The notes beneath the pieces are model-generated. The model was not told the DNA's origin, searched no databases, and saw nothing but the letters and a program-made list of their open reading frames with translations. Below, one piece after another: positions 1 to 57,824 of a stretch of DNA of 57,824 nt (positions are counted from its first letter, which is position 1; each line of letters begins with the position of its first letter). This DNA is from Christiangramia sp. (GTDB lineage Bacteria > Bacteroidota > Bacteroidia > Flavobacteriales > Flavobacteriaceae): positions 1 through 57,824 of the forward strand of contig NZ_JAPYPC010000029.1 of the NCBI RefSeq assembly GCF_029937855.1. The letters run 5' to 3'. A program made the position numbers and the translations under genes.

Positions 1-589
1 CAATGCCACAGAGTTTAGCTATTCTTTTTAAATATTTATTGAGAAGTTTAGTGGTGCTCTTTGTCCTTGTATAAATTCGTTCAGCTTGGGTTTGATCTAC
101 TTCCCGTAAAAAAGGGAATAAATATCCGTTATTTAATTTCTTATCTGGGCGATAGTAATCAATTATAATCCTAGCTTTATTCAGGACTAGTCAATAAATT
201 CTTAAATATTATATATTATAGCGCTTTAGCAACTGAATAACTCTGGGGTCATATTTATTCTGAATATGTTCGGTGGCATTGGCAAAGAATGATTTAGAAC
301 CATCTGCCCTTTTAATTTTTGTTTTATTTGCTTCGGAATAATTTTTTCTTGGAATTGAAATAATTATCATTGACTTCAAACTTCCTTTTCATCAAAAAGT
401 TATTTAACTTCTTAAAATCCGGATGAGTCTTTTTATCTTACCAGAAACGTCATCCCAATCTTTTTCAAAAACAGATTGTTCTCGCCAGACATAATTCGTT
501 TTATAATTTTGGCTAATTCTTAAGGCCAGAGGTATTCTTCCTTCTTTCTTTTTCATGTTTTTTCTCAAAATAATCTTTAAATTTGCCAT
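1..589 (-). pseudogene. Tyrosine recombinase pseudogene (internally deleted, cut by window edge)
   Basis: The sequence is nearly identical to parts of the intact integrase at 40454-41785, in the same orientation. Bases 1 to about 188 match the segment starting at 40638, which encodes the region after the catalytic Arg. The match then jumps to the segment near 41385-41773, so roughly 0.55 kb of the middle is missing. The N-terminal arm-binding region (MANLKIILRKN, start near 589) is readable, then broken by a frame change near residue 60. The catalytic Arg segment is absent, so no active recombinase can be made. The far C-terminus lies outside the window. Confidence 0.9.
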
Positions 590-960
590 ACAGTTAAGAT
601 TTAAAACCTTGTAAAACAAGAATTTATTATAGAATCAGTTGATTTTTTTTATCAAGCAGAATTTCCCGCTGAAATATTTTTCATAGGAACAGCTCAAATA
701 CCTTTAAAATACAAATATTGTGCAGGCCGATTGTGCGCCTACTAATGTTGATAGTGCAAAAAAATAAAAAAATCTGGGTCTGGTCCAATATTATTTCGAT
801 GCTATGCCTGTACCGAATGATTTAGTTTTTTTGGAAAATCCAACCTAGAGATGGGACCACCTTACTACCAAACCGCCTGATTCACAGATAACAATGTTCT
901 AGGGGACCGTGGTATTTAAGATAAATTCAAAAGAGGACAGATCTATTGGAATAAATTAGG
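590..960. other. Intergenic stretch with a degenerate coding remnant
   Basis: No intact gene. On the plus strand about 780-965 reads as protein-like sequence (VQYYFDAMPVPNDLVFLENP, then DHLTTKP and, after a frame change, RGQIYWNKLGYKS) interrupted by stops. It looks like the decayed 3' end of a gene I do not recognise, facing into the 3' end of the MFS gene. Confidence 0.4.
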
Positions 961-2199
961 TTATAAATCCAAATCTGTATCTCTTTGCCGGACACTGTTA
1001 AAAAAATATAATAATCCAATAGCAACCAAAATAATAATACCAGCAATAATAAATGGATAATAAAACCCTCCCACCACTAACCAAGTTCCTATAACCGGGC
1101 CCAAAATCTGTCCTACACTATTGGCGGAAGTTTGTATGGAAATATTGCTTCCTGCATTTTCTTTTGAAAGCAAAGATACTGCTGAAAGCAGGTTGGGGGT
1201 TACCATTGCTCCACCAGTGGCGAATGTTATAATTAGTGCATAGACATAAAATTCATTACTAAAAAATGGAAATGCAATCATGGAAATTCCTGAAATCAAT
1301 AATCCGGCTGCAATTTGCTGCTTTGCCGTTAATATTTTTTCACCATAGGTTGCGAATATAGGTTGTAAAACTGCCATAACTGATCCACAGAGCATAAATC
1401 CTATGCCTATTTGATTGCTTGTAAATAACAATTCATCTTTTCCGTAAATTGAAAAAACCGTTTCAAAGAGGGTGACCACAAATTGCATTACAAAAGAAAG
1501 CAGTAACAGGATGGTAAAGAACCTACTAAAGCTAAAGCTTAATTTTTGTTTTTCTGAAACAAACAGTCTTATCGGTGTTGTATTCCCAAGCCATTTTATC
1601 AGTATGCTCAATATAACAAAACCCAAAAGTGCAACCAGAAGAAATGGGATTGAAAAGCGATCCAGATGTAATATCCCCAAGGAATACTTGAAATGTAGAT
1701 TTGTTTGGGATAGAAGGCTACCTAAAACAGGGCCAAAAATAACTCCTGAACTTATGGCAACACCAGACCACGCCATTATTTTTGTTCTACGTTTTTCAGA
1801 TGTAATATCACTTAAATATGCGTTGCCAACTGGAATAACTGATGATGTGAAAATTCCACCAAAGATTCGAGCGATATATAGCATTGTCAAGGATGAGGCT
1901 AAACCGGTAAGCAACTGCATTACTACAAAGCCAATTAAACCGCAAATGATTATAGGCTTACGGCCGTATTTATCCGATAGCTTTCCCCAAACCACTACGA
2001 ATAGTAGCTGGAAAAAAGGATAGATACTCGTGAGCAGACCAATATGAAAGTTAATAAGATCGGTATCGGGATTTTCCTTTAGGGCTAATCTTTCGGTATA
2101 GTAAGGAAGGGTTGGCAATAAAATACCATAGCCTAACATCACTACAAATAAACTCAACAGGATTAAAGATATCCTGTTGAGTTTTTCTTTTTGGTTCAT
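961..2199 (-). CDS. MFS drug-type efflux transporter, TetA-like
   Basis: A 412-residue inner-membrane carrier with about 12 hydrophobic segments. The loop after the second segment carries a clear major-facilitator motif A (WGKLSDKYGRKP, about residues 71-82), and the N-terminus (YGILLPTLPYY) resembles TetA/multidrug proton antiporters. Its ATG directly abuts the stop of the CopB-type ATPase upstream, so the two are probably co-transcribed. The substrate cannot be read from sequence; the metal-resistance neighbour hints at a toxicant exporter, but a drug or other small molecule is equally possible. Confidence 0.85.
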   Translation of the reverse strand: MNQKEKLNRISLILLSLFVVMLGYGILLPTLPYYTERLALKENPDTDLINFHIGLLTSIYPFFQLLFVVVWGKLSDKYGRKPIIICGLIGFVVMQLLTGLASSLTMLYIARIFGGIFTSSVIPVGNAYLSDITSEKRRTKIMAWSGVAISSGVIFGPVLGSLLSQTNLHFKYSLGILHLDRFSIPFLLVALLGFVILSILIKWLGNTTPIRLFVSEKQKLSFSFSRFFTILLLLSFVMQFVVTLFETVFSIYGKDELLFTSNQIGIGFMLCGSVMAVLQPIFATYGEKILTAKQQIAAGLLISGISMIAFPFFSNEFYVYALIITFATGGAMVTPNLLSAVSLLSKENAGSNISIQTSANSVGQILGPVIGTWLVVGGFYYPFIIAGIIILVAIGLLYFFNSVRQRDTDLDL

Positions 2200-4356
2200 T
2201 TATTTTTTACCGATTTTTCGCTTCAGTAATTGCGCATTAATAGCCACTATAATCGTACTTAAACTCATAAATACCGCTCCTACAGCTGGTCCTAAAACAA
2301 AGCCTGAAGAATATAATACACCGGCTGCTAAAGGAATAGCCACTACATTATATCCTGTAGCCCAAATCAAATTCTGAATCATTTTATTGTAGGTGGCTTT
2401 TCCAAAGAGAATTAAGTTGGCAATATCCTGTGGGTTACTGTTGACCAGAATGATATCTGCTGTTTCGGCGGCAACGTCAGTACCTGAACCAACTGCAATT
2501 CCCACATCAGCTTTGGCAAGTGCGGGCGCATCATTTACACCATCACCCGTCATCGCTACAAAATCGCCTTTGTTCTGTAACTCTTCTACAATTTCAACTT
2601 TTTGATGTGGCAATACTTCGGCGTAGTAACCATCCAATCCAAGTTTTTCACTCACAGCCTTAGCGGTTTTTTCATTATCGCCAGTTGCCATCAAGACTTT
2701 AATATTGTTTTTTTTGAATATTTTTATAGCTTCCGCAGATTCAGGTCTTATTTCATCAGCAAGAGCAATGTATCCTGCTAGCTGGCCATCTATTAATACA
2801 AATACAACAGTTTCAGCAGCGTCACTATAAGCATCTTCAGGAATAGTGATTTTTTCATCCCTTAAATAACCAGGGCTGACCACCTTCACTTGTTTACCAT
2901 CTACATTTGCCTCTACACCTTTTCCTGTAATTGCATTAAAGTTTTCAGGTTTTGGAATAGTAATGTTATCTTCTTTAACTCTTTTAATAATACCAACTGC
3001 AATGGGGTGTTCTGAGCTTTGTTCCAATGCACTTGAAAGTCTTAAAATTTCCTCTGTTGAATAAGCTTCTTTAACAGATTCGATTCGAGTGACACCAAAA
3101 TCACCTTTGGTTAGTGTTCCTGTTTTATCAAAAAGCAAAGCTGAAATTTTTCTTGACTCTTCAAAAGCAGTTCTATTTCGGATAAGCAATCCATTTTGAG
3201 CAGATACTGCCGTAGAAATCGCAACCACAAGGGGAATGGCAAGACCCAATGCGTGTGGACAAGCAATGACCATAACGGTAACCATTCTTTCTAAAGCATA
3301 GACAAATGGAAAGCCTAAAATCAGCCATACCGCTAATGTTCCAAAACCAATAGCCAAAGCGATATAGGTTAACCATTTTGCAGCCCTGTCTGAAAGATTT
3401 TGCATCTTGGATTTGGTTTTTTGCGCTTCTTCGACCATTTTGATGACCTTGTTGAGATAGCTATCTTTTCCAGTATGCTCAACCTTTACTTTTAAGGTAC
3501 TGTTACCATTTACCGAACCACCAATAACCTTATCGTTTTCATCTTTTTTTACAGGTTTGGATTCGCCTGTAAGCATAGATTCGTTCAGGTAACTTGAACC
3601 GTCTACTATAATCCCATCAGCAGGAACTTTTTCACCTGGTTTAACCAAAATCACATCATCCTTTAGTAAATCTTCAAGAGGGATGTCTTCTATGATGTCG
3701 CCTTTTACCCTGTGCGCTTCCGCAGGCATCATACTTACCAGTAACTGTAAAGCTTTTGACGCACCTAACACACTTTTCATTTCTATCCAATGACCAAGCA
3801 ACATTATGGCTATAAGTGTTGATAGCTCCCAGAAAAAGTCTTCGCCTCTTAAGCCAAATACGGTCGCGGTGCTATAAAAATAAGCTACAGAAATTGCCAT
3901 AGAAATCAAGGTCATCATTCCTGGCGCACCTTTTTTGATTTCAGACCAGAATCCTTTTAAAAATGGCCAACCACCATAGAAATATACGATTGTGGAAAGT
4001 GCAAAAAGGATATATGGATTTCCGGGAAGCAAAAACTCATATCCAAAAAAGTCCTGAATCATCGGCGAGAAGAACAGTATGGGAATAGTAAGTACAAGGG
4101 TTACCCAAAACCGTTTTCTAAAATCGGCAATCATCATTTTATGATGGTCGTGGCCCATCTCGCCGTGACCGGGATCATGATCGGAATGGCCACTATGTCC
4201 CGAATGGTCACTTTCATCCATTGCTTCGTTATGGCCGTGTTTGGTTTTTTCGACTAGGTTATCTTTTATATCAGCTTCTTTTTTTAATGCTTCATTCTTT
4301 GCTGAATTATTCCCTTTGCCATTATGTTCGTGGGGATGATGTTTGTGATTTTCCAT
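2200..4356 (-). CDS. copB: Copper-translocating P-type ATPase, CopB type (CPH)
   Basis: A 718-residue P1B ATPase expected to export copper across the inner membrane. The first 75 or so residues are a His/Asp-rich metal-binding tail with repeated HSGH-type motifs and no HMA domain. The membrane metal site is CPH (Cys366-Pro-His368), the hallmark of the P1B-3/CopB group rather than CPC of CopA. The actuator TGES, the phosphorylation motif DKTGTLT (Asp410) and the hinge GDGVNDAP are all present, so it looks functional. A second, CPC-type ATPase lies at 30062-32320; the two differ in metal-site type. Confidence 0.93.
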   Translation of the reverse strand: MENHKHHPHEHNGKGNNSAKNEALKKEADIKDNLVEKTKHGHNEAMDESDHSGHSGHSDHDPGHGEMGHDHHKMMIADFRKRFWVTLVLTIPILFFSPMIQDFFGYEFLLPGNPYILFALSTIVYFYGGWPFLKGFWSEIKKGAPGMMTLISMAISVAYFYSTATVFGLRGEDFFWELSTLIAIMLLGHWIEMKSVLGASKALQLLVSMMPAEAHRVKGDIIEDIPLEDLLKDDVILVKPGEKVPADGIIVDGSSYLNESMLTGESKPVKKDENDKVIGGSVNGNSTLKVKVEHTGKDSYLNKVIKMVEEAQKTKSKMQNLSDRAAKWLTYIALAIGFGTLAVWLILGFPFVYALERMVTVMVIACPHALGLAIPLVVAISTAVSAQNGLLIRNRTAFEESRKISALLFDKTGTLTKGDFGVTRIESVKEAYSTEEILRLSSALEQSSEHPIAVGIIKRVKEDNITIPKPENFNAITGKGVEANVDGKQVKVVSPGYLRDEKITIPEDAYSDAAETVVFVLIDGQLAGYIALADEIRPESAEAIKIFKKNNIKVLMATGDNEKTAKAVSEKLGLDGYYAEVLPHQKVEIVEELQNKGDFVAMTGDGVNDAPALAKADVGIAVGSGTDVAAETADIILVNSNPQDIANLILFGKATYNKMIQNLIWATGYNVVAIPLAAGVLYSSGFVLGPAVGAVFMSLSTIIVAINAQLLKRKIGKK

Positions 4357-4377
4357 AATTTCTGTTTTTGTTGATTT

Positions 4378-4671
4378 TTATCTTAATTTTTTTCGCATTT
4401 CTTCTGAAATGTTTTCGGCATAGACGCCATAGGCATCTACCAGAAGTCCTTTAATTCCATCATTGGAGGATATAGCATATAAAATGCTATTATCGTCGGT
4501 ACTGCTCATTCCTTCAAAGCGAAAGGTTTTATCTACTTTAAAATCTTCAGGCCGGATTTCAATTTTTAGCGAAGCACATTCCAAGCATTCAGGCTTCAAA
4601 TTGAAATCGTAGGGATAATCGTTTGCCTGTAAATCGTTTATGGCTTCTGAAAGTGTGTTGTAATTGTTCAT
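4378..4671 (-). CDS. Small conserved protein of PRPP-synthetase-linked family
   Basis: A 97-residue soluble protein starting MNNYNTLSEAINDL, with a CLEC motif (Cys32/Cys35) and a C-terminal half LLVDAYGVYAENIS. I recognise it as a small Bacteroidota family often labelled a phosphoribosylpyrophosphate synthetase, although it has no PRPP-synthetase domain. That label may come from neighbourhood, because a remnant of a real PRPP synthetase lies two genes upstream (5314-5427). Biochemical function unknown. Confidence 0.7.
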   Translation of the reverse strand: MNNYNTLSEAINDLQANDYPYDFNLKPECLECASLKIEIRPEDFKVDKTFRFEGMSSTDDNSILYAISSNDGIKGLLVDAYGVYAENISEEMRKKLR

Positions 4672-4672
4672 T

Positions 4673-5317
4673 TTATTTATATGTCATTGTAAAATAACTA
4701 TTATCTTCCTCTGTAAATTTCTGAAAGGTCAGTAAACCTTTTTCATTTAATTTTTCGTTGACGGTATAGTTGAGTTGCTTGATGCGAATTCCCCACGCAT
4801 AGGCCTTTATATTGATTTTTGAATTAATCTTGTTTTTGTTGCCCTCAAATATTCGGTCGTAAATCTTTATGATGCTTTTTGAACCAAAAAAATCCAACAG
4901 TCCCGAATCAAAAGTCATTTCCAATTCTATATTTTCAAGGTTGTCCAAATCGTAGAGCTCTTTAAATTTTTCAGAGGTGGTATTAATTTCGGTCTCCTTT
5001 GATTTTGGATTGGAAAACGGGAAAGCCATTACCACTACACTTGCTTCATCAGGCTTGCAACGATAGGTTGTGGTGTATTTATCGGTCAATTTTTTGTCTT
5101 TATCAAATAATTCCGTAACTACCTCAATTTCATAGTATCCATTTTTCTTTATTGTTTCACTGGCTTTGAAAGTTTGTTTATTTAAAAAAGAACCATTTTC
5201 ATCAAAGTTTTCCCGAATAACAACTCTGCCTGAAATCTGCCCAATGAGCATTTCAGTTTGTCCAGTCATTGTTGCTATGGATAGGATAAAAAACAGAATG
5301 AAGCTTTGTTTTTTCAT
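4673..5317 (-). CDS. Exported protein of unknown function
   Basis: A 214-residue protein with a signal peptide (KKQSFILFFILSIATMTGQ) and a mature part rich in beta-type segments (IGQISGRVVIRENFD, YEIEVVTELFD). No family recognised; the pattern recalls DUF3108-like periplasmic proteins, but this is weak. Its ATG overlaps the TGA of the PRPP-synthetase remnant (ATGA), a coupling arrangement that survived deletion of most of that gene. Only one base separates its stop region from the 97-residue gene downstream. Confidence 0.7.
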   Translation of the reverse strand: MKKQSFILFFILSIATMTGQTEMLIGQISGRVVIRENFDENGSFLNKQTFKASETIKKNGYYEIEVVTELFDKDKKLTDKYTTTYRCKPDEASVVVMAFPFSNPKSKETEINTTSEKFKELYDLDNLENIELEMTFDSGLLDFFGSKSIIKIYDRIFEGNKNKINSKINIKAYAWGIRIKQLNYTVNEKLNEKGLLTFQKFTEEDNSYFTMTYK

Positions 5318-5427
5318 ATATGGTGCATAAATCTCTTTACTTCTTTTGCCATTACATCGCTCAAATCAATAACATTTGAAGGGTGTGGAATAGTATTGCG
5401 AGTAGCAATTTTTTCTGTGCCTATTTT
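5314..5427 (-). pseudogene. Ribose-phosphate pyrophosphokinase, C-terminal remnant
   Basis: Directly after the stop of the MBL gene, in another frame, the sequence encodes about 35 residues including NTIPHPSNVIDLSDVMAKEV. This matches the C-terminal phosphoribosyltransferase-fold end of ribose-phosphate pyrophosphokinase, where TNTIPHPxNxIDVS-type sequence is typical. There is no start codon and nothing of the other 85 to 90 percent of the enzyme. The TGA stop overlaps the next gene's ATG. A deletion joined the MBL gene end to the prs end. Confidence 0.65.
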
Positions 5428-6827
5428 ATTGATTGTTGTAATTTTTCGATTTGTTCTATTTCTTCTATATTATATAATTGCGGGATTTCTGCATCCCACC
5501 CATAGGTTTCCTTAATGCCTTTTTGTAATGCTTCTGCACTCTCTTTTTCACCGTGTACAATGAAAATACGTTCGGGTTGGATTTTTATTTTGCTCAACCA
5601 ATCCATAAGTTCAGCGTGGTCTGCGTGTGCTGAAAGCCCTTCAATTTCCGCAACTTGCATTTTAAATGGCACCCATTTTCCATAGACTTTTAGTTCTTTC
5701 TCACCTTCCAATAATTTTCTACCTCGTGTGCCTTCAGCTTGATAGCCTACAAAAAGCAAGGTGTTATTTGGATTTTGTGCCTGTGTTTCAAGATAGTTTA
5801 GCATTCTGCCACCAGTGAGCATTCCGCTTCCTGCAATCACGATTTTTGGTTTGTTGTCTGTTCTTAACTCCATTGTTTCCCGATAACTGCTAACGACCGT
5901 AAAGTGTGAGCACATTTCGTCACATTCGTTATCTTCCAATCTGTGCCAATCACGAGTTCTATGAAACAGTTCCAATACGTTGGCACCCATCGGACTGTCC
6001 ATAATCATTTGTACTTTTGGAATTTTGTTCTCCTTGAGTAATTTCCAAAAGATGAGCATCATCAGTTGGGCACGCTCTACCGAAAAACTGGGGATAAATA
6101 AGCTGCCACCTCTATCAATGGTTTCGTTGACCAATTTTTCAATCTGCGGAAGTGCTTCTGCTTCATCTGGATGAAACCTTCCACCATAAGTGGATTCAAT
6201 GAAAAGTACATCCGCTTTTTTTGGCTTTAAGGGTGGAAACAGTAATAAATCGTTTGTTCTACCGATATCACCTGAAAAAACGAAACGTTTTCCACGTATA
6301 TCTAACTCAATGTATGTGGCACCAAGGATGTGTCCGTTGTATTGAAACCTCGCTTTCACATCTTTGAGAATGGGTAGCCATTGCGAGGTCGGTACTCCTT
6401 TGAAGTAAGGGATTGTTTTTTCTACATCTTTTACATCGTAAAGTGGTTCAGCAGGATTATGTTTGGAATAGCCTTCTTTATTGGCACGTTCGGCTTCCTG
6501 TTCCTGTATTTTGGCACTATCGTTCAATATGATTCTTGCTATATCCAAAGTGGGGTTGGTACCATAGATGGGTCCATTAAAGCCTTGCTTTACCAATCTC
6601 GGCAGATAACCTGTGTGGTCCATATGGCCGTGGGTGAGCAAAACAGCATCAATATCAGCAACATTAACAGGTGGGTACTCCCAGTTTTTAAGGCGTAATT
6701 CCTTTAGCCCTTGAAAAAGTCCGCAGTCTATGAGTATCTTTTTATCTCCTGTATCCACTAAATATTTTGAGCCGGTTACTGTGCCTGCCGCTCCTAAAAA
6801 ATGGATGTTTATTTTATTTTTTTTCAT
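5421..6827 (-). CDS. MBL-fold beta-CASP ribonuclease-like hydrolase
   Basis: A 468-residue metallo-beta-lactamase protein of the beta-CASP/RMMBL class (CPSF-like RNA exonuclease family). The metal motif HGHMDH is at residues 66-71. A GDIGR motif (Asp ligand) follows in the MBL core, the beta-CASP insert carries SFSVERAQ and GSGMLTGGR, and the RMMBL end has FSAHADHAEL. Length is normal. Family members cleave or trim RNA from the 5' or 3' end; here it sits with universal stress proteins, suggesting RNA turnover under stress. The gene directly contacts the prs remnant downstream. Confidence 0.88.
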   Translation of the reverse strand: MKKNKINIHFLGAAGTVTGSKYLVDTGDKKILIDCGLFQGLKELRLKNWEYPPVNVADIDAVLLTHGHMDHTGYLPRLVKQGFNGPIYGTNPTLDIARIILNDSAKIQEQEAERANKEGYSKHNPAEPLYDVKDVEKTIPYFKGVPTSQWLPILKDVKARFQYNGHILGATYIELDIRGKRFVFSGDIGRTNDLLLFPPLKPKKADVLFIESTYGGRFHPDEAEALPQIEKLVNETIDRGGSLFIPSFSVERAQLMMLIFWKLLKENKIPKVQMIMDSPMGANVLELFHRTRDWHRLEDNECDEMCSHFTVVSSYRETMELRTDNKPKIVIAGSGMLTGGRMLNYLETQAQNPNNTLLFVGYQAEGTRGRKLLEGEKELKVYGKWVPFKMQVAEIEGLSAHADHAELMDWLSKIKIQPERIFIVHGEKESAEALQKGIKETYGWDAEIPQLYNIEEIEQIEKLQQSIK

Positions 6828-6859
6828 TGGTATCTATTTAGGTTGTTGTACATAATTTA

Positions 6860-7135
6860 CTACAAGAGCTGCTCCCCAAATTTGTGACCACCGCAGCAGG
6901 AAGGTGAGTTTCCTTTATCCTGGTCCGATTTATATAGTAGTACTATTTCATTATATAGATTGCGCGAATCTTCTTTTATAAGAAGCGCTAATTTTTTTAC
7001 GGATTTAGGCTCTGGGTTTAACATATCTAATAATATTTCCAGTGCTTCTTCAAGTAGTTTTGAGTCATCTTCCAATGCCTGGTAAAATGGTTCTAAATCT
7101 ATGTTGCCCTGTTTTTGCAATTCTTCAGTTTTCAT
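6860..7135 (-). CDS. Small helical protein with C-terminal CCGGH motif
   Basis: A 91-residue acidic, mainly helical protein (EALEILLDMLNPEPKSVKKL) that ends in a short Cys/His cluster, SCCGGHKFGEQLL, which could bind a metal ion. No family recognised. It is in the same direction as and close to its neighbours (32 and 41 bases), consistent with an operon member. Confidence 0.65.
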   Translation of the reverse strand: MKTEELQKQGNIDLEPFYQALEDDSKLLEEALEILLDMLNPEPKSVKKLALLIKEDSRNLYNEIVLLYKSDQDKGNSPSCCGGHKFGEQLL

Positions 7136-7176
7136 TTGTATTATTTTTAAAAATTAGTAATTATTCATTATTTGAA

Positions 7177-8019
7177 TTAATGGGATCTACATAATTCTCT
7201 TGAATCTTCGAGTATCTTATTTTGCCTTAGCTTACTGATACCCATTTGTTCCAAAAAGTCTGGATTTTCGTGTAGCTCCTTGCAGAGTATGATGCCTTGA
7301 TCCAATAATTTTGTTTTTTCAGCTTTGGTAAGTGTTGTTAAAGCGGTTAAGGGATGTAGCCCCGATTTATCTATTCTGTCCTTGAGACCATTTCCTCTTG
7401 GATAATCCCAACTGGTCATAAGCATTCCAACACATTTCCCGTACTGAATGGCATCGGTTGTGAAACGCGTATTGGTGTAAACCCCGCCTTTATGAAGTTT
7501 AGCCTCGTGACCTTTTTGGTGTTTCCATTGCTTTTCCACGTCCAAAAACCGTGAATGGATATATAATGGGATTTTTACATTGCAAAACCTGCCTTGGTCA
7601 CTATGGTATTTACATTCAATCATATAATGTTTATTTCCTTTTTGCGCTATCACATCCACTTCGTGCTGAACGCAATTGCCTTGAACTATGACACCAACCT
7701 GTGTTGAAAATCCTTCGTGTGCCAATAGTTTGCCTACTAACTTTTCAAATGGGAAGCCAGAAGGGCCTAATTCCATCAGGGCTTTTTTGAGTTTGTATTT
7801 TGAAGCACTTACTCTCGACTTACCTTTTAGCATTTTAAATGCCATTTGATATATTTTTTTGGTGGTAATGCCTTCATATAATTGGTCTTCAACTTGTCCT
7901 ATTATTTGCTGAATCAATTCTTCACTTGCTTGCGAACGTCTTAATGAATTGATAAGTTTCTCCACATCAAAAGCTACCACATCTCCTGAATATTTTACTA
8001 TGTTGATTGGATGTTTCAT
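7177..8019 (-). CDS. ATP-cone domain fused to Mrr-like PD-(D/E)xK nuclease
   Basis: A 280-residue protein. Residues 1-95 form an ATP-cone (IVKYSGDVVAFDVEKLINSL), the nucleotide-binding domain best known from ribonucleotide reductase and NrdR. Residues about 90-195 are a restriction-endonuclease-like fold with HEVDVIAQ (Asp122) and YMIECKYH (Glu135, Lys137), a PD-(D/E)xK signature. A helical C-terminus (TTLTKAEKTKLLDQGI) resembles a helix-hairpin-helix or SAM-like DNA-binding end. Nucleotide-gated DNA cleavage is an inference. Its ATG overlaps the upstream universal stress gene by 4 bases. Confidence 0.8.
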   Translation of the reverse strand: MKHPINIVKYSGDVVAFDVEKLINSLRRSQASEELIQQIIGQVEDQLYEGITTKKIYQMAFKMLKGKSRVSASKYKLKKALMELGPSGFPFEKLVGKLLAHEGFSTQVGVIVQGNCVQHEVDVIAQKGNKHYMIECKYHSDQGRFCNVKIPLYIHSRFLDVEKQWKHQKGHEAKLHKGGVYTNTRFTTDAIQYGKCVGMLMTSWDYPRGNGLKDRIDKSGLHPLTALTTLTKAEKTKLLDQGIILCKELHENPDFLEQMGISKLRQNKILEDSRELCRSH

Positions 8020-8852
8020 TTTTTAATATGTATGGTCATCACAGGAAGTTCTGAATGATTAGTTACACCTTCGGCAATACTTTTTGAAAATAGGCTCAAA
8101 AATCCTGTACGGCCGTGGGTACACATAGCTATCAAATCGGCATCATTATACTTTAAGTAATTGTTTATACCCGTTTCTACAGCAGGTTCGTTATATACAT
8201 TCATTGAGTACTTCTCCAAATCCGGAAACCTTTCCAGGAACTTCTTAAGGGGGTTCAAACCCTGTTCAATACTATTAAAATCAGTCTGTGTATTGACCCT
8301 TACTAAGTGGATATGTGCACCGCATTTATTAGCAATAGAAATAACATGCTTAAAGGCTTCACTCACATCTTCCAGAAAATCTGAAACAAAAACGATATCT
8401 TTAAAAGGAAAGGATACTTCTTTGTTCTTCACCACAATTACGGGCACATCTGCTTTTCTCACAATTTTCTCAACGTTGCTTCCCAATAATTCCCTTACAC
8501 CGCCTTGCGTACCGCTACTTCCCGTAACTATAAAATCGTGATGAAAATGCCCGGAATGTTTTAAAATATTGGCCTGGCCTCCATCAAATTCCAGAAAAGT
8601 CCTGCATTTAAGTCCTTCGCGTTCCGCTTTTAACCCCAGTTCCCTCAAATCGGCTCTTGCGCTACCTATTTGTTGAACCGTTTGCGGATATCTTTTTTCT
8701 TTCTCCTTATCCAGGTTTATCCAATCTACCGGTGTGTTCATTAAATGGAAAAAATGTATTTCTGAATTGTACAGTTTTGCCATTTTAACTCCAAGTTCTG
8801 CTGCCTTGTTACAGTTTTCAGAAAAGTCTGTTGGTACGAGTATATTTTTCAT
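8016..8852 (-). CDS. Tandem universal stress protein
   Basis: A 278-residue protein with two UspA-type domains: the first begins MKNILVPTDFSENC and closes with VTGSSGTQGGVRELLGSNVEKI (G-2X-G-9X-G nucleotide-binding pattern), the second begins near residue 150 and ends MCTHGRTGFLSLFSKSIA. Such proteins bind ATP or AMP and respond to stress in the cytoplasm. Translationally coupled to the ATP-cone nuclease (4-base overlap). A second, single-domain universal stress protein lies at 20796-21257. Confidence 0.9.
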   Translation of the reverse strand: MKNILVPTDFSENCNKAAELGVKMAKLYNSEIHFFHLMNTPVDWINLDKEKEKRYPQTVQQIGSARADLRELGLKAEREGLKCRTFLEFDGGQANILKHSGHFHHDFIVTGSSGTQGGVRELLGSNVEKIVRKADVPVIVVKNKEVSFPFKDIVFVSDFLEDVSEAFKHVISIANKCGAHIHLVRVNTQTDFNSIEQGLNPLKKFLERFPDLEKYSMNVYNEPAVETGINNYLKYNDADLIAMCTHGRTGFLSLFSKSIAEGVTNHSELPVMTIHIKK

Positions 8853-8885
8853 CGATTAAAAATTTTAATTGATTATTCCTTTTAT

Positions 8886-9875
8886 TTAATAAACTTCATT
8901 CACAGAAGGTATTTGCTTTTCAAAACAATCCAGGTTATAGATAGTCGTTTCTGCAATATTGGTCAATGCGGTTTCGGTTAAAAAGGCCTGATGACTGGTT
9001 ATCAAAACATTGTTGAAGGTCATTAATCGGGCAATCACATCGTCTTGCAAAATATCATCGGAATGGTCTTCAAAGAACAATCCTTCTTCTTCCTCATACA
9101 CATCTATTCCGAAATACCCAATTTTTTTAGTTTTCAATCCTTCGATAACAGCTTTGGTATCGACCAATCCTCCACGACTTGTATTGATAAGCATTACGCC
9201 TTGCTTCATTAATGAAATATGTTTTGCATCAATCAAGTGTTTCGTTGAAGACGTTAGTGGTACGTGTAAGCTTATGATATCGGACTGCTTACAAATAGTT
9301 TCACAATTGGTATAGATTACATTGTAGAACTTGATTAAATTTTCATCCTCAATGACATCCTGAACAAGTATTTTACAACCAAAACCGTGTAGTATTTTGA
9401 CCAATACAGATCCAATTTTTCCAGTCCCGATAACGCCGACGGTTTTTCCATTGAGGTCGAAACCGGTAAGACCGTTCAATGAGAAATTCTGGTCACGTAC
9501 CCTGTTGTGTGCTTTAATCAATTTTCGGTTTAATGCAAGTATGAGCGCCATTGTATGCTCTGCAATGGCATAAGGTGAATAGGCTGGGACACGAGCCACT
9601 TTAATTCCTAGTTCTGATGCTTTTATTAAATCGACGTGATTGAACCCTGCCGAACGTAATGCGATACATTTTACGCCAAAAGCATTTAATTTTTCAAGGA
9701 TATGCGCCGAGGCATCATCGCCCGTAAATAGACTTACTGCTTTAGAACCCGTTGCGAGAATAGCCGTTTCTTCGGTCAAGCGACTTTCCAAAAATTTTAA
9801 TTGTTGAGCACCATTATTTGCCTTTACCAGATAAGGTTCTTCAAATTTATGGGTGCTAAATATTGTTGTTTTCAT
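8886..9875 (-). CDS. ldhA: D-lactate dehydrogenase (2-hydroxyacid dehydrogenase)
   Basis: A 329-residue NAD-dependent D-2-hydroxyacid dehydrogenase of normal length. The Rossmann motif GVIGTGKIG is at residues 147-155. Catalytic residues follow the family order: Arg234 (NTSRGGLVD), an acidic residue at about 261-264, His295 (SHQAFLT). The pattern RSAGFNHVDL and VYEEEEG(L)FFED fits fermentative D-lactate dehydrogenases. It would reoxidise NADH by reducing pyruvate and is grouped with glycolytic genes further upstream in the same series. Stop-to-start distance to the MgtC-like gene is one base. Confidence 0.9.
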   Translation of the reverse strand: MKTTIFSTHKFEEPYLVKANNGAQQLKFLESRLTEETAILATGSKAVSLFTGDDASAHILEKLNAFGVKCIALRSAGFNHVDLIKASELGIKVARVPAYSPYAIAEHTMALILALNRKLIKAHNRVRDQNFSLNGLTGFDLNGKTVGVIGTGKIGSVLVKILHGFGCKILVQDVIEDENLIKFYNVIYTNCETICKQSDIISLHVPLTSSTKHLIDAKHISLMKQGVMLINTSRGGLVDTKAVIEGLKTKKIGYFGIDVYEEEEGLFFEDHSDDILQDDVIARLMTFNNVLITSHQAFLTETALTNIAETTIYNLDCFEKQIPSVNEVY

Positions 9876-9876
9876 C

Positions 9877-11154
9877 TTACATTTTTTGAATTCCTAACTG
9901 TATTAAAATATATGCTATACCCACAACGACAACAGTTCCAAAAATTAGCATTACGAGTTTCCCCGTTTTTTTTGAGCCTTTGAAATAGGTAATCCCAAGT
10001 TTTACAATCATATTGCTTCTGGTTGCTGTTATAATGACATTGGTTACCAGTGCGAATTTTTCTTCCAAAGACCCAAATTTTGCCATACTAATTGTAATGG
10101 CATCTGTGTCTGCCAATCCTGCAATGAGTGCTGAATAGTATAACCCGCTTTCGCCAAAAAATCGATTTCCATAAAAAACAGCAAATAGAATAACCACATA
10201 GACACCTCCAAACCCTAAAGCGTTCCATATATTGAGGGGATTCCCCAGATTGATGTCTGTTTTTGGAACATCTGTATCCTTTTTGATAAATATGAGTGCA
10301 CTAATCAAACAAATGAGTGTAAATATGGTAAATGGAATAGCTAAATAAGAAAGTATGGCACTATTGAAAATATAGGCCAGAATTGCCAGTCTTGGAAACA
10401 GTATGGCAGAAGCTATGATGATGCCAGCTGCATATTTTTTTGAGAGCTCTGGCGATTCCTTACTTCGGGATGCATAAATCCACGCCACTGCGGTACTTGA
10501 AATCAATCCGCCTAAAATTGCTGTGAGCAGAATACCACGTTTAGAACCTACATATTTTACAAGAAAGTAGCCGATGAAATTCAGAAAAAAGACAATCACT
10601 ATAATTGCTCCTATCTCAAAAGGGTTAAGCAATCCTTCCGGCCCATAGTCTTGATCTGGTAAGAAAGGCAAAATAAGAAGCGCAATAATTGAAAACTTAA
10701 TAAAGGCAAAAAGCTCTTCTGAAGTAATATTCTTTATAAACGTATTAAAGGTAGTTTTTAACGATAACAAAGTAACAACTACAACTGCGGTAGCAACTGC
10801 TTCCTTATGCAAATGATTGGCAACCATAACACCCAAAATTAGCGTAGCGAACAATGCCATATTGGTGGTAATACCAGTCATAATGTACTTTTGCGCTATG
10901 GAAAGATGACTCAACGCCAAAAACAAGAGAAATGCTACCGCAATAATAATGACCAACCAAGGTGTGTAAGCTGTCGTAAGGTTGCCTAATATAAAACCGA
11001 TGATTGCGACAATTGGGAAGGTTCTTATGCCTGCAAAGCCTTGTTCTTCCTTCAATTTATCGTATTCACGTTCCAACCCAAGAATAAGGCCAATGCCCAG
11101 ACTGATGAGCAGTCCAAGGATGAAAGGGTTGATATTTTTAAAGGCCTCGGTCAT
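9877..11154 (-). CDS. MgtC/SapB-family membrane protein with DUF4010 half
   Basis: A 425-residue integral membrane protein. The N-terminal third carries the MgtC/SapB signature (LISLGIGLILGLEREYDKL, GIRTFPIVAIIGF) and the C-terminal two thirds match the DUF4010 architecture (LLTAILGGLISSTAVAW, GLADTDAITISMAKF). About 11-12 membrane segments. MgtC relatives affect Mg2+ and ATP homeostasis; the function of the long DUF4010 form is unknown. Confidence 0.85.
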   Translation of the reverse strand: MTEAFKNINPFILGLLISLGIGLILGLEREYDKLKEEQGFAGIRTFPIVAIIGFILGNLTTAYTPWLVIIIAVAFLLFLALSHLSIAQKYIMTGITTNMALFATLILGVMVANHLHKEAVATAVVVVTLLSLKTTFNTFIKNITSEELFAFIKFSIIALLILPFLPDQDYGPEGLLNPFEIGAIIVIVFFLNFIGYFLVKYVGSKRGILLTAILGGLISSTAVAWIYASRSKESPELSKKYAAGIIIASAILFPRLAILAYIFNSAILSYLAIPFTIFTLICLISALIFIKKDTDVPKTDINLGNPLNIWNALGFGGVYVVILFAVFYGNRFFGESGLYYSALIAGLADTDAITISMAKFGSLEEKFALVTNVIITATRSNMIVKLGITYFKGSKKTGKLVMLIFGTVVVVGIAYILIQLGIQKM

Positions 11155-11189
11155 AACTACTTTTTTATTGCTTGGTAGGATTAAAATCG

Positions 11190-13535
11190 CTAACTGTTTG
11201 ATACATTTCGTTCTATTTTTAAACTTTTACCGATGCACTTTTCTTGGATGATCTTTTTGCCACGTTTTGAAGCCGAGTCCATCTTTAAACTTAAATCTAA
11301 TTTATTTTCTTTAAGACCAACCTCCAAAGGGTAACCCTCAACAACTAAACGCGCCATTACGTAGCACAAGCTGGATTCCGCACCTTGATTTATATTAATA
11401 TTTTCTTTTTCAAGACCATCATAACAGGCACCATTAACAGGGTTGTACATAATTTGCTTGAGATGGTTATTGCCTAAAAACCAATTAAATGCGGTATGAA
11501 GCTGTTTGGAGTATTTCTTTTTATGGGTAACTTTACAGAATAGGTCCAATGAAAGAATGGTATAAGCCACCTCAATGGGTTGTTCGCCGTGAAAGGTACG
11601 TTTGTTTCTTTTGTGAAACCATCCGTCATTAGAAATGACTTTAATTTGCCCTTTCATAAAATATTGTGATAATAAAAAGTCAAAAGTAGTTTCGGCAACG
11701 TCCTTGTATTTTTTATTTTTTGTGATTAGCCAAGCATAAAAAAGCGCTTCTGGCAATATACTATTGGCATAGGTCAGGTAATCTTCAAACCATTCCCATT
11801 TTTTATCACTGGTAATATTAAAAATGCGCAAGAGCTCTTGGGCCAATGTATCTGCTAACTGATTATATTGGGTTTTAGGCTCATTTTCTTGATAATAATA
11901 AAGTCCTTTTAATATAAAGCCAATGGCTCGTGGGGATTTGAAATCCGCTACATTTCGTATGACGTTTTTAAAACAGTTTTCTGCTTTGGCTACTAAACTT
12001 TTTGGCAGGTTTTCTGTATCAGACAATACATAGCCAAGTGCCCAAATGGCCCTGCCATTGGAATCTTCCAGGTTCACTTCGGTATTCTGATTGGTAAATT
12101 GCTTTTCATAATCCACATAATTATAGAACAGTCCATCGTCCTGTTGGCAAAACACAATAAAGTCCATATAAATTTCAATGAGCCGCAGGACTTTGTCATT
12201 TCTTTTTTTCTTATAATACATAAGCATTGCTATAAGCGCCCTTGCATTATCATCAAGTGTATAACCAAAAGACGTATCCGGGACACTAAAATTTGAAAAT
12301 TGAAGCATCCCAAAGTCAGTAGTCATATCTTCAATATGGTCTGTTTTTATGGGTGGTAAACTAAAATCCAAAGAATTATTATGTTGCAAATAATCCTGAA
12401 AAATATCGGAATAGGAAATGGCTACATTTTCCCAACTAAAAGCACGCATTTTAAGAAAAGCATTTTTTCCCATTGATGTTGCTATTAGCGGTTGTTCCAA
12501 CAAATCGATAACAGCGTTACTAATTTCTATGGGATCTTCAAAATCATTCAATAAAATACCAGTACTGGAATCAAGGTATTCTTTAGAATGGGGAATAGGA
12601 GTTGATATAACAGGGTTTCCGCAACTCATGGCATAAGCAAAAGTGCCGCTAACGGCCTGGTTGGGATCTTTAGATGAGAATAAGTAAACATCGGACAAGG
12701 ATAGGTATTCCAACAATTTGGAAAGTTCCAAATATTCGTTTATAAAAATGACATGGTCTTTAATATCTAAATCATCGACTATTGTTAAAAGCGCATTTCT
12801 ATATGTTTCGCCTTCTCTCTTTATTATATCAGGATGTGTTTTGCCTAAAACCAGATAAACTGTGTTAGGGAATTTTTGGAGTATTTTTGGCAATGCACGA
12901 AGGGCTGTTTCTATATTTTTATTCTCACTTAATAAACCAAATGTGGAGAGCACATTTTTATTTTGAAAGCCATATCTATTTTTAAGCCGTTGTTTTTCTT
13001 TCCATAGTACAATATGGGTGCCATGGGGTATGACAGCTATTTTGTTAGTATCAATATGATAATCACTTTCTAGTATTTCTGCGGATTTATTGGTAAGAAC
13101 GATCAGTTTCTCGGAAAGATCACCCAACGCTTGCACTATTTTAGTTCTTTTTTCATCTGGATAGGGTAGCACGGTATGAAACACACAAGAAATAGGGATG
13201 TCTAACTTTAGCAGAAAAGCCACTAAATGGCCACCGTAGTCACCTCCAAACAGCCCAAACTCGTGTTGTATACAAACCATTCCAATATCGTCCCTTTCAT
13301 TTAACTTATTAGCTACTTTGAAAAAGGAACTTAACTCTTGGGCATCTATTTTATATTTAACTTCCTCTGGATAATCATTAGCGTCGCAGCACTCATTTTC
13401 CAGAGCACAAACCTCGATCTCTATGGTTGAGCCAAAGCATCTTTTCAAAGCCCGTATCAAATCTTGTGAAAAAGTAGCAATACCGCACTCGCGTGGAGGA
13501 TATGAGCATACGAATAAAATTTTATGATTTTTCAT
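11190..13535 (-). CDS. GT4 glycosyltransferase with C-terminal glycosidase-like toroid
   Basis: A 781-residue two-domain protein. Residues 1 to about 375 form a GT-B glycosyltransferase (KILFVCSYPPRECGIATFSQ; donor-binding region STFGLLSENKNIETALRALP and the EX7E-like segment around FSSKDPNQAVSGTFAYAMSCG). Residues about 385-770 are a helical region with repeated Trp/Asn-rich motifs (LDDNARALIAMLMYYKK, LEDSNGRAIWALGYVL, HGEQPIEVAYTILSLDL) typical of alpha/alpha toroid glycosidase folds. The gene overlaps the start of... its upstream GH130 neighbour's stop by 4 bases, so both enzymes likely act on the same mannose-containing glycan. Substrate unproven. Confidence 0.85.
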   Translation of the reverse strand: MKNHKILFVCSYPPRECGIATFSQDLIRALKRCFGSTIEIEVCALENECCDANDYPEEVKYKIDAQELSSFFKVANKLNERDDIGMVCIQHEFGLFGGDYGGHLVAFLLKLDIPISCVFHTVLPYPDEKRTKIVQALGDLSEKLIVLTNKSAEILESDYHIDTNKIAVIPHGTHIVLWKEKQRLKNRYGFQNKNVLSTFGLLSENKNIETALRALPKILQKFPNTVYLVLGKTHPDIIKREGETYRNALLTIVDDLDIKDHVIFINEYLELSKLLEYLSLSDVYLFSSKDPNQAVSGTFAYAMSCGNPVISTPIPHSKEYLDSSTGILLNDFEDPIEISNAVIDLLEQPLIATSMGKNAFLKMRAFSWENVAISYSDIFQDYLQHNNSLDFSLPPIKTDHIEDMTTDFGMLQFSNFSVPDTSFGYTLDDNARALIAMLMYYKKKRNDKVLRLIEIYMDFIVFCQQDDGLFYNYVDYEKQFTNQNTEVNLEDSNGRAIWALGYVLSDTENLPKSLVAKAENCFKNVIRNVADFKSPRAIGFILKGLYYYQENEPKTQYNQLADTLAQELLRIFNITSDKKWEWFEDYLTYANSILPEALFYAWLITKNKKYKDVAETTFDFLLSQYFMKGQIKVISNDGWFHKRNKRTFHGEQPIEVAYTILSLDLFCKVTHKKKYSKQLHTAFNWFLGNNHLKQIMYNPVNGACYDGLEKENININQGAESSLCYVMARLVVEGYPLEVGLKENKLDLSLKMDSASKRGKKIIQEKCIGKSLKIERNVSNS

Positions 13536-14602
13536 GATATAGCTGTTTTTTTTAATTCATTCAATACTAGTTGTAGGCTTACTTTAGCTACCGCCGTATG
13601 TTTGTCGGCCGCTCCATAATATATATGAAGGTCGTCCCCGAACAATGCGGTCCCGGTAGGAAATACCACATGATCTACAACACCAAGCAGTTCCCATTCT
13701 TCGGTAGGGGAAAATAAGGGATAGGGCAATCGTCCAATTACTTTTATAGGGTCTTCAATATCCAGTAACGCAGCGGCGGCGTGATAGGTCTTTCCAATGT
13801 GGGTTTCACAAACTCCGTGGTAAATCATCAGCCAACCATCCTTTGTTTCTATGGGAGGGCATCCGGCACCGAGATAATTCACTTCAAAATCGTAGAACGG
13901 ATCCATAAGAATATGATCGTGAAGGTTCTTTATATGATTTTCCCAAAATTCTTTGGTAAGGTTTTCCCACTTTTCAAACTGTACTATTTGTATTCCTGGC
14001 CATATACGGTGGAGCATTACAAATTTACCGTTGATTTTTTTGGGGAACAGGACAATGTCCTTATCCCTCAGATACCTATGTTTTTCATCTGCCAATCCAA
14101 TTTGTGCAAACAAGTTGTAGTAATAATAATACTTTGGATTCAATCTTTCCTGATTACAATGCTCCAAATGGTATTTATATTCTTTGTAGGTAATGAATGG
14201 TGTGATTATCCCCTTTTTCTCAAAATGTTTCAGGTCTTTTGAAGTTGCCAAAGCACCCATGGCATTGAACCCGTCATAAGCTGTATAAGTTAAATAATAG
14301 ATATCTTCAATTTTAACAATACGAGCATCTTCCACACCATGTTTTTCATAATCAAAATCACGAGTTATTAACGGGCTTGATTTCCTTTCTATGAGATCTA
14401 AATGCTCATTGGTTTTGGCATATCCAATGGTAGAGTAATTGCCATCTTCCACCGCACGGTAAAAGATATGCACCTCTTCACCTTCTTGAAATATTCCAGG
14501 GTTTAAAACCCCATTGCTCTCAAATTTCAATTTAGTGGGACTGAGCAGTATCCCTTTTTTCTCTATGGGTATTCTGGTATTAATTTGATGTGTATGTTCC
14601 AT
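13532..14602 (-). CDS. GH130 family beta-mannoside phosphorylase
   Basis: A 356-residue five-bladed beta-propeller enzyme of GH130. Family features include the N-terminal GVLNPGIFQEGEEVHIFYRA, the GVEDARI motif around residue 90 carrying the conserved acidic residue, and MIYHGVCE near residue 260. GH130 enzymes phosphorolyse beta-mannosides to mannose 1-phosphate, or in some lineages build beta-mannan from it. Overlap by 4 bases with the glycosyltransferase gene and proximity to a phosphomannose-isomerase-type cupin point to a mannose polymer or mannoside cycle feeding glycolysis. Confidence 0.88.
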   Translation of the reverse strand: MEHTHQINTRIPIEKKGILLSPTKLKFESNGVLNPGIFQEGEEVHIFYRAVEDGNYSTIGYAKTNEHLDLIERKSSPLITRDFDYEKHGVEDARIVKIEDIYYLTYTAYDGFNAMGALATSKDLKHFEKKGIITPFITYKEYKYHLEHCNQERLNPKYYYYYNLFAQIGLADEKHRYLRDKDIVLFPKKINGKFVMLHRIWPGIQIVQFEKWENLTKEFWENHIKNLHDHILMDPFYDFEVNYLGAGCPPIETKDGWLMIYHGVCETHIGKTYHAAAALLDIEDPIKVIGRLPYPLFSPTEEWELLGVVDHVVFPTGTALFGDDLHIYYGAADKHTAVAKVSLQLVLNELKKTAIS

Positions 14603-14612
14603 ATTGTAATAT

Positions 14613-14963
14613 TTATTTGGGGTCTTCCCTGTTGTATTTGTCCTTTAGCCTGACAATATCGTTTTCATCAAAATTTCCAAAAGCAATTTCAAGTACACTT
14701 ACAGAAGAATCAGATGTTTTTATTTGATGTACGGTTTCCTTCGGGATAAAAAATTCGTCCCCTTTATGGCCAACTTTGGTATTGTCGCCAATTACGAAAG
14801 TTCCCGTTCCATCTATTACTCTCCAGAATTCTTCCCTGTTATGGTGAAACTGTAGACTTAGCTCTTCGTTTGGATTAACCGTAAGTATTTTTACGGTGCT
14901 AATCTCGTTATGGGTAAAGCGTTCAAAGTTTCCCCAAGGTCTTTCCTCTATGTATGTTTTCAT
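14613..14963 (-). CDS. Mannose-6-phosphate isomerase-type cupin
   Basis: A 116-residue single-domain cupin matching the C-terminal isomerase half of type II phosphomannose isomerase/GDP-mannose pyrophosphorylase (RPWGNFERF at the start, LSLQFHHNREEFWRVIDG metal-binding stretch with His/His/Glu, then FIPKETVHQI). It would interconvert mannose 6-phosphate and fructose 6-phosphate, linking GH130 mannose release to phosphofructokinase in the next gene upstream. The gaps on either side are 10 and 11 bases. Confidence 0.85.
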   Translation of the reverse strand: MKTYIEERPWGNFERFTHNEISTVKILTVNPNEELSLQFHHNREEFWRVIDGTGTFVIGDNTKVGHKGDEFFIPKETVHQIKTSDSSVSVLEIAFGNFDENDIVRLKDKYNREDPK

Positions 14964-14974
14964 TTTTCTCGTTT

Positions 14975-15946
14975 TTATTTTCCAAATAGTTCTAAGAGTT
15001 CGTGCAATTCTTTATTGACCTGATGTTGTTTGACCACTTCATTAAAAGGGGTTAAGTGCAATTGATTGTTTAAAATCCCGACCATTACATTCTTTTTACT
15101 TTGTAAAAGTGATTTTACGGCTTCCACCCCAAGCCTAATACCCAACATCCTATCTAAAGCAGAAGGATTTCCACCACGCTGTACGTGCCCAAGTTTTGTA
15201 ATTCGTAAATCGACATTGGGGTTGACTTCCTTTATTTTTGAAGAAACAAGTTCGGCACCTATTTCATCGCCTTCTGAAACCACGACAAGAAAAGCATCTT
15301 CGCTATCGTAATTTTTAACCTTATCCAATAGATAAATAAAGTCCTTTCCACTCTCGGGAATTAAAATGGCATCTGCTCCTGTGGTAAGTCCTGAATGAAT
15401 GGCGATGTAGCCAGAATCCCTGCCCATTACTTCCACAATGAATACCCGATTGTGAGATTCCGCAGTGTCCTTTATTTTATCAATATTCTCAATGGCTGTA
15501 TTTACTGCGGAATCAAAACCAAGGGTATAATCTGTTCCTGAAATATCATTATCTATAGTACCAGGAATGCCGATAAACGGAATGTCGCATATTTCTGAAA
15601 AAGTAAGTAGTCCTTTAAATGTGCCATCGCCACCAATGGCAATCAGGGCATCTATGTTATTTTCCTGTAGGTGTTTCAAGGCCAATTTCCTGCCTTCTAT
15701 AGTTAGAAATCTCTTACTTCTGGCAGTCTTAAGTAATGTTCCGCCCCTATGCACCATTTTTTTTAAGTCACTGCTCTTAAGAGGTGAAAAATCACCATTA
15801 ATCATTCCCTCGTAACCTTTTAGAATCCCGGTAATTTTAATCCCATTTATCTCTGCCACTTTAGCAATTCCATATAAGGCCGCGTTCATTCCCGGCGAAT
15901 CACCCCCAGAAGTAAACAACCCGATATTTTTAATTTTCTTATTCAT
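14975..15946 (-). CDS. pfkA: ATP-dependent 6-phosphofructokinase
   Basis: A 323-residue phosphofructokinase of normal bacterial length. Motifs: TSGGDSPGMNAA (13-24), nucleotide-binding GGDGTF (105-110), catalytic PGTIDND (128-134), EVMGRDSGYIA. It makes fructose 1,6-bisphosphate for the aldolase encoded just upstream. With the GAPDH two genes up, this forms a consecutive three-step glycolytic block inside a mobile region. Confidence 0.95.
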   Translation of the reverse strand: MNKKIKNIGLFTSGGDSPGMNAALYGIAKVAEINGIKITGILKGYEGMINGDFSPLKSSDLKKMVHRGGTLLKTARSKRFLTIEGRKLALKHLQENNIDALIAIGGDGTFKGLLTFSEICDIPFIGIPGTIDNDISGTDYTLGFDSAVNTAIENIDKIKDTAESHNRVFIVEVMGRDSGYIAIHSGLTTGADAILIPESGKDFIYLLDKVKNYDSEDAFLVVVSEGDEIGAELVSSKIKEVNPNVDLRITKLGHVQRGGNPSALDRMLGIRLGVEAVKSLLQSKKNVMVGILNNQLHLTPFNEVVKQHQVNKELHELLELFGK

Positions 15947-15973
15947 GGTTTTTATATCATTTTTAAAAAGAGT

Positions 15974-17035
15974 TTAAGCTACCGATATGCTTTTTTCCAA
16001 ATAAACTTGTTGCACGGTTTGCAATAACTCAATCCCCTTATTGAAAGGTTTTTGAAATGCCTTTCTTCCCATTATCAAACCAGAACCACCAGCTCTTTTA
16101 TTGATGACGGCAGTTGTTATCGCCTCAACTAAATCAGATTCACCTTTGGACCCACCTCCTGAATTAATCAGTCCTATTTTGCCCATATAGCAGTTTGCTA
16201 CTTGCAATCGACATAAGTCAATAGGGTGGTCGGTTGTGAGGGTTTTATACATTTTATCATCATATTTTCCAAATCCTATCTCTTTGAAACCAAAATTATT
16301 GGTGGGTAATTTTTGTTTGATGATGTCTGCTTGAATAGTAACACCCAAATGGTTTGCCTGCCCGGTTAAATCGGCAGCTGCGTGATAATCTTCCTTGTTG
16401 GTTTTAAATGCCTCGTTCCGTGTATAGCACCATAAGATGGTGGCCATTCCCAAATTGTGGGCTTCTTCAAAAGCTTCAGCAATTTCTTTAAACTGTCTGT
16501 TACTCTCCGCTGAACCAAAATAAATGGTAGCGCCAATAGCAACCGCTCCCATATCCCAGGCCGATTTTACCTTACCAAAAAGTGTTTGGTCATATTTATT
16601 TGGATAGGTGAGCAACTCATTGTGATTAATTTTTACGATAAAAGGGATTTTATGGGCATATTTTCGGGCGTTCAAACCCAAAACCCCAAACGTGGATGCC
16701 ACACCATTACAACCAGCTTCAATAGCAAGTTTTATAATATTTTCCGGGTCAAAATAATCCGGGTTTTTATAGAATGAAAATGCTGCGCTATGCTCAATAC
16801 CCTGGTCCACAGGAAGGATACTTAAATAACCACTTCCTACCAGGTTGCCGTGATTGTATAATTGGGAAAGGCTACGAAGAACCTGTGGATTACGATTACT
16901 TTTCAAAAATACATTATCGATAAAGTTTTTGCCAGGTAGCTGTAATTCATCTTTCGTAATTTTTTTACTAACGTACTCAAGGTAAAAGGAAGCTTTATCC
17001 CCTAAATGATCTACTATGTTTTTATATGTGTCCAT
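15974..17035 (-). CDS. fbaB: Class I fructose-bisphosphate aldolase (DhnA type)
   Basis: A 353-residue Schiff-base aldolase of the DhnA/FbaB group, common in archaea. Seen: PVDQGIEH (75-82), substrate strand [10 protein letters not shown] (130-139), and the likely Schiff-base Lys240 in QADIIKQK, followed by a phosphate-binding SGGGSKGE. It cleaves fructose 1,6-bisphosphate to triose phosphates. It sits between pfkA and an archaeal-type GAPDH with short gaps (27 and 12 bases). Confidence 0.93.
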
Positions 17036-17047
17036 AACGCTTATTTT

Positions 17048-18061
17048 TTAATTAATTCCCAAGGTTTTATTTGTTCTGGTAATGGATTTTGCCCCATCCA
17101 TTTCAATTCCGGTAAGTGCCCTAATGGCATCTATGGTCTCTGGTATAACAATGGCTTGGTTATCGACTACATAAGCGTAAAAAAGTTCGTCTCCCTGTAC
17201 TTTCAGCATATCTTCCCAAAGAGCCACTTCGTACATATCGCCCCACGGCCTTCCCATATCCAAGAACATTTCCTTAATGGTATTGTTAGAAACCAGACCC
17301 TGGTCATATTGAATTAATTTAATACGGCTCGACGTCTTGAAGGCTTTTAGCACTTCTTCTTTATTCGCTTTTTTCTTTAATTTCACATTCCAATAATGCA
17401 TATGGCTTAAGGTTTCGGGTACCTTTACCGCTGCGGTGATGACATCCAATTCTGGATCTACACTTTTAGCATCTGGACCTTGATGGCTTGGGATATCTTT
17501 TTCGGGAACCATTGTATTCATAATACCACCTAAATGACTTTCCCAGGGATCTGTAGCTCTTCTTAAGAGGGTTCCTCTGGCATAATCCAATAAATCGGCT
17601 CTTTTTAAAGCGGTCAAGGTTCTTAAAATAGACGTAGTATTACAGGAAACCACTCTTGTCGCATTCAAGTTTAAAGCCGATTTGTAATTATTTTCAGCAC
17701 TAAAGGAATGACCTGTAGTTTCGTGTTTTTCACCTCCTTGTACAATAAATTTGATGTTTTGCTCCTTGTAGATAGCTACATTTTGAGCGGCAATCTTTTT
17801 GGGTGTACAATCAACAACCAGGTCTGATTTCTTTAAAAGCTCCTGTAAATTTCCTTTTACTGAAATTCCTTCGGATTTCATTTTACCTTCAGCTTCCTGG
17901 GTAGCTGCATAAATATCGTATTCCTTTCTTACGGCATTTTGAATTCGCCAGTCGGTAATGATATCGCATACTCCCGAAAGCTTCATATCTTCTTGTAGGT
18001 TGATGGCATCTGCCACCCTTTTTCCAATGACTCCGTAACCTATAACTGCTACATTTTTCAT
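17048..18061 (-). CDS. Type II (archaeal-type) glyceraldehyde-3-phosphate dehydrogenase
   Basis: A 337-residue phosphorylating GAPDH of the archaeal type II family rather than the usual bacterial GapA. The Rossmann motif VIGYGVIGKR lies at 6-15 and the active-site Cys140 is in VVSCNTTSI, which matches the archaeal SCNTTGL pattern and not the bacterial SCTTN. HLGGIMNTMVP and WDM-type C-terminal motifs also fit. This family often uses NADP(H) as well as NAD(H). Its presence in a bacterium together with class I aldolase suggests a transferred alternative glycolysis set. Confidence 0.9.
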   Translation of the reverse strand: MKNVAVIGYGVIGKRVADAINLQEDMKLSGVCDIITDWRIQNAVRKEYDIYAATQEAEGKMKSEGISVKGNLQELLKKSDLVVDCTPKKIAAQNVAIYKEQNIKFIVQGGEKHETTGHSFSAENNYKSALNLNATRVVSCNTTSILRTLTALKRADLLDYARGTLLRRATDPWESHLGGIMNTMVPEKDIPSHQGPDAKSVDPELDVITAAVKVPETLSHMHYWNVKLKKKANKEEVLKAFKTSSRIKLIQYDQGLVSNNTIKEMFLDMGRPWGDMYEVALWEDMLKVQGDELFYAYVVDNQAIVIPETIDAIRALTGIEMDGAKSITRTNKTLGIN

Positions 18062-18080
18062 ATAAATTGTTTTTAATTAA

Positions 18081-19436
18081 TTATGTTTTATTGTTTTTGT
18101 CACTTGTATTCTTCATTCCCATCGGCATATTACCTTCATCGTCTGTATGTGAAATCATAAAAAGGCGTTCCGCCACAAGTATTAGAACAATCCCAATTGC
18201 CGCGACAATAAGAACCAAAGGATCGTTCAGATATTTTATATAAATAAAGGCCGAGAGTACTGCAACATCCAGTATAATGGCAATCACGGGGATAATTGGT
18301 TTAAAATCCACTTCTTTTCTAAGATTGCGGAAAAGCCCCCAATGAATTGCGATATCCATAACGAGGTAAAATATAGCCCCAATGGATGCAATTCTTGTTA
18401 AATCAAACAGGATTGTCAATAAAATGGCAAGGGAAACGGTAAATATGAGTGCCGGATTCCTTAAACTGCCAAATTTGGTCAAGGAAGGCACCTGTTTCAT
18501 ATTACTGAGCATCGCCAACAGGCGTGATGATGAGAACACACTGGCAATGACCCCAGAGACCGTGGCTATTATGGCAATACCAATAGTAATCCAGGAACCC
18601 CATTCGCCAAAAACAGGTCTTGCTGCGGCCGCGAGGGCATAATCTTTTGCCGCAATAATTTCGGGGATATTTAAACCTCCGGCCACAGCCAAAGCCAGTG
18701 CTACATAGATGAGCGTACAGATAAGAATAGAAATAATAATGGATCGTCCTAGATTTTTATGTGGATTTACAATATCCCCACCTTGGTTAGTGATAGTGGT
18801 AAAGCCTTTATAAGCAAGGATAGATAACGCCAAAGCGGCCACAAATCCGAAGCCTTGTGGTAATGTCTCAGTATTTTCGGGAATATAGTTTCCCGTAATA
18901 CCGGCAAAACCTGAAATTGCAAGGCCGGCAATAGCTAAAATTGCTATTCCCACTACCTTTATAACAGCGGTAAATGTCGCGGTGGCACCAATAACCTTAT
19001 TGCCCAGGATGTTCACTATATAAGCAACAACAATTAGCCCAACACCCAGGGTAGAGGCATAACCTGCATAGGACTCGGGAAATAGTCTCAACGTATATGC
19101 TCCAAAAGTGCCCGCCACCAGACTTTCGGAAACTACCATTGATACGTACATCAGCAAAGAATAAAACCCTGTTGTTGTTCCAGGTCCATAGGATTTGTTA
19201 AGGAATTTAACCACACCTCCAGACGATGGAAAAGCATTTGAAAACTTGACATAGGAATATGAGCTAAAACCCACCACAACAGCACCTGCAATAAATGCAA
19301 TGGGAAATAGATCACCCACCAACTCTGCTATTTGCCCCATAAGGACAAATATGCCAGCACCAATCATTACACCAGTACCAAGAGATATGGAACCTATTAA
19401 GGAAAGCTTATCGTTTTTATCTGTATTGGTTTTCAT
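18081..19436 (-). CDS. APC-superfamily amino acid permease
   Basis: A 451-residue permease with about 12 membrane segments. The first segment contains LGTGVMIGAGIFVLMG, the helix-breaking Gly-rich motif of APC carriers, and AYKGFTTITNQGGDIVNPHKNLG in helix 6 and its following loop fits the APC signature (G-F-E-xx-x-x-x-E-x-xNP). Substrate not predictable. It is followed 7 bases on by the start region of its operon neighbour NDH-2. Confidence 0.85.
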   Translation of the reverse strand: MKTNTDKNDKLSLIGSISLGTGVMIGAGIFVLMGQIAELVGDLFPIAFIAGAVVVGFSSYSYVKFSNAFPSSGGVVKFLNKSYGPGTTTGFYSLLMYVSMVVSESLVAGTFGAYTLRLFPESYAGYASTLGVGLIVVAYIVNILGNKVIGATATFTAVIKVVGIAILAIAGLAISGFAGITGNYIPENTETLPQGFGFVAALALSILAYKGFTTITNQGGDIVNPHKNLGRSIIISILICTLIYVALALAVAGGLNIPEIIAAKDYALAAAARPVFGEWGSWITIGIAIIATVSGVIASVFSSSRLLAMLSNMKQVPSLTKFGSLRNPALIFTVSLAILLTILFDLTRIASIGAIFYLVMDIAIHWGLFRNLRKEVDFKPIIPVIAIILDVAVLSAFIYIKYLNDPLVLIVAAIGIVLILVAERLFMISHTDDEGNMPMGMKNTSDKNNKT

Positions 19437-19443
19437 CTTTAAA

Positions 19444-20799
19444 TTAATTCTTCGTGTGATTAATTAATGATTTTGGTTTAAAATTTCTAATAATTAGACG
19501 GTTGCTCTTCTCGTAAGTGAAATAGCTTACTGCCCAATTAAAACCAACCATCAATTTGTTTCTAAATCCGCTTATGGATATTAAGTGTACTACTGACCAT
19601 AAGAGCCAGGCGAAATAACCTGTAAATCTGAACTTGCCCAAATCTGCTACTGCCTTACGCTTTCCTACGGTGGCCAGGGAACCTTTGTCTTTATAGTAAA
19701 AAGGTTCTATGTGTTTGTTTTTCATAAGCTTCAACAAGGATTCGCCAAGATATTTGCCTTGCTGGATTGCTACCTGCGCCACTTGTGGATGCCCTTTGGG
19801 TGTTTCTTCAGAAATAAGCGCAGCTATATCACCTATGGCAAAAACATTTTTAAAGCCTTCTACTTTTAAATAGGGATCGGTTTTAATCCGGTTGCCTTTT
19901 ACCACGTGTTTTTCATCGACACCTTTTGGGAATTGACCTTTTACGCCAGCTGTCCAGATGAGATTTTTTGCTAAAATTTTCTTTCCGCTTTTTGTAGTAA
20001 CCTCTGAACCGTCATAGTCACTTACCGACTCATTGAATAGTACTTTTACATTCAAGCCTTTTAAATACTTTAAAGTTTTTGATGATGCTTTGTCTGACAT
20101 TGTACTTAACAACTCGTCAATAGCTTCTATTAAGTAAATGTTCATAATGGAAGCAGGGTATTCTGGGTAATCTTTGGGTAGAATATATTTACGGAATTCA
20201 GCTAAAGCACCTGCCATTTCCACGCCAGCAGGACCACCTCCAACGATAACGAAATTTGTTAGGGCATCCCGTTCATCATCATCACAGGTAATCGCTGCTT
20301 GTTCCAGATTTTGCAACATCATATGGCGAATGTTCAGGGAATCGCGAATATCCTTCATCCCCAAACTATTTTGGGCTACGGAATCCATCCCAAAAAAATT
20401 GGTGGTCGTACCAGTTGCAAGTACCAGATAGTCGTAGTGGACTTTTCCTCTGGAAGTTATTAATATATTTGATGAGGGTTGAATTTCCTCGACTTCGGCC
20501 AAACGAAATATTACATTCTTATAACCACTAAATTGTTTTCTGAATGGAAAAACAATACTGTCTGGCTCCAAAGCACTTGTGGCCACTTGATAGAACAAAG
20601 GCTGAAACTGATGGAAGTTGTTTTTGTCAAACAATACAACCTGCACCTTTTTGTGTTTCAGTTTTTCAACCAATGCCAGACCTCCAAATCCTCCACCAAT
20701 GATAACTACGCGAGTTAGGTCAGAATCTGGAAGGCAGATATCATCCGTTACCTTGCAAGTGGATTCCAACGTAATGCTATGTATGTGCTTTTCTTTCAT
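19444..20799 (-). CDS. ndh: Type II NADH dehydrogenase (NDH-2)
   Basis: A 451-residue FAD enzyme with two dinucleotide folds: VVIIGGGFGGLALVEKL (31-47) for FAD and FVIVGGGPAGVEMAGALAEF (about 190-209) for NADH. The motif FAIGDIA and the quinone-binding motif AQVAIQQGKYLGE near the C-terminus are typical of monotopic NDH-2. A C-terminal hydrophobic/amphipathic stretch (GYFAWLLWSVVHL) would anchor it. It oxidises NADH with quinone without pumping. Its ATG overlaps the universal stress gene upstream by 4 bases. Confidence 0.9.
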   Translation of the reverse strand: MKEKHIHSITLESTCKVTDDICLPDSDLTRVVIIGGGFGGLALVEKLKHKKVQVVLFDKNNFHQFQPLFYQVATSALEPDSIVFPFRKQFSGYKNVIFRLAEVEEIQPSSNILITSRGKVHYDYLVLATGTTTNFFGMDSVAQNSLGMKDIRDSLNIRHMMLQNLEQAAITCDDDERDALTNFVIVGGGPAGVEMAGALAEFRKYILPKDYPEYPASIMNIYLIEAIDELLSTMSDKASSKTLKYLKGLNVKVLFNESVSDYDGSEVTTKSGKKILAKNLIWTAGVKGQFPKGVDEKHVVKGNRIKTDPYLKVEGFKNVFAIGDIAALISEETPKGHPQVAQVAIQQGKYLGESLLKLMKNKHIEPFYYKDKGSLATVGKRKAVADLGKFRFTGYFAWLLWSVVHLISISGFRNKLMVGFNWAVSYFTYEKSNRLIIRNFKPKSLINHTKN

Positions 20800-21257
20800 T
20801 TTTTATTTCTATCTCTTGCAATCAGTACTGAACATTTAGCGTTTGTGGTCAAGTATTGAGATACAGAGCCCAATACTAAGCGCGAAAGAGCACCGTGACC
20901 CTGAGAGCCTACTACGATTAAATCTGCACCCCAATCTTCTGCTTTTTCATTAATAGTACTTTTGGGCAGGCCACTAACAACACTTGTGGTTATGGTAAGT
21001 GCCTTGTTTTCTGCCTTGATTTTATAGGAAGCTTCTGAAACGATTTTGTTTCCCAATTTTTGAGCGTTACTTCTAATTTCTTCTATGTAATTTCCTATCC
21101 TGCCGCTCATAGTATGCAATCCCAAACCGGTTGTTTTAGGAACTTCATAAACATTTATGATATGAATTTCACTATTTGGGGATAGGATCATTTTTTTAAG
21201 CTCGTGAATGGCTGCTTTGCTAAAGCCTGAACCGTCTATTGCCAATAATATTTTCAT
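20796..21257 (-). CDS. Universal stress protein, single domain
   Basis: A 153-residue UspA-fold protein starting MKILLAIDGSGFSKAAI and ending with the nucleotide-binding run VVGSQGHGALSRLVLGSVSQYL, the G-2X-G-9X-G(S/T) pattern of ATP-binding members. Normal family length. Overlaps the NDH-2 gene by 4 bases. Different from the tandem USP at 8016-8852, so the locus has both single and double forms. Confidence 0.9.
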   Translation of the reverse strand: MKILLAIDGSGFSKAAIHELKKMILSPNSEIHIINVYEVPKTTGLGLHTMSGRIGNYIEEIRSNAQKLGNKIVSEASYKIKAENKALTITTSVVSGLPKSTINEKAEDWGADLIVVGSQGHGALSRLVLGSVSQYLTTNAKCSVLIARDRNKK

Positions 21258-21269
21258 AATTTGAATGTT

Positions 21270-21980
21270 TTAGTTGGTTGACATTTCTTTCGATTTTATA
21301 AGTTTTCTCCAATACAAGTGTTCATATAATCCAGACCAATACATACCAAAGGTGAAAGCGAACAGTAACTCTTCAATTGGGATTCCCAAAACAAGAATAT
21401 GGGTCAGGTTGTCCAGATTCCAGTACAACTCCACATATTGGGGATAGAACGGAAGGATGCTTCCGAAATAAATGAAGTACAGTATGGTAAACAAGACTCC
21501 TCCAACCCATATCTTTCCTTTTAAATCTGGGCGACAGTACAATGTTGCCAAGCCACCTATAAACAAAGCGATAATCCCACAATAAATGTGGTTGAGCGAT
21601 GTGAATAAGGCGAGTATGAAAAAGACCAATGCAGGTATAAAAAGTATATAAATATGTAGCTTATGTCTCTGGTGACCACGCTCGTTATGCGGTATTTCAA
21701 CGAGGCTTCGCTTAAAAATAAGGTTGTAGAGCACCGTGCCAATCCCGCCAATAGCAAAAGAAAAGATAAGGCTCTCTATATCAAAACCTGTTTGTTCTGC
21801 TAAATTGAATAAGGAGGGCGGGAACCAATATTCTGGCACAAAAAAGGGTTCTGTTAATCCAAAAGGCATTGTTATAAGGCTCATTTTGAGCATCTCTTTT
21901 CTTGATTCTTTTCTCAATAGATAGATGAGTGCCCAAAGCGCAAGAATTATAAGTGACCATATAAACCAGACGTATTGCAT
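21270..21980 (-). CDS. Lycopene-cyclase-domain membrane protein
   Basis: A 236-residue protein with about seven membrane segments, made of two repeats of the heterodimeric/CarR-type lycopene cyclase fold. Each repeat holds a P-x-E motif: FGLTEPFFVPEYWFPP in repeat 1 and LGIPIEELLFAFTFG in repeat 2, the second being the classic PxEE signature. No carotenoid gene (crtB, crtI) is visible anywhere in the window, so it is either an orphan cyclase or a homologue with another role. Confidence 0.8.
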   Translation of the reverse strand: MQYVWFIWSLIILALWALIYLLRKESRKEMLKMSLITMPFGLTEPFFVPEYWFPPSLFNLAEQTGFDIESLIFSFAIGGIGTVLYNLIFKRSLVEIPHNERGHQRHKLHIYILFIPALVFFILALFTSLNHIYCGIIALFIGGLATLYCRPDLKGKIWVGGVLFTILYFIYFGSILPFYPQYVELYWNLDNLTHILVLGIPIEELLFAFTFGMYWSGLYEHLYWRKLIKSKEMSTN

Positions 21981-21984
21981 ACTC

Positions 21985-22785
21985 TTATAATTTTCTATTT
22001 TCTAAATAATTAACAGCTTCCTTCACTGTCAAAGGATACGTAGCATTACCCGTCCGAACATAAAATGTGGTGTTTTCAGTATCACTTACATAAATTGGTT
22101 TTTCAGAAGGTTCAATATTTATTACGCACACCTCCTTTTCATTTAAACCATAAAATAAAACCTGATTGCTGAAGCAAGCCTCGTGGCCCAACTGGGTAGA
22201 AATTATTCTAAAAACTTCACGTTCATAACCATCCCTGTTTTTGTGTTTGAGTGTCTTGAAATCATTCTCCAAGCCTAAAATATTTCCATCATCATCTACG
22301 CCAATAATTAATTTACCGCCCTTGGCATTCATAAAACCTGTGATGGTTTTGGCAATCACCAGTTCCAGTTCTTTATTGGTTGTTTTACGGTAATAATCAT
22401 ACCGTATCGAAGACTTGAATTCTACCCGTTCATTTTCGCCCGACTCAATTAATTCTTCAATATCACGAACAAGCAGCTGTTGTTGTGTTCCAATGAGTTC
22501 ATTTTTCCTTTTAAGGTTTATCCAAAACAAACCAGACAGTATTCCCAAAAAACCACCTAAGAGCGTGAGTAAACCACCCATTCCACTCATATCAAAAGTG
22601 AAAGACTCTAAAAATCGAGTTTTTAAAACATTTTGAAACAGGGAAAACGAAAACACTGTGTTACTATATTCAAACCAATAGAGCACCATTGTAAAAGGGT
22701 GTACCAGGAAATAGAAAATGCCTGCCCAAATTAATACTTGAACAGCTATTGTTTTAATATTTCTAAGAGGTTTCTTACTCTGCAT
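21985..22785 (-). CDS. Membrane-anchored AlbA_2 (Schlafen-type) ATP-binding protein
   Basis: A 266-residue protein. Two hydrophobic segments lie at about 14-35 and 67-88, followed by a cytoplasmic AlbA_2 domain (GENERVEFKSSIRYD, ELVIAKTITGFMNAKGGKLIIG, DDDGNILGLENDF) and a C-terminal VCVINIEPSEKPIYV / TFYVRTGNATYPL strand pair. AlbA_2 domains occur in putative nucleic-acid-binding ATPases and in Schlafen-like proteins. The membrane anchor is unusual. It is 4 bases from the cyclase-like gene. Confidence 0.75.
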   Translation of the reverse strand: MQSKKPLRNIKTIAVQVLIWAGIFYFLVHPFTMVLYWFEYSNTVFSFSLFQNVLKTRFLESFTFDMSGMGGLLTLLGGFLGILSGLFWINLKRKNELIGTQQQLLVRDIEELIESGENERVEFKSSIRYDYYRKTTNKELELVIAKTITGFMNAKGGKLIIGVDDDGNILGLENDFKTLKHKNRDGYEREVFRIISTQLGHEACFSNQVLFYGLNEKEVCVINIEPSEKPIYVSDTENTTFYVRTGNATYPLTVKEAVNYLENRKL

Positions 22786-22874
22786 TATTAAGGATTTAAA
22801 ACTTATTTTATATAGTTATATTCTAATTAAAGAGGTTTATTGCCAAATGCTTTTTAAATTTCCCTGATAAAAAA

Positions 22875-23150
22875 TTATCCCTTTTTAACTTGGGCGTTAT
22901 AAAATGCTGCAATGCACGCTCCAATTAACCAACCTAAAATGAAGGTTTGAACAATACCGAAAAATGCTTCCAATAGGGGAACGTCCATTCTTATAATATT
23001 GCTTGTGTCCAGACCGTGTAAAAGACTATTGAAAAATATAATCGTTCCTTCTTGTCCCGCTGTAGCCATCACGATCATACAGCCCAAATAAATCAAAGCT
23101 CCAGTAAGACCGAGGGCAAAACCAAATTTTTTTACGTTCAATCGATACAT
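22875..23150 (-). CDS. DUF5676 small membrane protein
   Basis: A 91-residue protein with two membrane segments (GFALGLTGALIYLGCMIVM and FFGIVQTFILGWLIGACIAA), starting MYRLNVKKFGFALG. It matches the small membrane family named DUF5676, frequently found beside SHOCT and HMA proteins in metal islands. Function unknown. An 89-base AT-rich gap without a gene separates it from the AlbA_2 gene. Confidence 0.75.
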   Translation of the reverse strand: MYRLNVKKFGFALGLTGALIYLGCMIVMATAGQEGTIIFFNSLLHGLDTSNIIRMDVPLLEAFFGIVQTFILGWLIGACIAAFYNAQVKKG

Positions 23151-23168
23151 AGTTTGTGTGTTTTTAGG

Positions 23169-23387
23169 TTAGTTATCTGAGTTTATTAATTTTTTGGATT
23201 CTTCAAATTCCTCCTTTGAGATTTCACCCTTAGCAAACCTTTTTTTTAGGATATCCAATGGGTTTTCTTTTTTTGATTTTTGGTAAGGAATATCTGTTGG
23301 GATAAAGAAAATCCATATAATTAATGCTAACCAGATAAACCACCAAATAAGGTGCATACCTCCAAAAGTTCCGTCGTAATAGTGCAT
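23169..23387 (-). CDS. SHOCT-domain small membrane protein
   Basis: A 72-residue protein with one membrane helix (LIWWFIWLALIIWIFF) and a C-terminal SHOCT motif (LDILKKRFAKGEISKEEFEE), a short oligomerisation/tethering domain. Typical of the small proteins in copper resistance clusters of Bacteroidota; the role is unknown. Confidence 0.8.
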   Translation of the reverse strand: MHYYDGTFGGMHLIWWFIWLALIIWIFFIPTDIPYQKSKKENPLDILKKRFAKGEISKEEFEESKKLINSDN

Positions 23388-23404
23388 AGTGCTGAGTTTT
23401 AAAG

Positions 23405-23623
23405 TTATTTTTTAATTTCTTCAATAGTATAGCCCTCTAGGTTGTCTAGTTGCTTTTGTAGTTCATCAACTGTTAGGGTTTCCTTCATTGTGATAATTGT
23501 GGCTCCTTTTGGGTTTAGAAAAACTTCTGTTTTTTCCACCGCTGGGAGCGCCTCTAAAACTTTCTTAACCCTGTTAACGCATCCGCTGCAACTGATGCCA
23601 TTAATTTGAAATTTTCGCTTCAT
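23405..23623 (-). CDS. HMA-domain copper chaperone, CopZ-like
   Basis: A 72-residue single ferredoxin-like HMA domain with the metal motif ISCSGCVNRV (Cys12, Cys15). It would carry Cu(I) to P-type ATPases in the cytoplasm. A separate copy lies at 32341-32559 beside the CPC-type ATPase. Short gaps on both sides (18 and 11 bases) place it in the same operon as the SHOCT and DUF5676 genes. Confidence 0.88.
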   Translation of the reverse strand: MKRKFQINGISCSGCVNRVKKVLEALPAVEKTEVFLNPKGATIITMKETLTVDELQKQLDNLEGYTIEEIKK

Positions 23624-23633
23624 ATCTTAAACT

Positions 23634-23870
23634 TTAGTGATGATGATCTCTTTTTTCACCCTCTTTTTTGTTCTTCTTATTTAAGTTCTCATCAGATAAT
23701 CCGTGCGTATGGCTCCCGTGTTGCATTGGCATTAGCAAGTGTATGGCGAACATTATTATAATGAATGCAAAAAGCCAGGTCCCGCCTCCAATCCCAATTG
23801 AGGGAGCTAAAAAGATGAATAATAAGGGCAGCCCGCAACCGAGGACCATCCATAACCAGTGATTTTTCAT
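23634..23870 (-). CDS. Small His-tailed membrane protein
   Basis: A 78-residue protein with two membrane segments (WLWMVLGCGLPLLFIFLAP and WLFAFIIIMFAIHLLMP) and a soluble C-terminal tail ending RDHHH, with another MQHGSHTHG metal-binding-like stretch. Similar to DUF2933-like small proteins found in copper islands. Probably metal-associated, but not shown. Confidence 0.7.
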   Translation of the reverse strand: MKNHWLWMVLGCGLPLLFIFLAPSIGIGGGTWLFAFIIIMFAIHLLMPMQHGSHTHGLSDENLNKKNKKEGEKRDHHH

Positions 23871-23903
23871 TGTTTTTTGTTTTTGAAATTGATAATATCT
23901 GTT

Positions 23904-24515
23904 TTAATTGATTTTTCTAATCCTCCATCCCTTATTATTGTTCCTGATTGCTATTAGATTGTCAGAAATAAATTTGGAAGTAATAGCTGGGGTATCTTTT
24001 AAATATTCTTTCGAAAGGGTAATGTGTATGGGGTCTTCAGTTAAATATTGACCGATTTTTCCATCTGTATTAATAATTACTTCGAAATAATGATAATTCA
24101 CTACATTTTTCATTAGTACATCGTTACGGCCAAGATTTTCCTTAACCAATTTCAGTACTATAGCTGCATTTTCTTTAAAATTGGTAGCATTTAAAAACTG
24201 CGGCTCAATGACTGTTTTTCCAGATTTATCTATGTACCCGAAATAAGGAATACCATTTTTTTTATAGACGATAAGGGATCTTTCCCCGCTGAATACGGGG
24301 TAACTTAGATCGCCTGTTTTGGTAGGCACCAGGTCATTCCGGTAATTTATTACCAGTGTGCCTTCTTTGTCAATAAATCCCCATTTATCCCCTTTTTTAA
24401 CCGCTGCAATATCATTATGGAAAGGTGAGATATAATCTACATTATCAATGTTTTGAGCGAATCCTATAAAAGGAATTAATAAAATCACGATTACTATTTT
24501 TTTCATTGTTTTCAT
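23904..24515 (-). CDS. WG-repeat exported protein
   Basis: A 203-residue protein with a signal peptide (KKIVIVILLIPFIGFAQ) and at least two WG/KWG repeats (KKGDKWGFIDKEGTLVI and YFGYIDKSGKTVIEPQF), which form beta-propeller-like or beta-strand repeats. The C-terminal half has only weak repeat character. No function is known. A 170-base gap without a gene follows upstream; I see no gene in it. Confidence 0.75.
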   Translation of the reverse strand: MKTMKKIVIVILLIPFIGFAQNIDNVDYISPFHNDIAAVKKGDKWGFIDKEGTLVINYRNDLVPTKTGDLSYPVFSGERSLIVYKKNGIPYFGYIDKSGKTVIEPQFLNATNFKENAAIVLKLVKENLGRNDVLMKNVVNYHYFEVIINTDGKIGQYLTEDPIHITLSKEYLKDTPAITSKFISDNLIAIRNNNKGWRIRKIN

Positions 24516-24685
24516 TTTCTTAATTTTTTGGTTAATCCTTACTTTTCATCATTCTAAGCGCCTGAACCGGCTTTTGGGATAATTTATGGGTTATCAACAC
24601 AAGCCGTGAGGAGATGTCCAGGCTTAAATTGAATGTAAACCTACCTGCTTTTAAAGTGTCTCATCTTCATAATCTTCTTTTTTAT

Positions 24686-25267
24686 TTATATGATTTCATC
24701 GTAAAAGTTTCGTTTCCAATCTTCTGCATTTTTATAATCCGTCATACTCATTCCCACGATTTCTTTAAATTGTCTTGATAAATGGTTTATACTACTGTAA
24801 TCCAGCATATATGCAATATCAGAAAAGGAATGTTGCCTTAACTGAATGAGTTCTTTTACCTTTTCGATCTTTAGTTTGATAAAGTATTTTTCAATGGTGG
24901 TATTTTCATTTTTAGAAAACAGCTTGCTCAATATTTTATAATCCCTGTGAAGGGTTAAAGACAGATACTCTGAAGTATTTACTTTTAAATAGAGGGGCAG
25001 TTCCGTAAGCAGTTCCATCAGGATGATTTTTACTTTTTCAACCAGCATATCTTCTTCACTTTCTACTATTTCAAAACCATTGGAATGAAGAACTTTAGTT
25101 ACGTTTTCAGTAATATTCCTGTCCGTTTTATTTGATGCTTCCACTAATAATTTACCCAATTCCAAGGAGAGCACAATCACGCCAAGCTCTTCCAGTTCTT
25201 GTTTTATAACTTTTAAGCAGCGGTTACATACCATATTCTTTATCCAGAATTCTTTCTGTAAATCCAT
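24686..25267 (-). CDS. HMA-like sensor domain fused to AraC-type regulator
   Basis: A 193-residue one-component regulator. Residues 1-70 form an HMA-like ferredoxin fold with the metal motif NMVCNRCLKV (Cys14, Cys17) and a strand/helix order of VIVLSLELGKLLVEA and VTKVLHSNGFEIV. Residues about 85-185 are an AraC-type double helix-turn-helix (FSDIAYMLDYSSINHLSRQF, then KEIVGMSMTDYKNAEDW). Binding Cu(I) or Ag(I) through the Cys pair could control DNA binding directly. A paralogue with the same design is at 29389-29955. Likely targets are the flanking copper genes. Confidence 0.85.
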   Translation of the reverse strand: MDLQKEFWIKNMVCNRCLKVIKQELEELGVIVLSLELGKLLVEASNKTDRNITENVTKVLHSNGFEIVESEEDMLVEKVKIILMELLTELPLYLKVNTSEYLSLTLHRDYKILSKLFSKNENTTIEKYFIKLKIEKVKELIQLRQHSFSDIAYMLDYSSINHLSRQFKEIVGMSMTDYKNAEDWKRNFYDEII

Positions 25268-25443
25268 AGTATTAATTATTTATTGTTAGAATGGTATTTA
25301 TTCTAAGAGATTATAAAATTCTGTTTTCCAAATAGTTGAAAGTGTGGTATGCTCAGGATAGAGCGCACCAGTTGTTAGCCTTTGCACGGTACAGGCCAAC
25401 ATATTAGGTAGGTTATTTGCAAAAGAACCTACTTAGGAAGAAA

Positions 25444-25860
25444 TCAAATTAAATATACCTCGTGGAGTACCTGGAAATCTTTCGGTATGAGGGGTGGGTC
25501 ATAATCCCTAAAAGGGATTATATTTTGCTCCAACCCTTCGAATAGATTTACGTAAGTGTAAAAAAATGTGTGTAGGAAAATCAATTTATGATTTTCTATC
25601 TCAAATGAAGCTTTTTGAAAGTTATCGCTGCTTTCTTTAACTATAGATTTATTATCACAGCAACCTTTCTTTTCGAACGAACATTTTTTTGAAGGATTGG
25701 TATGAGCCTTCATCGCGTTATCACAAACCTGAGCTTTATTTAAAACCGCCATATCCACGAGCTTATTGCAACAGTAATGCATGTTCACAGTAAAGGACGA
25801 GGTAGCGAACATTACCGCGAATATTAAAGAGATAGCTATTATTTTTTTAAAGCTTTGCAC
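25444..25860 (-). CDS. HYC_CC_PP family exported protein
   Basis: A 138-residue protein with an N-terminal signal segment (IIAISLIFAVMFATSSF) followed by the naming motifs: NMHYCCNKL (HYC), KGCCDNKS (CC) and DYDPPLIP (PP). The Cys-rich middle suggests periplasmic metal binding. It diverges from a broken relative at 26100-26494, and a perfect 13-bp inverted repeat lies between them. Confidence 0.85.
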   Translation of the reverse strand: MQSFKKIIAISLIFAVMFATSSFTVNMHYCCNKLVDMAVLNKAQVCDNAMKAHTNPSKKCSFEKKGCCDNKSIVKESSDNFQKASFEIENHKLIFLHTFFYTYVNLFEGLEQNIIPFRDYDPPLIPKDFQVLHEVYLI

Positions 25861-26099
25861 AATATGAATTTAAAAAATTAACAAATATTAATTACATTTT
25901 TTTTATTTTCCTTAAAGAGAATATTAAATCCTTATTTTTTTTACAAACTTAATAAGTAAAAGCCAACTGTAATATGACATTTGTCATATTACAGAAAATT
26001 TAATTATTTTATTTTTGCAGAGATAAGAAGTCACTAACAAGAGTTTTATTTAACGGGATAAAAATTCTTTTAAATAATTTTACATTTTAATTTTGCCAA
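25861..26099. promoter_or_regulatory. Divergent intergenic control region
   Basis: An AT-rich 239-base region between two divergent HYC_CC_PP genes. It holds the inverted repeat at 25967-25994 and, for the rightward gene, a good Bacteroidota -7 box TATTTTTG at 26010-26017. A TTTG occurs in the centre of the repeat (25980-25983), but the 26-base spacing to the -7 box is longer than usual, so the -33 assignment is uncertain. Confidence 0.45.
25967..25994. promoter_or_regulatory. Perfect 13-bp inverted repeat, probable operator
   Basis: Arms CTGTAATATGACA and TGTCATATTACAG flank a 2-base TT centre. Every base pairs. The half-site layout (short TT centre, TGACA/TGTCA core) resembles winged-helix repressor operators and the ArsR-type palindrome at 42483-42516 in this window, which has the same TT centre. 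Confidence 0.7.
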
Positions 26100-26494
26100 A
26101 TGATAAAACCATTTTTCCATAATAGTATAACGATTGCTTTAGCGGGATTGGTATTTTTTGCCACTACCTCGTTTACTTTAGATATGCATTTTTGTGAAGA
26201 AACTTTAGTTGACTTTTCCTTGATTCATGTTGTGCAAACCTGTGGAATGGAAAGAAACAATCCAAAAAGGAATGTGCAAATGAAATTTCGAAATAGTACT
26301 GCTGTTCAGATAAACAGATAGTGCGTGCCAGCTAAGACGAACTTAAAACACATTTCTATAAAATCACTTTCCAGCAACAGGCCTTTTCCACTTTCTTCTA
26401 TACATACATTAATCTTTTTGATGGATTGGATAAGCTCATCATTCCTTTTAAAGATTATACGCTCCCTATCTCATACGGGATGTTCAAAAGATAA
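26100..26494 (+). pseudogene. HYC_CC_PP family protein, frameshifted
   Basis: The start (MIKPFFHNSITIALAGLVFF, then LDMHFCEETLVDFSL) parallels the intact relative at 25444-25860. After about residue 58 a one-base loss in the A-run following AATCC (near 26263) shifts the frame. The rest is readable in the other frame: YCCSDKQIVRAS, then FSTFFYTYINLFDGLDKLII and PFKDYTLPIS, ending at 26494. Two in-frame stops (before YCCSDK and after RAS) also break it. Confidence 0.85.
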
Positions 26495-26498
26495 ACGA

Positions 26499-26542
26499 GA
26501 CCTATTTAATTTGATTTTAAATAGGTCCCGATAATTATCGGG
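26499..26542 (+). terminator. Two adjoining hairpins after the broken HYC_CC_PP gene
   Basis: First hairpin: arms GACCTATTTAA and TTAAATAGGTC (26499-26527) with a 7-base loop. Directly next to it is a 16-base perfect palindrome CCCGATAATTATCGGG (26527-26542). There is no long T-run after either, so termination is plausible rather than certain. Confidence 0.4.
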
Positions 26543-26641
26543 AAAATTGGCCCTATGGTTTCTACAATTTTGTGCTCATTTCGTTGTTTTTAATTTTCTG
26601 ATCTATCAGGATTTTATTCGACTACCTAATCATTAATACAT

Positions 26642-26824
26642 ATGCTAAATAAAGGCATAAAATTTCTCATAGAAAATAAACTGACAGCTGTTTTACTGCT
26701 AGACTTTTTTGTTGGTTGGGGTATCGTTAACGCCCCATTCAACTACTCAATTTCCAGTTTTGCTCGGTTGCTACATCCGATGGTATTTACAGGGATTGCA
26801 GTAGCTTTAGTCGAAGTTTTTTAA
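26642..26824 (+). pseudogene. cusA (RND metal pump) N-terminal remnant
   Basis: The first 35 or so codons (MLNKGIKFLIENKLTAVLLL, then GWGIVNAPFNY) are the start of a CusA/CzcA-type RND pump, including its first membrane helix. Homology stops near 26746. The rest of the 60-codon frame (SSFARLLHPMVFTGIAVALV) is not RND sequence. The remaining 1,000 or so codons have been deleted. Confidence 0.75.
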
Positions 26825-26963
26825 TGATCTGTTTTATGGGCAGGATTGGTTTTTAGATTTCCACTTATTTGAAGAAAATTTAAGGGATTTAAGAACAATA
26901 AAAAAACATATCTGTTCATCAGGGGGTGGGGGTAATATTCTTTGTAAGTCCATTGGGACTGGT

Positions 26964-27170
26964 ACGTCATCAAAATCAACAGTAGGTGATGTACTTTGGA
27001 TGAAGGCAATGATTCAACACAACTCTATTGCTGTCTTGACGAGTAAAAGAGCCGAAATAAAAGACCCAGAAGCCAAAAAACTTGCTGAGGAAATTATGGA
27101 AGCGCAGTTGCGGGACATCGCACAAATGAAAATGATTATTTACAGATTGGAAAACCAAAAAGAGGAATAG
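26964..27170 (+). pseudogene. DUF305 protein, C-terminal remnant
   Basis: From about 26979 the plus strand reads TVGDVLWMKAMIQHNSIAVL, then TSKRAEIKDPEAKKLAEEIM and so on to a TAG at 27170. This is the second half of a DUF305 (ferritin-like, copper-site-linked) protein; its WMxAMIxHHSIA motif has one His changed to Asn. The N-terminal membrane part is missing and no start codon exists. The preceding stretch to the cusA stub is not identifiable. Confidence 0.7.
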
Positions 27171-27442
27171 TCCTTGTACTATTTCTTTTAAAACTAATAT
27201 TATGAAATAAGCATAAACAAATTTTATCATTGTATACCAACCGATATGATTAAATTTTTTATGCGAATTCCTGAATGTGCAGAAATTTTTAGTTTCTCAT
27301 TTTCAAAAAACTATAAAATTTTAAACAGATAAAAAAGAATTTAATATTTTTAGGCCTGGCTTTAATAGCTGGGCTACTGGGAGGATGGCTTATATTTGGA
27401 GGGTCAGGAAATGATGAAAAGGCGCTAAAGGACTTATCCGAT
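27171..27442 (+). other. Region upstream of the RND adaptor, with its untranslated-looking N-terminus
   Basis: No gene to 27316. From 27317 the frame of the adaptor is open and encodes a typical N-terminal anchor (IKKNLIFLGLALIAGLLGG, then WLIFGGSG) before the first ATG at 27443. The codon at the expected start (27329-27331) is ATA, not ATG. Confidence 0.6.
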
Positions 27443-29140
27443 ATGTCAGATACGCACGACCATTCAGAAGAAACTGCTGAACAGATGTGGACCTGCTCAA
27501 TGCACCCACAGATTATGCAACCCGAGCCTGGAGATTGCCCAATTTGCGGAATGGACTTGATTCCAGCTGAGGCTGGAGCAGACGGTCTGTCTGCGGATGA
27601 GATTAAGATGACCGAAAATGCGATGGCGCTGGCCAATATACAAACATCGGTCGTAGGACAAGGTCAGATGGGAAATGGCACCTTAAAACTATCTGGAAAG
27701 ATAAAGGCCAATGAAGAATCCAATGCCGTGCAGGTCACCTATTTTGGCGGAAGAATTGAAAACCTTTACGTTAATACTACAGGAGAACGTGTAGGTGCCG
27801 GACAGCGCTTGGCAACCATTTACTCACCCGAATTAGTTTCTGCACAACAAGAATTGCTCACGGCAGCATCGTTGAAGGAATCACAGCCAGCACTCTATAA
27901 AGCTGTGAGGAACAAACTAAAGCTTTGGAAACTTTCAGAAAAACAAATCAATGCTATAGAGAATGCAGGAAAAGTTCAAGAAAACTTTCCCGTATATGCC
28001 ACAGTATCCGGAACGGTAACAGAAAAGATGGTAGAAGAAGGTGACTATGTCAAACAAGGCCAACCATTATATAAGATAGCAAATTTAAATACGGTTTGGG
28101 CAGAATTTGATGCCTATGAAAACCAAATTACTTCACTAAAAGAAGGCCAGACAGTAAAAGTTACTGCCAATGCCTATCGAAATGAAGTATTCGATGCAAA
28201 AGTTTCATTTATTGATCCTTTATTAAATTCTTCTACACGTACCATCGTAGTTAGAGCAGTACTTAATAATAAAAATGATTTGTTCAAACCTGGGATGTTC
28301 GTAGAAGGTTTAATTGAAAGTACCCAACCAAATGCTACCAATACTGTTTCTATTCCTTCTACAGCAGTTATGTGGACGGGAGAACGTTCTGTGGTGTACG
28401 TTAAAACAAACCCAGACCAACCTGTTTTCGAAATGAGGGAAGTACGGTTAGGTAATTCTAATGGTGATACCTATACCATTCTTGATGGTCTTGAAAATGG
28501 CGATGAAGTGGTTACTAATGGAACGTTTACAGTAGATGCTGCTGCACAATTACAAGGTAAAAAAAGTATGATGAACTCAGCTGGTGGCAAGACAATGACC
28601 GGCCACGAAGGCCATCTGGGAATGCAAGGTGTTACTGCCGAGGATAATATGAACAGCACCAATCATTCACAAATGAATGAAAGGATTGAAGTTTCCAGCA
28701 AATTTCAAGGCCAGTTAAAACAGGTTTTTGATGATTATATTCTTTTGAAAGATGCTTTGGTTAATGATGATGCCAAAAATGCACAGCGAGCAGGAAAGCA
28801 AATCACACAGTCATTGAAAAATGTAGATATGAAGTTGTTGTCCGATGACAAAGCACATAACCATTGGATGACCATTCAAAAGGAATTGCAGAATTCTGCA
28901 ACAGCTATTACCAATAAATCAGATATTTCCGAGCAAAGAGACCATTTTAAACATTTATCTGCACATATGATAAGTAGTATCCAGCTTTTTGGAGTAAACC
29001 AAAAAGCCTACAGCCAATTTTGTCCAATGGCAAATGATAACAATGGTGCTTACTGGTTGAGTTTGGAGGAAGAAATTCGAAATCCTTATTATGGACAAGC
29101 AATGTTGAACTGTGGCGAGATTAAGGATACAATTGAGTAA
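27443..29140 (+). CDS. cusB: RND efflux periplasmic adaptor (CusB type) with HMBD and DUF3347
   Basis: A 565-residue (from ATG) membrane-fusion protein. Residues 16-38 are a heavy-metal-binding domain (WTCSMHPQIM ... CPICGMDL). The middle has biotinyl-lipoyl/hairpin/barrel segments (GRIENLYVNTTGERVGAGQR, VTEKMVEEGDYVKQGQPLY). Residues about 430-560 are a DUF3347 domain ending FCPMANDN ... NPYYGQAMLNCGE, which may bind copper. In CusBA systems it links the inner-membrane pump to the outer-membrane channel. Here its partner cusA is only a stub (26642-26746), and the natural signal/anchor region upstream lacks an ATG, so export is doubtful. A CusA-like gene at the right edge could in principle supply a partner. 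Confidence 0.85.
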   Translation: MSDTHDHSEETAEQMWTCSMHPQIMQPEPGDCPICGMDLIPAEAGADGLSADEIKMTENAMALANIQTSVVGQGQMGNGTLKLSGKIKANEESNAVQVTYFGGRIENLYVNTTGERVGAGQRLATIYSPELVSAQQELLTAASLKESQPALYKAVRNKLKLWKLSEKQINAIENAGKVQENFPVYATVSGTVTEKMVEEGDYVKQGQPLYKIANLNTVWAEFDAYENQITSLKEGQTVKVTANAYRNEVFDAKVSFIDPLLNSSTRTIVVRAVLNNKNDLFKPGMFVEGLIESTQPNATNTVSIPSTAVMWTGERSVVYVKTNPDQPVFEMREVRLGNSNGDTYTILDGLENGDEVVTNGTFTVDAAAQLQGKKSMMNSAGGKTMTGHEGHLGMQGVTAEDNMNSTNHSQMNERIEVSSKFQGQLKQVFDDYILLKDALVNDDAKNAQRAGKQITQSLKNVDMKLLSDDKAHNHWMTIQKELQNSATAITNKSDISEQRDHFKHLSAHMISSIQLFGVNQKAYSQFCPMANDNNGAYWLSLEEEIRNPYYGQAMLNCGEIKDTIE

Positions 29141-29184
29141 TTCTTTCAAAAAATAGCACGATTTTTTTACTTGAAAATAAGATT

Positions 29185-29343
29185 ATGAGTGAAAATAGAA
29201 GAAATAGAAGAAAAGACAAAAACAAGAAAATGATACAACCTAAAAGTAATACCATTACCACAAGGGAAAAAATTTACGGTATTATTGCTATGGTTATCTT
29301 ATTTCTCGCAGCTTTATTCGCAACCATCTATATAAGCTTTTAA
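29185..29343 (+). CDS. Small single-helix membrane protein
   Basis: A 52-residue frame starting MSENRRNRRKDKNKKM, strongly basic, then a single membrane helix (IYGIIAMVILFLAALFATIY) at the C-terminus. Located in the gap between the adaptor and the second HMA-AraC gene, in the same direction. The basic-then-hydrophobic design looks like a real small protein, but no family is recognised. Confidence 0.5.
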   Translation: MSENRRNRRKDKNKKMIQPKSNTITTREKIYGIIAMVILFLAALFATIYISF

Positions 29344-29388
29344 AACTTTAATACGTGGAAGATCAATGTTTAAAAAACTATAACAACT

Positions 29389-29955
29389 ATGTCGAATACT
29401 ATTTACATAAAAAATATGGTCTGTCCAAGATGCATTTCGACAGTATCACGGGTCTTACGTGATTTAAATCTTGAATTTAAGGCGATTAAGTTGGGCGAAG
29501 TAGAATTGGTATCAATACTTGAGGAAACGGAAAGAAACGCTTTAGCCGAAAAACTTCAAGACTCTGGTTTCAATATAATTAATGACCGTAAAGCACAGCT
29601 TATCGAGCAAATGAAAACTTTGGTTGTGGAGAAAGTACATCATTCCAATCAAGAGCCCGATTTAAAATGGGCAGATACTGTTACAGGCGAACTAAACTTA
29701 GATTATAAATATTTAAGTTCCCTATTCTCGTCAGTAGAAAGCATAACGTTTGAGCAATACATTATCAACCAGAAGATTGAACGTGTTAAAGAACTTATTG
29801 TTTACGACGAATTAACCTTGAGTGAGATAGCATTTCAACTACATTATAGTAGCGTTGCGTACTTAAGCAATCAATTCAAAAAAGTAACGGGAATGACACC
29901 CACGCAGTTTAAGAAGTCCGTGGATAAAAACCGAAAATCATTGGATGAGATTTGA
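29389..29955 (+). CDS. HMA-like sensor domain fused to AraC-type regulator (second copy)
   Basis: A 188-residue paralogue of the protein at 24686-25267 with the same order: HMA-like fold with NMVCPRCIST (Cys12, Cys15) and LQDSGFNII, a helical linker, then an AraC double helix-turn-helix (LSEIAFQLHYSSVAYLSNQF, KKVTGMTPTQFKKSVD). It lies 106 bases before the CPC copper ATPase and reads towards it. Probably a Cu(I)-sensing activator or repressor of that unit. The small inverted repeat at 30033-30049 is a candidate site. Confidence 0.85.
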   Translation: MSNTIYIKNMVCPRCISTVSRVLRDLNLEFKAIKLGEVELVSILEETERNALAEKLQDSGFNIINDRKAQLIEQMKTLVVEKVHHSNQEPDLKWADTVTGELNLDYKYLSSLFSSVESITFEQYIINQKIERVKELIVYDELTLSEIAFQLHYSSVAYLSNQFKKVTGMTPTQFKKSVDKNRKSLDEI

Positions 29956-30032
29956 TATTAAAAAAATATATCAGCAAATTCTACAAATCATCAAGCATAT
30001 TACGTAACACATTAAAGTCTTTTAATCCTGAA

Positions 30033-30049
30033 ATTTGTATTGTACAAAT
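30033..30049. promoter_or_regulatory. 7-bp inverted repeat just before copA
   Basis: Arms ATTTGTA and TACAAAT with a TTG centre end 13 bases before the ATG of the copper ATPase. It could be an operator, possibly for the adjacent HMA-AraC protein; AT-rich chance pairing cannot be excluded. Confidence 0.35.
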
Positions 30050-30061
30050 AAAGATGGGTTT

Positions 30062-32320
30062 ATGGAGACAATTAATATATTTGAAACCGAAAAAAAGAAT
30101 CATAATCAGGGAATAAAAAAATCCTTCCCATTAACAGGGATGACCTGTGCAGCTTGTGCATCAAGCGTTGAATCTATACTTTCACATACCGAAGGTGTGA
30201 ACAAAGCCGAGGTTAACTTTGCCAGCAGTTCGGTATTGGTGGATTACGACGAAGGCACTACCGAAGAACAATTGCAAAATACTCTAAGACAGGTCGGCTA
30301 TGACATAATTATTGATGCCGAAGACCCTTCGGAAGTACAGCAAGAACTTCAGGAAAAGCATTATCAGGATATAAAAAAACGTACTATCTGGTCGGCAATC
30401 CTTACGCTACCCATTTTCGTGTTGGGAATGTTCTATATGCAATGGGAACCAGGTAAATGGATTTCTTTGGTATTAGCATTTCCTATACTCTTTTGGTTTG
30501 GACGCAGCTTTTTCATCAATGCCATCAAGCAGGCTAAACACGGTAAAGCTAATATGGATACTTTAGTCGCTTTGAGTACCGGAATCGCTTTCCTCTTTAG
30601 TGTATTTAACACTTTCTTTCCTGAATTTTGGTTGAGTCGTGGTATCGAGCCTAACGTATATTACGAAGCGGCTACCGTGATTATTACTTTTATTTCCTTG
30701 GGGAAACTATTGGAAGAAAAGGCGAAATCAAATACGTCTTCAGCCATCAAAAAACTAATGGGTCTTCAGCCTAAAACCCTTAAAATTATTGAGAATGGAG
30801 AAGAAAAGGAAATCCCAATTTCATCCGTACAAGTGGGTCAGACCATTTTGGTGCGTCCCGGAGAAAAGATTCCCGTGGATGGCGAAGTTTCCAAGGGAAG
30901 TTCGTATGTAGATGAAAGTATGATTACGGGAGAACCTGTTCCAGTTCAGAAATCCCAAGGGGAAAAGGTCTTCGCCGGTACGGTTAATCAGAAAGGAAGC
31001 TTTCAATTTACCGCTGAAAAAGTTGGTGGAGAAACCTTGCTTTCCCAAATTATTAAAATGGTTCAGCAAGCGCAAGGGAGTAAGGCACCGGTTCAAAAAC
31101 TGGTCGATAAGATTGCCGGTATCTTCGTTCCCGTGGTATTGGGTATTTCCTTTGTAACCTTCATCGTCTGGATGTCTATAGGTGGCGACAATGGCTTTTC
31201 ACAAGCCTTGTTGACCTCTGTAGCCGTGTTGATTATTGCTTGTCCCTGTGCCTTGGGCTTGGCAACGCCTACCGCCATAATGGTAGGTATCGGCAAGGGA
31301 GCAGAAAACAATATTTTGATAAAAGATGCCGAAAGTTTAGAACTTGGCCATAAAGTGAATGCAGTAATCCTTGATAAAACGGGGACGATTACAGAAGGAA
31401 AACCATTGGTAACCAACATACTTTGGAAGGACAAGCTTGAAAATCAGAACGATTACAAGAAAATTCTCTTGTCTATCGAAGCACAATCAGAACATCCCTT
31501 GGCAGAAGCCGTCGTCAATCATTTAAAAGAGGAAAATATTGTACAAGCAGAAATTATTTCCTTCGAAAGTATCACAGGAAAAGGCGTAAAGGCCCAATCA
31601 GAGAAAGGTTCAAAATATTATGTGGGCAACCATAAACTTATGGTTGAAAAGAATATTCAAATCGACGCTTCTTTGATACAAACAGCAGAAAGTCTGGAAG
31701 AGAAAGCAAAAACAGTCATATTTTTTAGTAACGAACATCAAGTTCTTGCGATACTTGCCATTGCGGACAAGATTAAAGAAACTTCAAAAAAAGCCATAGC
31801 TACGCTTCAAGAAAGAGGCATCGAGGTCTATATGCTCACGGGAGATAACAATAAAACGGCTTCTGCCGTGGCAAATCAAGTAGGGATTTCAAATTACCAG
31901 GGCGAAGTAATGCCTTCGGACAAAGCGGCTTTTGTCGAAAAATTACAGGCGGACGGAAAAATAGTCGCAATGGTTGGCGATGGTATCAACGATTCGCACG
32001 CTTTGGCGCAAGCCAATGTAAGTATTGCAATGGGTAAAGGTTCGGACATAGCAATGGATGTCGCAAAAATGACCTTGATAACGTCAGATTTGCAATCCAT
32101 CCCAAAAGCATTGGAACTGTCAAAAAGAACCGTGTTGGGCATACGTCAAAACTTATTTTGGGCATTCATTTATAACATCATCGGTATTCCAATTGCAGCG
32201 GGAATTCTGTATCCCGTAAACGGTTTTTTATTGGACCCGATGATTGCAGGCGCAGCAATGGCATTCAGTAGTGTATCTGTTGTTGCAAATAGCTTAAGAC
32301 TTAAACGAGTAAAACTTTAA
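30062..32320 (+). CDS. copA: Cu(I)-exporting P-type ATPase, CopA type (CPC)
   Basis: A 752-residue P1B-1 ATPase starting METINIFE; a TTG further up (30035) is a less likely start. One N-terminal HMA domain carries [10 protein letters not shown] (Cys29, Cys32). Membrane site CPC is Cys394-Pro-Cys396 and the phosphorylation site DKTGTIT has Asp438. The actuator motif is TGEP and the hinge motif [10 protein letters not shown]. It exports Cu(I)/Ag(I) from the cytoplasm. An HMA chaperone gene follows after 20 bases, the usual copA-copZ pairing. Confidence 0.95.
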
Positions 32321-32340
32321 TAATAAATAAATTCAATACT

Positions 32341-32559
32341 ATGAAAACTTTAAAATTTAAAACAAATATCAATTGTGGTGGGTGTGTATCAAAAGTAACC
32401 CCTTTTTTAAACAAACAAGAAGGTGTAGAAAGTTGGGAAGTAGATACCTCTAATCCTGATAAAATCCTAACCATTGAAAGCGATGGTGCAACCGAAGAAG
32501 ATGTAAAATCGGTTTTGCAAAAAGTGGGATTTAAAGCGGAAAGTTTAGATTCAAATTAA
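32341..32559 (+). CDS. copZ: HMA-domain copper chaperone, CopZ-like
   Basis: A 72-residue HMA domain with INCGGCVSKV (Cys12, Cys15), placed 20 bases after copA. It would shuttle Cu(I) to the HMA domain of that ATPase. Related in size and motif to the chaperone at 23405-23623 on the opposite strand. Confidence 0.9.
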   Translation: MKTLKFKTNINCGGCVSKVTPFLNKQEGVESWEVDTSNPDKILTIESDGATEEDVKSVLQKVGFKAESLDSN

Positions 32560-32562
32560 TAG

Positions 32563-33327
32563 ATGTTCCTTAATGGCTTCATCAATATGACGTACACCCT
32601 TATTTTCGGACTTATTCTTCTGTTCATATTTTTTCTTGTTTCGAGAATTGGAGGAAAAAAGGTCGAGTCCTTTACCGAACAATGGCATCCTTTGCTGAAG
32701 GAAAATGTACTTTTTTATCGGAACCTTTCCACAGAAAAACAGGTGGTTTTTCAGCAAAAAATGATGCTGTTTTTAAGTGAGGCCTATATCGACACTGTGA
32801 AGCTTGAATTGGAAGAATTGGACAAGATTTTAATTGCGGCAAGCGCAGTAATCCCTGTTTTTGGCTTCGAAGAATGGCACTACACCAATTTAAGCGGCAT
32901 CCTTTTATATCCAGATAAATTTAATGAGGATATGCACTCTAGTAGTAAGGATAACGCATGGAATATTGGTGGAATAGTTGGGAATGGAAGGTTCGAGAAA
33001 CAGATGATACTTCCTAAAAAAGCATTATACCACGGCTTTAAAAATACCAGCGATAAAAGTAATACCGGCATACACGAATTCGTACATCTTATAGATAAGT
33101 TGGACGACAGAACAGACGGTGTGCCAGAACAGCTAAGGGAACATCAATATGCAATACCTTGATTAAATTTAATCCATGAAGAGATGAAAGCGATAAATGA
33201 TAACCATTCTGCTATTAGAAAATATGGAGGAACCAATCAAGCTGAATTCCTGGCCGTTGCTTCAGAGTATTTTTTTGAACGTCCAGACTTCCTAAAAAAG
33301 AAACATCCCGAATTATTCAAAATGTGA
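32563..33327 (+). pseudogene. MtfA/M90-family zinc peptidase with premature stop
   Basis: An N-terminal membrane helix (TLIFGLILLFIFFLV) and an M90/MtfA-type domain with the zinc motif GIHEFVHLIDKLDD (His171, Glu172, His175). At codon 200 a TGA stands where the family has Trp (YAIP-stop-LNLIHEEM). The same frame then continues to 33327 with AEFLAVASEYFFERP, which carries the third zinc ligand region. The 199-residue product would lack that ligand. Otherwise undamaged, so the mutation seems recent; suppression by readthrough is possible. Confidence 0.85.
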
Positions 33328-33588
33328 TTAAATGTTTTAATCAAAAAATGACTGATGTTGCCTAAAGATGTGAGGTCTTAAAATGGATTGATAAGAACAG
33401 AATGAAGAGGAGCACATTCATTAATTCTATCGTTTTTTGGTACTAGAAGCTTTTCCCAAAATGTTGAGCTCTGAAATTGTCACTGATGAAGTTGGATAAA
33501 CTTTAAGAGTAAAAGCATATTTAATTCTACAGAAGACCGAGCTGTAAAACGGATTGCTTTTTTCACTAAATTCGCTGCGCTATTCAAA
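33328..33588. other. Gene-free AT-rich stretch
   Basis: About 260 bases between the broken mtfA and the next exported protein. I see no open frame with family likeness, no hairpin terminator and no clear TTTG / TAnnTTTG promoter. Confidence 0.4.
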
Positions 33589-33963
33589 ATGGGAAAAAAG
33601 ATTCAAATAGTGATAATTGTACTTACCCTTGGCATTTTTTTAGTGCCAACGAGCGTATGGGCACATATTGATCTTTCCCACCCATCTGAAAAAATCAGTT
33701 GTGCAGATAGTGCAGAACACTCAAAGAGCGATTGTTGCAAGGGTCATAAAAGCCAAGACAAGAAAGAAAAGGATTGCGATGGAACCTGTGGAAGTATTTC
33801 CTGCCATTGCCCATCAACCACAATTTTACCAATAAATTATTCTTCAACTTCAGAAGCATCAAATCCTGTTGCTATGGCTGCTTTCAAAAATCTTTGGAAC
33901 TATGCAAAACAACAGCCAAAACCAGTCTATTTCCAGATTTGGTCCCCGCCAAAATTAAGTTAG
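33589..33963 (+). CDS. Cys/His-rich exported protein
   Basis: A 124-residue protein with a signal peptide (KIQIVIIVLTLGIFLVPTSV-WA) and a Cys/His-rich mature part (AEHSKSDCCKGH, KDCDGTCGSISCHCPS), then a non-polar C-terminal half ending WSPPKLS. The shape (signal, CC, proline end) recalls HYC_CC_PP proteins, but the motifs do not match well. Probably binds copper in the periplasm. It heads a unit with the DUF3347 protein and the multicopper oxidase. Confidence 0.65.
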   Translation: MGKKIQIVIIVLTLGIFLVPTSVWAHIDLSHPSEKISCADSAEHSKSDCCKGHKSQDKKEKDCDGTCGSISCHCPSTTILPINYSSTSEASNPVAMAAFKNLWNYAKQQPKPVYFQIWSPPKLS

Positions 33964-34056
33964 TTCATCTACCTTGACAGCCAAAGCTATGTCAGATTGA
34001 AAACGAACTTCTTGTTTTCAAAATTAAAACGTATCAAATAATTCAAATCTTTTATA

Positions 34057-34917
34057 ATGAAATCAATATTTAACATATTGATAGTGCTATCGGTGGTGCT
34101 ATCAACAACTACGGGCTTCGCCCAAATTAAAAACCCAACAAGGGAAACTGTAAAAATTCTCGGTAACTGCGATACGTGTAAATCAGCTATCGAAAATGCG
34201 GGAAAGCTTAAAAATGTGGCCAGCGTTACTTGGAACAAGGACAGCAAAATGGCAGAAATAAGCTTCGATTCCGAAAAAACAAATCGGGACGAAATATTAA
34301 AACGCATCGCGTTGGCAGGTTATGACAACGACGAATATCTGGCACCGGATGCTGCTTATGCACAACTTGCCGAATATTGCAAGTACGAAAGACAGCAAAA
34401 GCAGCCCATAAGGGCTATGGACCATACCAAAATGGAGAAGAAAAAAAATAAACCAATGGAAGAAATGACAATGCCTGAAATGACGGAAACAAATCCAATG
34501 GAAGCCGTGTTCAATAATTATTTTGCTATAAAAGATGCCCTGGTAAAAACCAATGCGACGATAGCGAATGGAAAATCTGCGGAATGGTTGACTATATTAA
34601 AAAACTTGAAAACAGAAGCGTTGACGGCGGAAGGGCAAACCGCTGTAACCAAGGTAATGCCATCTTTAATGGAAGCCGCAAAAAGCATTGCAGCAACCAA
34701 GGATATTGGCAAGCAACGGGAAACATTCAAGGTTCTGTCAAAATATATGCACGATATAATTTCTGTTTACGATACCAATGAGACCCTTTATTACCAATAC
34801 TGCCCAATGCAGGATGCCAATTGGTTGAGCAAGGACAAGACCGTTAAAAATCCCTATTATGGTTCTCAAATGTTAAGCTGTGGCTCTACCGTGGAAACTA
34901 TTGACACTAAAAATTGA
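34057..34917 (+). CDS. Periplasmic HMA + DUF3347 copper-binding protein
   Basis: A 286-residue protein: signal peptide (to about residue 22, ending GFAQ), an HMA-like domain with LGNCDTCKSA (Cys38, Cys41), a Met/Lys-rich linker (KMEKKKNKPMEEMTMPEM), then DUF3347 (FNNYFAIKDALV, YYQYCPMQDANW, NPYYGSQMLSCG). The same DUF3347 ends the RND adaptor at 27443-29140. A periplasmic copper carrier feeding the multicopper oxidase 31 bases downstream is likely. Confidence 0.82.
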   Translation: MKSIFNILIVLSVVLSTTTGFAQIKNPTRETVKILGNCDTCKSAIENAGKLKNVASVTWNKDSKMAEISFDSEKTNRDEILKRIALAGYDNDEYLAPDAAYAQLAEYCKYERQQKQPIRAMDHTKMEKKKNKPMEEMTMPEMTETNPMEAVFNNYFAIKDALVKTNATIANGKSAEWLTILKNLKTEALTAEGQTAVTKVMPSLMEAAKSIAATKDIGKQRETFKVLSKYMHDIISVYDTNETLYYQYCPMQDANWLSKDKTVKNPYYGSQMLSCGSTVETIDTKN

Positions 34918-34947
34918 ATTCAATAAAATTTGATTTTTGATACCAAA

Positions 34948-37239
34948 ATGAAAAAAATTATAATAATAATCCTGTTTCTCGAAACGCTTTCCATAAAGGC
35001 ACAAAATATAGTGCGCTACGACCTATATGTTCGTGATACCATCGTAAATTTTACGGGTAAGGAAAAACGTGCCATCGCAGTGAACGGACAAATACCAATG
35101 CCAACGCTAACGTTCACAGAAGGCGACATTGCCGAAATTTATGTGCACAATGAGTTGGATGAAGAAACAGCCCTGCATTGGCACGGTCTGTTTTTGCCCA
35201 ATAAGGAAGATGGCGTACCTTACCTTACCCAAATGCCCATTCCGCCGCATACCGTCCATAAATATACCTTCCCAATCATACAGCACGGGACCCATTGGTA
35301 CCACAGCCATTTTGGGCTTCAGGAACAGATTGGTATGTATGGTTCTATGATTTTGAACAAGAGACCGGACGATAAGACCTTCAGAAAAGGCATTGACGAC
35401 CTGCCCACCATTCCCATAGTATTGAGCGAATGGACGGACTTGAAACCAGAAAATGTGCATCGTATGCTCCACAACGCATCCGACTGGTTTGCCATACAAA
35501 AAGGGACTACACAGAGTTATGCCGAGGCTATTAAAAAGGGGCACTTTAAAACAAAACTTCATAATGAATGGAAACGGATGCTTGCAATGGACGTGAGCGA
35601 TGTGTATTATGACAAATTCCTCATCAATGGCAAAAGTGAAAATGAAGATACATCCCTCAAGGGCTTAAAAGCTGGCGATAAAGTACGGCTGCGCGTTTCA
35701 AATGGCGGTGCTTCCAGTTATTTTTGGCTTACCTACGCCGGTGGTAAAATAACCGTGGTGGCCAACGACGGTAATGATGTGGAACCTGTGGATGTTGATA
35801 GAATGTTTATTGCTGTATCAGAAACCTATGATGTGGTTGTTACCATTCCTGCGGACAATACTGCCTTTGAATTTTTAGTAACACCGGAAGACCGTACAAA
35901 ATCGGCTTCCATATATCTTGGAGAGGGCATCAAAAAACTTACGGAACGGCTTCCAAAACTGAAATATTTTGAAGGTATGGAAATGATGAACGAAATGATG
36001 AAGATGAACGGCGATCTGGACCAAATGGGAATGAGTATGAGTATGCAGCAAATGGATATGAACGTGGTGATGTATCCTGAAATAACCGGTCCTGAGGATA
36101 ACGGAAAAGACAAGAAAATGGAAATGGATGGCGAAGATCCTAATGGCCACAAAATCGATGGAAAACAGGATATGGATGGAATGAAGATGAGCGAAGCTAT
36201 GTACAAGAGCAACGAACTTGCAAACATTACGACCCTCAACTACGCTATGTTGAAATCGCCTACGGTAACAAAACTTCCACAGGATGCACCCATAAAGGAA
36301 CTGCACTTTACGTTAACCGGCAATATGAACCGTTATGTTTGGAGCTTGGACAATAAGGTTATTTCAGAAAGCGATAAAATATTAATAAAAAAAGGGGAGA
36401 AAGTAAGGATTACCCTGTATAACAATTCAATGATGCGACACCCGATGCACCTGCACGGCCACGACTTTAGGTTGCTCAACAGCCAAGGCGAGTATGCACC
36501 GCTAAAAAATGTAGTGGATATTATGCCTATGGAAACCGATGTTATCGAGTTTGAGGCCAATGTAGAAGGCGACTGGTTTTTTCACTGCCACATATTGTAC
36601 CATATGATGAGCGGTATGGGCAGGGTTTTCAGTTATGAAAACCAAGAGCCAAATCCTTTGATACCAAACCCTGAATTGGCGTTAAGAAAATTAAAAGGTG
36701 ACGACCGGGATTTCCACCTGATGGTAGAAAACGATTTTGCGACCAACGGAAATGATGGATTGCTGATGGCTCAAAGTACACGATGGAGTTTTGGCACCGA
36801 ATGGCGTTTGGGCTACAATGATATGCACGGTTATGAAACAGAAACACACATAGGAAGGTATATTGGAAAAATGCAGTGGCTGATACCGTTTGTTGGGTTT
36901 GATTGGCGCTATAGAAAATTGGGACATAATGAGGTTGAGGAAAATTTGTTTAGCCAAAAAAACACCAAAGATAAACGCTCTTTAGTGAGCATAGGAGTCA
37001 ATTACACCCTACCGATGTTGGTAATGGCACAAGCAGAAATATTTACGGACGGTAATATCAGGTTACAATTTGAGCGCAATGATATACCCGTAACCCAAAG
37101 GTTGCGTATGAACCTGATGTGGAATACAGATAAGGAATATATGGCTGGTTTGCGTTATATCACAACACGTAATTTGGGGATTACCACTCATTTCGACAGT
37201 GATATGGGTTTTGGAGTCGGTCTTAATTTAAATTATTAA
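34948..37239 (+). CDS. Multicopper oxidase fused to CopB-like outer-membrane domain
   Basis: A 763-residue exported protein (start at the ATG giving MKKIIIIILFLE). The first 580 residues are a three-domain CopA-type copper oxidase: HWHG (77-80), HWYHSHFG, and C-terminal copper sites HPMHLHGHDF (498-507) and HCHILYHMMSGM (546-557). A Met-rich insert (MEMMNEMMKMNGDLDQMGMS) lies between domains 2 and 3. From about residue 590 it continues as an amphipathic beta-strand region (EWRLGYNDMHGYETETHIGR ... GFGVGLNLNY) resembling the CopB barrel domain. This would place Cu(I) oxidation at the outer membrane. Confidence 0.88.
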   Translation: MKKIIIIILFLETLSIKAQNIVRYDLYVRDTIVNFTGKEKRAIAVNGQIPMPTLTFTEGDIAEIYVHNELDEETALHWHGLFLPNKEDGVPYLTQMPIPPHTVHKYTFPIIQHGTHWYHSHFGLQEQIGMYGSMILNKRPDDKTFRKGIDDLPTIPIVLSEWTDLKPENVHRMLHNASDWFAIQKGTTQSYAEAIKKGHFKTKLHNEWKRMLAMDVSDVYYDKFLINGKSENEDTSLKGLKAGDKVRLRVSNGGASSYFWLTYAGGKITVVANDGNDVEPVDVDRMFIAVSETYDVVVTIPADNTAFEFLVTPEDRTKSASIYLGEGIKKLTERLPKLKYFEGMEMMNEMMKMNGDLDQMGMSMSMQQMDMNVVMYPEITGPEDNGKDKKMEMDGEDPNGHKIDGKQDMDGMKMSEAMYKSNELANITTLNYAMLKSPTVTKLPQDAPIKELHFTLTGNMNRYVWSLDNKVISESDKILIKKGEKVRITLYNNSMMRHPMHLHGHDFRLLNSQGEYAPLKNVVDIMPMETDVIEFEANVEGDWFFHCHILYHMMSGMGRVFSYENQEPNPLIPNPELALRKLKGDDRDFHLMVENDFATNGNDGLLMAQSTRWSFGTEWRLGYNDMHGYETETHIGRYIGKMQWLIPFVGFDWRYRKLGHNEVEENLFSQKNTKDKRSLVSIGVNYTLPMLVMAQAEIFTDGNIRLQFERNDIPVTQRLRMNLMWNTDKEYMAGLRYITTRNLGITTHFDSDMGFGVGLNLNY

Positions 37240-37821
37240 TGGAAAATTATGTCCATTCCATCATTGGTAAATTCAAAAATAGAATTTCTACGTCATCAAA
37301 AAGGAAATTAGGTTTTTCATACGGCGTTAGATTTCCAACTTGTAAAAATTAATGAATTAACAATCGAAAAAGATGGCAGATGTTGTTTTTTAGAAGTTCA
37401 CCACACTATTCAGTACATCATCTGCTTCTTTATGGATAAAATTGCCCCATAATTCAAGGTGGTTTTTAAATCACTATGTCTATATAATTTGTAGCATTAA
37501 AGGATTAATGGAATCGCCGGCAATCTTGTATGTCTGGCGGTGTGATTAGAAAGACTTTTATTTTTTCTTTTTAGCTATTTTTTTTAATGTTTTTTAGAAG
37601 GTTCGTAGTAATCTGATCATAAATAAAATTGTTCAGTTTCTCTGTTTAAAGGTTCACGGAGGCATTAATCACTCCATCTTCCTCTGATGGGATTCTATTG
37701 CACGGAACCGTCAATAGTTGCAGCTAAATTCCAGTTTTTTATAATTATGTGTCATTCTGCTTTACCTTTCATTTTATTTTAAACCGACCAGATAATTTTT
37801 GCAAATTCCTTTTTAAAGCAT
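37240..37821. other. Intergenic stretch with integrase scrap
   Basis: A 580-base gap after the multicopper oxidase. It holds the integrase remnant described separately (37395-37560). A 37-codon frame begins at 37239 overlapping the oxidase stop but has no family likeness. The rest is featureless AT-rich sequence. Confidence 0.5.
37395..37560 (-). pseudogene. Integrase C-terminal remnant
   Basis: Matches the 3' end of the intact integrase (about 40455-40620), including the 29 or so bases around the Tyr region (GTGGTTTTTAAATCACTATG then TCTATATAATTT) with scattered substitutions and a 2-base gap. More diverged than the left-edge copy, so it derives from an older or different related integrase. 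Same orientation as the other copies. Confidence 0.8.
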
Positions 37822-38585
37822 TTAGGATTTCATTATTCGTGTAAGGATTGACACTCCCAGCATAGGGACACCAAAAACCCCTATTACTTTTTTGTGTTCG
37901 TAAATCTGATCAAAGGTACTATAATCCTGCGCGCGGTCCTTAAAATCGCCATAAATACCCGGATCGCCTGGTACGGGTTCCCAAAGGTTATCTTTTCTGT
38001 GTGGATCTTCTTGCTCATTTGTTAACTGACCCTCAATCCCGTATTTTGCCATATAATGGTCAAGAAAATCGGGCACTAATTTATTTCGTAAAATTGTTTG
38101 AATCGTAGGGTATCCTACCATCCTTAGCCGATCTACTGTTTTTCGACTTCTACAATGGCCCTGGCCGCAACTTCCGGCTGGTATATTTTTCCCACAGGCA
38201 TAGGTTTTTGGATAAACCTTGTTTTTACCCAGACTGCTCCACTTCAAAATCCTGTAATTCTTTCAGAAGCCTTTCGGTGCCTTCCACAGTAATTTTTTGA
38301 TAAAGAGGGCTGGATTCTCCTGAAAAATCATAATAAGCCGCAAGATGCACCACAGAGGCAATTCTATTTCCATAGGCAAAACGTACTCGTTCAAAGGCAT
38401 TTTTTATACTGGTATCTGAGGTGAAGTCTATACATACACATTCTGCCGTGGGTGGAGGAAAGGGATAACCCACATTATCCAGCCCTACGACAAGATACTT
38501 TTTAGCAAGTTCGTTAATATGGTTAGCCCACTGCTTCCACTCACAACAATAACTTCTTTATTTGCCTGAATTGCCAGTTTGTCCA
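37822..38585 (-). pseudogene. Chimeric SDR/epimerase pseudogene
   Basis: Three pieces in different frames. The upstream end has KEVIVVSGSSGL, then (after a small deletion) INELAKKYLVVGLDNVGYP, then SVVHLAAYYDFSGESSPLYQ and TVEGTERLLKELQDFEV, an extended SDR/NAD-epimerase N-terminal half. From about 38225 downstream it becomes the end of a classical SDR: KPMPVGKIYQPEVAARAIVE in one frame, VGYPTIQTILRNKLVPDFLD and VPGDPGIYGDFKDRAQDYS in another. An internal deletion seems to have joined two neighbouring SDR genes; frameshifts rule out a product. Confidence 0.75.
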
Positions 38586-38713
38586 TGCCTTATATTATAC
38601 TATAAATTTTATACTTCGTCCATCTACCCTATCTCTTTTATGGGATTTAAATTCATATGCTTCACATCAGGATCGTCACACCAACTTCACTGTCACCTTC
38701 CAAATTTTTTCAA

Positions 38714-38739
38714 AAAAACCCGGACGTGGCCGGGTTTTT
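38714..38739 (-). terminator. Rho-independent terminator after Csp gene
   Basis: Arms AAAAACCCGG and CCGGGTTTTT with loop ACGTGG. T-runs occur on both strands, so it can stop transcription from the copper-storage gene on the minus strand and anything entering from the left. Confidence 0.8.
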
Positions 38740-38760
38740 AACAAAACTTGATTTAAATCT

Positions 38761-39081
38761 TTAAGCTTTAAAAGTAGCACAAGCTTCTGCACATTCGCGA
38801 CATGCTTTCGCACAATCCTTACAGTGCTGTGCATCATGTTTATCACATTCCTGAGCACATTTTTCGCATACTTTTTTGCAATAATCAACTAACCCCTGTA
38901 CATCTTTATAACTGGTTGCTAAAATTTGACTTAAGGCAGAACAGGCTTCAGCACAAACATGGTCTATACGAATACAATCTACCATCATCTTTACATCATC
39001 TTCATCAAGACAGGCATCTGCACAAAAATTACAATGGTTAATACAATTTCCAAGGGCTTTAATTAGTTTTTCATTTCTCAT
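38761..39081 (-). CDS. Four-helix-bundle copper storage protein (Csp)
   Basis: A 106-residue cytosolic (no signal peptide) Csp3-like protein with Cys residues lining helices: CINHCNFCADAC, CAEACSALSQ, YCKKVCEKCAQECDKH, CKDCAKACRECAEAC. Members bind many Cu(I) ions inside a four-helix bundle. A second Csp lies at 46178-46504, on the other side of the tRNA fragment. Confidence 0.9.
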   Translation of the reverse strand: MRNEKLIKALGNCINHCNFCADACLDEDDVKMMVDCIRIDHVCAEACSALSQILATSYKDVQGLVDYCKKVCEKCAQECDKHDAQHCKDCAKACRECAEACATFKA

Positions 39082-39195
39082 AATTTATTAAATTTTTTGA
39101 TTCTACATAAAATTAAGCATGCACATTAAAAATTACTTTTAAAATTATGCTAAGGTCTTTCTGTTTTAAATTATTTTAACTTAGATGTAAAATAA

Positions 39196-40203
39196 TTAAG
39201 AATATTTTGTGTCTACATGTTCCCAATTCCATCCTTCCTGACGCACTAAAGTTTTGAAAAATAGACGATTTTTGCTCACCTTTGCTGAAAACCCATCCGT
39301 ATCAAAATTCTCCAGTATAAGTTCCTTTTCTAAAAGCCTATGAGTAGTTGAAGCCGGAGGGCCCGAAGGTAAGAGCCTCATGTGGGTTACCTCGGCGATT
39401 ACTTCAAAATAATTATCATAAGCTACTATTAGTGGTTTTATGTCTTTAGAATCAGGTCTGAATTCCTCTTTAATTTGATCTGAAATAATCAACAAAGCTT
39501 CATAAAGCCTTGCCAGTTGCAGAATAATCGCATTTTTCCCTTTATTATTATGAAAATAGTGAATTACCGGGTAAGCCCGGTGTTGCTGGCTATATTTGAT
39601 TATGGAGTCTGAAATTTCATCAATTTTACCTGTTAGCCGATCGAAATTTTCACCATTCCAGGCACTCATTACAATTTCTTCGGGACTGCTTCCCAGTGTA
39701 CTTAAACTTATGCCAAGTTTACGCTGGTCTATGACTGCTGAAAGGACCGGAATAAAATAGGTGACAGACATGGTGAGGAGAATAAGCCCTGTAAAGGAAT
39801 ATATAGTGGTAAGTACCCTCCAAAGATCGGTGGAGGCTACATAATCCCCCATTCCTAAAGTTGAAACCGTAAATCCACTATAATACGTAATTTGCCAGAA
39901 ACCGGCCGGAATTTTTGTGGTACTATCTATAATAGAGCCAGGAGAAGAATAAAGTATAAAAACCATGCTCGCCCATAAAAAGAATACCCAGATTAGCACA
40001 ATAGAAATTAGTAGAAAATAACCCGCATGGGCCAGCAATTTAGAATTACCGTTCCTGCCAGAAATCAGCAATAAAAACTTCCAGAAAAAATGTGAAAAAC
40101 GGCTGGTAAGCCAACCCCCGCCCTGCATGGATAAAGTGGTTTGCAGAATATCCAGAACTATGGCGACATACAGGATTATTCCGATAATTAGATAAATTTC
40201 CAT
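39196..40203 (-). CDS. Two-helix-type potassium channel family protein
   Basis: A 335-residue membrane protein with four hydrophobic segments. The last pair flanks a pore loop with TVSTLGMGDYV, a variant of the K+ selectivity filter TVGYGD (Met replaces Tyr and Leu precedes Gly). The cytoplasmic C-terminus (about 180-335) is helical with no RCK domain recognisable. Selectivity may differ from classical K+ channels. Confidence 0.8.
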   Translation of the reverse strand: MEIYLIIGIILYVAIVLDILQTTLSMQGGGWLTSRFSHFFWKFLLLISGRNGNSKLLAHAGYFLLISIVLIWVFFLWASMVFILYSSPGSIIDSTTKIPAGFWQITYYSGFTVSTLGMGDYVASTDLWRVLTTIYSFTGLILLTMSVTYFIPVLSAVIDQRKLGISLSTLGSSPEEIVMSAWNGENFDRLTGKIDEISDSIIKYSQQHRAYPVIHYFHNNKGKNAIILQLARLYEALLIISDQIKEEFRPDSKDIKPLIVAYDNYFEVIAEVTHMRLLPSGPPASTTHRLLEKELILENFDTDGFSAKVSKNRLFFKTLVRQEGWNWEHVDTKYS

Positions 40204-40453
40204 ATAGGTATTTTTGGTTAGTTAAATAGGCCGAAAAATTAAGGCATTCAATTATTTTGATAGAGAACTAAATAAAATTTGGTCTAAGTTCATGCCGTAT
40301 CGAGCCATTCTATTCAGGATATTAAAATTTTTAAATGATGGTGAAAAATATCCGGTGTCAAAATTAAAGCTTAGATTTTATATAAGAAATCAAGTAAAGA
40401 TTACATAATGTAAGGATTATCATAAGATTAAACTTAAGAAAGATAATCTCAAA
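40204..40453. other. Gap between channel and integrase
   Basis: About 250 bases, AT-rich. Nothing recognisable; no hairpin with a T-run. Confidence 0.3.
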
Positions 40454-41785
40454 TTAAAAGTTAATAACACTATCCAGAGCTTCATCAGCATCACGATGAA
40501 TAAAATTTGCCTGATAATTTAAAGTGGTTTTTAAATCACTATGTCTATATAATTTTTGCAGCATTAAAGGGTGAATTCTATCACCTGCAATATTTCCAAA
40601 GCTATGACGGGCTATATGATTCGATAATGTTTTATCAATGCCACAGAGTTTAGCTATTCTTTTTAAATATTTATTGAGAAGTTTAGTGGTACTCTTTGTC
40701 CGTGTATAAATTTGTTCGGCTTGAGTTTGATCTACTTCCCGTAAAAAAGGGAATAAATATCCATTATTGAATTTCTTATCTGGGCGATAGTAATCAATTA
40801 TAATCCTAGCTTTATCAGGAATTTTTAAACTTAGAGGTTTACCATTTTTTTCCATGACATAGTATAAACGTTTATCCTTGAAATCAGACCATTTTAATTT
40901 AATTACATCTGAGATTCGCATCCCGGCAAAATAAAAAGAAAACAACCATATGTTGTGAGTATGCCATATAGTTGAGTACTTCTCTAATTCGAGTGATTCT
41001 ATCTTCTCAATTTCTTCTACATTCAATCCAATTTTATTACCTGAGGATATTCTAATTTTCTCTTTCTCACCAGCAAAAGGATAATATTTCTGGGCAATTA
41101 CTCCTTCTTTAATTGCAATATTATAAAGAGTTCTAATGAAAATAAGCTGATTGGTTATTGTCCTTGGTTTATGATTCAGGTAAGAAGAACAAAATGTCTT
41201 ATATTTTCTAATAAAAGATTCGTCAATATCCCTGAATCTTAGGTTATCATTTTTTTTAAAATATGCAACGCCATCCATCCAGTGATATTTAGATCTTCTT
41301 GCCTCGCTCACTCGCTTTAACCGTCTTTGTTTAATTTCTTGGATGATTTTTGCCTTACTTCTCGAATTCTTTAGTTGTATAAATTCTTCAATATTATATA
41401 GTATTGATAACTGCGCTTTAGCAACTGAAAAAACTCCCGTGTCATATTTACTTTGAATATGTTCAGTGGCAACAGTAAAGAAAGATTTAGAGCCATCTGG
41501 CCCTTTTAATTTTTGTTTTATTTGCCTTGGCGTAATTTTTTTCTCTGCATTGAAATAGATATCATTGACTTCAATCATCCTTTTCATCAAAAAGTTATTT
41601 AACTGCTTAAAGTTTGGATGAGTCTTTTTAACCTTACAAGCAACGTTATCCCAATCTTTTTCAAATACAGAATGTCCCAGCCAAACATAATTCGTTTTAT
41701 AATTTTCGCTAATTCTTAAGGCCAGAGGTATCCTTCCATCCTTCTTTTTCATGTTTTTCCTCAAAACAATCTTTAAATTTGCCAT
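40454..41785 (-). CDS. Tyrosine recombinase (integrase) of the island
   Basis: A 443-residue site-specific recombinase of the Bacteroidetes mobile-element type. Residues 1-95 form an arm-binding domain (MANLKIVLRKNMKKKDGR), 105-220 a SAM-like core-binding domain, and 240-440 the catalytic domain with Arg290 (AGMRISDVIKL), HxxR (HIARHSF, Arg393), a His in YRHSDLKTT and the nucleophile Tyr424 (TLNYQ). All active residues are present. It abuts short direct repeats and a tRNA-Met fragment on its upstream side, as expected for integration at a tRNA 3' end. Confidence 0.95.
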   Translation of the reverse strand: MANLKIVLRKNMKKKDGRIPLALRISENYKTNYVWLGHSVFEKDWDNVACKVKKTHPNFKQLNNFLMKRMIEVNDIYFNAEKKITPRQIKQKLKGPDGSKSFFTVATEHIQSKYDTGVFSVAKAQLSILYNIEEFIQLKNSRSKAKIIQEIKQRRLKRVSEARRSKYHWMDGVAYFKKNDNLRFRDIDESFIRKYKTFCSSYLNHKPRTITNQLIFIRTLYNIAIKEGVIAQKYYPFAGEKEKIRISSGNKIGLNVEEIEKIESLELEKYSTIWHTHNIWLFSFYFAGMRISDVIKLKWSDFKDKRLYYVMEKNGKPLSLKIPDKARIIIDYYRPDKKFNNGYLFPFLREVDQTQAEQIYTRTKSTTKLLNKYLKRIAKLCGIDKTLSNHIARHSFGNIAGDRIHPLMLQKLYRHSDLKTTLNYQANFIHRDADEALDSVINF

Positions 41786-41834
41786 ACAGTTAGGATTTAA
41801 AACCCTGTAATATAATAATTTACACCTAAAAACT

Positions 41835-41866
41835 AGTACAGAATAAGTACAGAATAAGTACAGAAT
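41835..41866. repeat. Three 11-bp direct repeats upstream of integrase
   Basis: AGTACAGAATA occurs three times head to tail (the third lacks only the final A). It lies between the integrase start and the tRNA fragment, where arm-type integrase or excisionase sites are usually found. The equivalent position at the left-edge integrase copy has no such array. Confidence 0.7.
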
Positions 41867-41971
41867 CGGTTGATTTTAGGCCATATTATATAATATCAAA
41901 ATTTATCAAAACAACATTAACTAATTGATTTTCAGGTGTTTTAGATAGATTTGACTTCTAGCAGAATATTT

Positions 41972-42012
41972 TCATAACCCGGAGGTCCCGAGTTCAAATC
42001 TCGGTCTCGCTA
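41972..42012 (+). other. Displaced tRNA-Met(CAT) 3' fragment, attachment site
   Basis: Reads TCATAACCCGGAGGTC (anticodon loop with CAT, 3' anticodon stem CCCGG, variable loop), then CCGAG-TTCAAAT-CTCGG (T-stem and loop) and acceptor strand TCTCGCT plus discriminator A. The upstream half of the tRNA is absent, so it is not a functional tRNA. This is the standard outcome of element integration at a tRNA 3' end and marks the right boundary of the element. Confidence 0.85.
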
Positions 42013-42018
42013 CTGCTC

Positions 42019-42048
42019 AAATCCCTTCATTCCGAAGGGATTTTTTTA
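42019..42048 (+). terminator. Original tRNA terminator
   Basis: Arms AAATCCCTT and AAGGGATTT with a 7-base loop, followed by a T-run. Placed 6 bases after the tRNA fragment, it is most simply the terminator of the tRNA gene before integration. Confidence 0.8.
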
Positions 42049-42482
42049 TTCGGGAGAATTTGCAACCTATTCGCTGTATTCCATAAAATTCGATAGTATA
42101 AATTTCAAGTACTCTTCCTCATTGATTTAAAGATCCTATTCTCTTAACCCTTTTTCCTAAAAAGGCTTTACGGTAAATACCGGCCATGGATCCTCATTTT
42201 GATCTAATTAAATATTTCAAAAAATGATGAAACGAGAAAGATTTCTGAAGTCTGGAGCAGGAAGGTCTTACAGAAGAAATGAGGTTTTACCGTTTTACCT
42301 ATAGTCTGGTCCTTATCCGCCCTCAAACTGAAAAATATGTTTATTTAATACAATTGGATTGAATATTTTTTTCGGTTTAGACTTTCTACCTTTTAATATT
42401 GTATCCGAATGATTATTCAATTTAGAATCACCAGGACAATATTATAAAATTGTTGAGCTATCTTCTATAATTAACTTCAAGA
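42049..42482. other. Gene-free region before the mercury operon
   Basis: About 430 bases of AT-rich sequence with no convincing gene on either strand. Confidence 0.4.
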
Positions 42483-42530
42483 AATAAGTATTTAAGCATT
42501 TGCTTAAATACTTATTTTATTATAAATTTG
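42483..42530 (+). promoter_or_regulatory. ArsR-type operator and promoter of the mercury operon
   Basis: A perfect 16-bp inverted repeat (arms AATAAGTATTTAAGCA and its complement, TT centre) occupies 42483-42516. A Bacteroidota promoter overlaps it: -33 TTTG at 42499-42502, in the exact centre of the repeat, a 20-base spacer, and -7 TAAATTTG at 42523-42530. A repressor bound here would block the -33 element. The ArsR start follows 22 bases later. Confidence 0.85.
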
Positions 42531-42552
42531 AAACTTAAAAAATACATTGCCC

Positions 42553-42909
42553 ATGGAAATTTCGTGTACAAGAGCTCAAGCTGATCATCAACAACTTCTC
42601 AATTGTAAAAATGTTCTTGAAAGAATAGATGATAACTTTCAGGAGATGACCAAATTGCTATCGATTGCTGGTAGTGAAGTACGCTTAAAGATTTTATTCC
42701 TTTTGAACATGGAAGACGAATTATGTCCTTGTGATATTGCTGATATTTTAGAAATGAGCGTACCAGCAATCTCTCAACACATCCGGAAAATTAAAGATGC
42801 AGGTTTTATCTCCTCCAGAAGAGATGGACAAACCTTATACTATTCCTTAGTAAAAGATAAAACAGCTGTACTTGATGCTGTTTTCACTACAATCAAAAAA
42901 ACAGCATAA
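42553..42909 (+). CDS. ArsR/SmtB-family metal repressor
   Basis: A 118-residue winged-helix repressor starting MEISCTRAQA; a TTG two codons upstream (42547) is less likely. The metal motif ELCPCDIADIL (Cys58, Cys60) lies on helix 3 of the DNA-binding domain, as in ArsR-type sensors, and Cys5 and Cys18 in the N-terminal extension may add ligands. It probably binds the palindrome at 42483-42516 and releases it with Hg(II) or another thiophilic metal. Confidence 0.9.
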   Translation: MEISCTRAQADHQQLLNCKNVLERIDDNFQEMTKLLSIAGSEVRLKILFLLNMEDELCPCDIADILEMSVPAISQHIRKIKDAGFISSRRDGQTLYYSLVKDKTAVLDAVFTTIKKTA

Positions 42910-42910
42910 A

Positions 42911-43534
42911 ATGAAATCGTCCAATAAGTCAAACAGCTCAGCTTTTGTTAGTTTACTTACTGCGGCAACTGCTTCCGTATGTTGTATTACTCCCCTCCTG
43001 GCAATTTTAGCGGGTAGTAGTGGATTTGTAACCATGTTTTCCTGGATAGAACCTTTTCGTCCGTATTTGGTTGCACTTACTATAGGAATTCTTGGTTTCG
43101 CCTGGTATTTAAAATTAAAACCGAAAACACAAGAAGAAATAGATTGTGCGTGCGACGAGGAAGCAAAACCATCTTTTTGGCAGTCCAAAAATTTTCTGTT
43201 CATAGTTACAGTATTTGCCGGATTGATGCTGGCTTTCCCTTATTATTCCAATATATTTTATGCACAGCCCAGCAAGGATATAGTGTATGTTTCTCAATCA
43301 AACATAATAAAGCACATCTTTGAAGTTGAGGGAATGACCTGCGCAGGCTGTGAAGCCCACGTAGAAAGCGAGGTGAGCAAACTAAATGGCATTCTTTCGG
43401 TCAAGGCAAATTATGAAAATGCTAATACTATAGTGGAATATGATAAAACTAAAGTCGATTTAACCGCAATCAGAAAAGCAATAAATACAACTGGTTATAA
43501 GGTACTCGATACTGAAAACAAAATAGAGAAGTAG
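42911..43534 (+). CDS. merT: Mercuric transport MerT-MerP fusion
   Basis: A 207-residue fusion (start MKSSNKSNSS, one base after the repressor stop). MerT part: about three membrane helices, with the vicinal pair SVCCITPLLA (Cys24, Cys25) in helix 1 and a cytoplasmic DCACDEE loop (Cys79, Cys81). MerP part: an HMA domain with GMTCAGCEAH (Cys144, Cys147) at the C-terminus, replacing the free periplasmic MerP. It takes up Hg(II) and hands it to a cytoplasmic reductase. Confidence 0.9.
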   Translation: MKSSNKSNSSAFVSLLTAATASVCCITPLLAILAGSSGFVTMFSWIEPFRPYLVALTIGILGFAWYLKLKPKTQEEIDCACDEEAKPSFWQSKNFLFIVTVFAGLMLAFPYYSNIFYAQPSKDIVYVSQSNIIKHIFEVEGMTCAGCEAHVESEVSKLNGILSVKANYENANTIVEYDKTKVDLTAIRKAINTTGYKVLDTENKIEK

Positions 43535-44881
43535 ATGAAAAAATACGATGTATTTGTAATAGGTTCCGGGATGTCAGGTATGACCGTTGCTAATAAATGT
43601 GCCTCCAAAGGCCTTAAGGTGGGCATTACCGATGAACTTCCCTACGGTGGAACCTGTGCGCTAAGAGGCTGCGATCCTAAAAAGGTGATTATAGGAGCAA
43701 CTGAAGTACGTGATTTTGCCCAAAGGCTTAAAGGAAATGGAATAGATACTGTACCTGAAGTCAATTGGGAAGATATTATGGCTTTTAAGCAATCTTTTGT
43801 GGATGCCATGCCTCCTAAAATTGAAAAAGGATATAAGAATAGGGACATAGATACCTATCACACTTCAGCTAAATTTTTATCAAATAATACCTTACAGTTA
43901 GGTGATGAAGTTATTGAAGCGGATAAATTCGTAATCGCAACAGGAGCAAAACCCCTGGCACTGGATTTTGAGGGTGGAAATTTGGCACTTTCAAGTTCAG
44001 ATTTCCTTAACCTGAAAAAATTACCTGAATCACTTTTATTTATTGGAGGTGGCTACATTGCCTTTGAATTTGCTCATATCGCTGTGCGGGCCGGTGCCGA
44101 TGTAACTATATTACATCGTGGAGAATTTCCATTGGAAAACTTTGATCGTGACCTTGTACACCATCTTGTGGATGCAACCCGAAATCTGGGAATTAAACTG
44201 ATTTTGAAAACCGAAGTTTCTAAAATTGAAAAAAAAGAAGACCACTATGTAGTAACTGGAAAATCAAATGGAAAAGAGACCACTTACAAGACAGCATCAG
44301 TCTTTAACTCGGCCGGTCGTCCTCCAGCGATTTTTGATTTGGATTTGGAAAAAGCAGGTATCTCTTTTTCAAAAAAAGGAATCACGGTCAACGATTACCT
44401 CCAAAGCACTTCTAATCATAATATTTATGCAGCGGGAGATTCAGCAGATTCTAAAGGCTTGCCTCTTACCCCTGTTGCGGTGATGGAAGGACATGTGGTG
44501 GCTTCAAACCTCATTAAAGGGAACAAGAAAAAAGTCAATTATCCCCCAATGCCTTCCGTAGTATTTACTTTACCCACACTGGCATCAGTAGGATTGACCG
44601 AAGCAGAAGCCAAATCACAACAGATAGAATATCAGGTCAATTATAACCATGCGGAAAGCTGGTTCAATGCAAAACGATTAAATGTTCAGGAATATGCCTA
44701 TAAAACCATCATTGATAAAGATACCCAGACTATTCTTGGCGCACATCTAATAGGCCCTAACGCGGAAGAAACCATCAATTTATTCGCCATGGCGATAAAG
44801 ACCAAAATGAAAATTAATGAGTTAAGGACGATGATATTTACGTATCCAACTCTGTCATCAGATATCCCTCATATGCTTTAA
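43535..44881 (+). CDS. Flavin disulfide reductase (MerA/GR-like) lacking terminal Cys pair
   Basis: A 448-residue pyridine nucleotide-disulfide oxidoreductase with FAD motif VIGSGMSGM (8-16), redox disulfide GGTCALRGCDPKK (Cys41, Cys46), a second Rossmann fold LFIGGGYIAFEFA and FAD-binding NIYAAGDSAD. It sits in a mer operon where MerA is expected, but it has neither the N-terminal HMA domain nor the C-terminal vicinal Cys pair that MerA uses to bind Hg(II); it ends SSDIPHML. It starts at the very base after merT stops. Confidence 0.85.
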   Translation: MKKYDVFVIGSGMSGMTVANKCASKGLKVGITDELPYGGTCALRGCDPKKVIIGATEVRDFAQRLKGNGIDTVPEVNWEDIMAFKQSFVDAMPPKIEKGYKNRDIDTYHTSAKFLSNNTLQLGDEVIEADKFVIATGAKPLALDFEGGNLALSSSDFLNLKKLPESLLFIGGGYIAFEFAHIAVRAGADVTILHRGEFPLENFDRDLVHHLVDATRNLGIKLILKTEVSKIEKKEDHYVVTGKSNGKETTYKTASVFNSAGRPPAIFDLDLEKAGISFSKKGITVNDYLQSTSNHNIYAAGDSADSKGLPLTPVAVMEGHVVASNLIKGNKKKVNYPPMPSVVFTLPTLASVGLTEAEAKSQQIEYQVNYNHAESWFNAKRLNVQEYAYKTIIDKDTQTILGAHLIGPNAEETINLFAMAIKTKMKINELRTMIFTYPTLSSDIPHML

Positions 44882-44894
44882 AAATAAATAGATT

Positions 44895-45101
44895 ATGGAA
44901 ATAGAACTAGTTTCTACCATTACATGTCCTGGTTGCGGACACACAAAAGAAGAGGAAATGCCCACAACAGCCTGTCAGTTTTTTTACCAATGTGATAATT
45001 GCAAGCATTTATTAAAACCAAAAGAAGGTGATTGCTGTGTTTATTGTTCTTATGGTACTCTTGCCTGTCCACCCATTCAGGAAGGAACAAATTGCTGCTA
45101 A
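44895..45101 (+). CDS. GDCCVxC small Cys-rich protein
   Basis: A 68-residue protein with 11 Cys: CPGC (11, 14), Cys27, CDNC (33, 36), GDCCVYC (47, 48, 51), CPPIQ (58) and a terminal Cys67-Cys68. The GDCCVxC motif names the family, found in metal-resistance operons. It ends in a vicinal pair like the one missing from the reductase encoded 14 bases upstream, so it may serve as a separate Hg(II) donor to it. That role is inferred. Confidence 0.85.
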   Translation: MEIELVSTITCPGCGHTKEEEMPTTACQFFYQCDNCKHLLKPKEGDCCVYCSYGTLACPPIQEGTNCC

Positions 45102-45115
45102 AAATTTAAAATACT

Positions 45116-45149
45116 TTTGGTGACCTCCCCCACTCCAGATGTATCTTGC
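45116..45149 (+). promoter_or_regulatory. CsoR-type promoter/operator, copy A
   Basis: TTTG at 45116-45119, a 22-base spacer holding GACCTCCCCCACT, then TATCTTGC as a weaker -7 box at 45142. Fourth member of the repeated promoter family, placed 14 bases before the CsoR-like start, so autoregulation is likely. Confidence 0.65.
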
Positions 45150-45163
45150 TGAAAATTAAAAGT

Positions 45164-45538
45164 ATGATTCCTAGAGATCTAAGTAAAGATATAAAAACCC
45201 GTTTGCAGAGCATTAGCGGCCAACTTAACGGTCTTATAAAAATGCTGGATGAGGATCAAGATCCGGAAAAGATCCTGATCCAGTTCAAAGCAGCGCAAAA
45301 AGGGCTCGATAAGGCGCATTTTCTCCTTTTAGATGAAGTGTACCGCAAAGCTCTGGCGATCACAATTTCAGAAACTGTGGAAGCCTGTCCCGGTAATTGC
45401 GGTAATGAGGAACGGATTGAATTTATAAGAAAACAGTTTCCTGATCTTGAGCTTAACAGCCTTACCGATAAAATGAAAGAGATTGATGAACTTAAACGAA
45501 GGCTGGAATCTTACATTTCCGAAAATAGATCAGAGTAA
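45164..45538 (+). CDS. CsoR/RcnR-like regulator with atypical Cys motif
   Basis: A 124-residue all-helical regulator of the CsoR/RcnR (DUF156) group: DIKTRLQSISGQLNGLIKML and ILIQFKAAQKGLDKAHFLL. The family's usual Cys-His-Cys copper ligands are missing (the first Cys position reads Ile/Gln; the His-x3-Cys of helix 2 reads Glu-x3-Ala). Instead, a CPGNC motif (Cys75, Cys79) lies after helix 2, followed by an extended C-terminal helix. It probably senses a thiophilic metal with this new site and controls the four promoters at 45116, 45603, 46069 and 46636. Confidence 0.8.
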   Translation: MIPRDLSKDIKTRLQSISGQLNGLIKMLDEDQDPEKILIQFKAAQKGLDKAHFLLLDEVYRKALAITISETVEACPGNCGNEERIEFIRKQFPDLELNSLTDKMKEIDELKRRLESYISENRSE

Positions 45539-45571
45539 AACATTCAAAAATTTAGGTTTTATTTCATAATA

Positions 45572-45602
45572 AAAATCTGTCTTTTAAAAGGCAGATTTTT
45601 TG
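45572..45602 (+). terminator. Terminator after the CsoR-like gene
   Basis: Arms AAAATCTGTCTTTT and AAAAGGCAGATTTT (one wobble pair) followed by T's. It directly abuts promoter copy B. Confidence 0.75.
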
Positions 45603-45636
45603 TTTGGAGACCACCCCGGTTCCGCTCTTATCTTTG
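45603..45636 (+). promoter_or_regulatory. CsoR-type promoter/operator, copy B
   Basis: TTTG at 45603-45606, exactly 22 bases (GAGACCACCCCGGTTCC at the core), then a perfect -7 box TATCTTTG at 45629-45636. Drives the thioredoxin-fold gene. Confidence 0.8.
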
Positions 45637-45690
45637 AACTGTTCTTTTTAAAAGAGCGATAAAACCGATTGTTAATTTAAATTCAGAGAA

Positions 45691-45963
45691 ATGAAACGAC
45701 AAATAGAAATATTTACGGCAAATTGTCCGGTATGTGATCCAGTAGTGAAAATGGTAAAAGAGTTGTCCTGCGATAGTTGCGAAATTACCACCTATAACCT
45801 GGTGGAACAATGTGATGATAAATCTTGTTTAAACAAAATGCAGGAATATGGTGTAAAGAGAATCCCGGCAGTGGCAGTTGATGGTAAATTACTTGAATGC
45901 TGTACAAACATTGGGATTAGTAAAGAAAAGCTTATCGAAGCAGGAATAGGAAAAGCCGAATAA
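45691..45963 (+). CDS. Thioredoxin-fold small protein with CPVC motif
   Basis: A 90-residue thioredoxin/glutaredoxin-like protein: IEIFTANCPVCDPVV (Cys12, Cys15), then SCDSC (27, 30), QCDDKSC, the cis-Pro segment VKRIPAVAVDGKLLECC. It has nine Cys in all, far more than a plain glutaredoxin, which suggests a metal or thiol transfer role. It has its own CsoR-type promoter and terminator, so it forms a single-gene unit. Confidence 0.82.
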   Translation: MKRQIEIFTANCPVCDPVVKMVKELSCDSCEITTYNLVEQCDDKSCLNKMQEYGVKRIPAVAVDGKLLECCTNIGISKEKLIEAGIGKAE

Positions 45964-46000
45964 GAAAACCATCGCACTTAATTATAACCTGAAACTTTTT

Positions 46001-46030
46001 ATGGCAGCCATTTTGGGCTGTCATTTTTGT
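46001..46030 (+). terminator. Terminator after the thioredoxin-fold gene
   Basis: Arms ATGGCAGCC and GGCTGTCAT (one wobble pair), 6-base loop, followed by TTTTTG and more T's. Confidence 0.75.
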
Positions 46031-46068
46031 TTTTAACCGAATTAAGATGTTAAACCTTTACTAATCGG

Positions 46069-46102
46069 CTTGCCTACCCCCCGGGCTGTGATCCGATCTT
46101 TG
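46069..46102 (+). promoter_or_regulatory. CsoR-type promoter/operator, copy C
   Basis: CTTG at 46069-46072 (one mismatch to TTTG), 22 bases with CCTACCCCCCGGGCTG, then GATCTTTG at 46095-46102 (one mismatch to TATCTTTG). Precedes the second copper-storage gene. Confidence 0.72.
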
Positions 46103-46177
46103 AAAAGAGGTTCGGCTCTTAATCTTTTATTCCTGATTTCCGAACAGATCAGGAAATAACTAAAACCATTTTAAATT

Positions 46178-46504
46178 ATGAAACCATTAAGTTCAGAAAT
46201 CCAAAAATGCATCGATGAGTGCAACGCCTGTATAACTGCGGCCAGGATCTGCCTGGATCAGCATTTGGGGGAACCAGACATGAAACAATGCCACAAGTTC
46301 TGTCTCGATTGTATTGCCCTATGCAGTGCATGTGTCCAGTTATTGACCAGCCAGTCTGATTACGCAAACCGTGTTTGCGGCATTTGTGCCGACTTATGTA
46401 AAGCCTGTGCAGTTGAGTGCGCGAAGTTTGACAGTGAAGTTTGCCAGCAATGCGCGGAAAAATGTCGTACCTGTGCCGATAGCTGTAAAAAAATGGCAGC
46501 TTAA
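46178..46504 (+). CDS. Four-helix-bundle copper storage protein (Csp), second copy
   Basis: A 108-residue Csp3-like protein without signal peptide. Cys pairs line each helix: CIDECNACITAARIC, CHKFCLDCIALCSAC, CGICADLCKACAVEC, CQQCAEKCRTCADSC. It would store Cu(I), or another soft metal, in the cytosol. Own promoter (copy C) and terminator. Similar in design to 38761-39081 but clearly diverged in sequence. Confidence 0.9.
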   Translation: MKPLSSEIQKCIDECNACITAARICLDQHLGEPDMKQCHKFCLDCIALCSACVQLLTSQSDYANRVCGICADLCKACAVECAKFDSEVCQQCAEKCRTCADSCKKMAA

Positions 46505-46526
46505 AAAAGTTGTAGGATTTTTTCTC

Positions 46527-46556
46527 AAAGGAGCGGCTAAAAAGTTGCTCCTTTTT
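46527..46556 (+). terminator. Terminator after Csp
   Basis: Arms AAAGGAGC and GCTCCTTT, 12-base loop, followed by a T-run. Confidence 0.8.
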
Positions 46557-46635
46557 TATAAAAGGGATTATGAAGTAGGTAAAAATACTGTTCACTCTCT
46601 CATTCAAAACTACCTATAAAAAAAAGCCTTTAGAG

Positions 46636-46669
46636 GTTTGGATACCACCCGGGCTTCCTGAGTACATTT
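46636..46669 (+). promoter_or_regulatory. CsoR-type promoter/operator, copy D
   Basis: TTTG at 46636-46639, 22 bases with GATACCACCCGGGCTTCC, then TACATTTG at 46662-46669 (perfect TAnnTTTG). Precedes the MerT-like gene. Confidence 0.78.
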
Positions 46670-46695
46670 GATCCCTTGGTTAAAACAACAATATA

Positions 46696-47094
46696 ATGTT
46701 TACTAAAATAAAAGAAGATTTTGTAAGTATAGGATCATTGTTCACCTCGGTTTCCACACTTTTATGTTGCGCGCTGCCATCGTTACTGGTAGCTCTGGGA
46801 ATGGGCGCCGTGGTGGCCGGCCTGGCTTCAGATATTCCCTGGTTGTTCAGCCTGAGCCGCTACAAAGGCTGGACTTTTTTGATCGCCGGGGTGATGATTG
46901 GCTTTAACTTTTGGCTTTTCTACGGAAGAAAACGGCAGCAGAGCTGTGAAATAGATGAAGACGGAAATGAAACGGCCTGTGATACAGCAGCTAAATGGAG
47001 CAAAGGGATCTTATGGTTTTCCTTTGTGTTATATCTTTTTGGACTTTTTGCAGCCTATTTACTTTTTCCCATTCAAAAATTTTTAGAATTATAA
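46696..47094 (+). CDS. MerT/MerC-like membrane transporter
   Basis: A 132-residue protein with three membrane helices. Helix 1 has a vicinal pair in TLLCCALPSL (Cys24, Cys25), the metal-uptake motif of MerT/MerC. A cytoplasmic loop carries RQQSCEIDEDGNETACDTAA with two more Cys. No MerP domain, unlike the fusion at 42911-43534. It may import or pass on a thiophilic metal. It shares a unit with the outer-membrane protein 10 bases downstream. Confidence 0.82.
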   Translation: MFTKIKEDFVSIGSLFTSVSTLLCCALPSLLVALGMGAVVAGLASDIPWLFSLSRYKGWTFLIAGVMIGFNFWLFYGRKRQQSCEIDEDGNETACDTAAKWSKGILWFSFVLYLFGLFAAYLLFPIQKFLEL

Positions 47095-47104
47095 TATAAT
47101 TAAA

Positions 47105-47944
47105 ATGAAGACATATTTTTTGATCCTGGGTATAGGATTATTGACGTTGTATCAAGTAGAAGCCCAGGGACATGGCCCGATTTATGGTTTGCAGACGCCC
47201 ACCCTGGCAAAAGGGGGTATAAACATGAACGTTGCCGGAATGAGTATAGCGACCGAAGACGAAACCTCCTATATGCTTCGGCACACACTTTTTTATGGCC
47301 TTACAGAAGATTTACAGATTACCCTTACCACTCCTACAATAATTGAACGTTTAGAAAAAGCTCCACGAACCCGTGGGAATAACATGATGCCTGCCAATGG
47401 AGATATAGAAGCTGCCCTTTGGTACCGGTTCTTTTCAAATGCTTTTGGTGTAGGGAAAAGATTTGAGTCCACAGCGATTTTAGGGGTATCTGCCCCTACT
47501 GAAGATATTCGTGGACAGGTAAATGTGGGAAATTCCATTCTCGGGGCAATTTCTACGGGATATGCCTCACGTACCTGGTACGCGTGGATAGGCGGTGGTT
47601 ACCAGTATTACTTTGAGAAAAATTATGAACAACTCGGCGACCTGCCTTACGCGAGTGCCGTAGTTGGATATCGCCCCAATATTTTTATGGGAGATTACCC
47701 CAAGCCAGATTGGAGGATCTTTATAGAATCCCTTGCAGAATTCCCTGGAGATAATAAATATACCGGGCAAGCAAATTTTACAGACGAACGTAGCAAAAAA
47801 GTACTAGTGGGGCCTTCCTTTTTGGGACTTTACGGTGCCTGGGGGATTTCTTTTGGAGCACTATTTCCAGTGGTACAGGATTTAACCCCAGGGGCAGTTA
47901 AAGAAAACTATCGGGTATCCCTTAATTTAAGTTATTGGCTATAG
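47105..47944 (+). CDS. Outer-membrane beta-barrel transporter-like protein
   Basis: A 279-residue protein with a signal peptide (YFLILGIGLLTLYQVEAQ) and a mature part of alternating beta strands (MLRHTLFYGLTEDLQITLTT, TGYASRTWYAWIGGGYQYYF) ending in a terminal aromatic (SLNLSYWL), as in outer-membrane barrels. It resembles the MetA-pathway/porin-like family. Position after the MerT-like gene under a CsoR-type promoter suggests metal passage across the outer membrane. Confidence 0.78.
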   Translation: MKTYFLILGIGLLTLYQVEAQGHGPIYGLQTPTLAKGGINMNVAGMSIATEDETSYMLRHTLFYGLTEDLQITLTTPTIIERLEKAPRTRGNNMMPANGDIEAALWYRFFSNAFGVGKRFESTAILGVSAPTEDIRGQVNVGNSILGAISTGYASRTWYAWIGGGYQYYFEKNYEQLGDLPYASAVVGYRPNIFMGDYPKPDWRIFIESLAEFPGDNKYTGQANFTDERSKKVLVGPSFLGLYGAWGISFGALFPVVQDLTPGAVKENYRVSLNLSYWL

Positions 47945-48069
47945 TACAAATAAATCTAAAAAATAAAGAATAAAACCAGCATGATGCTGGACACAAAAAA
48001 TAGGCAACACATCGGGGAATGATAAACCTGTTGTCATTTGCACAATTTAAAACCTAAAAATATAAACAG

Positions 48070-48555
48070 ATGAAAAGAATAGCATTAATAATTGTAGTAA
48101 TGGTAGTTGGAAGTTTTAGTTCCAATGCCCAGATTCAGAAAATAAATCAGGAAGTGTTTGGAATGGACTGTGCCCCATGTGCCTATGGACTGGAACGGGG
48201 ACTTAAAAAAATGGACGGCCTGGAAAGTGTAAAAGTGAGTCTTAATGATGGTAAAGCTTATCTGGAGTTGGCAAAAAATAATAATTTGAGCCTTAGACAG
48301 ATCCAAGAAGAAGTAAAAAAGAACGGTTTTTCAGCTAAGAAAGCCGAAATAGCTATAAATGGCAAGCTCGTTGAGCAGGATGGTACTTATATAATTCAAA
48401 CCGGGAAAGAAAATTTTGCGATAGCTGATGAAACTTCTAACAGCTTACGTTCCAGACTAAAGCCCGGAGTCCTTACAGTGAAAGGGATAGTTCAGGATGA
48501 AGAAGATGATAATTTAACTAATAACTGGAAATTAAAAATCATCCAGATTTATTAG
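48070..48555 (+). CDS. Periplasmic HMA-domain protein
   Basis: A 161-residue protein with signal peptide (to about residue 20), then an HMA domain with FGMDCAPCAYGL (Cys34, Cys37) and a C-terminal strand-rich half (VEQDGTYIIQTGKENFAI) of unknown type. MerP-like exported metal binder. It is followed by a strong terminator and so stands alone. Confidence 0.8.
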   Translation: MKRIALIIVVMVVGSFSSNAQIQKINQEVFGMDCAPCAYGLERGLKKMDGLESVKVSLNDGKAYLELAKNNNLSLRQIQEEVKKNGFSAKKAEIAINGKLVEQDGTYIIQTGKENFAIADETSNSLRSRLKPGVLTVKGIVQDEEDDNLTNNWKLKIIQIY

Positions 48556-48589
48556 CCAGGAAAAACGAAGTTTTAAAGGACATTAATTA

Positions 48590-48625
48590 ATGGCGGACTC
48601 CACATCTACTCCGCCATATTTTTTT
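48590..48625 (+). terminator. Terminator after the HMA gene
   Basis: Arms ATGGCGGA and TCCGCCAT with a 12-base loop, followed by ATTTTTTTT. Confidence 0.82.
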
Positions 48626-48755
48626 AAATTTTAAGATTGGAATATTCTTTCCTCGTAACCAATTCATGCACAAAAGGTTTAACTAAGAGGTTCAAAACAG
48701 TCATTGAAGGTAGCCTATCCAGAATTTCTATTTCATCACTTCCTGGTTCTTCCCC
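48624..48755 (-). pseudogene. RND pump C-terminal remnant (1)
   Basis: The minus strand reads GEEPGSDEIEILDRLPSMTV then LNLLVKPFVHELVTRKE, parallel to GGEPGNEIQSP... TVLNLVVIPCVYDLVVRKE at the end of the RND pump at 54918. Part of the membrane helix is missing. Nothing else of the gene remains. Confidence 0.75.
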
Positions 48756-48907
48756 TATATAAAATAGATTTAGGATAATCCCGTGGCAAAGGCATTCATC
48801 AAAATAGGAATGAGCTGGTTAAATCTCTATTATAATAAATTTTAAAATTTTATTAATTCCATAAAGCCATTCTACTATTTTACTACCTTTCTTATAAATA
48901 TCTATTT

Positions 48908-49855
48908 ATGAAACCTTTATACCTACTATTAATCTGTTCCATTTTATTCAGCTGTCAGGAAACTCCCGATAAGAAAAAGAAAAATAAATTGGAAACCTCC
49001 CAGGAAGTTGATGAGCAAAAAGAATTAAACACTCTGAATATTGCTGTTTTGGAAGAAGCTTTGGGAATAAAAGGAAAGGAAAATGAAGGCGAATATAAAG
49101 TAACCATTCCCCAAAATGATCTTAAGGTTACAGTTGATGGTTTTAAAATTATACCTCCTATGGGGCTCGGTAGCTGGGTAGCTTTTACTCCTACCAACGA
49201 TCAGTCTATGATCATGGGTGATGTAGTGGTTACTGAACAGGATTTAAAACCGGTACAGCAGGAAATTATTAAACAAGGGCTGACAATCACTGCCATTCAT
49301 AATCATTTTGTAAGAAATGAGCCTGATGTGATGTATATGCATATTGGAGGAATGGGAAATGAAGAGGAATTGGCTAAAAATGTAAAAGCCGTATTTAATA
49401 AAGTAAAAGAAATTAGAGGGGGAGATCCCTCAGCATCACCGATGGGACAGGTGGAGAATACATTAGATACCAATATGATCGATAGTATTGTAGGGTACAA
49501 TGGCAGTATGAATAATGGGGTTTATAAAATCACAATAGGCCGTCCTGATGTAGCCTTAAAAGATCACGGAGCTCCGGTAAGTACTTTTATGGGTTTCAAT
49601 ACCTGGGCCAGTTGGCAAGGCACACCTGAGAGGGCAGCAGTTGCAGGTGATTTTACCATGCTGGAAAATGAAGTGGCTCCTGTGATTAAAGCTTTAATTG
49701 AAAATGATATTGAAGTAGTGGCATTGCATAACCATATGGTAAAAGAAGAACCACGTATTTTCTTCCTGCATTATTGGGGTGTTGGCCCTGCAGAAAAACT
49801 AGCCAAAGGATTAAAGGCGGCACTTGACCAAACAGGAACTGGTGACAAAAACTAA
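48908..49855 (+). CDS. DUF1259 lipoprotein
   Basis: A 315-residue protein with a lipoprotein signal (LLLICSILFSC, Cys16) and two DUF1259 halves: GVLGIKG-type region with WVAFTPTNDQSMIMGDVVVT and ITAIHNHFVRNEPDVMYMHI in the first, then WASWQGTPERAAVAGDFTML and EVVALHNHMVKEEPRIFFLH in the second. The paired HNH-x(4)-EP motifs are typical. Often placed next to chrA, as here (30 bases). Enzymatic role unknown. Confidence 0.88.
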   Translation: MKPLYLLLICSILFSCQETPDKKKKNKLETSQEVDEQKELNTLNIAVLEEALGIKGKENEGEYKVTIPQNDLKVTVDGFKIIPPMGLGSWVAFTPTNDQSMIMGDVVVTEQDLKPVQQEIIKQGLTITAIHNHFVRNEPDVMYMHIGGMGNEEELAKNVKAVFNKVKEIRGGDPSASPMGQVENTLDTNMIDSIVGYNGSMNNGVYKITIGRPDVALKDHGAPVSTFMGFNTWASWQGTPERAAVAGDFTMLENEVAPVIKALIENDIEVVALHNHMVKEEPRIFFLHYWGVGPAEKLAKGLKAALDQTGTGDKN

Positions 49856-49885
49856 TCTTTTTTAAATGAATTGATAGGCTCCCGA

Positions 49886-51229
49886 ATGGCAAAAGTATCT
49901 TTTAAGGAAGCAGTAAAGGTGTGGATACGAGTAGCTATTTATAGTTTCGGGGGTCCCGCAGGCCAGATATCGGTTATGCACAAAATTCTGGTAGAAGAAA
50001 AAAAGTGGATAGACGAAAGTCGTTTCCTGCATGCACTTAATTACTGTATGCTGCTCCCAGGCCCCGAGGCGCAGCAATTAGCTACTTATATAGGTTGGTT
50101 ATTGCATAGAACTAAAGGAGGGCTGGTTGCAGGCGGCTTATTCATTCTGCCTGGTTTCATTTCTATTTTAATTCTAAGTATACTTTATGCCGCTTACCGC
50201 GATATTGGAATTGTAGAAGCTATCTTCTATGGAATTAAGCCTGCTGTTCTGGTCATAGTAATAGGTGCGGTTATAAAAATTGGTAAGCGAGTTTTGAAAA
50301 ATGGGGCTACAGTAAGTATCGCTGTTTTAGCCTTCATTGCCATTTTCTTCTTTGAAGTCGATTTCCCTATCATCATTGTTTTAGCAGGATTGATAGGTTT
50401 TGTTGGAGGAAAAATCTGGAAAGAGAAATTTCAAATTATAGTGAAAAAGGATGAAAAATTTGATATCGATAATAGCCAGAGTATTATCACTTCTGACGTT
50501 GTTTCGCCCTCCCTGGCCCGTACTATCAAAACGGTACTAATTTTCTTGACCCTGTGGTCACTACCTATAATAGTGATAGCGGCCAGTATAGGAATTGAAA
50601 ATATATTTTTCTCTGAAAGTTTATTTTTTAGCAAAACAGCCGTGGTCACATTTGGTGGAGCATATGCGGTGCTTGCTTATATTACTCAAAAGGCTGTGGA
50701 AGATTATGGCTGGCTGCAATCAGGGGAAATGCTTGACGGGCTTGGGATGGCAGAAACGACTCCCGGTCCTCTAATTCAGGTGGTGCAGTTTGTTGGGTTT
50801 ATGGGTGCTTATAGGCTCAGTGGATCTATGGATCCTCTCATGGCGGGAATACTGGCTTCCATATTAGTCACCTGGGTAACTTTTCTTCCTTGCTTTCTAT
50901 TCATATTTGCCGGTGCTCCCTATATAGAATATTTGAGAGGAAATAAAAATTTAACTTCCGCCCTCACAGGAATTACTGCCGCCGTAGTTGGCGTAATCTT
51001 AAATCTGGGAATATTGTTCGCTATACATACATTCTTTAGTACAGTTAATGAAGAAAATTTTTCAGGCATGAGATTATTAGTTCCTGATTGGAATACCCTG
51101 GATTTTGGCTCTTTAATAATCGCGATTCTGGCCGCATTTGTTTATTTTATTCTGAAATGGGATATGCTTAAAACCTTAGCGATTAGCGTAGGATTAGGAA
51201 TAATCTACTTCTTTATTTTCAAGTTGTAG
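49886..51229 (+). CDS. chrA: Chromate transporter ChrA
   Basis: A 447-residue two-domain CHR transporter (start MAKVSFKEAV; a TTG 15 bases up is less likely). Each half has the CHR motif: SFGGPAGQISVMH and MLLPGPEAQQLATYIGW in half 1; FGGAYAVLAYITQ and GLGMAETTPGPLIQVVQFVG in half 2. It exports chromate from the cytoplasm. Coupled to a DUF1259 lipoprotein. Confidence 0.93.
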   Translation: MAKVSFKEAVKVWIRVAIYSFGGPAGQISVMHKILVEEKKWIDESRFLHALNYCMLLPGPEAQQLATYIGWLLHRTKGGLVAGGLFILPGFISILILSILYAAYRDIGIVEAIFYGIKPAVLVIVIGAVIKIGKRVLKNGATVSIAVLAFIAIFFFEVDFPIIIVLAGLIGFVGGKIWKEKFQIIVKKDEKFDIDNSQSIITSDVVSPSLARTIKTVLIFLTLWSLPIIVIAASIGIENIFFSESLFFSKTAVVTFGGAYAVLAYITQKAVEDYGWLQSGEMLDGLGMAETTPGPLIQVVQFVGFMGAYRLSGSMDPLMAGILASILVTWVTFLPCFLFIFAGAPYIEYLRGNKNLTSALTGITAAVVGVILNLGILFAIHTFFSTVNEENFSGMRLLVPDWNTLDFGSLIIAILAAFVYFILKWDMLKTLAISVGLGIIYFFIFKL

Positions 51230-51272
51230 CCTAATTAAATCAAAACACTTTCAGCAAACTTTTTAAAATAAT

Positions 51273-51304
51273 TAAGGACAGATCCGCATTGGAATCTGTC
51301 CTTA
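51273..51304 (+). terminator. Terminator after chrA
   Basis: Arms TAAGGACAGAT and ATCTGTCCTTA with a 10-base loop; only AT-rich sequence, not a strict T-run, follows. Confidence 0.65.
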
Positions 51305-51326
51305 TTAGGAATTTAAAAATTTTTCT

Positions 51327-51390
51327 TTACTCCTTATTTACCAGATCATACACACAAGGTATAACTACCAGATCTAGAATAATCAGTAAA
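51327..51390 (-). pseudogene. RND pump C-terminal remnant (2)
   Basis: The minus strand reads LLIILDLVVIPCVYDLVNKE followed by a stop, almost the same as the end of the pump at 54918 (VLNLVVIPCVYDLVVRKE). Closer to that gene than remnant 1. Nothing of the rest is present. Confidence 0.8.
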
Positions 51391-51427
51391 AAGAAAATTA
51401 AAAATTAAGCGGTTAATAAATATATAA

Positions 51428-51988
51428 CTACTCCACAGATACATTAAATGTTGCGCTGATATCTGTTTCTCCTCCGGCTGCACTTAGATCACCTCCATTT
51501 GGCTTTGTAAGATCATGTCTTAAGGTAAAGGTTAGATTGCCAGAACTTGCAGCACCTGTGGTTAAAGTGAATTCTGTACCCAATTCGTTACCGTCATCAT
51601 CAAAATTGGCATATTCCACAGTGACATTCAATCCATTGCTTACGGTATAGAAAAACTGGTGCTCTTCATCTTCTTCCTCTACCTCTTCGGTAATATTTTC
51701 CGCCGGACTTTCAGTCTCGTTCAATAAAACAATACTTCCATTGTAAGTAGCATTTGCTGCTAAAGGACCAGATACAGTCACCTCAGGTGCGTTGGGGCCA
51801 TCCCCGTCAAGATCACGTGTTTGTAAGGTAATCTCATCACCTCCGCCGGCAGGCGTAAGTGTTACCGTCATGGTAGTGATCACTTCCTCTTCGTTTACTT
51901 CTTCAGGTATATTGTCATCATCGTCTGAACAACTGGTGATAACCAATCCAAGGAATAAAAACATTGCAATAAATTTCAAATTTTTCAT
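51428..51988 (-). CDS. Acidic lipoprotein of TonB receptor locus
   Basis: A 186-residue lipoprotein (signal FIAMFLFLGLVITSC) beginning with an Asp-rich stretch (SCSDDDDNIPEE), then beta-sandwich-like repeats (TMTVTLTPAGGGDEITL, NGLNVTVEYANFDDDGNELG) and the end AAGGETDISATFNVSVE. An acidic loop (ITEEVEEEDEEHQFF) may bind cations. Encoded 20 bases after the TonB receptor, so probably its surface partner. Confidence 0.72.
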   Translation of the reverse strand: MKNLKFIAMFLFLGLVITSCSDDDDNIPEEVNEEEVITTMTVTLTPAGGGDEITLQTRDLDGDGPNAPEVTVSGPLAANATYNGSIVLLNETESPAENITEEVEEEDEEHQFFYTVSNGLNVTVEYANFDDDGNELGTEFTLTTGAASSGNLTFTLRHDLTKPNGGDLSAAGGETDISATFNVSVE

Positions 51989-52007
51989 AGTTACTGATTT
52001 TTAAAAA

Positions 52008-54407
52008 TTAATAATTGAGTTTAAGGTTTAATAAAAAATTTCTTCCCAAATCGTCTGCGTAATAGCGCAACCGATTCAAATAATTTCGATAGGAAGTGTC
52101 TAAAAGGTTATTTATGCTGAATCCAACACTCAGCTTTGAATTATTTAACGGCAGTTCTATACTGGAATTTAGATGTAGCAAGTGATAGGCGCCCGGAGGG
52201 GTGCTAACATCCACAATTTCTGAAGTTCCCGTCTCCGGTATAAAAACTTCAAAATTATTATCGGGATACTCGTTTTGTGCGAATACATATTCACTTTGAA
52301 GACCAAGTCGAAGATTTTTTAAATCGGCATCTTGATATACCAGTCCGTTGGTAGTATTTGCAGCAGGGATATTGATTAGGGGTTCGTCCTTAGTGCGATC
52401 ATAGCCTTTTACCAGCGAGAACTGATGGTTGAAGCTTAAATTTCTCATCACTTGAAAGTTCGCATCCAGATCTACACCCAGCAATTGGGCATTGGTTTGT
52501 CTATACTCCCAGACCTGAAAATTCCCCCTAATGGTTTGCTGCACACCTGTTGGTTCTATAATAATAAAATCATTGATCGTGTTCACGTAAGGATAAACAC
52601 TAAAATTAAATCCACCCGATGTCTGCCGTTTTAAGGTCGCTCCAATTTTATGGGACACTTCAGATTTAAAACCGAGGTTACCTAATTCTATCCGGGAGGC
52701 AGAATGATGCAAGCCCTCACTATATAATTCTGAAGGATTTGGTGCCCGGCTGGCCAGGGAATAATTAAAGAAAAGCGAATAATCCCCCCTGAATTCATAT
52801 CTAAAACCTGCAGTTGCCGAAAGATTATGAAATTCGGGCTGTGGGTTGGTAAGAACCTGGTTGTTCGTTTCTTCAATAACTATTTCAGGGTAAATTTCAT
52901 CGTAGTTCTTTGATTCCCAAAAGGATTTTCTGTAAAACTTAAATACGTCCATATAGGTATAATCATAACGACCACCGGCTTCTACTAGAAAATCTGGGAA
53001 TAATTGATAGGAAGCGGTGGTGTAAAAGCCAAGGCTATATTTTTCATAATCTGGAATTAACCGCCTAACTCCGGTGTTTGGATCGGCAAAATTATTCTGG
53101 TAACTACCTAGAATACCGGCATCAAGGTTTAAATCAGGATACAGTTCAGATTCTAGATCTATGGCGAGGGAATGGGTGTCCAATTCAAGATCCAGGGAAG
53201 CTTTATCAGCATCATCGCCTCTACGAATATCAAATTCTAACCGGTTATTTCGCTGGAAATCATATCTCAGTTTAAGTTTTCCCAGGCCCTGGAATTTTTT
53301 AAATCCTTCAATTCTGGCCAGGTGGTGGGTTACGTCCTGTTTTGGTGCATCAATTGAATAAGTAAAATCTCTTACGATCAAAGGACGGTCACTGTTAATG
53401 GCATTGACCTGGTCCTGTGCCCCTCCTAAATGGGATGCCCTTAAAATCCCAATCTCATTCTTGAATAAGGAGTAATAAGCTTCAAAACCAGAATCGACAT
53501 TGTTTAGCCCAAACCTAAAAGAGAAATTTCGTTCAAAATTACCCGTATTGCTGAGAATATAATCCGGAGCTTCGTAATCACCAAAACGTTTTACCGTTCC
53601 CTGTAAACCGGTATACCAACCATTTTGGTAAGCCCTGGTTAATTCACTGGTAACCGCAGTTCCCCTGCCATTAGAAGCAGCAGTTAGACGGGTTTGTCCG
53701 TAAAGTGTGTCTTTTAGTGGTACCTTTTGAGATTCGGTGATGATAACCCCTCCAACGGCATCTCCGCTATATTTAAGTGCTCCCGCTCCTTTCACAAGGC
53801 TTATACTTCCAACAGCGTTAATATCGATATTCGGTGCGTGCTCTGCGCCCCATTCCTGGTCTTCCATGCGAACCCCATTATTAATAATAACCACCCGGCT
53901 ACTATGCAATCCATTAATTAGTGGCTTTACTACAGTATTTCCGGTGTTTAGGGAAGAAACGCCACTAATGGAATTAAGAGCATCACCCAGGGATCCACTG
54001 CTGTAACGATCTAATTCCTCATTGGAAATTCTAATTTCATCTATGCTTTCTGTTTTGTTTTGAAAAGCTTTTCCTTCCAGAATTACCTGATTCAGTTCCT
54101 CAAGGTGATGTTCCAACCTGAAATCTCTTTCAGTGTTGCCTGAAATCTTTATCTGAAAACCGCGTGTTAAACACAATGGATGCGAAACCTGTATAGAATA
54201 AATGGCATCACAAAGTCCGTTGAATGAATATTCACCTTCGAGATTTGTTTGAACCGCTTTGCCGGTTTCCGAAATAATAAGAGTGGCACCAGCCAGGGGT
54301 GTTTCGTCGTGTAAATCTAAAACACGACCCCTCAGCTGATTATCACAATTTTGAGATATAGATGGTATGCTGCATAGTAACAGCACAAAAAATGCATAAA
54401 AACGCAT
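52008..54407 (-). CDS. TonB-dependent receptor
   Basis: A 799-residue outer-membrane receptor with signal peptide, a carboxypeptidase-like regulatory domain (LRGRVLDLHDETPLAGATL, about 24-95), plug (LGDALNSISGVSSLNTGNTV, VVIINNGVRMEDQEWGAEHA, SLVKGAGALKYSGDAVGG) and a barrel ending NFLLNLKLNY. The receptor lies between a His-rich small protein and an acidic lipoprotein. Metal or metal-complex uptake is inferred from this context. Confidence 0.9.
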   Translation of the reverse strand: MRFYAFFVLLLCSIPSISQNCDNQLRGRVLDLHDETPLAGATLIISETGKAVQTNLEGEYSFNGLCDAIYSIQVSHPLCLTRGFQIKISGNTERDFRLEHHLEELNQVILEGKAFQNKTESIDEIRISNEELDRYSSGSLGDALNSISGVSSLNTGNTVVKPLINGLHSSRVVIINNGVRMEDQEWGAEHAPNIDINAVGSISLVKGAGALKYSGDAVGGVIITESQKVPLKDTLYGQTRLTAASNGRGTAVTSELTRAYQNGWYTGLQGTVKRFGDYEAPDYILSNTGNFERNFSFRFGLNNVDSGFEAYYSLFKNEIGILRASHLGGAQDQVNAINSDRPLIVRDFTYSIDAPKQDVTHHLARIEGFKKFQGLGKLKLRYDFQRNNRLEFDIRRGDDADKASLDLELDTHSLAIDLESELYPDLNLDAGILGSYQNNFADPNTGVRRLIPDYEKYSLGFYTTASYQLFPDFLVEAGGRYDYTYMDVFKFYRKSFWESKNYDEIYPEIVIEETNNQVLTNPQPEFHNLSATAGFRYEFRGDYSLFFNYSLASRAPNPSELYSEGLHHSASRIELGNLGFKSEVSHKIGATLKRQTSGGFNFSVYPYVNTINDFIIIEPTGVQQTIRGNFQVWEYRQTNAQLLGVDLDANFQVMRNLSFNHQFSLVKGYDRTKDEPLINIPAANTTNGLVYQDADLKNLRLGLQSEYVFAQNEYPDNNFEVFIPETGTSEIVDVSTPPGAYHLLHLNSSIELPLNNSKLSVGFSINNLLDTSYRNYLNRLRYYADDLGRNFLLNLKLNY

Positions 54408-54439
54408 AAATTCTTAAATTAAGTTGAATAAAATTTTCC

Positions 54440-54769
54440 TTAACCAAGAATTGAAGGCGGTGCCCTTAACTGAATATTTGTGAGTTTGATGGAAAAGCTG
54501 GGAACGATAATATCCCCAACCAATTGTTTTGTGACTTCCTCCTTAATTATTTCAGAGTAGGTAATCAACTCATAATTAAAAGGGGTCTGGTGGAAATGGC
54601 AGATATCACAATCCTGTATATCCTGATGAATATGAACTTCATAATCATTACAGGCTACATGGTCGTGGTCCTGAAAAACATGTGAAAACTGGAAAATACC
54701 CGGAGAGAGCATTACCAGTGATAACAATAATATCAAATATATATTGGACTGTTTTTCCATTTCGTTCAA
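54440..54769 (-). CDS. Small exported His/Cys-rich protein
   Basis: A 109-residue protein with a hydrophobic start (IYLILLLSLVMLSPGIFQF) and a metal-binding-like stretch HVFQDHDHVACNDYEVHIHQ followed by DCDICHFHQ. The C-terminal half is plain (LVGDIIVPSFSIKLTN). It resembles the small His-rich proteins encoded ahead of metal-related TonB receptors. It heads the unit with the receptor (32-base gap). Confidence 0.72.
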   Translation of the reverse strand: MNEMEKQSNIYLILLLSLVMLSPGIFQFSHVFQDHDHVACNDYEVHIHQDIQDCDICHFHQTPFNYELITYSEIIKEEVTKQLVGDIIVPSFSIKLTNIQLRAPPSILG

Positions 54770-54861
54770 AGAACGCGCAAATTAAAAAAGTATTATCGAA
54801 AGTCGGTAAAGACTTTTTATTTTAACATGAAAATTTTCCGATAATATTTCGTTTTAAAAAA

Positions 54862-54897
54862 AGGAAAATCCCGAAAATTAAATTCCGGGATTTTCCT
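54862..54897 (-). terminator. Terminator between RND pump and TonB unit
   Basis: Perfect arms AGGAAAATCCCG and CGGGATTTTCCT with a 12-base loop, 20 bases after the pump's stop; a T-run follows on the minus strand (AAAAAAA on the plus strand, just left). Confidence 0.85.
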
Positions 54898-54917
54898 GCT
54901 ATTTTTACAACTGAGAA

Positions 54918-57824
54918 TTACTCTTTTCTAACAACCAAATCATACACACAAGGTATCACCACGAGGTTCAGAACAGTAGCAGAAAGCAATCCGCCAAGTA
55001 TCACTACAGCCATCGGGCTCTGGATCTCATTTCCCGGTTCACCTCCTTTTAAGGCAAGTGGAATAAGTGCGAGTCCCGTTGTAAAGGCTGTCATAAGGAT
55101 TGGATTCAATCTATCCAACGCTCCGTTTTTTATAAGCTCATAGCCTCGAAGGCCTTCCTTCCGCAGATCTTCATATCTCGACACCAGTAAAATTCCGTTT
55201 CGAGTAGCGATCCCAAATAAACTGATAAAACCTATCGTTGAAGCAATGCTTACAATTCCTGATGTGAAATATACGATCAGAATTCCTCCGATAAGGGCGA
55301 GTGGTAAATTGATTAGCACAACAAAAGCCAATTTCAAGTTGTTGAATTCAAAATACAACAACAGGAAGATCACGAAGATCGCAATAATGGCAGTGATCAA
55401 AAGCATTTGTGAGGCTCTGGATTCACTCTCAAATTGCCCGCCATATTGCACCCTATAGCCTTCTGGAATAGTAACCGAAGAATTCACGGTTTCGCGAATC
55501 TCTTCCACCGCACTTCTTAAATCCCGACCCTGCACATTGGCAGCGACAACGATCTTCCTTTGCACATCTTCCCGGCTAATGGTATTCGGACTGCTTACCG
55601 AGGAAACGTTCGCGAGCTGCTCCAATGGAACCTGTGAACCGTTTGGCAATCCTATCAAAGCGGTTTTGATCTTCTCAATGCTGTTCCTAACCTCCTCCTT
55701 ATAACGAACCACCAGGTCAAAATACTTCTGACCTTCATAAATCTCACCTACCTCATGACCGGCAAAGGCGATATCCACCTGCTCCATCAATTGACCAACG
55801 GTCATCCCGTAAGCTGATAAGATCTGGCGTTTTGGAGTGATCTTGATTTGTGGTACTTCAATCTGTTGATCAACAGCTACATCGGCAAGCCCATCGATAG
55901 GAGTAATGTTCTCCTCCACGCTTTTACCAATTTCATATAGCTGTTGCAAATCTGGTCCAAAGATCTTAATCGCGATATTGGCTCTCGTACCTGAAAGCAT
56001 ATGATCGATACGGTGAGCTATAGGCTGCCCCAAAGTAATATTAACTCCGGGAACAATACTTAATTTATCCCGGACGTCCTCAAAGAATTCCTCTTTCGAT
56101 TTATCTTCCAGAGTAAATGGCACATCGATCTCGGCGGCATTTACTCCCTGGGCATGCTCGTCTAGTTCAGCTCTACCGGTCCTTCTGGTAACCACATCCA
56201 CTTCGGGCATTTCAAGCAATAATTGTTCGACCTGTTTTCCGGTCTTATTGCTTTCTTCCAGAGACATGGATGGAGGTCCAACCACACTTATCACCATTGA
56301 TCCTTCCTTGAATTCGGGAAGAAAACTTCTACCCAATTGTGTAAATAAGGTGATGCTTAGTAGAAAGGCAACTACTGTTACCGTGATCACTGTTTTAGGA
56401 ATCTTTAAGGCTCGATTTAGAATATCGGCGTAAGCCTTCTGTAACCATCTTTCCACTTTTGTTCCTTCGGACTGCTTTTTCAGCATTTTCTCCTTTTTCA
56501 GAAGATAAGAACATAACACAGGAGTTACAGTAACTGCAACCACCAGTGATGTCAAAACTGAAGTAATAAATGCAATTCCCAGAGGTTTCAGCAATCGACC
56601 TTCCATTCCGCCAAGGAAAAACAGCGGTATAAAAGAGACGATAATTATTAATGTTGCAATGATAATCGAACTTCTAATTTCCACCGACGCATCCCTCACC
56701 ACCGTAATAACGGATTGCCTTTCCGCTTTCGGTTTTCGAATATTTTCACGCAAGCGTTTATAAACATTCTCAACATCAATAATAGCATCATCTACCAGTG
56801 CTCCAATTGCAATTGCCATCCCTCCCAAACTCATGGTATTGATGGTATAGCCCAGCATTTTTAATACGATAATCGATACCAGTAACGAAATTGGGATCGC
56901 CAGTAGCGAAATTAGGGTAGTACGCCAGTTCATCAGGAAGATGAACAATACAATAACCACAAAAAAGGCACCTTCCAGCAGGGTCATATTCAAGTTACTG
57001 ATGGAAGCATCTATAAAATCTGCCTGTCGGAAGATCTGACTTTTGATCTCCACGCTTTCCGGTAGACTGGTTTCCAGTTCGGCAATCGCCTCGTCCAGCC
57101 TTTCCGTGAGCTCTAGCGTATTAACATCGGGCTGCTTGGAAATTGTCAAAATAACTGCGGGCTCTGCATTCAGGGAACCATCACCGATCTTATCGGCAGC
57201 GCCTATCTGTACTTCCGCAATATCCTTTATTTTAATACTCTGACCGTTCACCTGTTTCACAACGGCTTCCTCCAGATCATTTATCGCATAAGCCCTACCA
57301 CTTCCTTTGATGATATACTGATTCCCATACTGGTTTAGAAAACCACCGGGGGCATTGGTGTTCGCCTCTTTAACCTTCTCGGTTAATTCTTCAAGACTTA
57401 CATCGTAAAACTTCATTTTTCCGGGATCTGCATAAACCTGGTATTGTTTGTAATCTCCGCCTATCACCACCACGTTTGCGATCCCTCCGATGGCTTTGAT
57501 CCGTGGACGGATCTGCCAGTCAGATAAGGTTCTAAGTTCCATGGGACTCAGACTATCTGAAGTGACTCCCAATAGCATTACTTCTCCCATAATGGAAGAA
57601 ATAGGCGCCATGGTAGGTGCTCCTATTCCTGTTGGTAAGTTTTCACGAACCATTGGAATACGTTCACTTACGATTTGTCTCGCCTTGTAAATATCGGTGC
57701 CCCATTCGAATTCAACCCAAACAATGGAGATCCCCGCGGCTGAAGAAGAACGGATCCTTCTTACATTTGGCGAACCGTTCATCGCGGTTTCGAGCTGGTA
57801 GGTCACTAGTTTCTCTACCTCTTC
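54918..57824 (-). CDS. CusA/CzcA-type RND metal efflux pump (5' end outside window)
   Basis: At least 968 codons, open to the right edge; the frame continues past the first internal Met (57806) with EEVEKLVTYQLE, so the true start, some 60-80 codons up, is off the window. The heavy-metal RND pattern is clear: AMNGSPNVRRIRSSSAAG, the TM4 proton-relay region IGALVDDAIIDVEN, the mid-protein LSGTRANIAIKIFGPD and the repeat of membrane helices ending VVIPCVYDLVVRKE. It exports Cu/Ag or Zn/Co/Cd class metals from the periplasm. The adaptor and outer-membrane partner would lie further upstream. Confidence 0.93.
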   Translation of the reverse strand, partial: EEVEKLVTYQLETAMNGSPNVRRIRSSSAAGISIVWVEFEWGTDIYKARQIVSERIPMVRENLPTGIGAPTMAPISSIMGEVMLLGVTSDSLSPMELRTLSDWQIRPRIKAIGGIANVVVIGGDYKQYQVYADPGKMKFYDVSLEELTEKVKEANTNAPGGFLNQYGNQYIIKGSGRAYAINDLEEAVVKQVNGQSIKIKDIAEVQIGAADKIGDGSLNAEPAVILTISKQPDVNTLELTERLDEAIAELETSLPESVEIKSQIFRQADFIDASISNLNMTLLEGAFFVVIVLFIFLMNWRTTLISLLAIPISLLVSIIVLKMLGYTINTMSLGGMAIAIGALVDDAIIDVENVYKRLRENIRKPKAERQSVITVVRDASVEIRSSIIIATLIIIVSFIPLFFLGGMEGRLLKPLGIAFITSVLTSLVVAVTVTPVLCSYLLKKEKMLKKQSEGTKVERWLQKAYADILNRALKIPKTVITVTVVAFLLSITLFTQLGRSFLPEFKEGSMVISVVGPPSMSLEESNKTGKQVEQLLLEMPEVDVVTRRTGRAELDEHAQGVNAAEIDVPFTLEDKSKEEFFEDVRDKLSIVPGVNITLGQPIAHRIDHMLSGTRANIAIKIFGPDLQQLYEIGKSVEENITPIDGLADVAVDQQIEVPQIKITPKRQILSAYGMTVGQLMEQVDIAFAGHEVGEIYEGQKYFDLVVRYKEEVRNSIEKIKTALIGLPNGSQVPLEQLANVSSVSSPNTISREDVQRKIVVAANVQGRDLRSAVEEIRETVNSSVTIPEGYRVQYGGQFESESRASQMLLITAIIAIFVIFLLLYFEFNNLKLAFVVLINLPLALIGGILIVYFTSGIVSIASTIGFISLFGIATRNGILLVSRYEDLRKEGLRGYELIKNGALDRLNPILMTAFTTGLALIPLALKGGEPGNEIQSPMAVVILGGLLSATVLNLVVIPCVYDLVVRKE

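Follow-up and report, generated by a model that had tools for sequence, protein, structure and literature searches.

Four promoters of one gene module in Christiangramia sp. carry the same C-rich box at the same place, with exactly 22 nucleotides separating TTTG (CTTG in one case) from the -7 box. They lie in a stretch of 57,824 nucleotides (contig NZ_JAPYPC010000029.1), which we refer to as the window. The sites are linked to the gene for a CsoR-like DUF156 protein that lacks the metal site of CsoR and has an invariant CPGxC motif, and in distant relatives with promoters of the TTGACA type most promoter-like sites have a spacer of 19, two more than the textbook 17. Quite possibly, the four sites belong to a single metal-resistance regulon as its sigma-A promoters and are read by the CsoR-like protein in a MerR-like mode.

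Four promoters of fixed geometry in one module

The features of the module are listed in Table 1. The original prediction had named four promoter copies with an exact 22-base spacer, and this spacing holds in all four. Three of the sites start where they had been placed, and the fourth starts at 46637 rather than 46636. The proposed TAnnTTTG form of the -7 box fits two of the four sites, TATCTTGC and GATCTTTG being the deviating boxes. The four spacers share ACC.CCC (positions 4-6 and 8-10) and the T of position 15; a pattern built on these common bases has four matches in the window versus none in 100 dinucleotide shuffles, although it was fitted to the same four sites that it then counts. 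The sites start 48-109 nucleotides 5' of the start codons at 45164, 45691, 46178 and 46696. As predicted, three hairpins followed by T-runs separate the four units; of these, a stricter consensus terminator scan picked up just the hairpin at 46001-46024. The idea of one shared regulon is supported, and so is that of a site in front of the regulator gene itself.

Table 1. Promoter sites, genes and terminators of the module (positions in the window)
Feature	Position	Strand	Details
Site 1, CsoR-like gene promoter	45116..45149	+	TTTG-22-TATCTTGC; read as autoregulatory
CsoR-like DUF156 regulator, 124 aa	45164..45538	+	PF02583, E 6e-14; CPGNC at residues 75-79, without Cys-His-Cys site
Terminator hairpin 3' of CsoR-like gene	45571..45600	+	Fold of 45560-45606: -12.9 kcal/mol, z -5.1
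Site 2, thioredoxin-fold gene promoter	45603..45636	+	TTTG-22-TATCTTTG
Thioredoxin/glutaredoxin-fold protein (Trx), 90 aa, CPVC	45691..45963	+	PF13192, E 5e-7
Terminator hairpin between thioredoxin-fold and Csp-like genes	46001..46024	+	-14.1 kcal/mol, z -5.3
Site 3, Csp-like gene promoter	46069..46102	+	CTTG-22-GATCTTTG; also precedes second Csp copy (contig C64)
Cys-rich protein, Csp (copper storage) type	46178..46504	+	NCBIfam TIGR04401, E 2.8e-11, below cut-off (43.8 of 100 bits)
Terminator hairpin 3' of Csp-like gene	46528..46553	+	Fold of 46510-46562: -17.5 kcal/mol, z -3.9
Site 4, MerT-like unit promoter	46637..46670	+	TTTG-22-TACATTTG; orthologous site in loci L067 and L070
MerT-like membrane protein	46696..47094	+	PF02411, E 1.9e-4, below cut-off (21.9 of 32.9 bits)
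279-aa protein, same unit as MerT-like gene	47105..47944	+	Related ORFs in 33/80 loci
HMA-domain protein	48070..48555	+	PF00403, E 4e-9

The 279-aa protein, a putative outer-membrane protein in the original prediction, matched no Pfam or NCBIfam family. The HMA-domain protein is probably exported and part of the MerT-like unit. Genes for Csp, MerT-like, HMA and P-type ATPase proteins, a multicopper oxidase and a TonB receptor occur in the regulon or its neighborhood, a set that fits copper/silver or mercury.

The sites had also been described as C/G-tract pseudo-palindromes of the kind bound by CsoR, whose operators are mostly G-tract pseudo-palindromes (described in PMC3902906 and PMC10318464). 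This description failed. The best dyad across the 64 distinct sites pairs 4.23 of 9 positions, slightly below the 4.39 (standard deviation 0.09) of shuffled spacers, and conservation lies mainly in the upstream half of the spacer. Without a pseudo-palindrome, the sites are not classical CsoR operators, and that candidate was rejected.

The sites cluster in two module copies

The genome contains a second copy of the module, split across contigs C64 and C77, which adds four sites with the 22-nucleotide spacing. Two of them precede the second copies of the CsoR-like and Csp genes, and the other two the genes of an MFS-like transporter and of an HMA-like protein (these latter names given by eye). 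A whole-genome motif scan had been suggested along with the original prediction. Over the 3.9 Mb, a fitted pattern has five matches versus none in a reversed control, and a looser pattern has eight versus one in the control. Seven of these eight lie within the two module copies; the remaining match, on contig C46, falls within a 199-aa open reading frame on the opposite strand. Because the sites concentrate in this way, with a single stray match in coding sequence, the regulon looks clustered rather than 'dispersed' as first thought, and we rejected a genome-wide dispersed regulon. The MFS site has TTAG and was therefore missed by the broad pattern, which other such sites could escape too.

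Conservation of the geometry across related loci

For a comparative view, we used the best 80 of 122 loci confirmed in a scan of named genomes. The core TTTGGNNACCNCC, searched alone without the -7 box, has 73 exact matches in these loci. A TAnnTTTG box (at least 5 of 6 bases) follows at 22 nucleotides in 57 and at 21 in four, and at any other distance from 14 to 31 nucleotides in none of the 73. Ten of the remaining 12 have TAnnTTGC at 22, as judged by eye; among the remaining matches, the one in L076 looks like chance, and in L082 a deletion seems to have removed the -7 box of the Trx promoter. Counted as distinct 34-mers (n = 42), 32 have the box at 22, two at 21 and eight have none. With one mismatch allowed in the core (n = 83), the box is at 22 in 24 cases, at 21 in two and elsewhere in six; with two mismatches (n = 918), the distances show no preferred value. 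These counts are not independent trials, as the loci are related or horizontally transferred.

No other site of the regulon is kept as widely as the Trx site: of the 67 loci with a Trx match, 66 have a site with a score of 8 or more out of 10 upstream of the Trx gene. By the same threshold, the regulator gene has its own site in 44 of the 80 loci, at 45-70 nucleotides in 42 of them. In the other 36, no clear site precedes the regulator gene, and autoregulation is therefore not a general property of these loci. Comparison of 42 distinct Trx sites shows strong conservation of the -33 element, the core and the -7 box, and hardly any in the downstream spacer half. The same geometry occurs at CsoR-like, Trx, Csp, MFS, HMA and MerT-like genes, and in Adhaeribacter at a P-type ATPase gene as well.

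Could the geometry reflect nothing but common descent of a duplicated and horizontally spread promoter, with no regulation at all? Many of the loci are recent relatives, and their Trx promoters are probably all orthologous. However, the sequence of the downstream spacer half has drifted freely, while the core, the -33 and -7 elements and the length have been kept; the geometry is also kept at different genes, and with another promoter consensus at 32-39% protein identity. Common descent by itself is thus highly improbable as an explanation.

Spacer length in Bacteroidota and in distant relatives

The original prediction stressed that the spacing is exact, which was borne out; it did not mention that the length is itself a feature, apparently about 2 nucleotides over that of the usual promoters of these organisms. 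A first spacing baseline from 160-nucleotide upstream regions had too few boxes and was superseded by wider counts. Among TTTG/TAnnTTTG pairs that lack the core, the noncoding DNA of the window and the 80 loci has 24 at 20 nucleotides, eight at 19, five at 21 and two at 22. Core-bearing pairs in the same DNA number 24 at 22, two at 21, two at 26 and nine at 34. A later count that required the core at most 13 nucleotides from TTTG has 37 at 22, two at 21 and two at 26, and the 34-nucleotide pairs are gone. With similar promoters merged and 604 kb of the genome included, its core-less clusters number eight at 19, 11 at 20, six at 21 and six at 22, with a further eight each at 13 and 25, making the 19-20 baseline weak. 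In this genome alone, TTG spacing gave 15 at 19 (control 6), nine at 20 (control 7) and 11 at 24 (control 5). Judging from these counts, 22 nucleotides would exceed the usual, weakly defined Bacteroidota spacing of 19-20 by about 2, an excess that is supported but not proven. Usual promoters of Bacteroides thetaiotaomicron are described as having AT-rich spacers of variable length (PMC7366714), unlike the C-rich core and fixed 22 nucleotides of the present sites.

Distant relatives lend the excess further support. CsoR-like relatives were found in 12 of 100 genomes in a class-level search; the regulators of the distant relatives have 32-39% protein identity, and five from a phylum-wide search have E values of 8.7e-15 to 6.1e-25. 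Here the box lies directly 3' of TTGACA, and the sites read as ordinary TTGACA promoters. Eleven promoter-like core sites (8 loci, 7 genomes), selected for lying in noncoding DNA or having a fair -10, have TTGACA-N19-TAnnTT in nine cases and the -10 at 18 in two. Among 19 unselected core matches in the distant loci, TAnnTT lies at 19 in nine, at 18 in one and at 16 in one, and is absent at 14-22 nucleotides for the other eight, which include L206:597, left out of the 12 listed distant sites for want of a credible box. Choosing by the best -10 score alone, the 11 sites give 19 in six, 18 in two and another distance in three; a -10 at another distance scores better in L203, L204 (4432) and L195. 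Among 38 core-less noncoding TTG[AT]C[AG] elements of the same distant loci, 19 was chosen in six. TTGACA-N19 is the same as TTG-N22, the distance of the Bacteroidota sites. The promoter spacer optimum is given as 17, and that of MerR promoters as 19-20 (PMC8113463). In the TTGACA/TATAAT count, then, the distant sites have a MerR-type spacer instead of one of 17, with 19 in 9/11 selected and 9/19 unselected cases.

A CsoR-family regulator without the CsoR metal site

The regulator matches Pfam PF02583 with 52.6 bits against a cut-off of 22.8, as did seven of seven relatives tested. Its best solved relatives in a PDB alignment are CsoR and InrS, with E values of 0.002 or worse. A single-chain AlphaFold2 model is all-helical (pLDDT 88.7), and Foldseek ranks 1-22 for it are all of the CsoR family (CsoR, InrS, CstR, FrmR), the best with E 0.011 and TM scores of 0.30-0.48 by query length; no Foldseek match had E below 0.001.

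Contrary to what had been supposed, the protein is not an ordinary CsoR. The Cu(I) ligands of CsoR, Cys36, His61 and Cys65, align to P34, V59 and A63, of which P34 is invariant in the family alignment and V59 and A63 are nearly so; neither the Cys-His-Cys nor the C-H-H ligand set of copper sensors is present. CstR persulfide sensors have two cysteines at the CsoR W and Y positions, where this protein has P34 and A63. Instead, C75, P76, G77 and C79 are invariant in all 26 aligned members. Some of these members came from the scan of named genomes, which used the pattern CPG[ND]CGN, so the invariance of CPGxC is meaningful only for the members found by homology, which are independent of the motif. 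In two loci (L146 and L022), an HMA metal-binding domain follows the regulator in the same reading frame, a link between the clade and soft metals.

The phylum-wide search, with matches in 93 of 395 genomes, is dominated by one family of weak matches; judged by eye, this family has cysteines at the CsoR positions and GGGTAT-type palindromes upstream, and it was not counted as part of the clade. Searches of plasmids for relatives returned six Hymenobacteraceae plasmids and one partial match in Lacticaseibacillus; the plasmid-borne relatives are labeled 'metal-sensing transcriptional repressor' in RefSeq.

The sites track the CsoR-like gene

A motif scan of related genomes, likewise suggested beforehand, covered 299 genomes of the family. 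The CsoR-like protein is present in 16 of these (with an in-frame stop in the gene of G118), and sites with the 22-nucleotide spacing occur at the locus in 14 of the 16; no site was found in G238 and G114, which have the gene. The thioredoxin-fold gene is present in 15 genomes, all among the same 16. The strict pattern TTTGGNNACCNCCCN13ANNTTTG occurs in four genomes, all four with the CsoR-like gene, and its reversed control matched in one other genome. A broader site pattern occurs in 13 genomes, 11 of them with the CsoR-like gene; in the other two, G104 and G225, the matches lie inside long open frames. By this distribution, the CsoR-family gene beside the sites is the likeliest regulator, in keeping with the original prediction.

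Another protein might read the sites: the ArsR of the locus, an unlinked protein of the MerR type, or an alternative sigma factor with the box as its -35, in which case the CsoR-like gene would be a passenger or a target. Being linked to the sites, the CsoR-like gene does not allow linkage and regulation to be fully separated; the site geometry is MerR-like, and ArsR (E 1e-15) was found in 60 of the 299 genomes, among them 12 of the 13 that carry the site pattern. Yet 48 of the 60 ArsR genomes are without the pattern, versus 5 of the 16 with the CsoR-like gene. The sites thus track the CsoR-like gene more closely than ArsR, disfavoring ArsR as their reader. Similarly, 17 of the 80 loci (some of them short) have no ArsR match, and the Trx site is retained in 12 of them. 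No MerR protein was found among the 10 window genes and 10 neighbor-cluster representatives scanned, and the -33 and -10 elements resemble those of the housekeeping sigma factor. We consider a different reader unlikely.

A MerR-like mode of action or plain repression

MerR-like working by a non-MerR protein is the reading that we favor as most likely, with plain repression as its nearest alternative. The CsoR-like protein would recognize an asymmetric box, G-N-G/T-A-C-C-N-C-C-C, directly behind the -33 element, and we infer that it does so by direct binding. The spacer would be held about 2 nucleotides too long for RNA polymerase (TTG-N22-TA versus about TTG-N20-TA). At rest, the protein would sit in the spacer and hold the promoter and its own gene low. 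The reaction of a soft metal or an oxidant with the CPGxC cysteines would then be the signal, probably Cu(I), Ag(I) or Hg(II), upon which the protein, or spacer DNA pushed to an underwound, A-like form, would bring the -33 and -7 elements into register. The effect would be activation rather than derepression.

Precedents for such remodeling have been described. MerR proteins remodel 19-bp spacers, EcmrR by an under-twist of 82 degrees (PMC8113463), and Streptomyces lividans CsoR raises the A-form character of its operator DNA (PMC3902906). A rise in A-form character would shorten and untwist the spacer, the same direction as in EcmrR. Possibly, then, a clade of the CsoR family has turned from repressor to MerR-like remodeler, with a one-sided C-tract box, a spacer 2 bp too long, a thiol or metal signal at CPGxC, DNA compressed and untwisted via the A-form to let RNA polymerase engage, and two types of promoter consensus; we put this forward tentatively.

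Plain repression is a possible explanation that we hold with similar reserve. The CsoR-like protein on the C-rich box between -33 and -7 would block RNA polymerase and be released by a metal or oxidant at CPGxC; the long spacer would compensate for an A-like, shorter C-tract helix, or keep derepressed promoters modest. The M. tuberculosis CsoR operator is described as overlapping -10 and -35 (PMC10318464), and G/C-tracts as having A-DNA character (PMC3902906). The regulator's own promoter often carries a site (42/80 loci), as in autorepression. To our knowledge, all characterized DUF156 proteins are repressors, a family precedent for plain repression that counts against a MerR-like mode; a phrase-level literature search for CsoR activators found no paper. 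However, a plain repressor has no need for a fixed distance to the -7 box, and of the 61 sites whose -7 box is clear, 57 have it at 22; the equivalent distance recurs in 9 of the 11 TTGACA-type sites. A perfect TTGACA followed by a 19-nucleotide spacer is also the look of activator-dependent mer promoters. We favor MerR-like remodeling because the distance from the box to -7 is fixed while the intervening sequence drifts, which a plain repressor leaves unexplained.

Relation to known systems

The module resembles the systems of CsoR, RcnR, InrS, FrmR and CstR (DUF156, PF02583) in its Pfam match and helical fold, in having C-rich sites that overlap promoters, that of the regulator gene included, and in its metal-resistance targets. 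Unlike them, its regulator has P/V/A at the ligand positions, CPGxC after the long helix and a C-terminal extension, and its asymmetric site takes a set position within a lengthened spacer. The default annotation of DUF156 proteins is that of metal-sensing repressors, and this clade breaks both the Cys-His-Cys and the pseudo-palindrome rules. It has a well-defined, searchable promoter code, and its sites are candidate inducible promoters for Bacteroidota.

MerR operators are dyads, with the dyad centered in the spacer. The promoters of MerR, CueR, BmrR and EcmrR are like the present ones in that the operator lies inside a spacer about 2 nucleotides over the optimum, at a fixed position, with good -35 and -10 elements and metal-resistance genes; here, the regulator is a DUF156 protein and the spacer has no dyad. 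If the MerR-like reading is right, a non-MerR fold may have reached the stretched-spacer mechanism. The sites without a dyad, the weak 19-20 baseline, the relatedness of the loci and the 36 of 80 regulators lacking a clear own site are observations that speak against this mode.

A literature search at the level of titles and abstract openings returned no mention of the CPGxC clade, which is weak evidence of novelty, with subscription papers mostly outside its scope. In a marine-genome survey, two-component and ECF sigma systems are the only copper systems given for its Bacteroidota (PMC10141476).

Clustering in one module sets the units here apart from the RicR units of M. tuberculosis, which are spread over the genome. 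In both cases, a CsoR-family protein presides over several units including its own gene, as described for RicR (PMC10141476). TTHA1953 of Thermus thermophilus is likewise a DUF156 protein with a departing recognition sequence; unlike the present sites, its site is described as a 20-bp palindrome without a C-tract, and its targets as sulfur oxidation genes (PMC10318464).

Genes around the regulon and a sign of recent transfer

In five other genomes of the family (loci L030, L032, L033, L035 and L036), the gene that follows the thioredoxin-fold (Trx) unit of the regulon encodes a product 92 to 93% identical to the CopA-like protein of the window. Identity this high is a sign of recent transfer. 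Directly upstream of the CsoR-like regulator lies a gene for a GDCCVxC-domain (seleno)protein, and a related cluster is present at 31 of the 80 loci that were the best of 122 confirmed. Mercuric reductases carry a C-terminal Cys pair. This pair is absent from the MerA-like flavoprotein, which ends in SSDIPHML and scores below the MerA cut-off. Upstream of a second Cys-rich protein, neither the pattern fitted to the window's four 22-nucleotide sites nor the broader pattern scanned over the whole genome finds a match.

Features of the window, with the possible island borders
Feature	Position	Strand	Remarks
71-aa fragment	404-619	-	
CopA-like protein	30062-32320		
Second Cys-rich protein	38761-39081	-	resembles Csp (copper storage type) by eye
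443-aa ORF	40454-41785	-	recombinase-like, named by eye
MerA-like flavoprotein	43535-44881		295.8 bits; MerA cut-off 454
GDCCVxC-domain (seleno)protein	44895-45101		104.7 bits; cut-off 40
Box of regulator's own promoter	45142-45149		

A second copy of the module and variants of the regulator

The genome that contains the window holds a diverged second copy of the module on contigs C64 and C77 (L006 and L009). Judged by eye, its extra genes are MFS-, DoxX-, SnoaL- and HMA-like; one 22-nucleotide site belongs to the MFS unit and another to the HMA unit. At two related loci (L022 and L146) a C-terminal HMA metal-binding domain continues in frame from the CsoR-like regulator, and a third (L147) has the same continuity as judged by ORF.

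The regulator's own promoter, in the window and its orthologues, often reads TAnnTTG, with G in 14 of 24 distinct sites; the Trx promoters read TAnnTTTG, with T at the position in question in 40 of 42. The former recalls the TAnnTTGY box of SM5, a separate promoter class in Flavobacterium psychrophilum (PMC9723704).

Possible island borders

The 71-aa fragment matches the start of the 443-aa recombinase-like ORF at 41 of 50 residues, and the two lie at opposite ends of a 40-kb stretch containing metal genes. They perhaps mark the borders of a genomic island.
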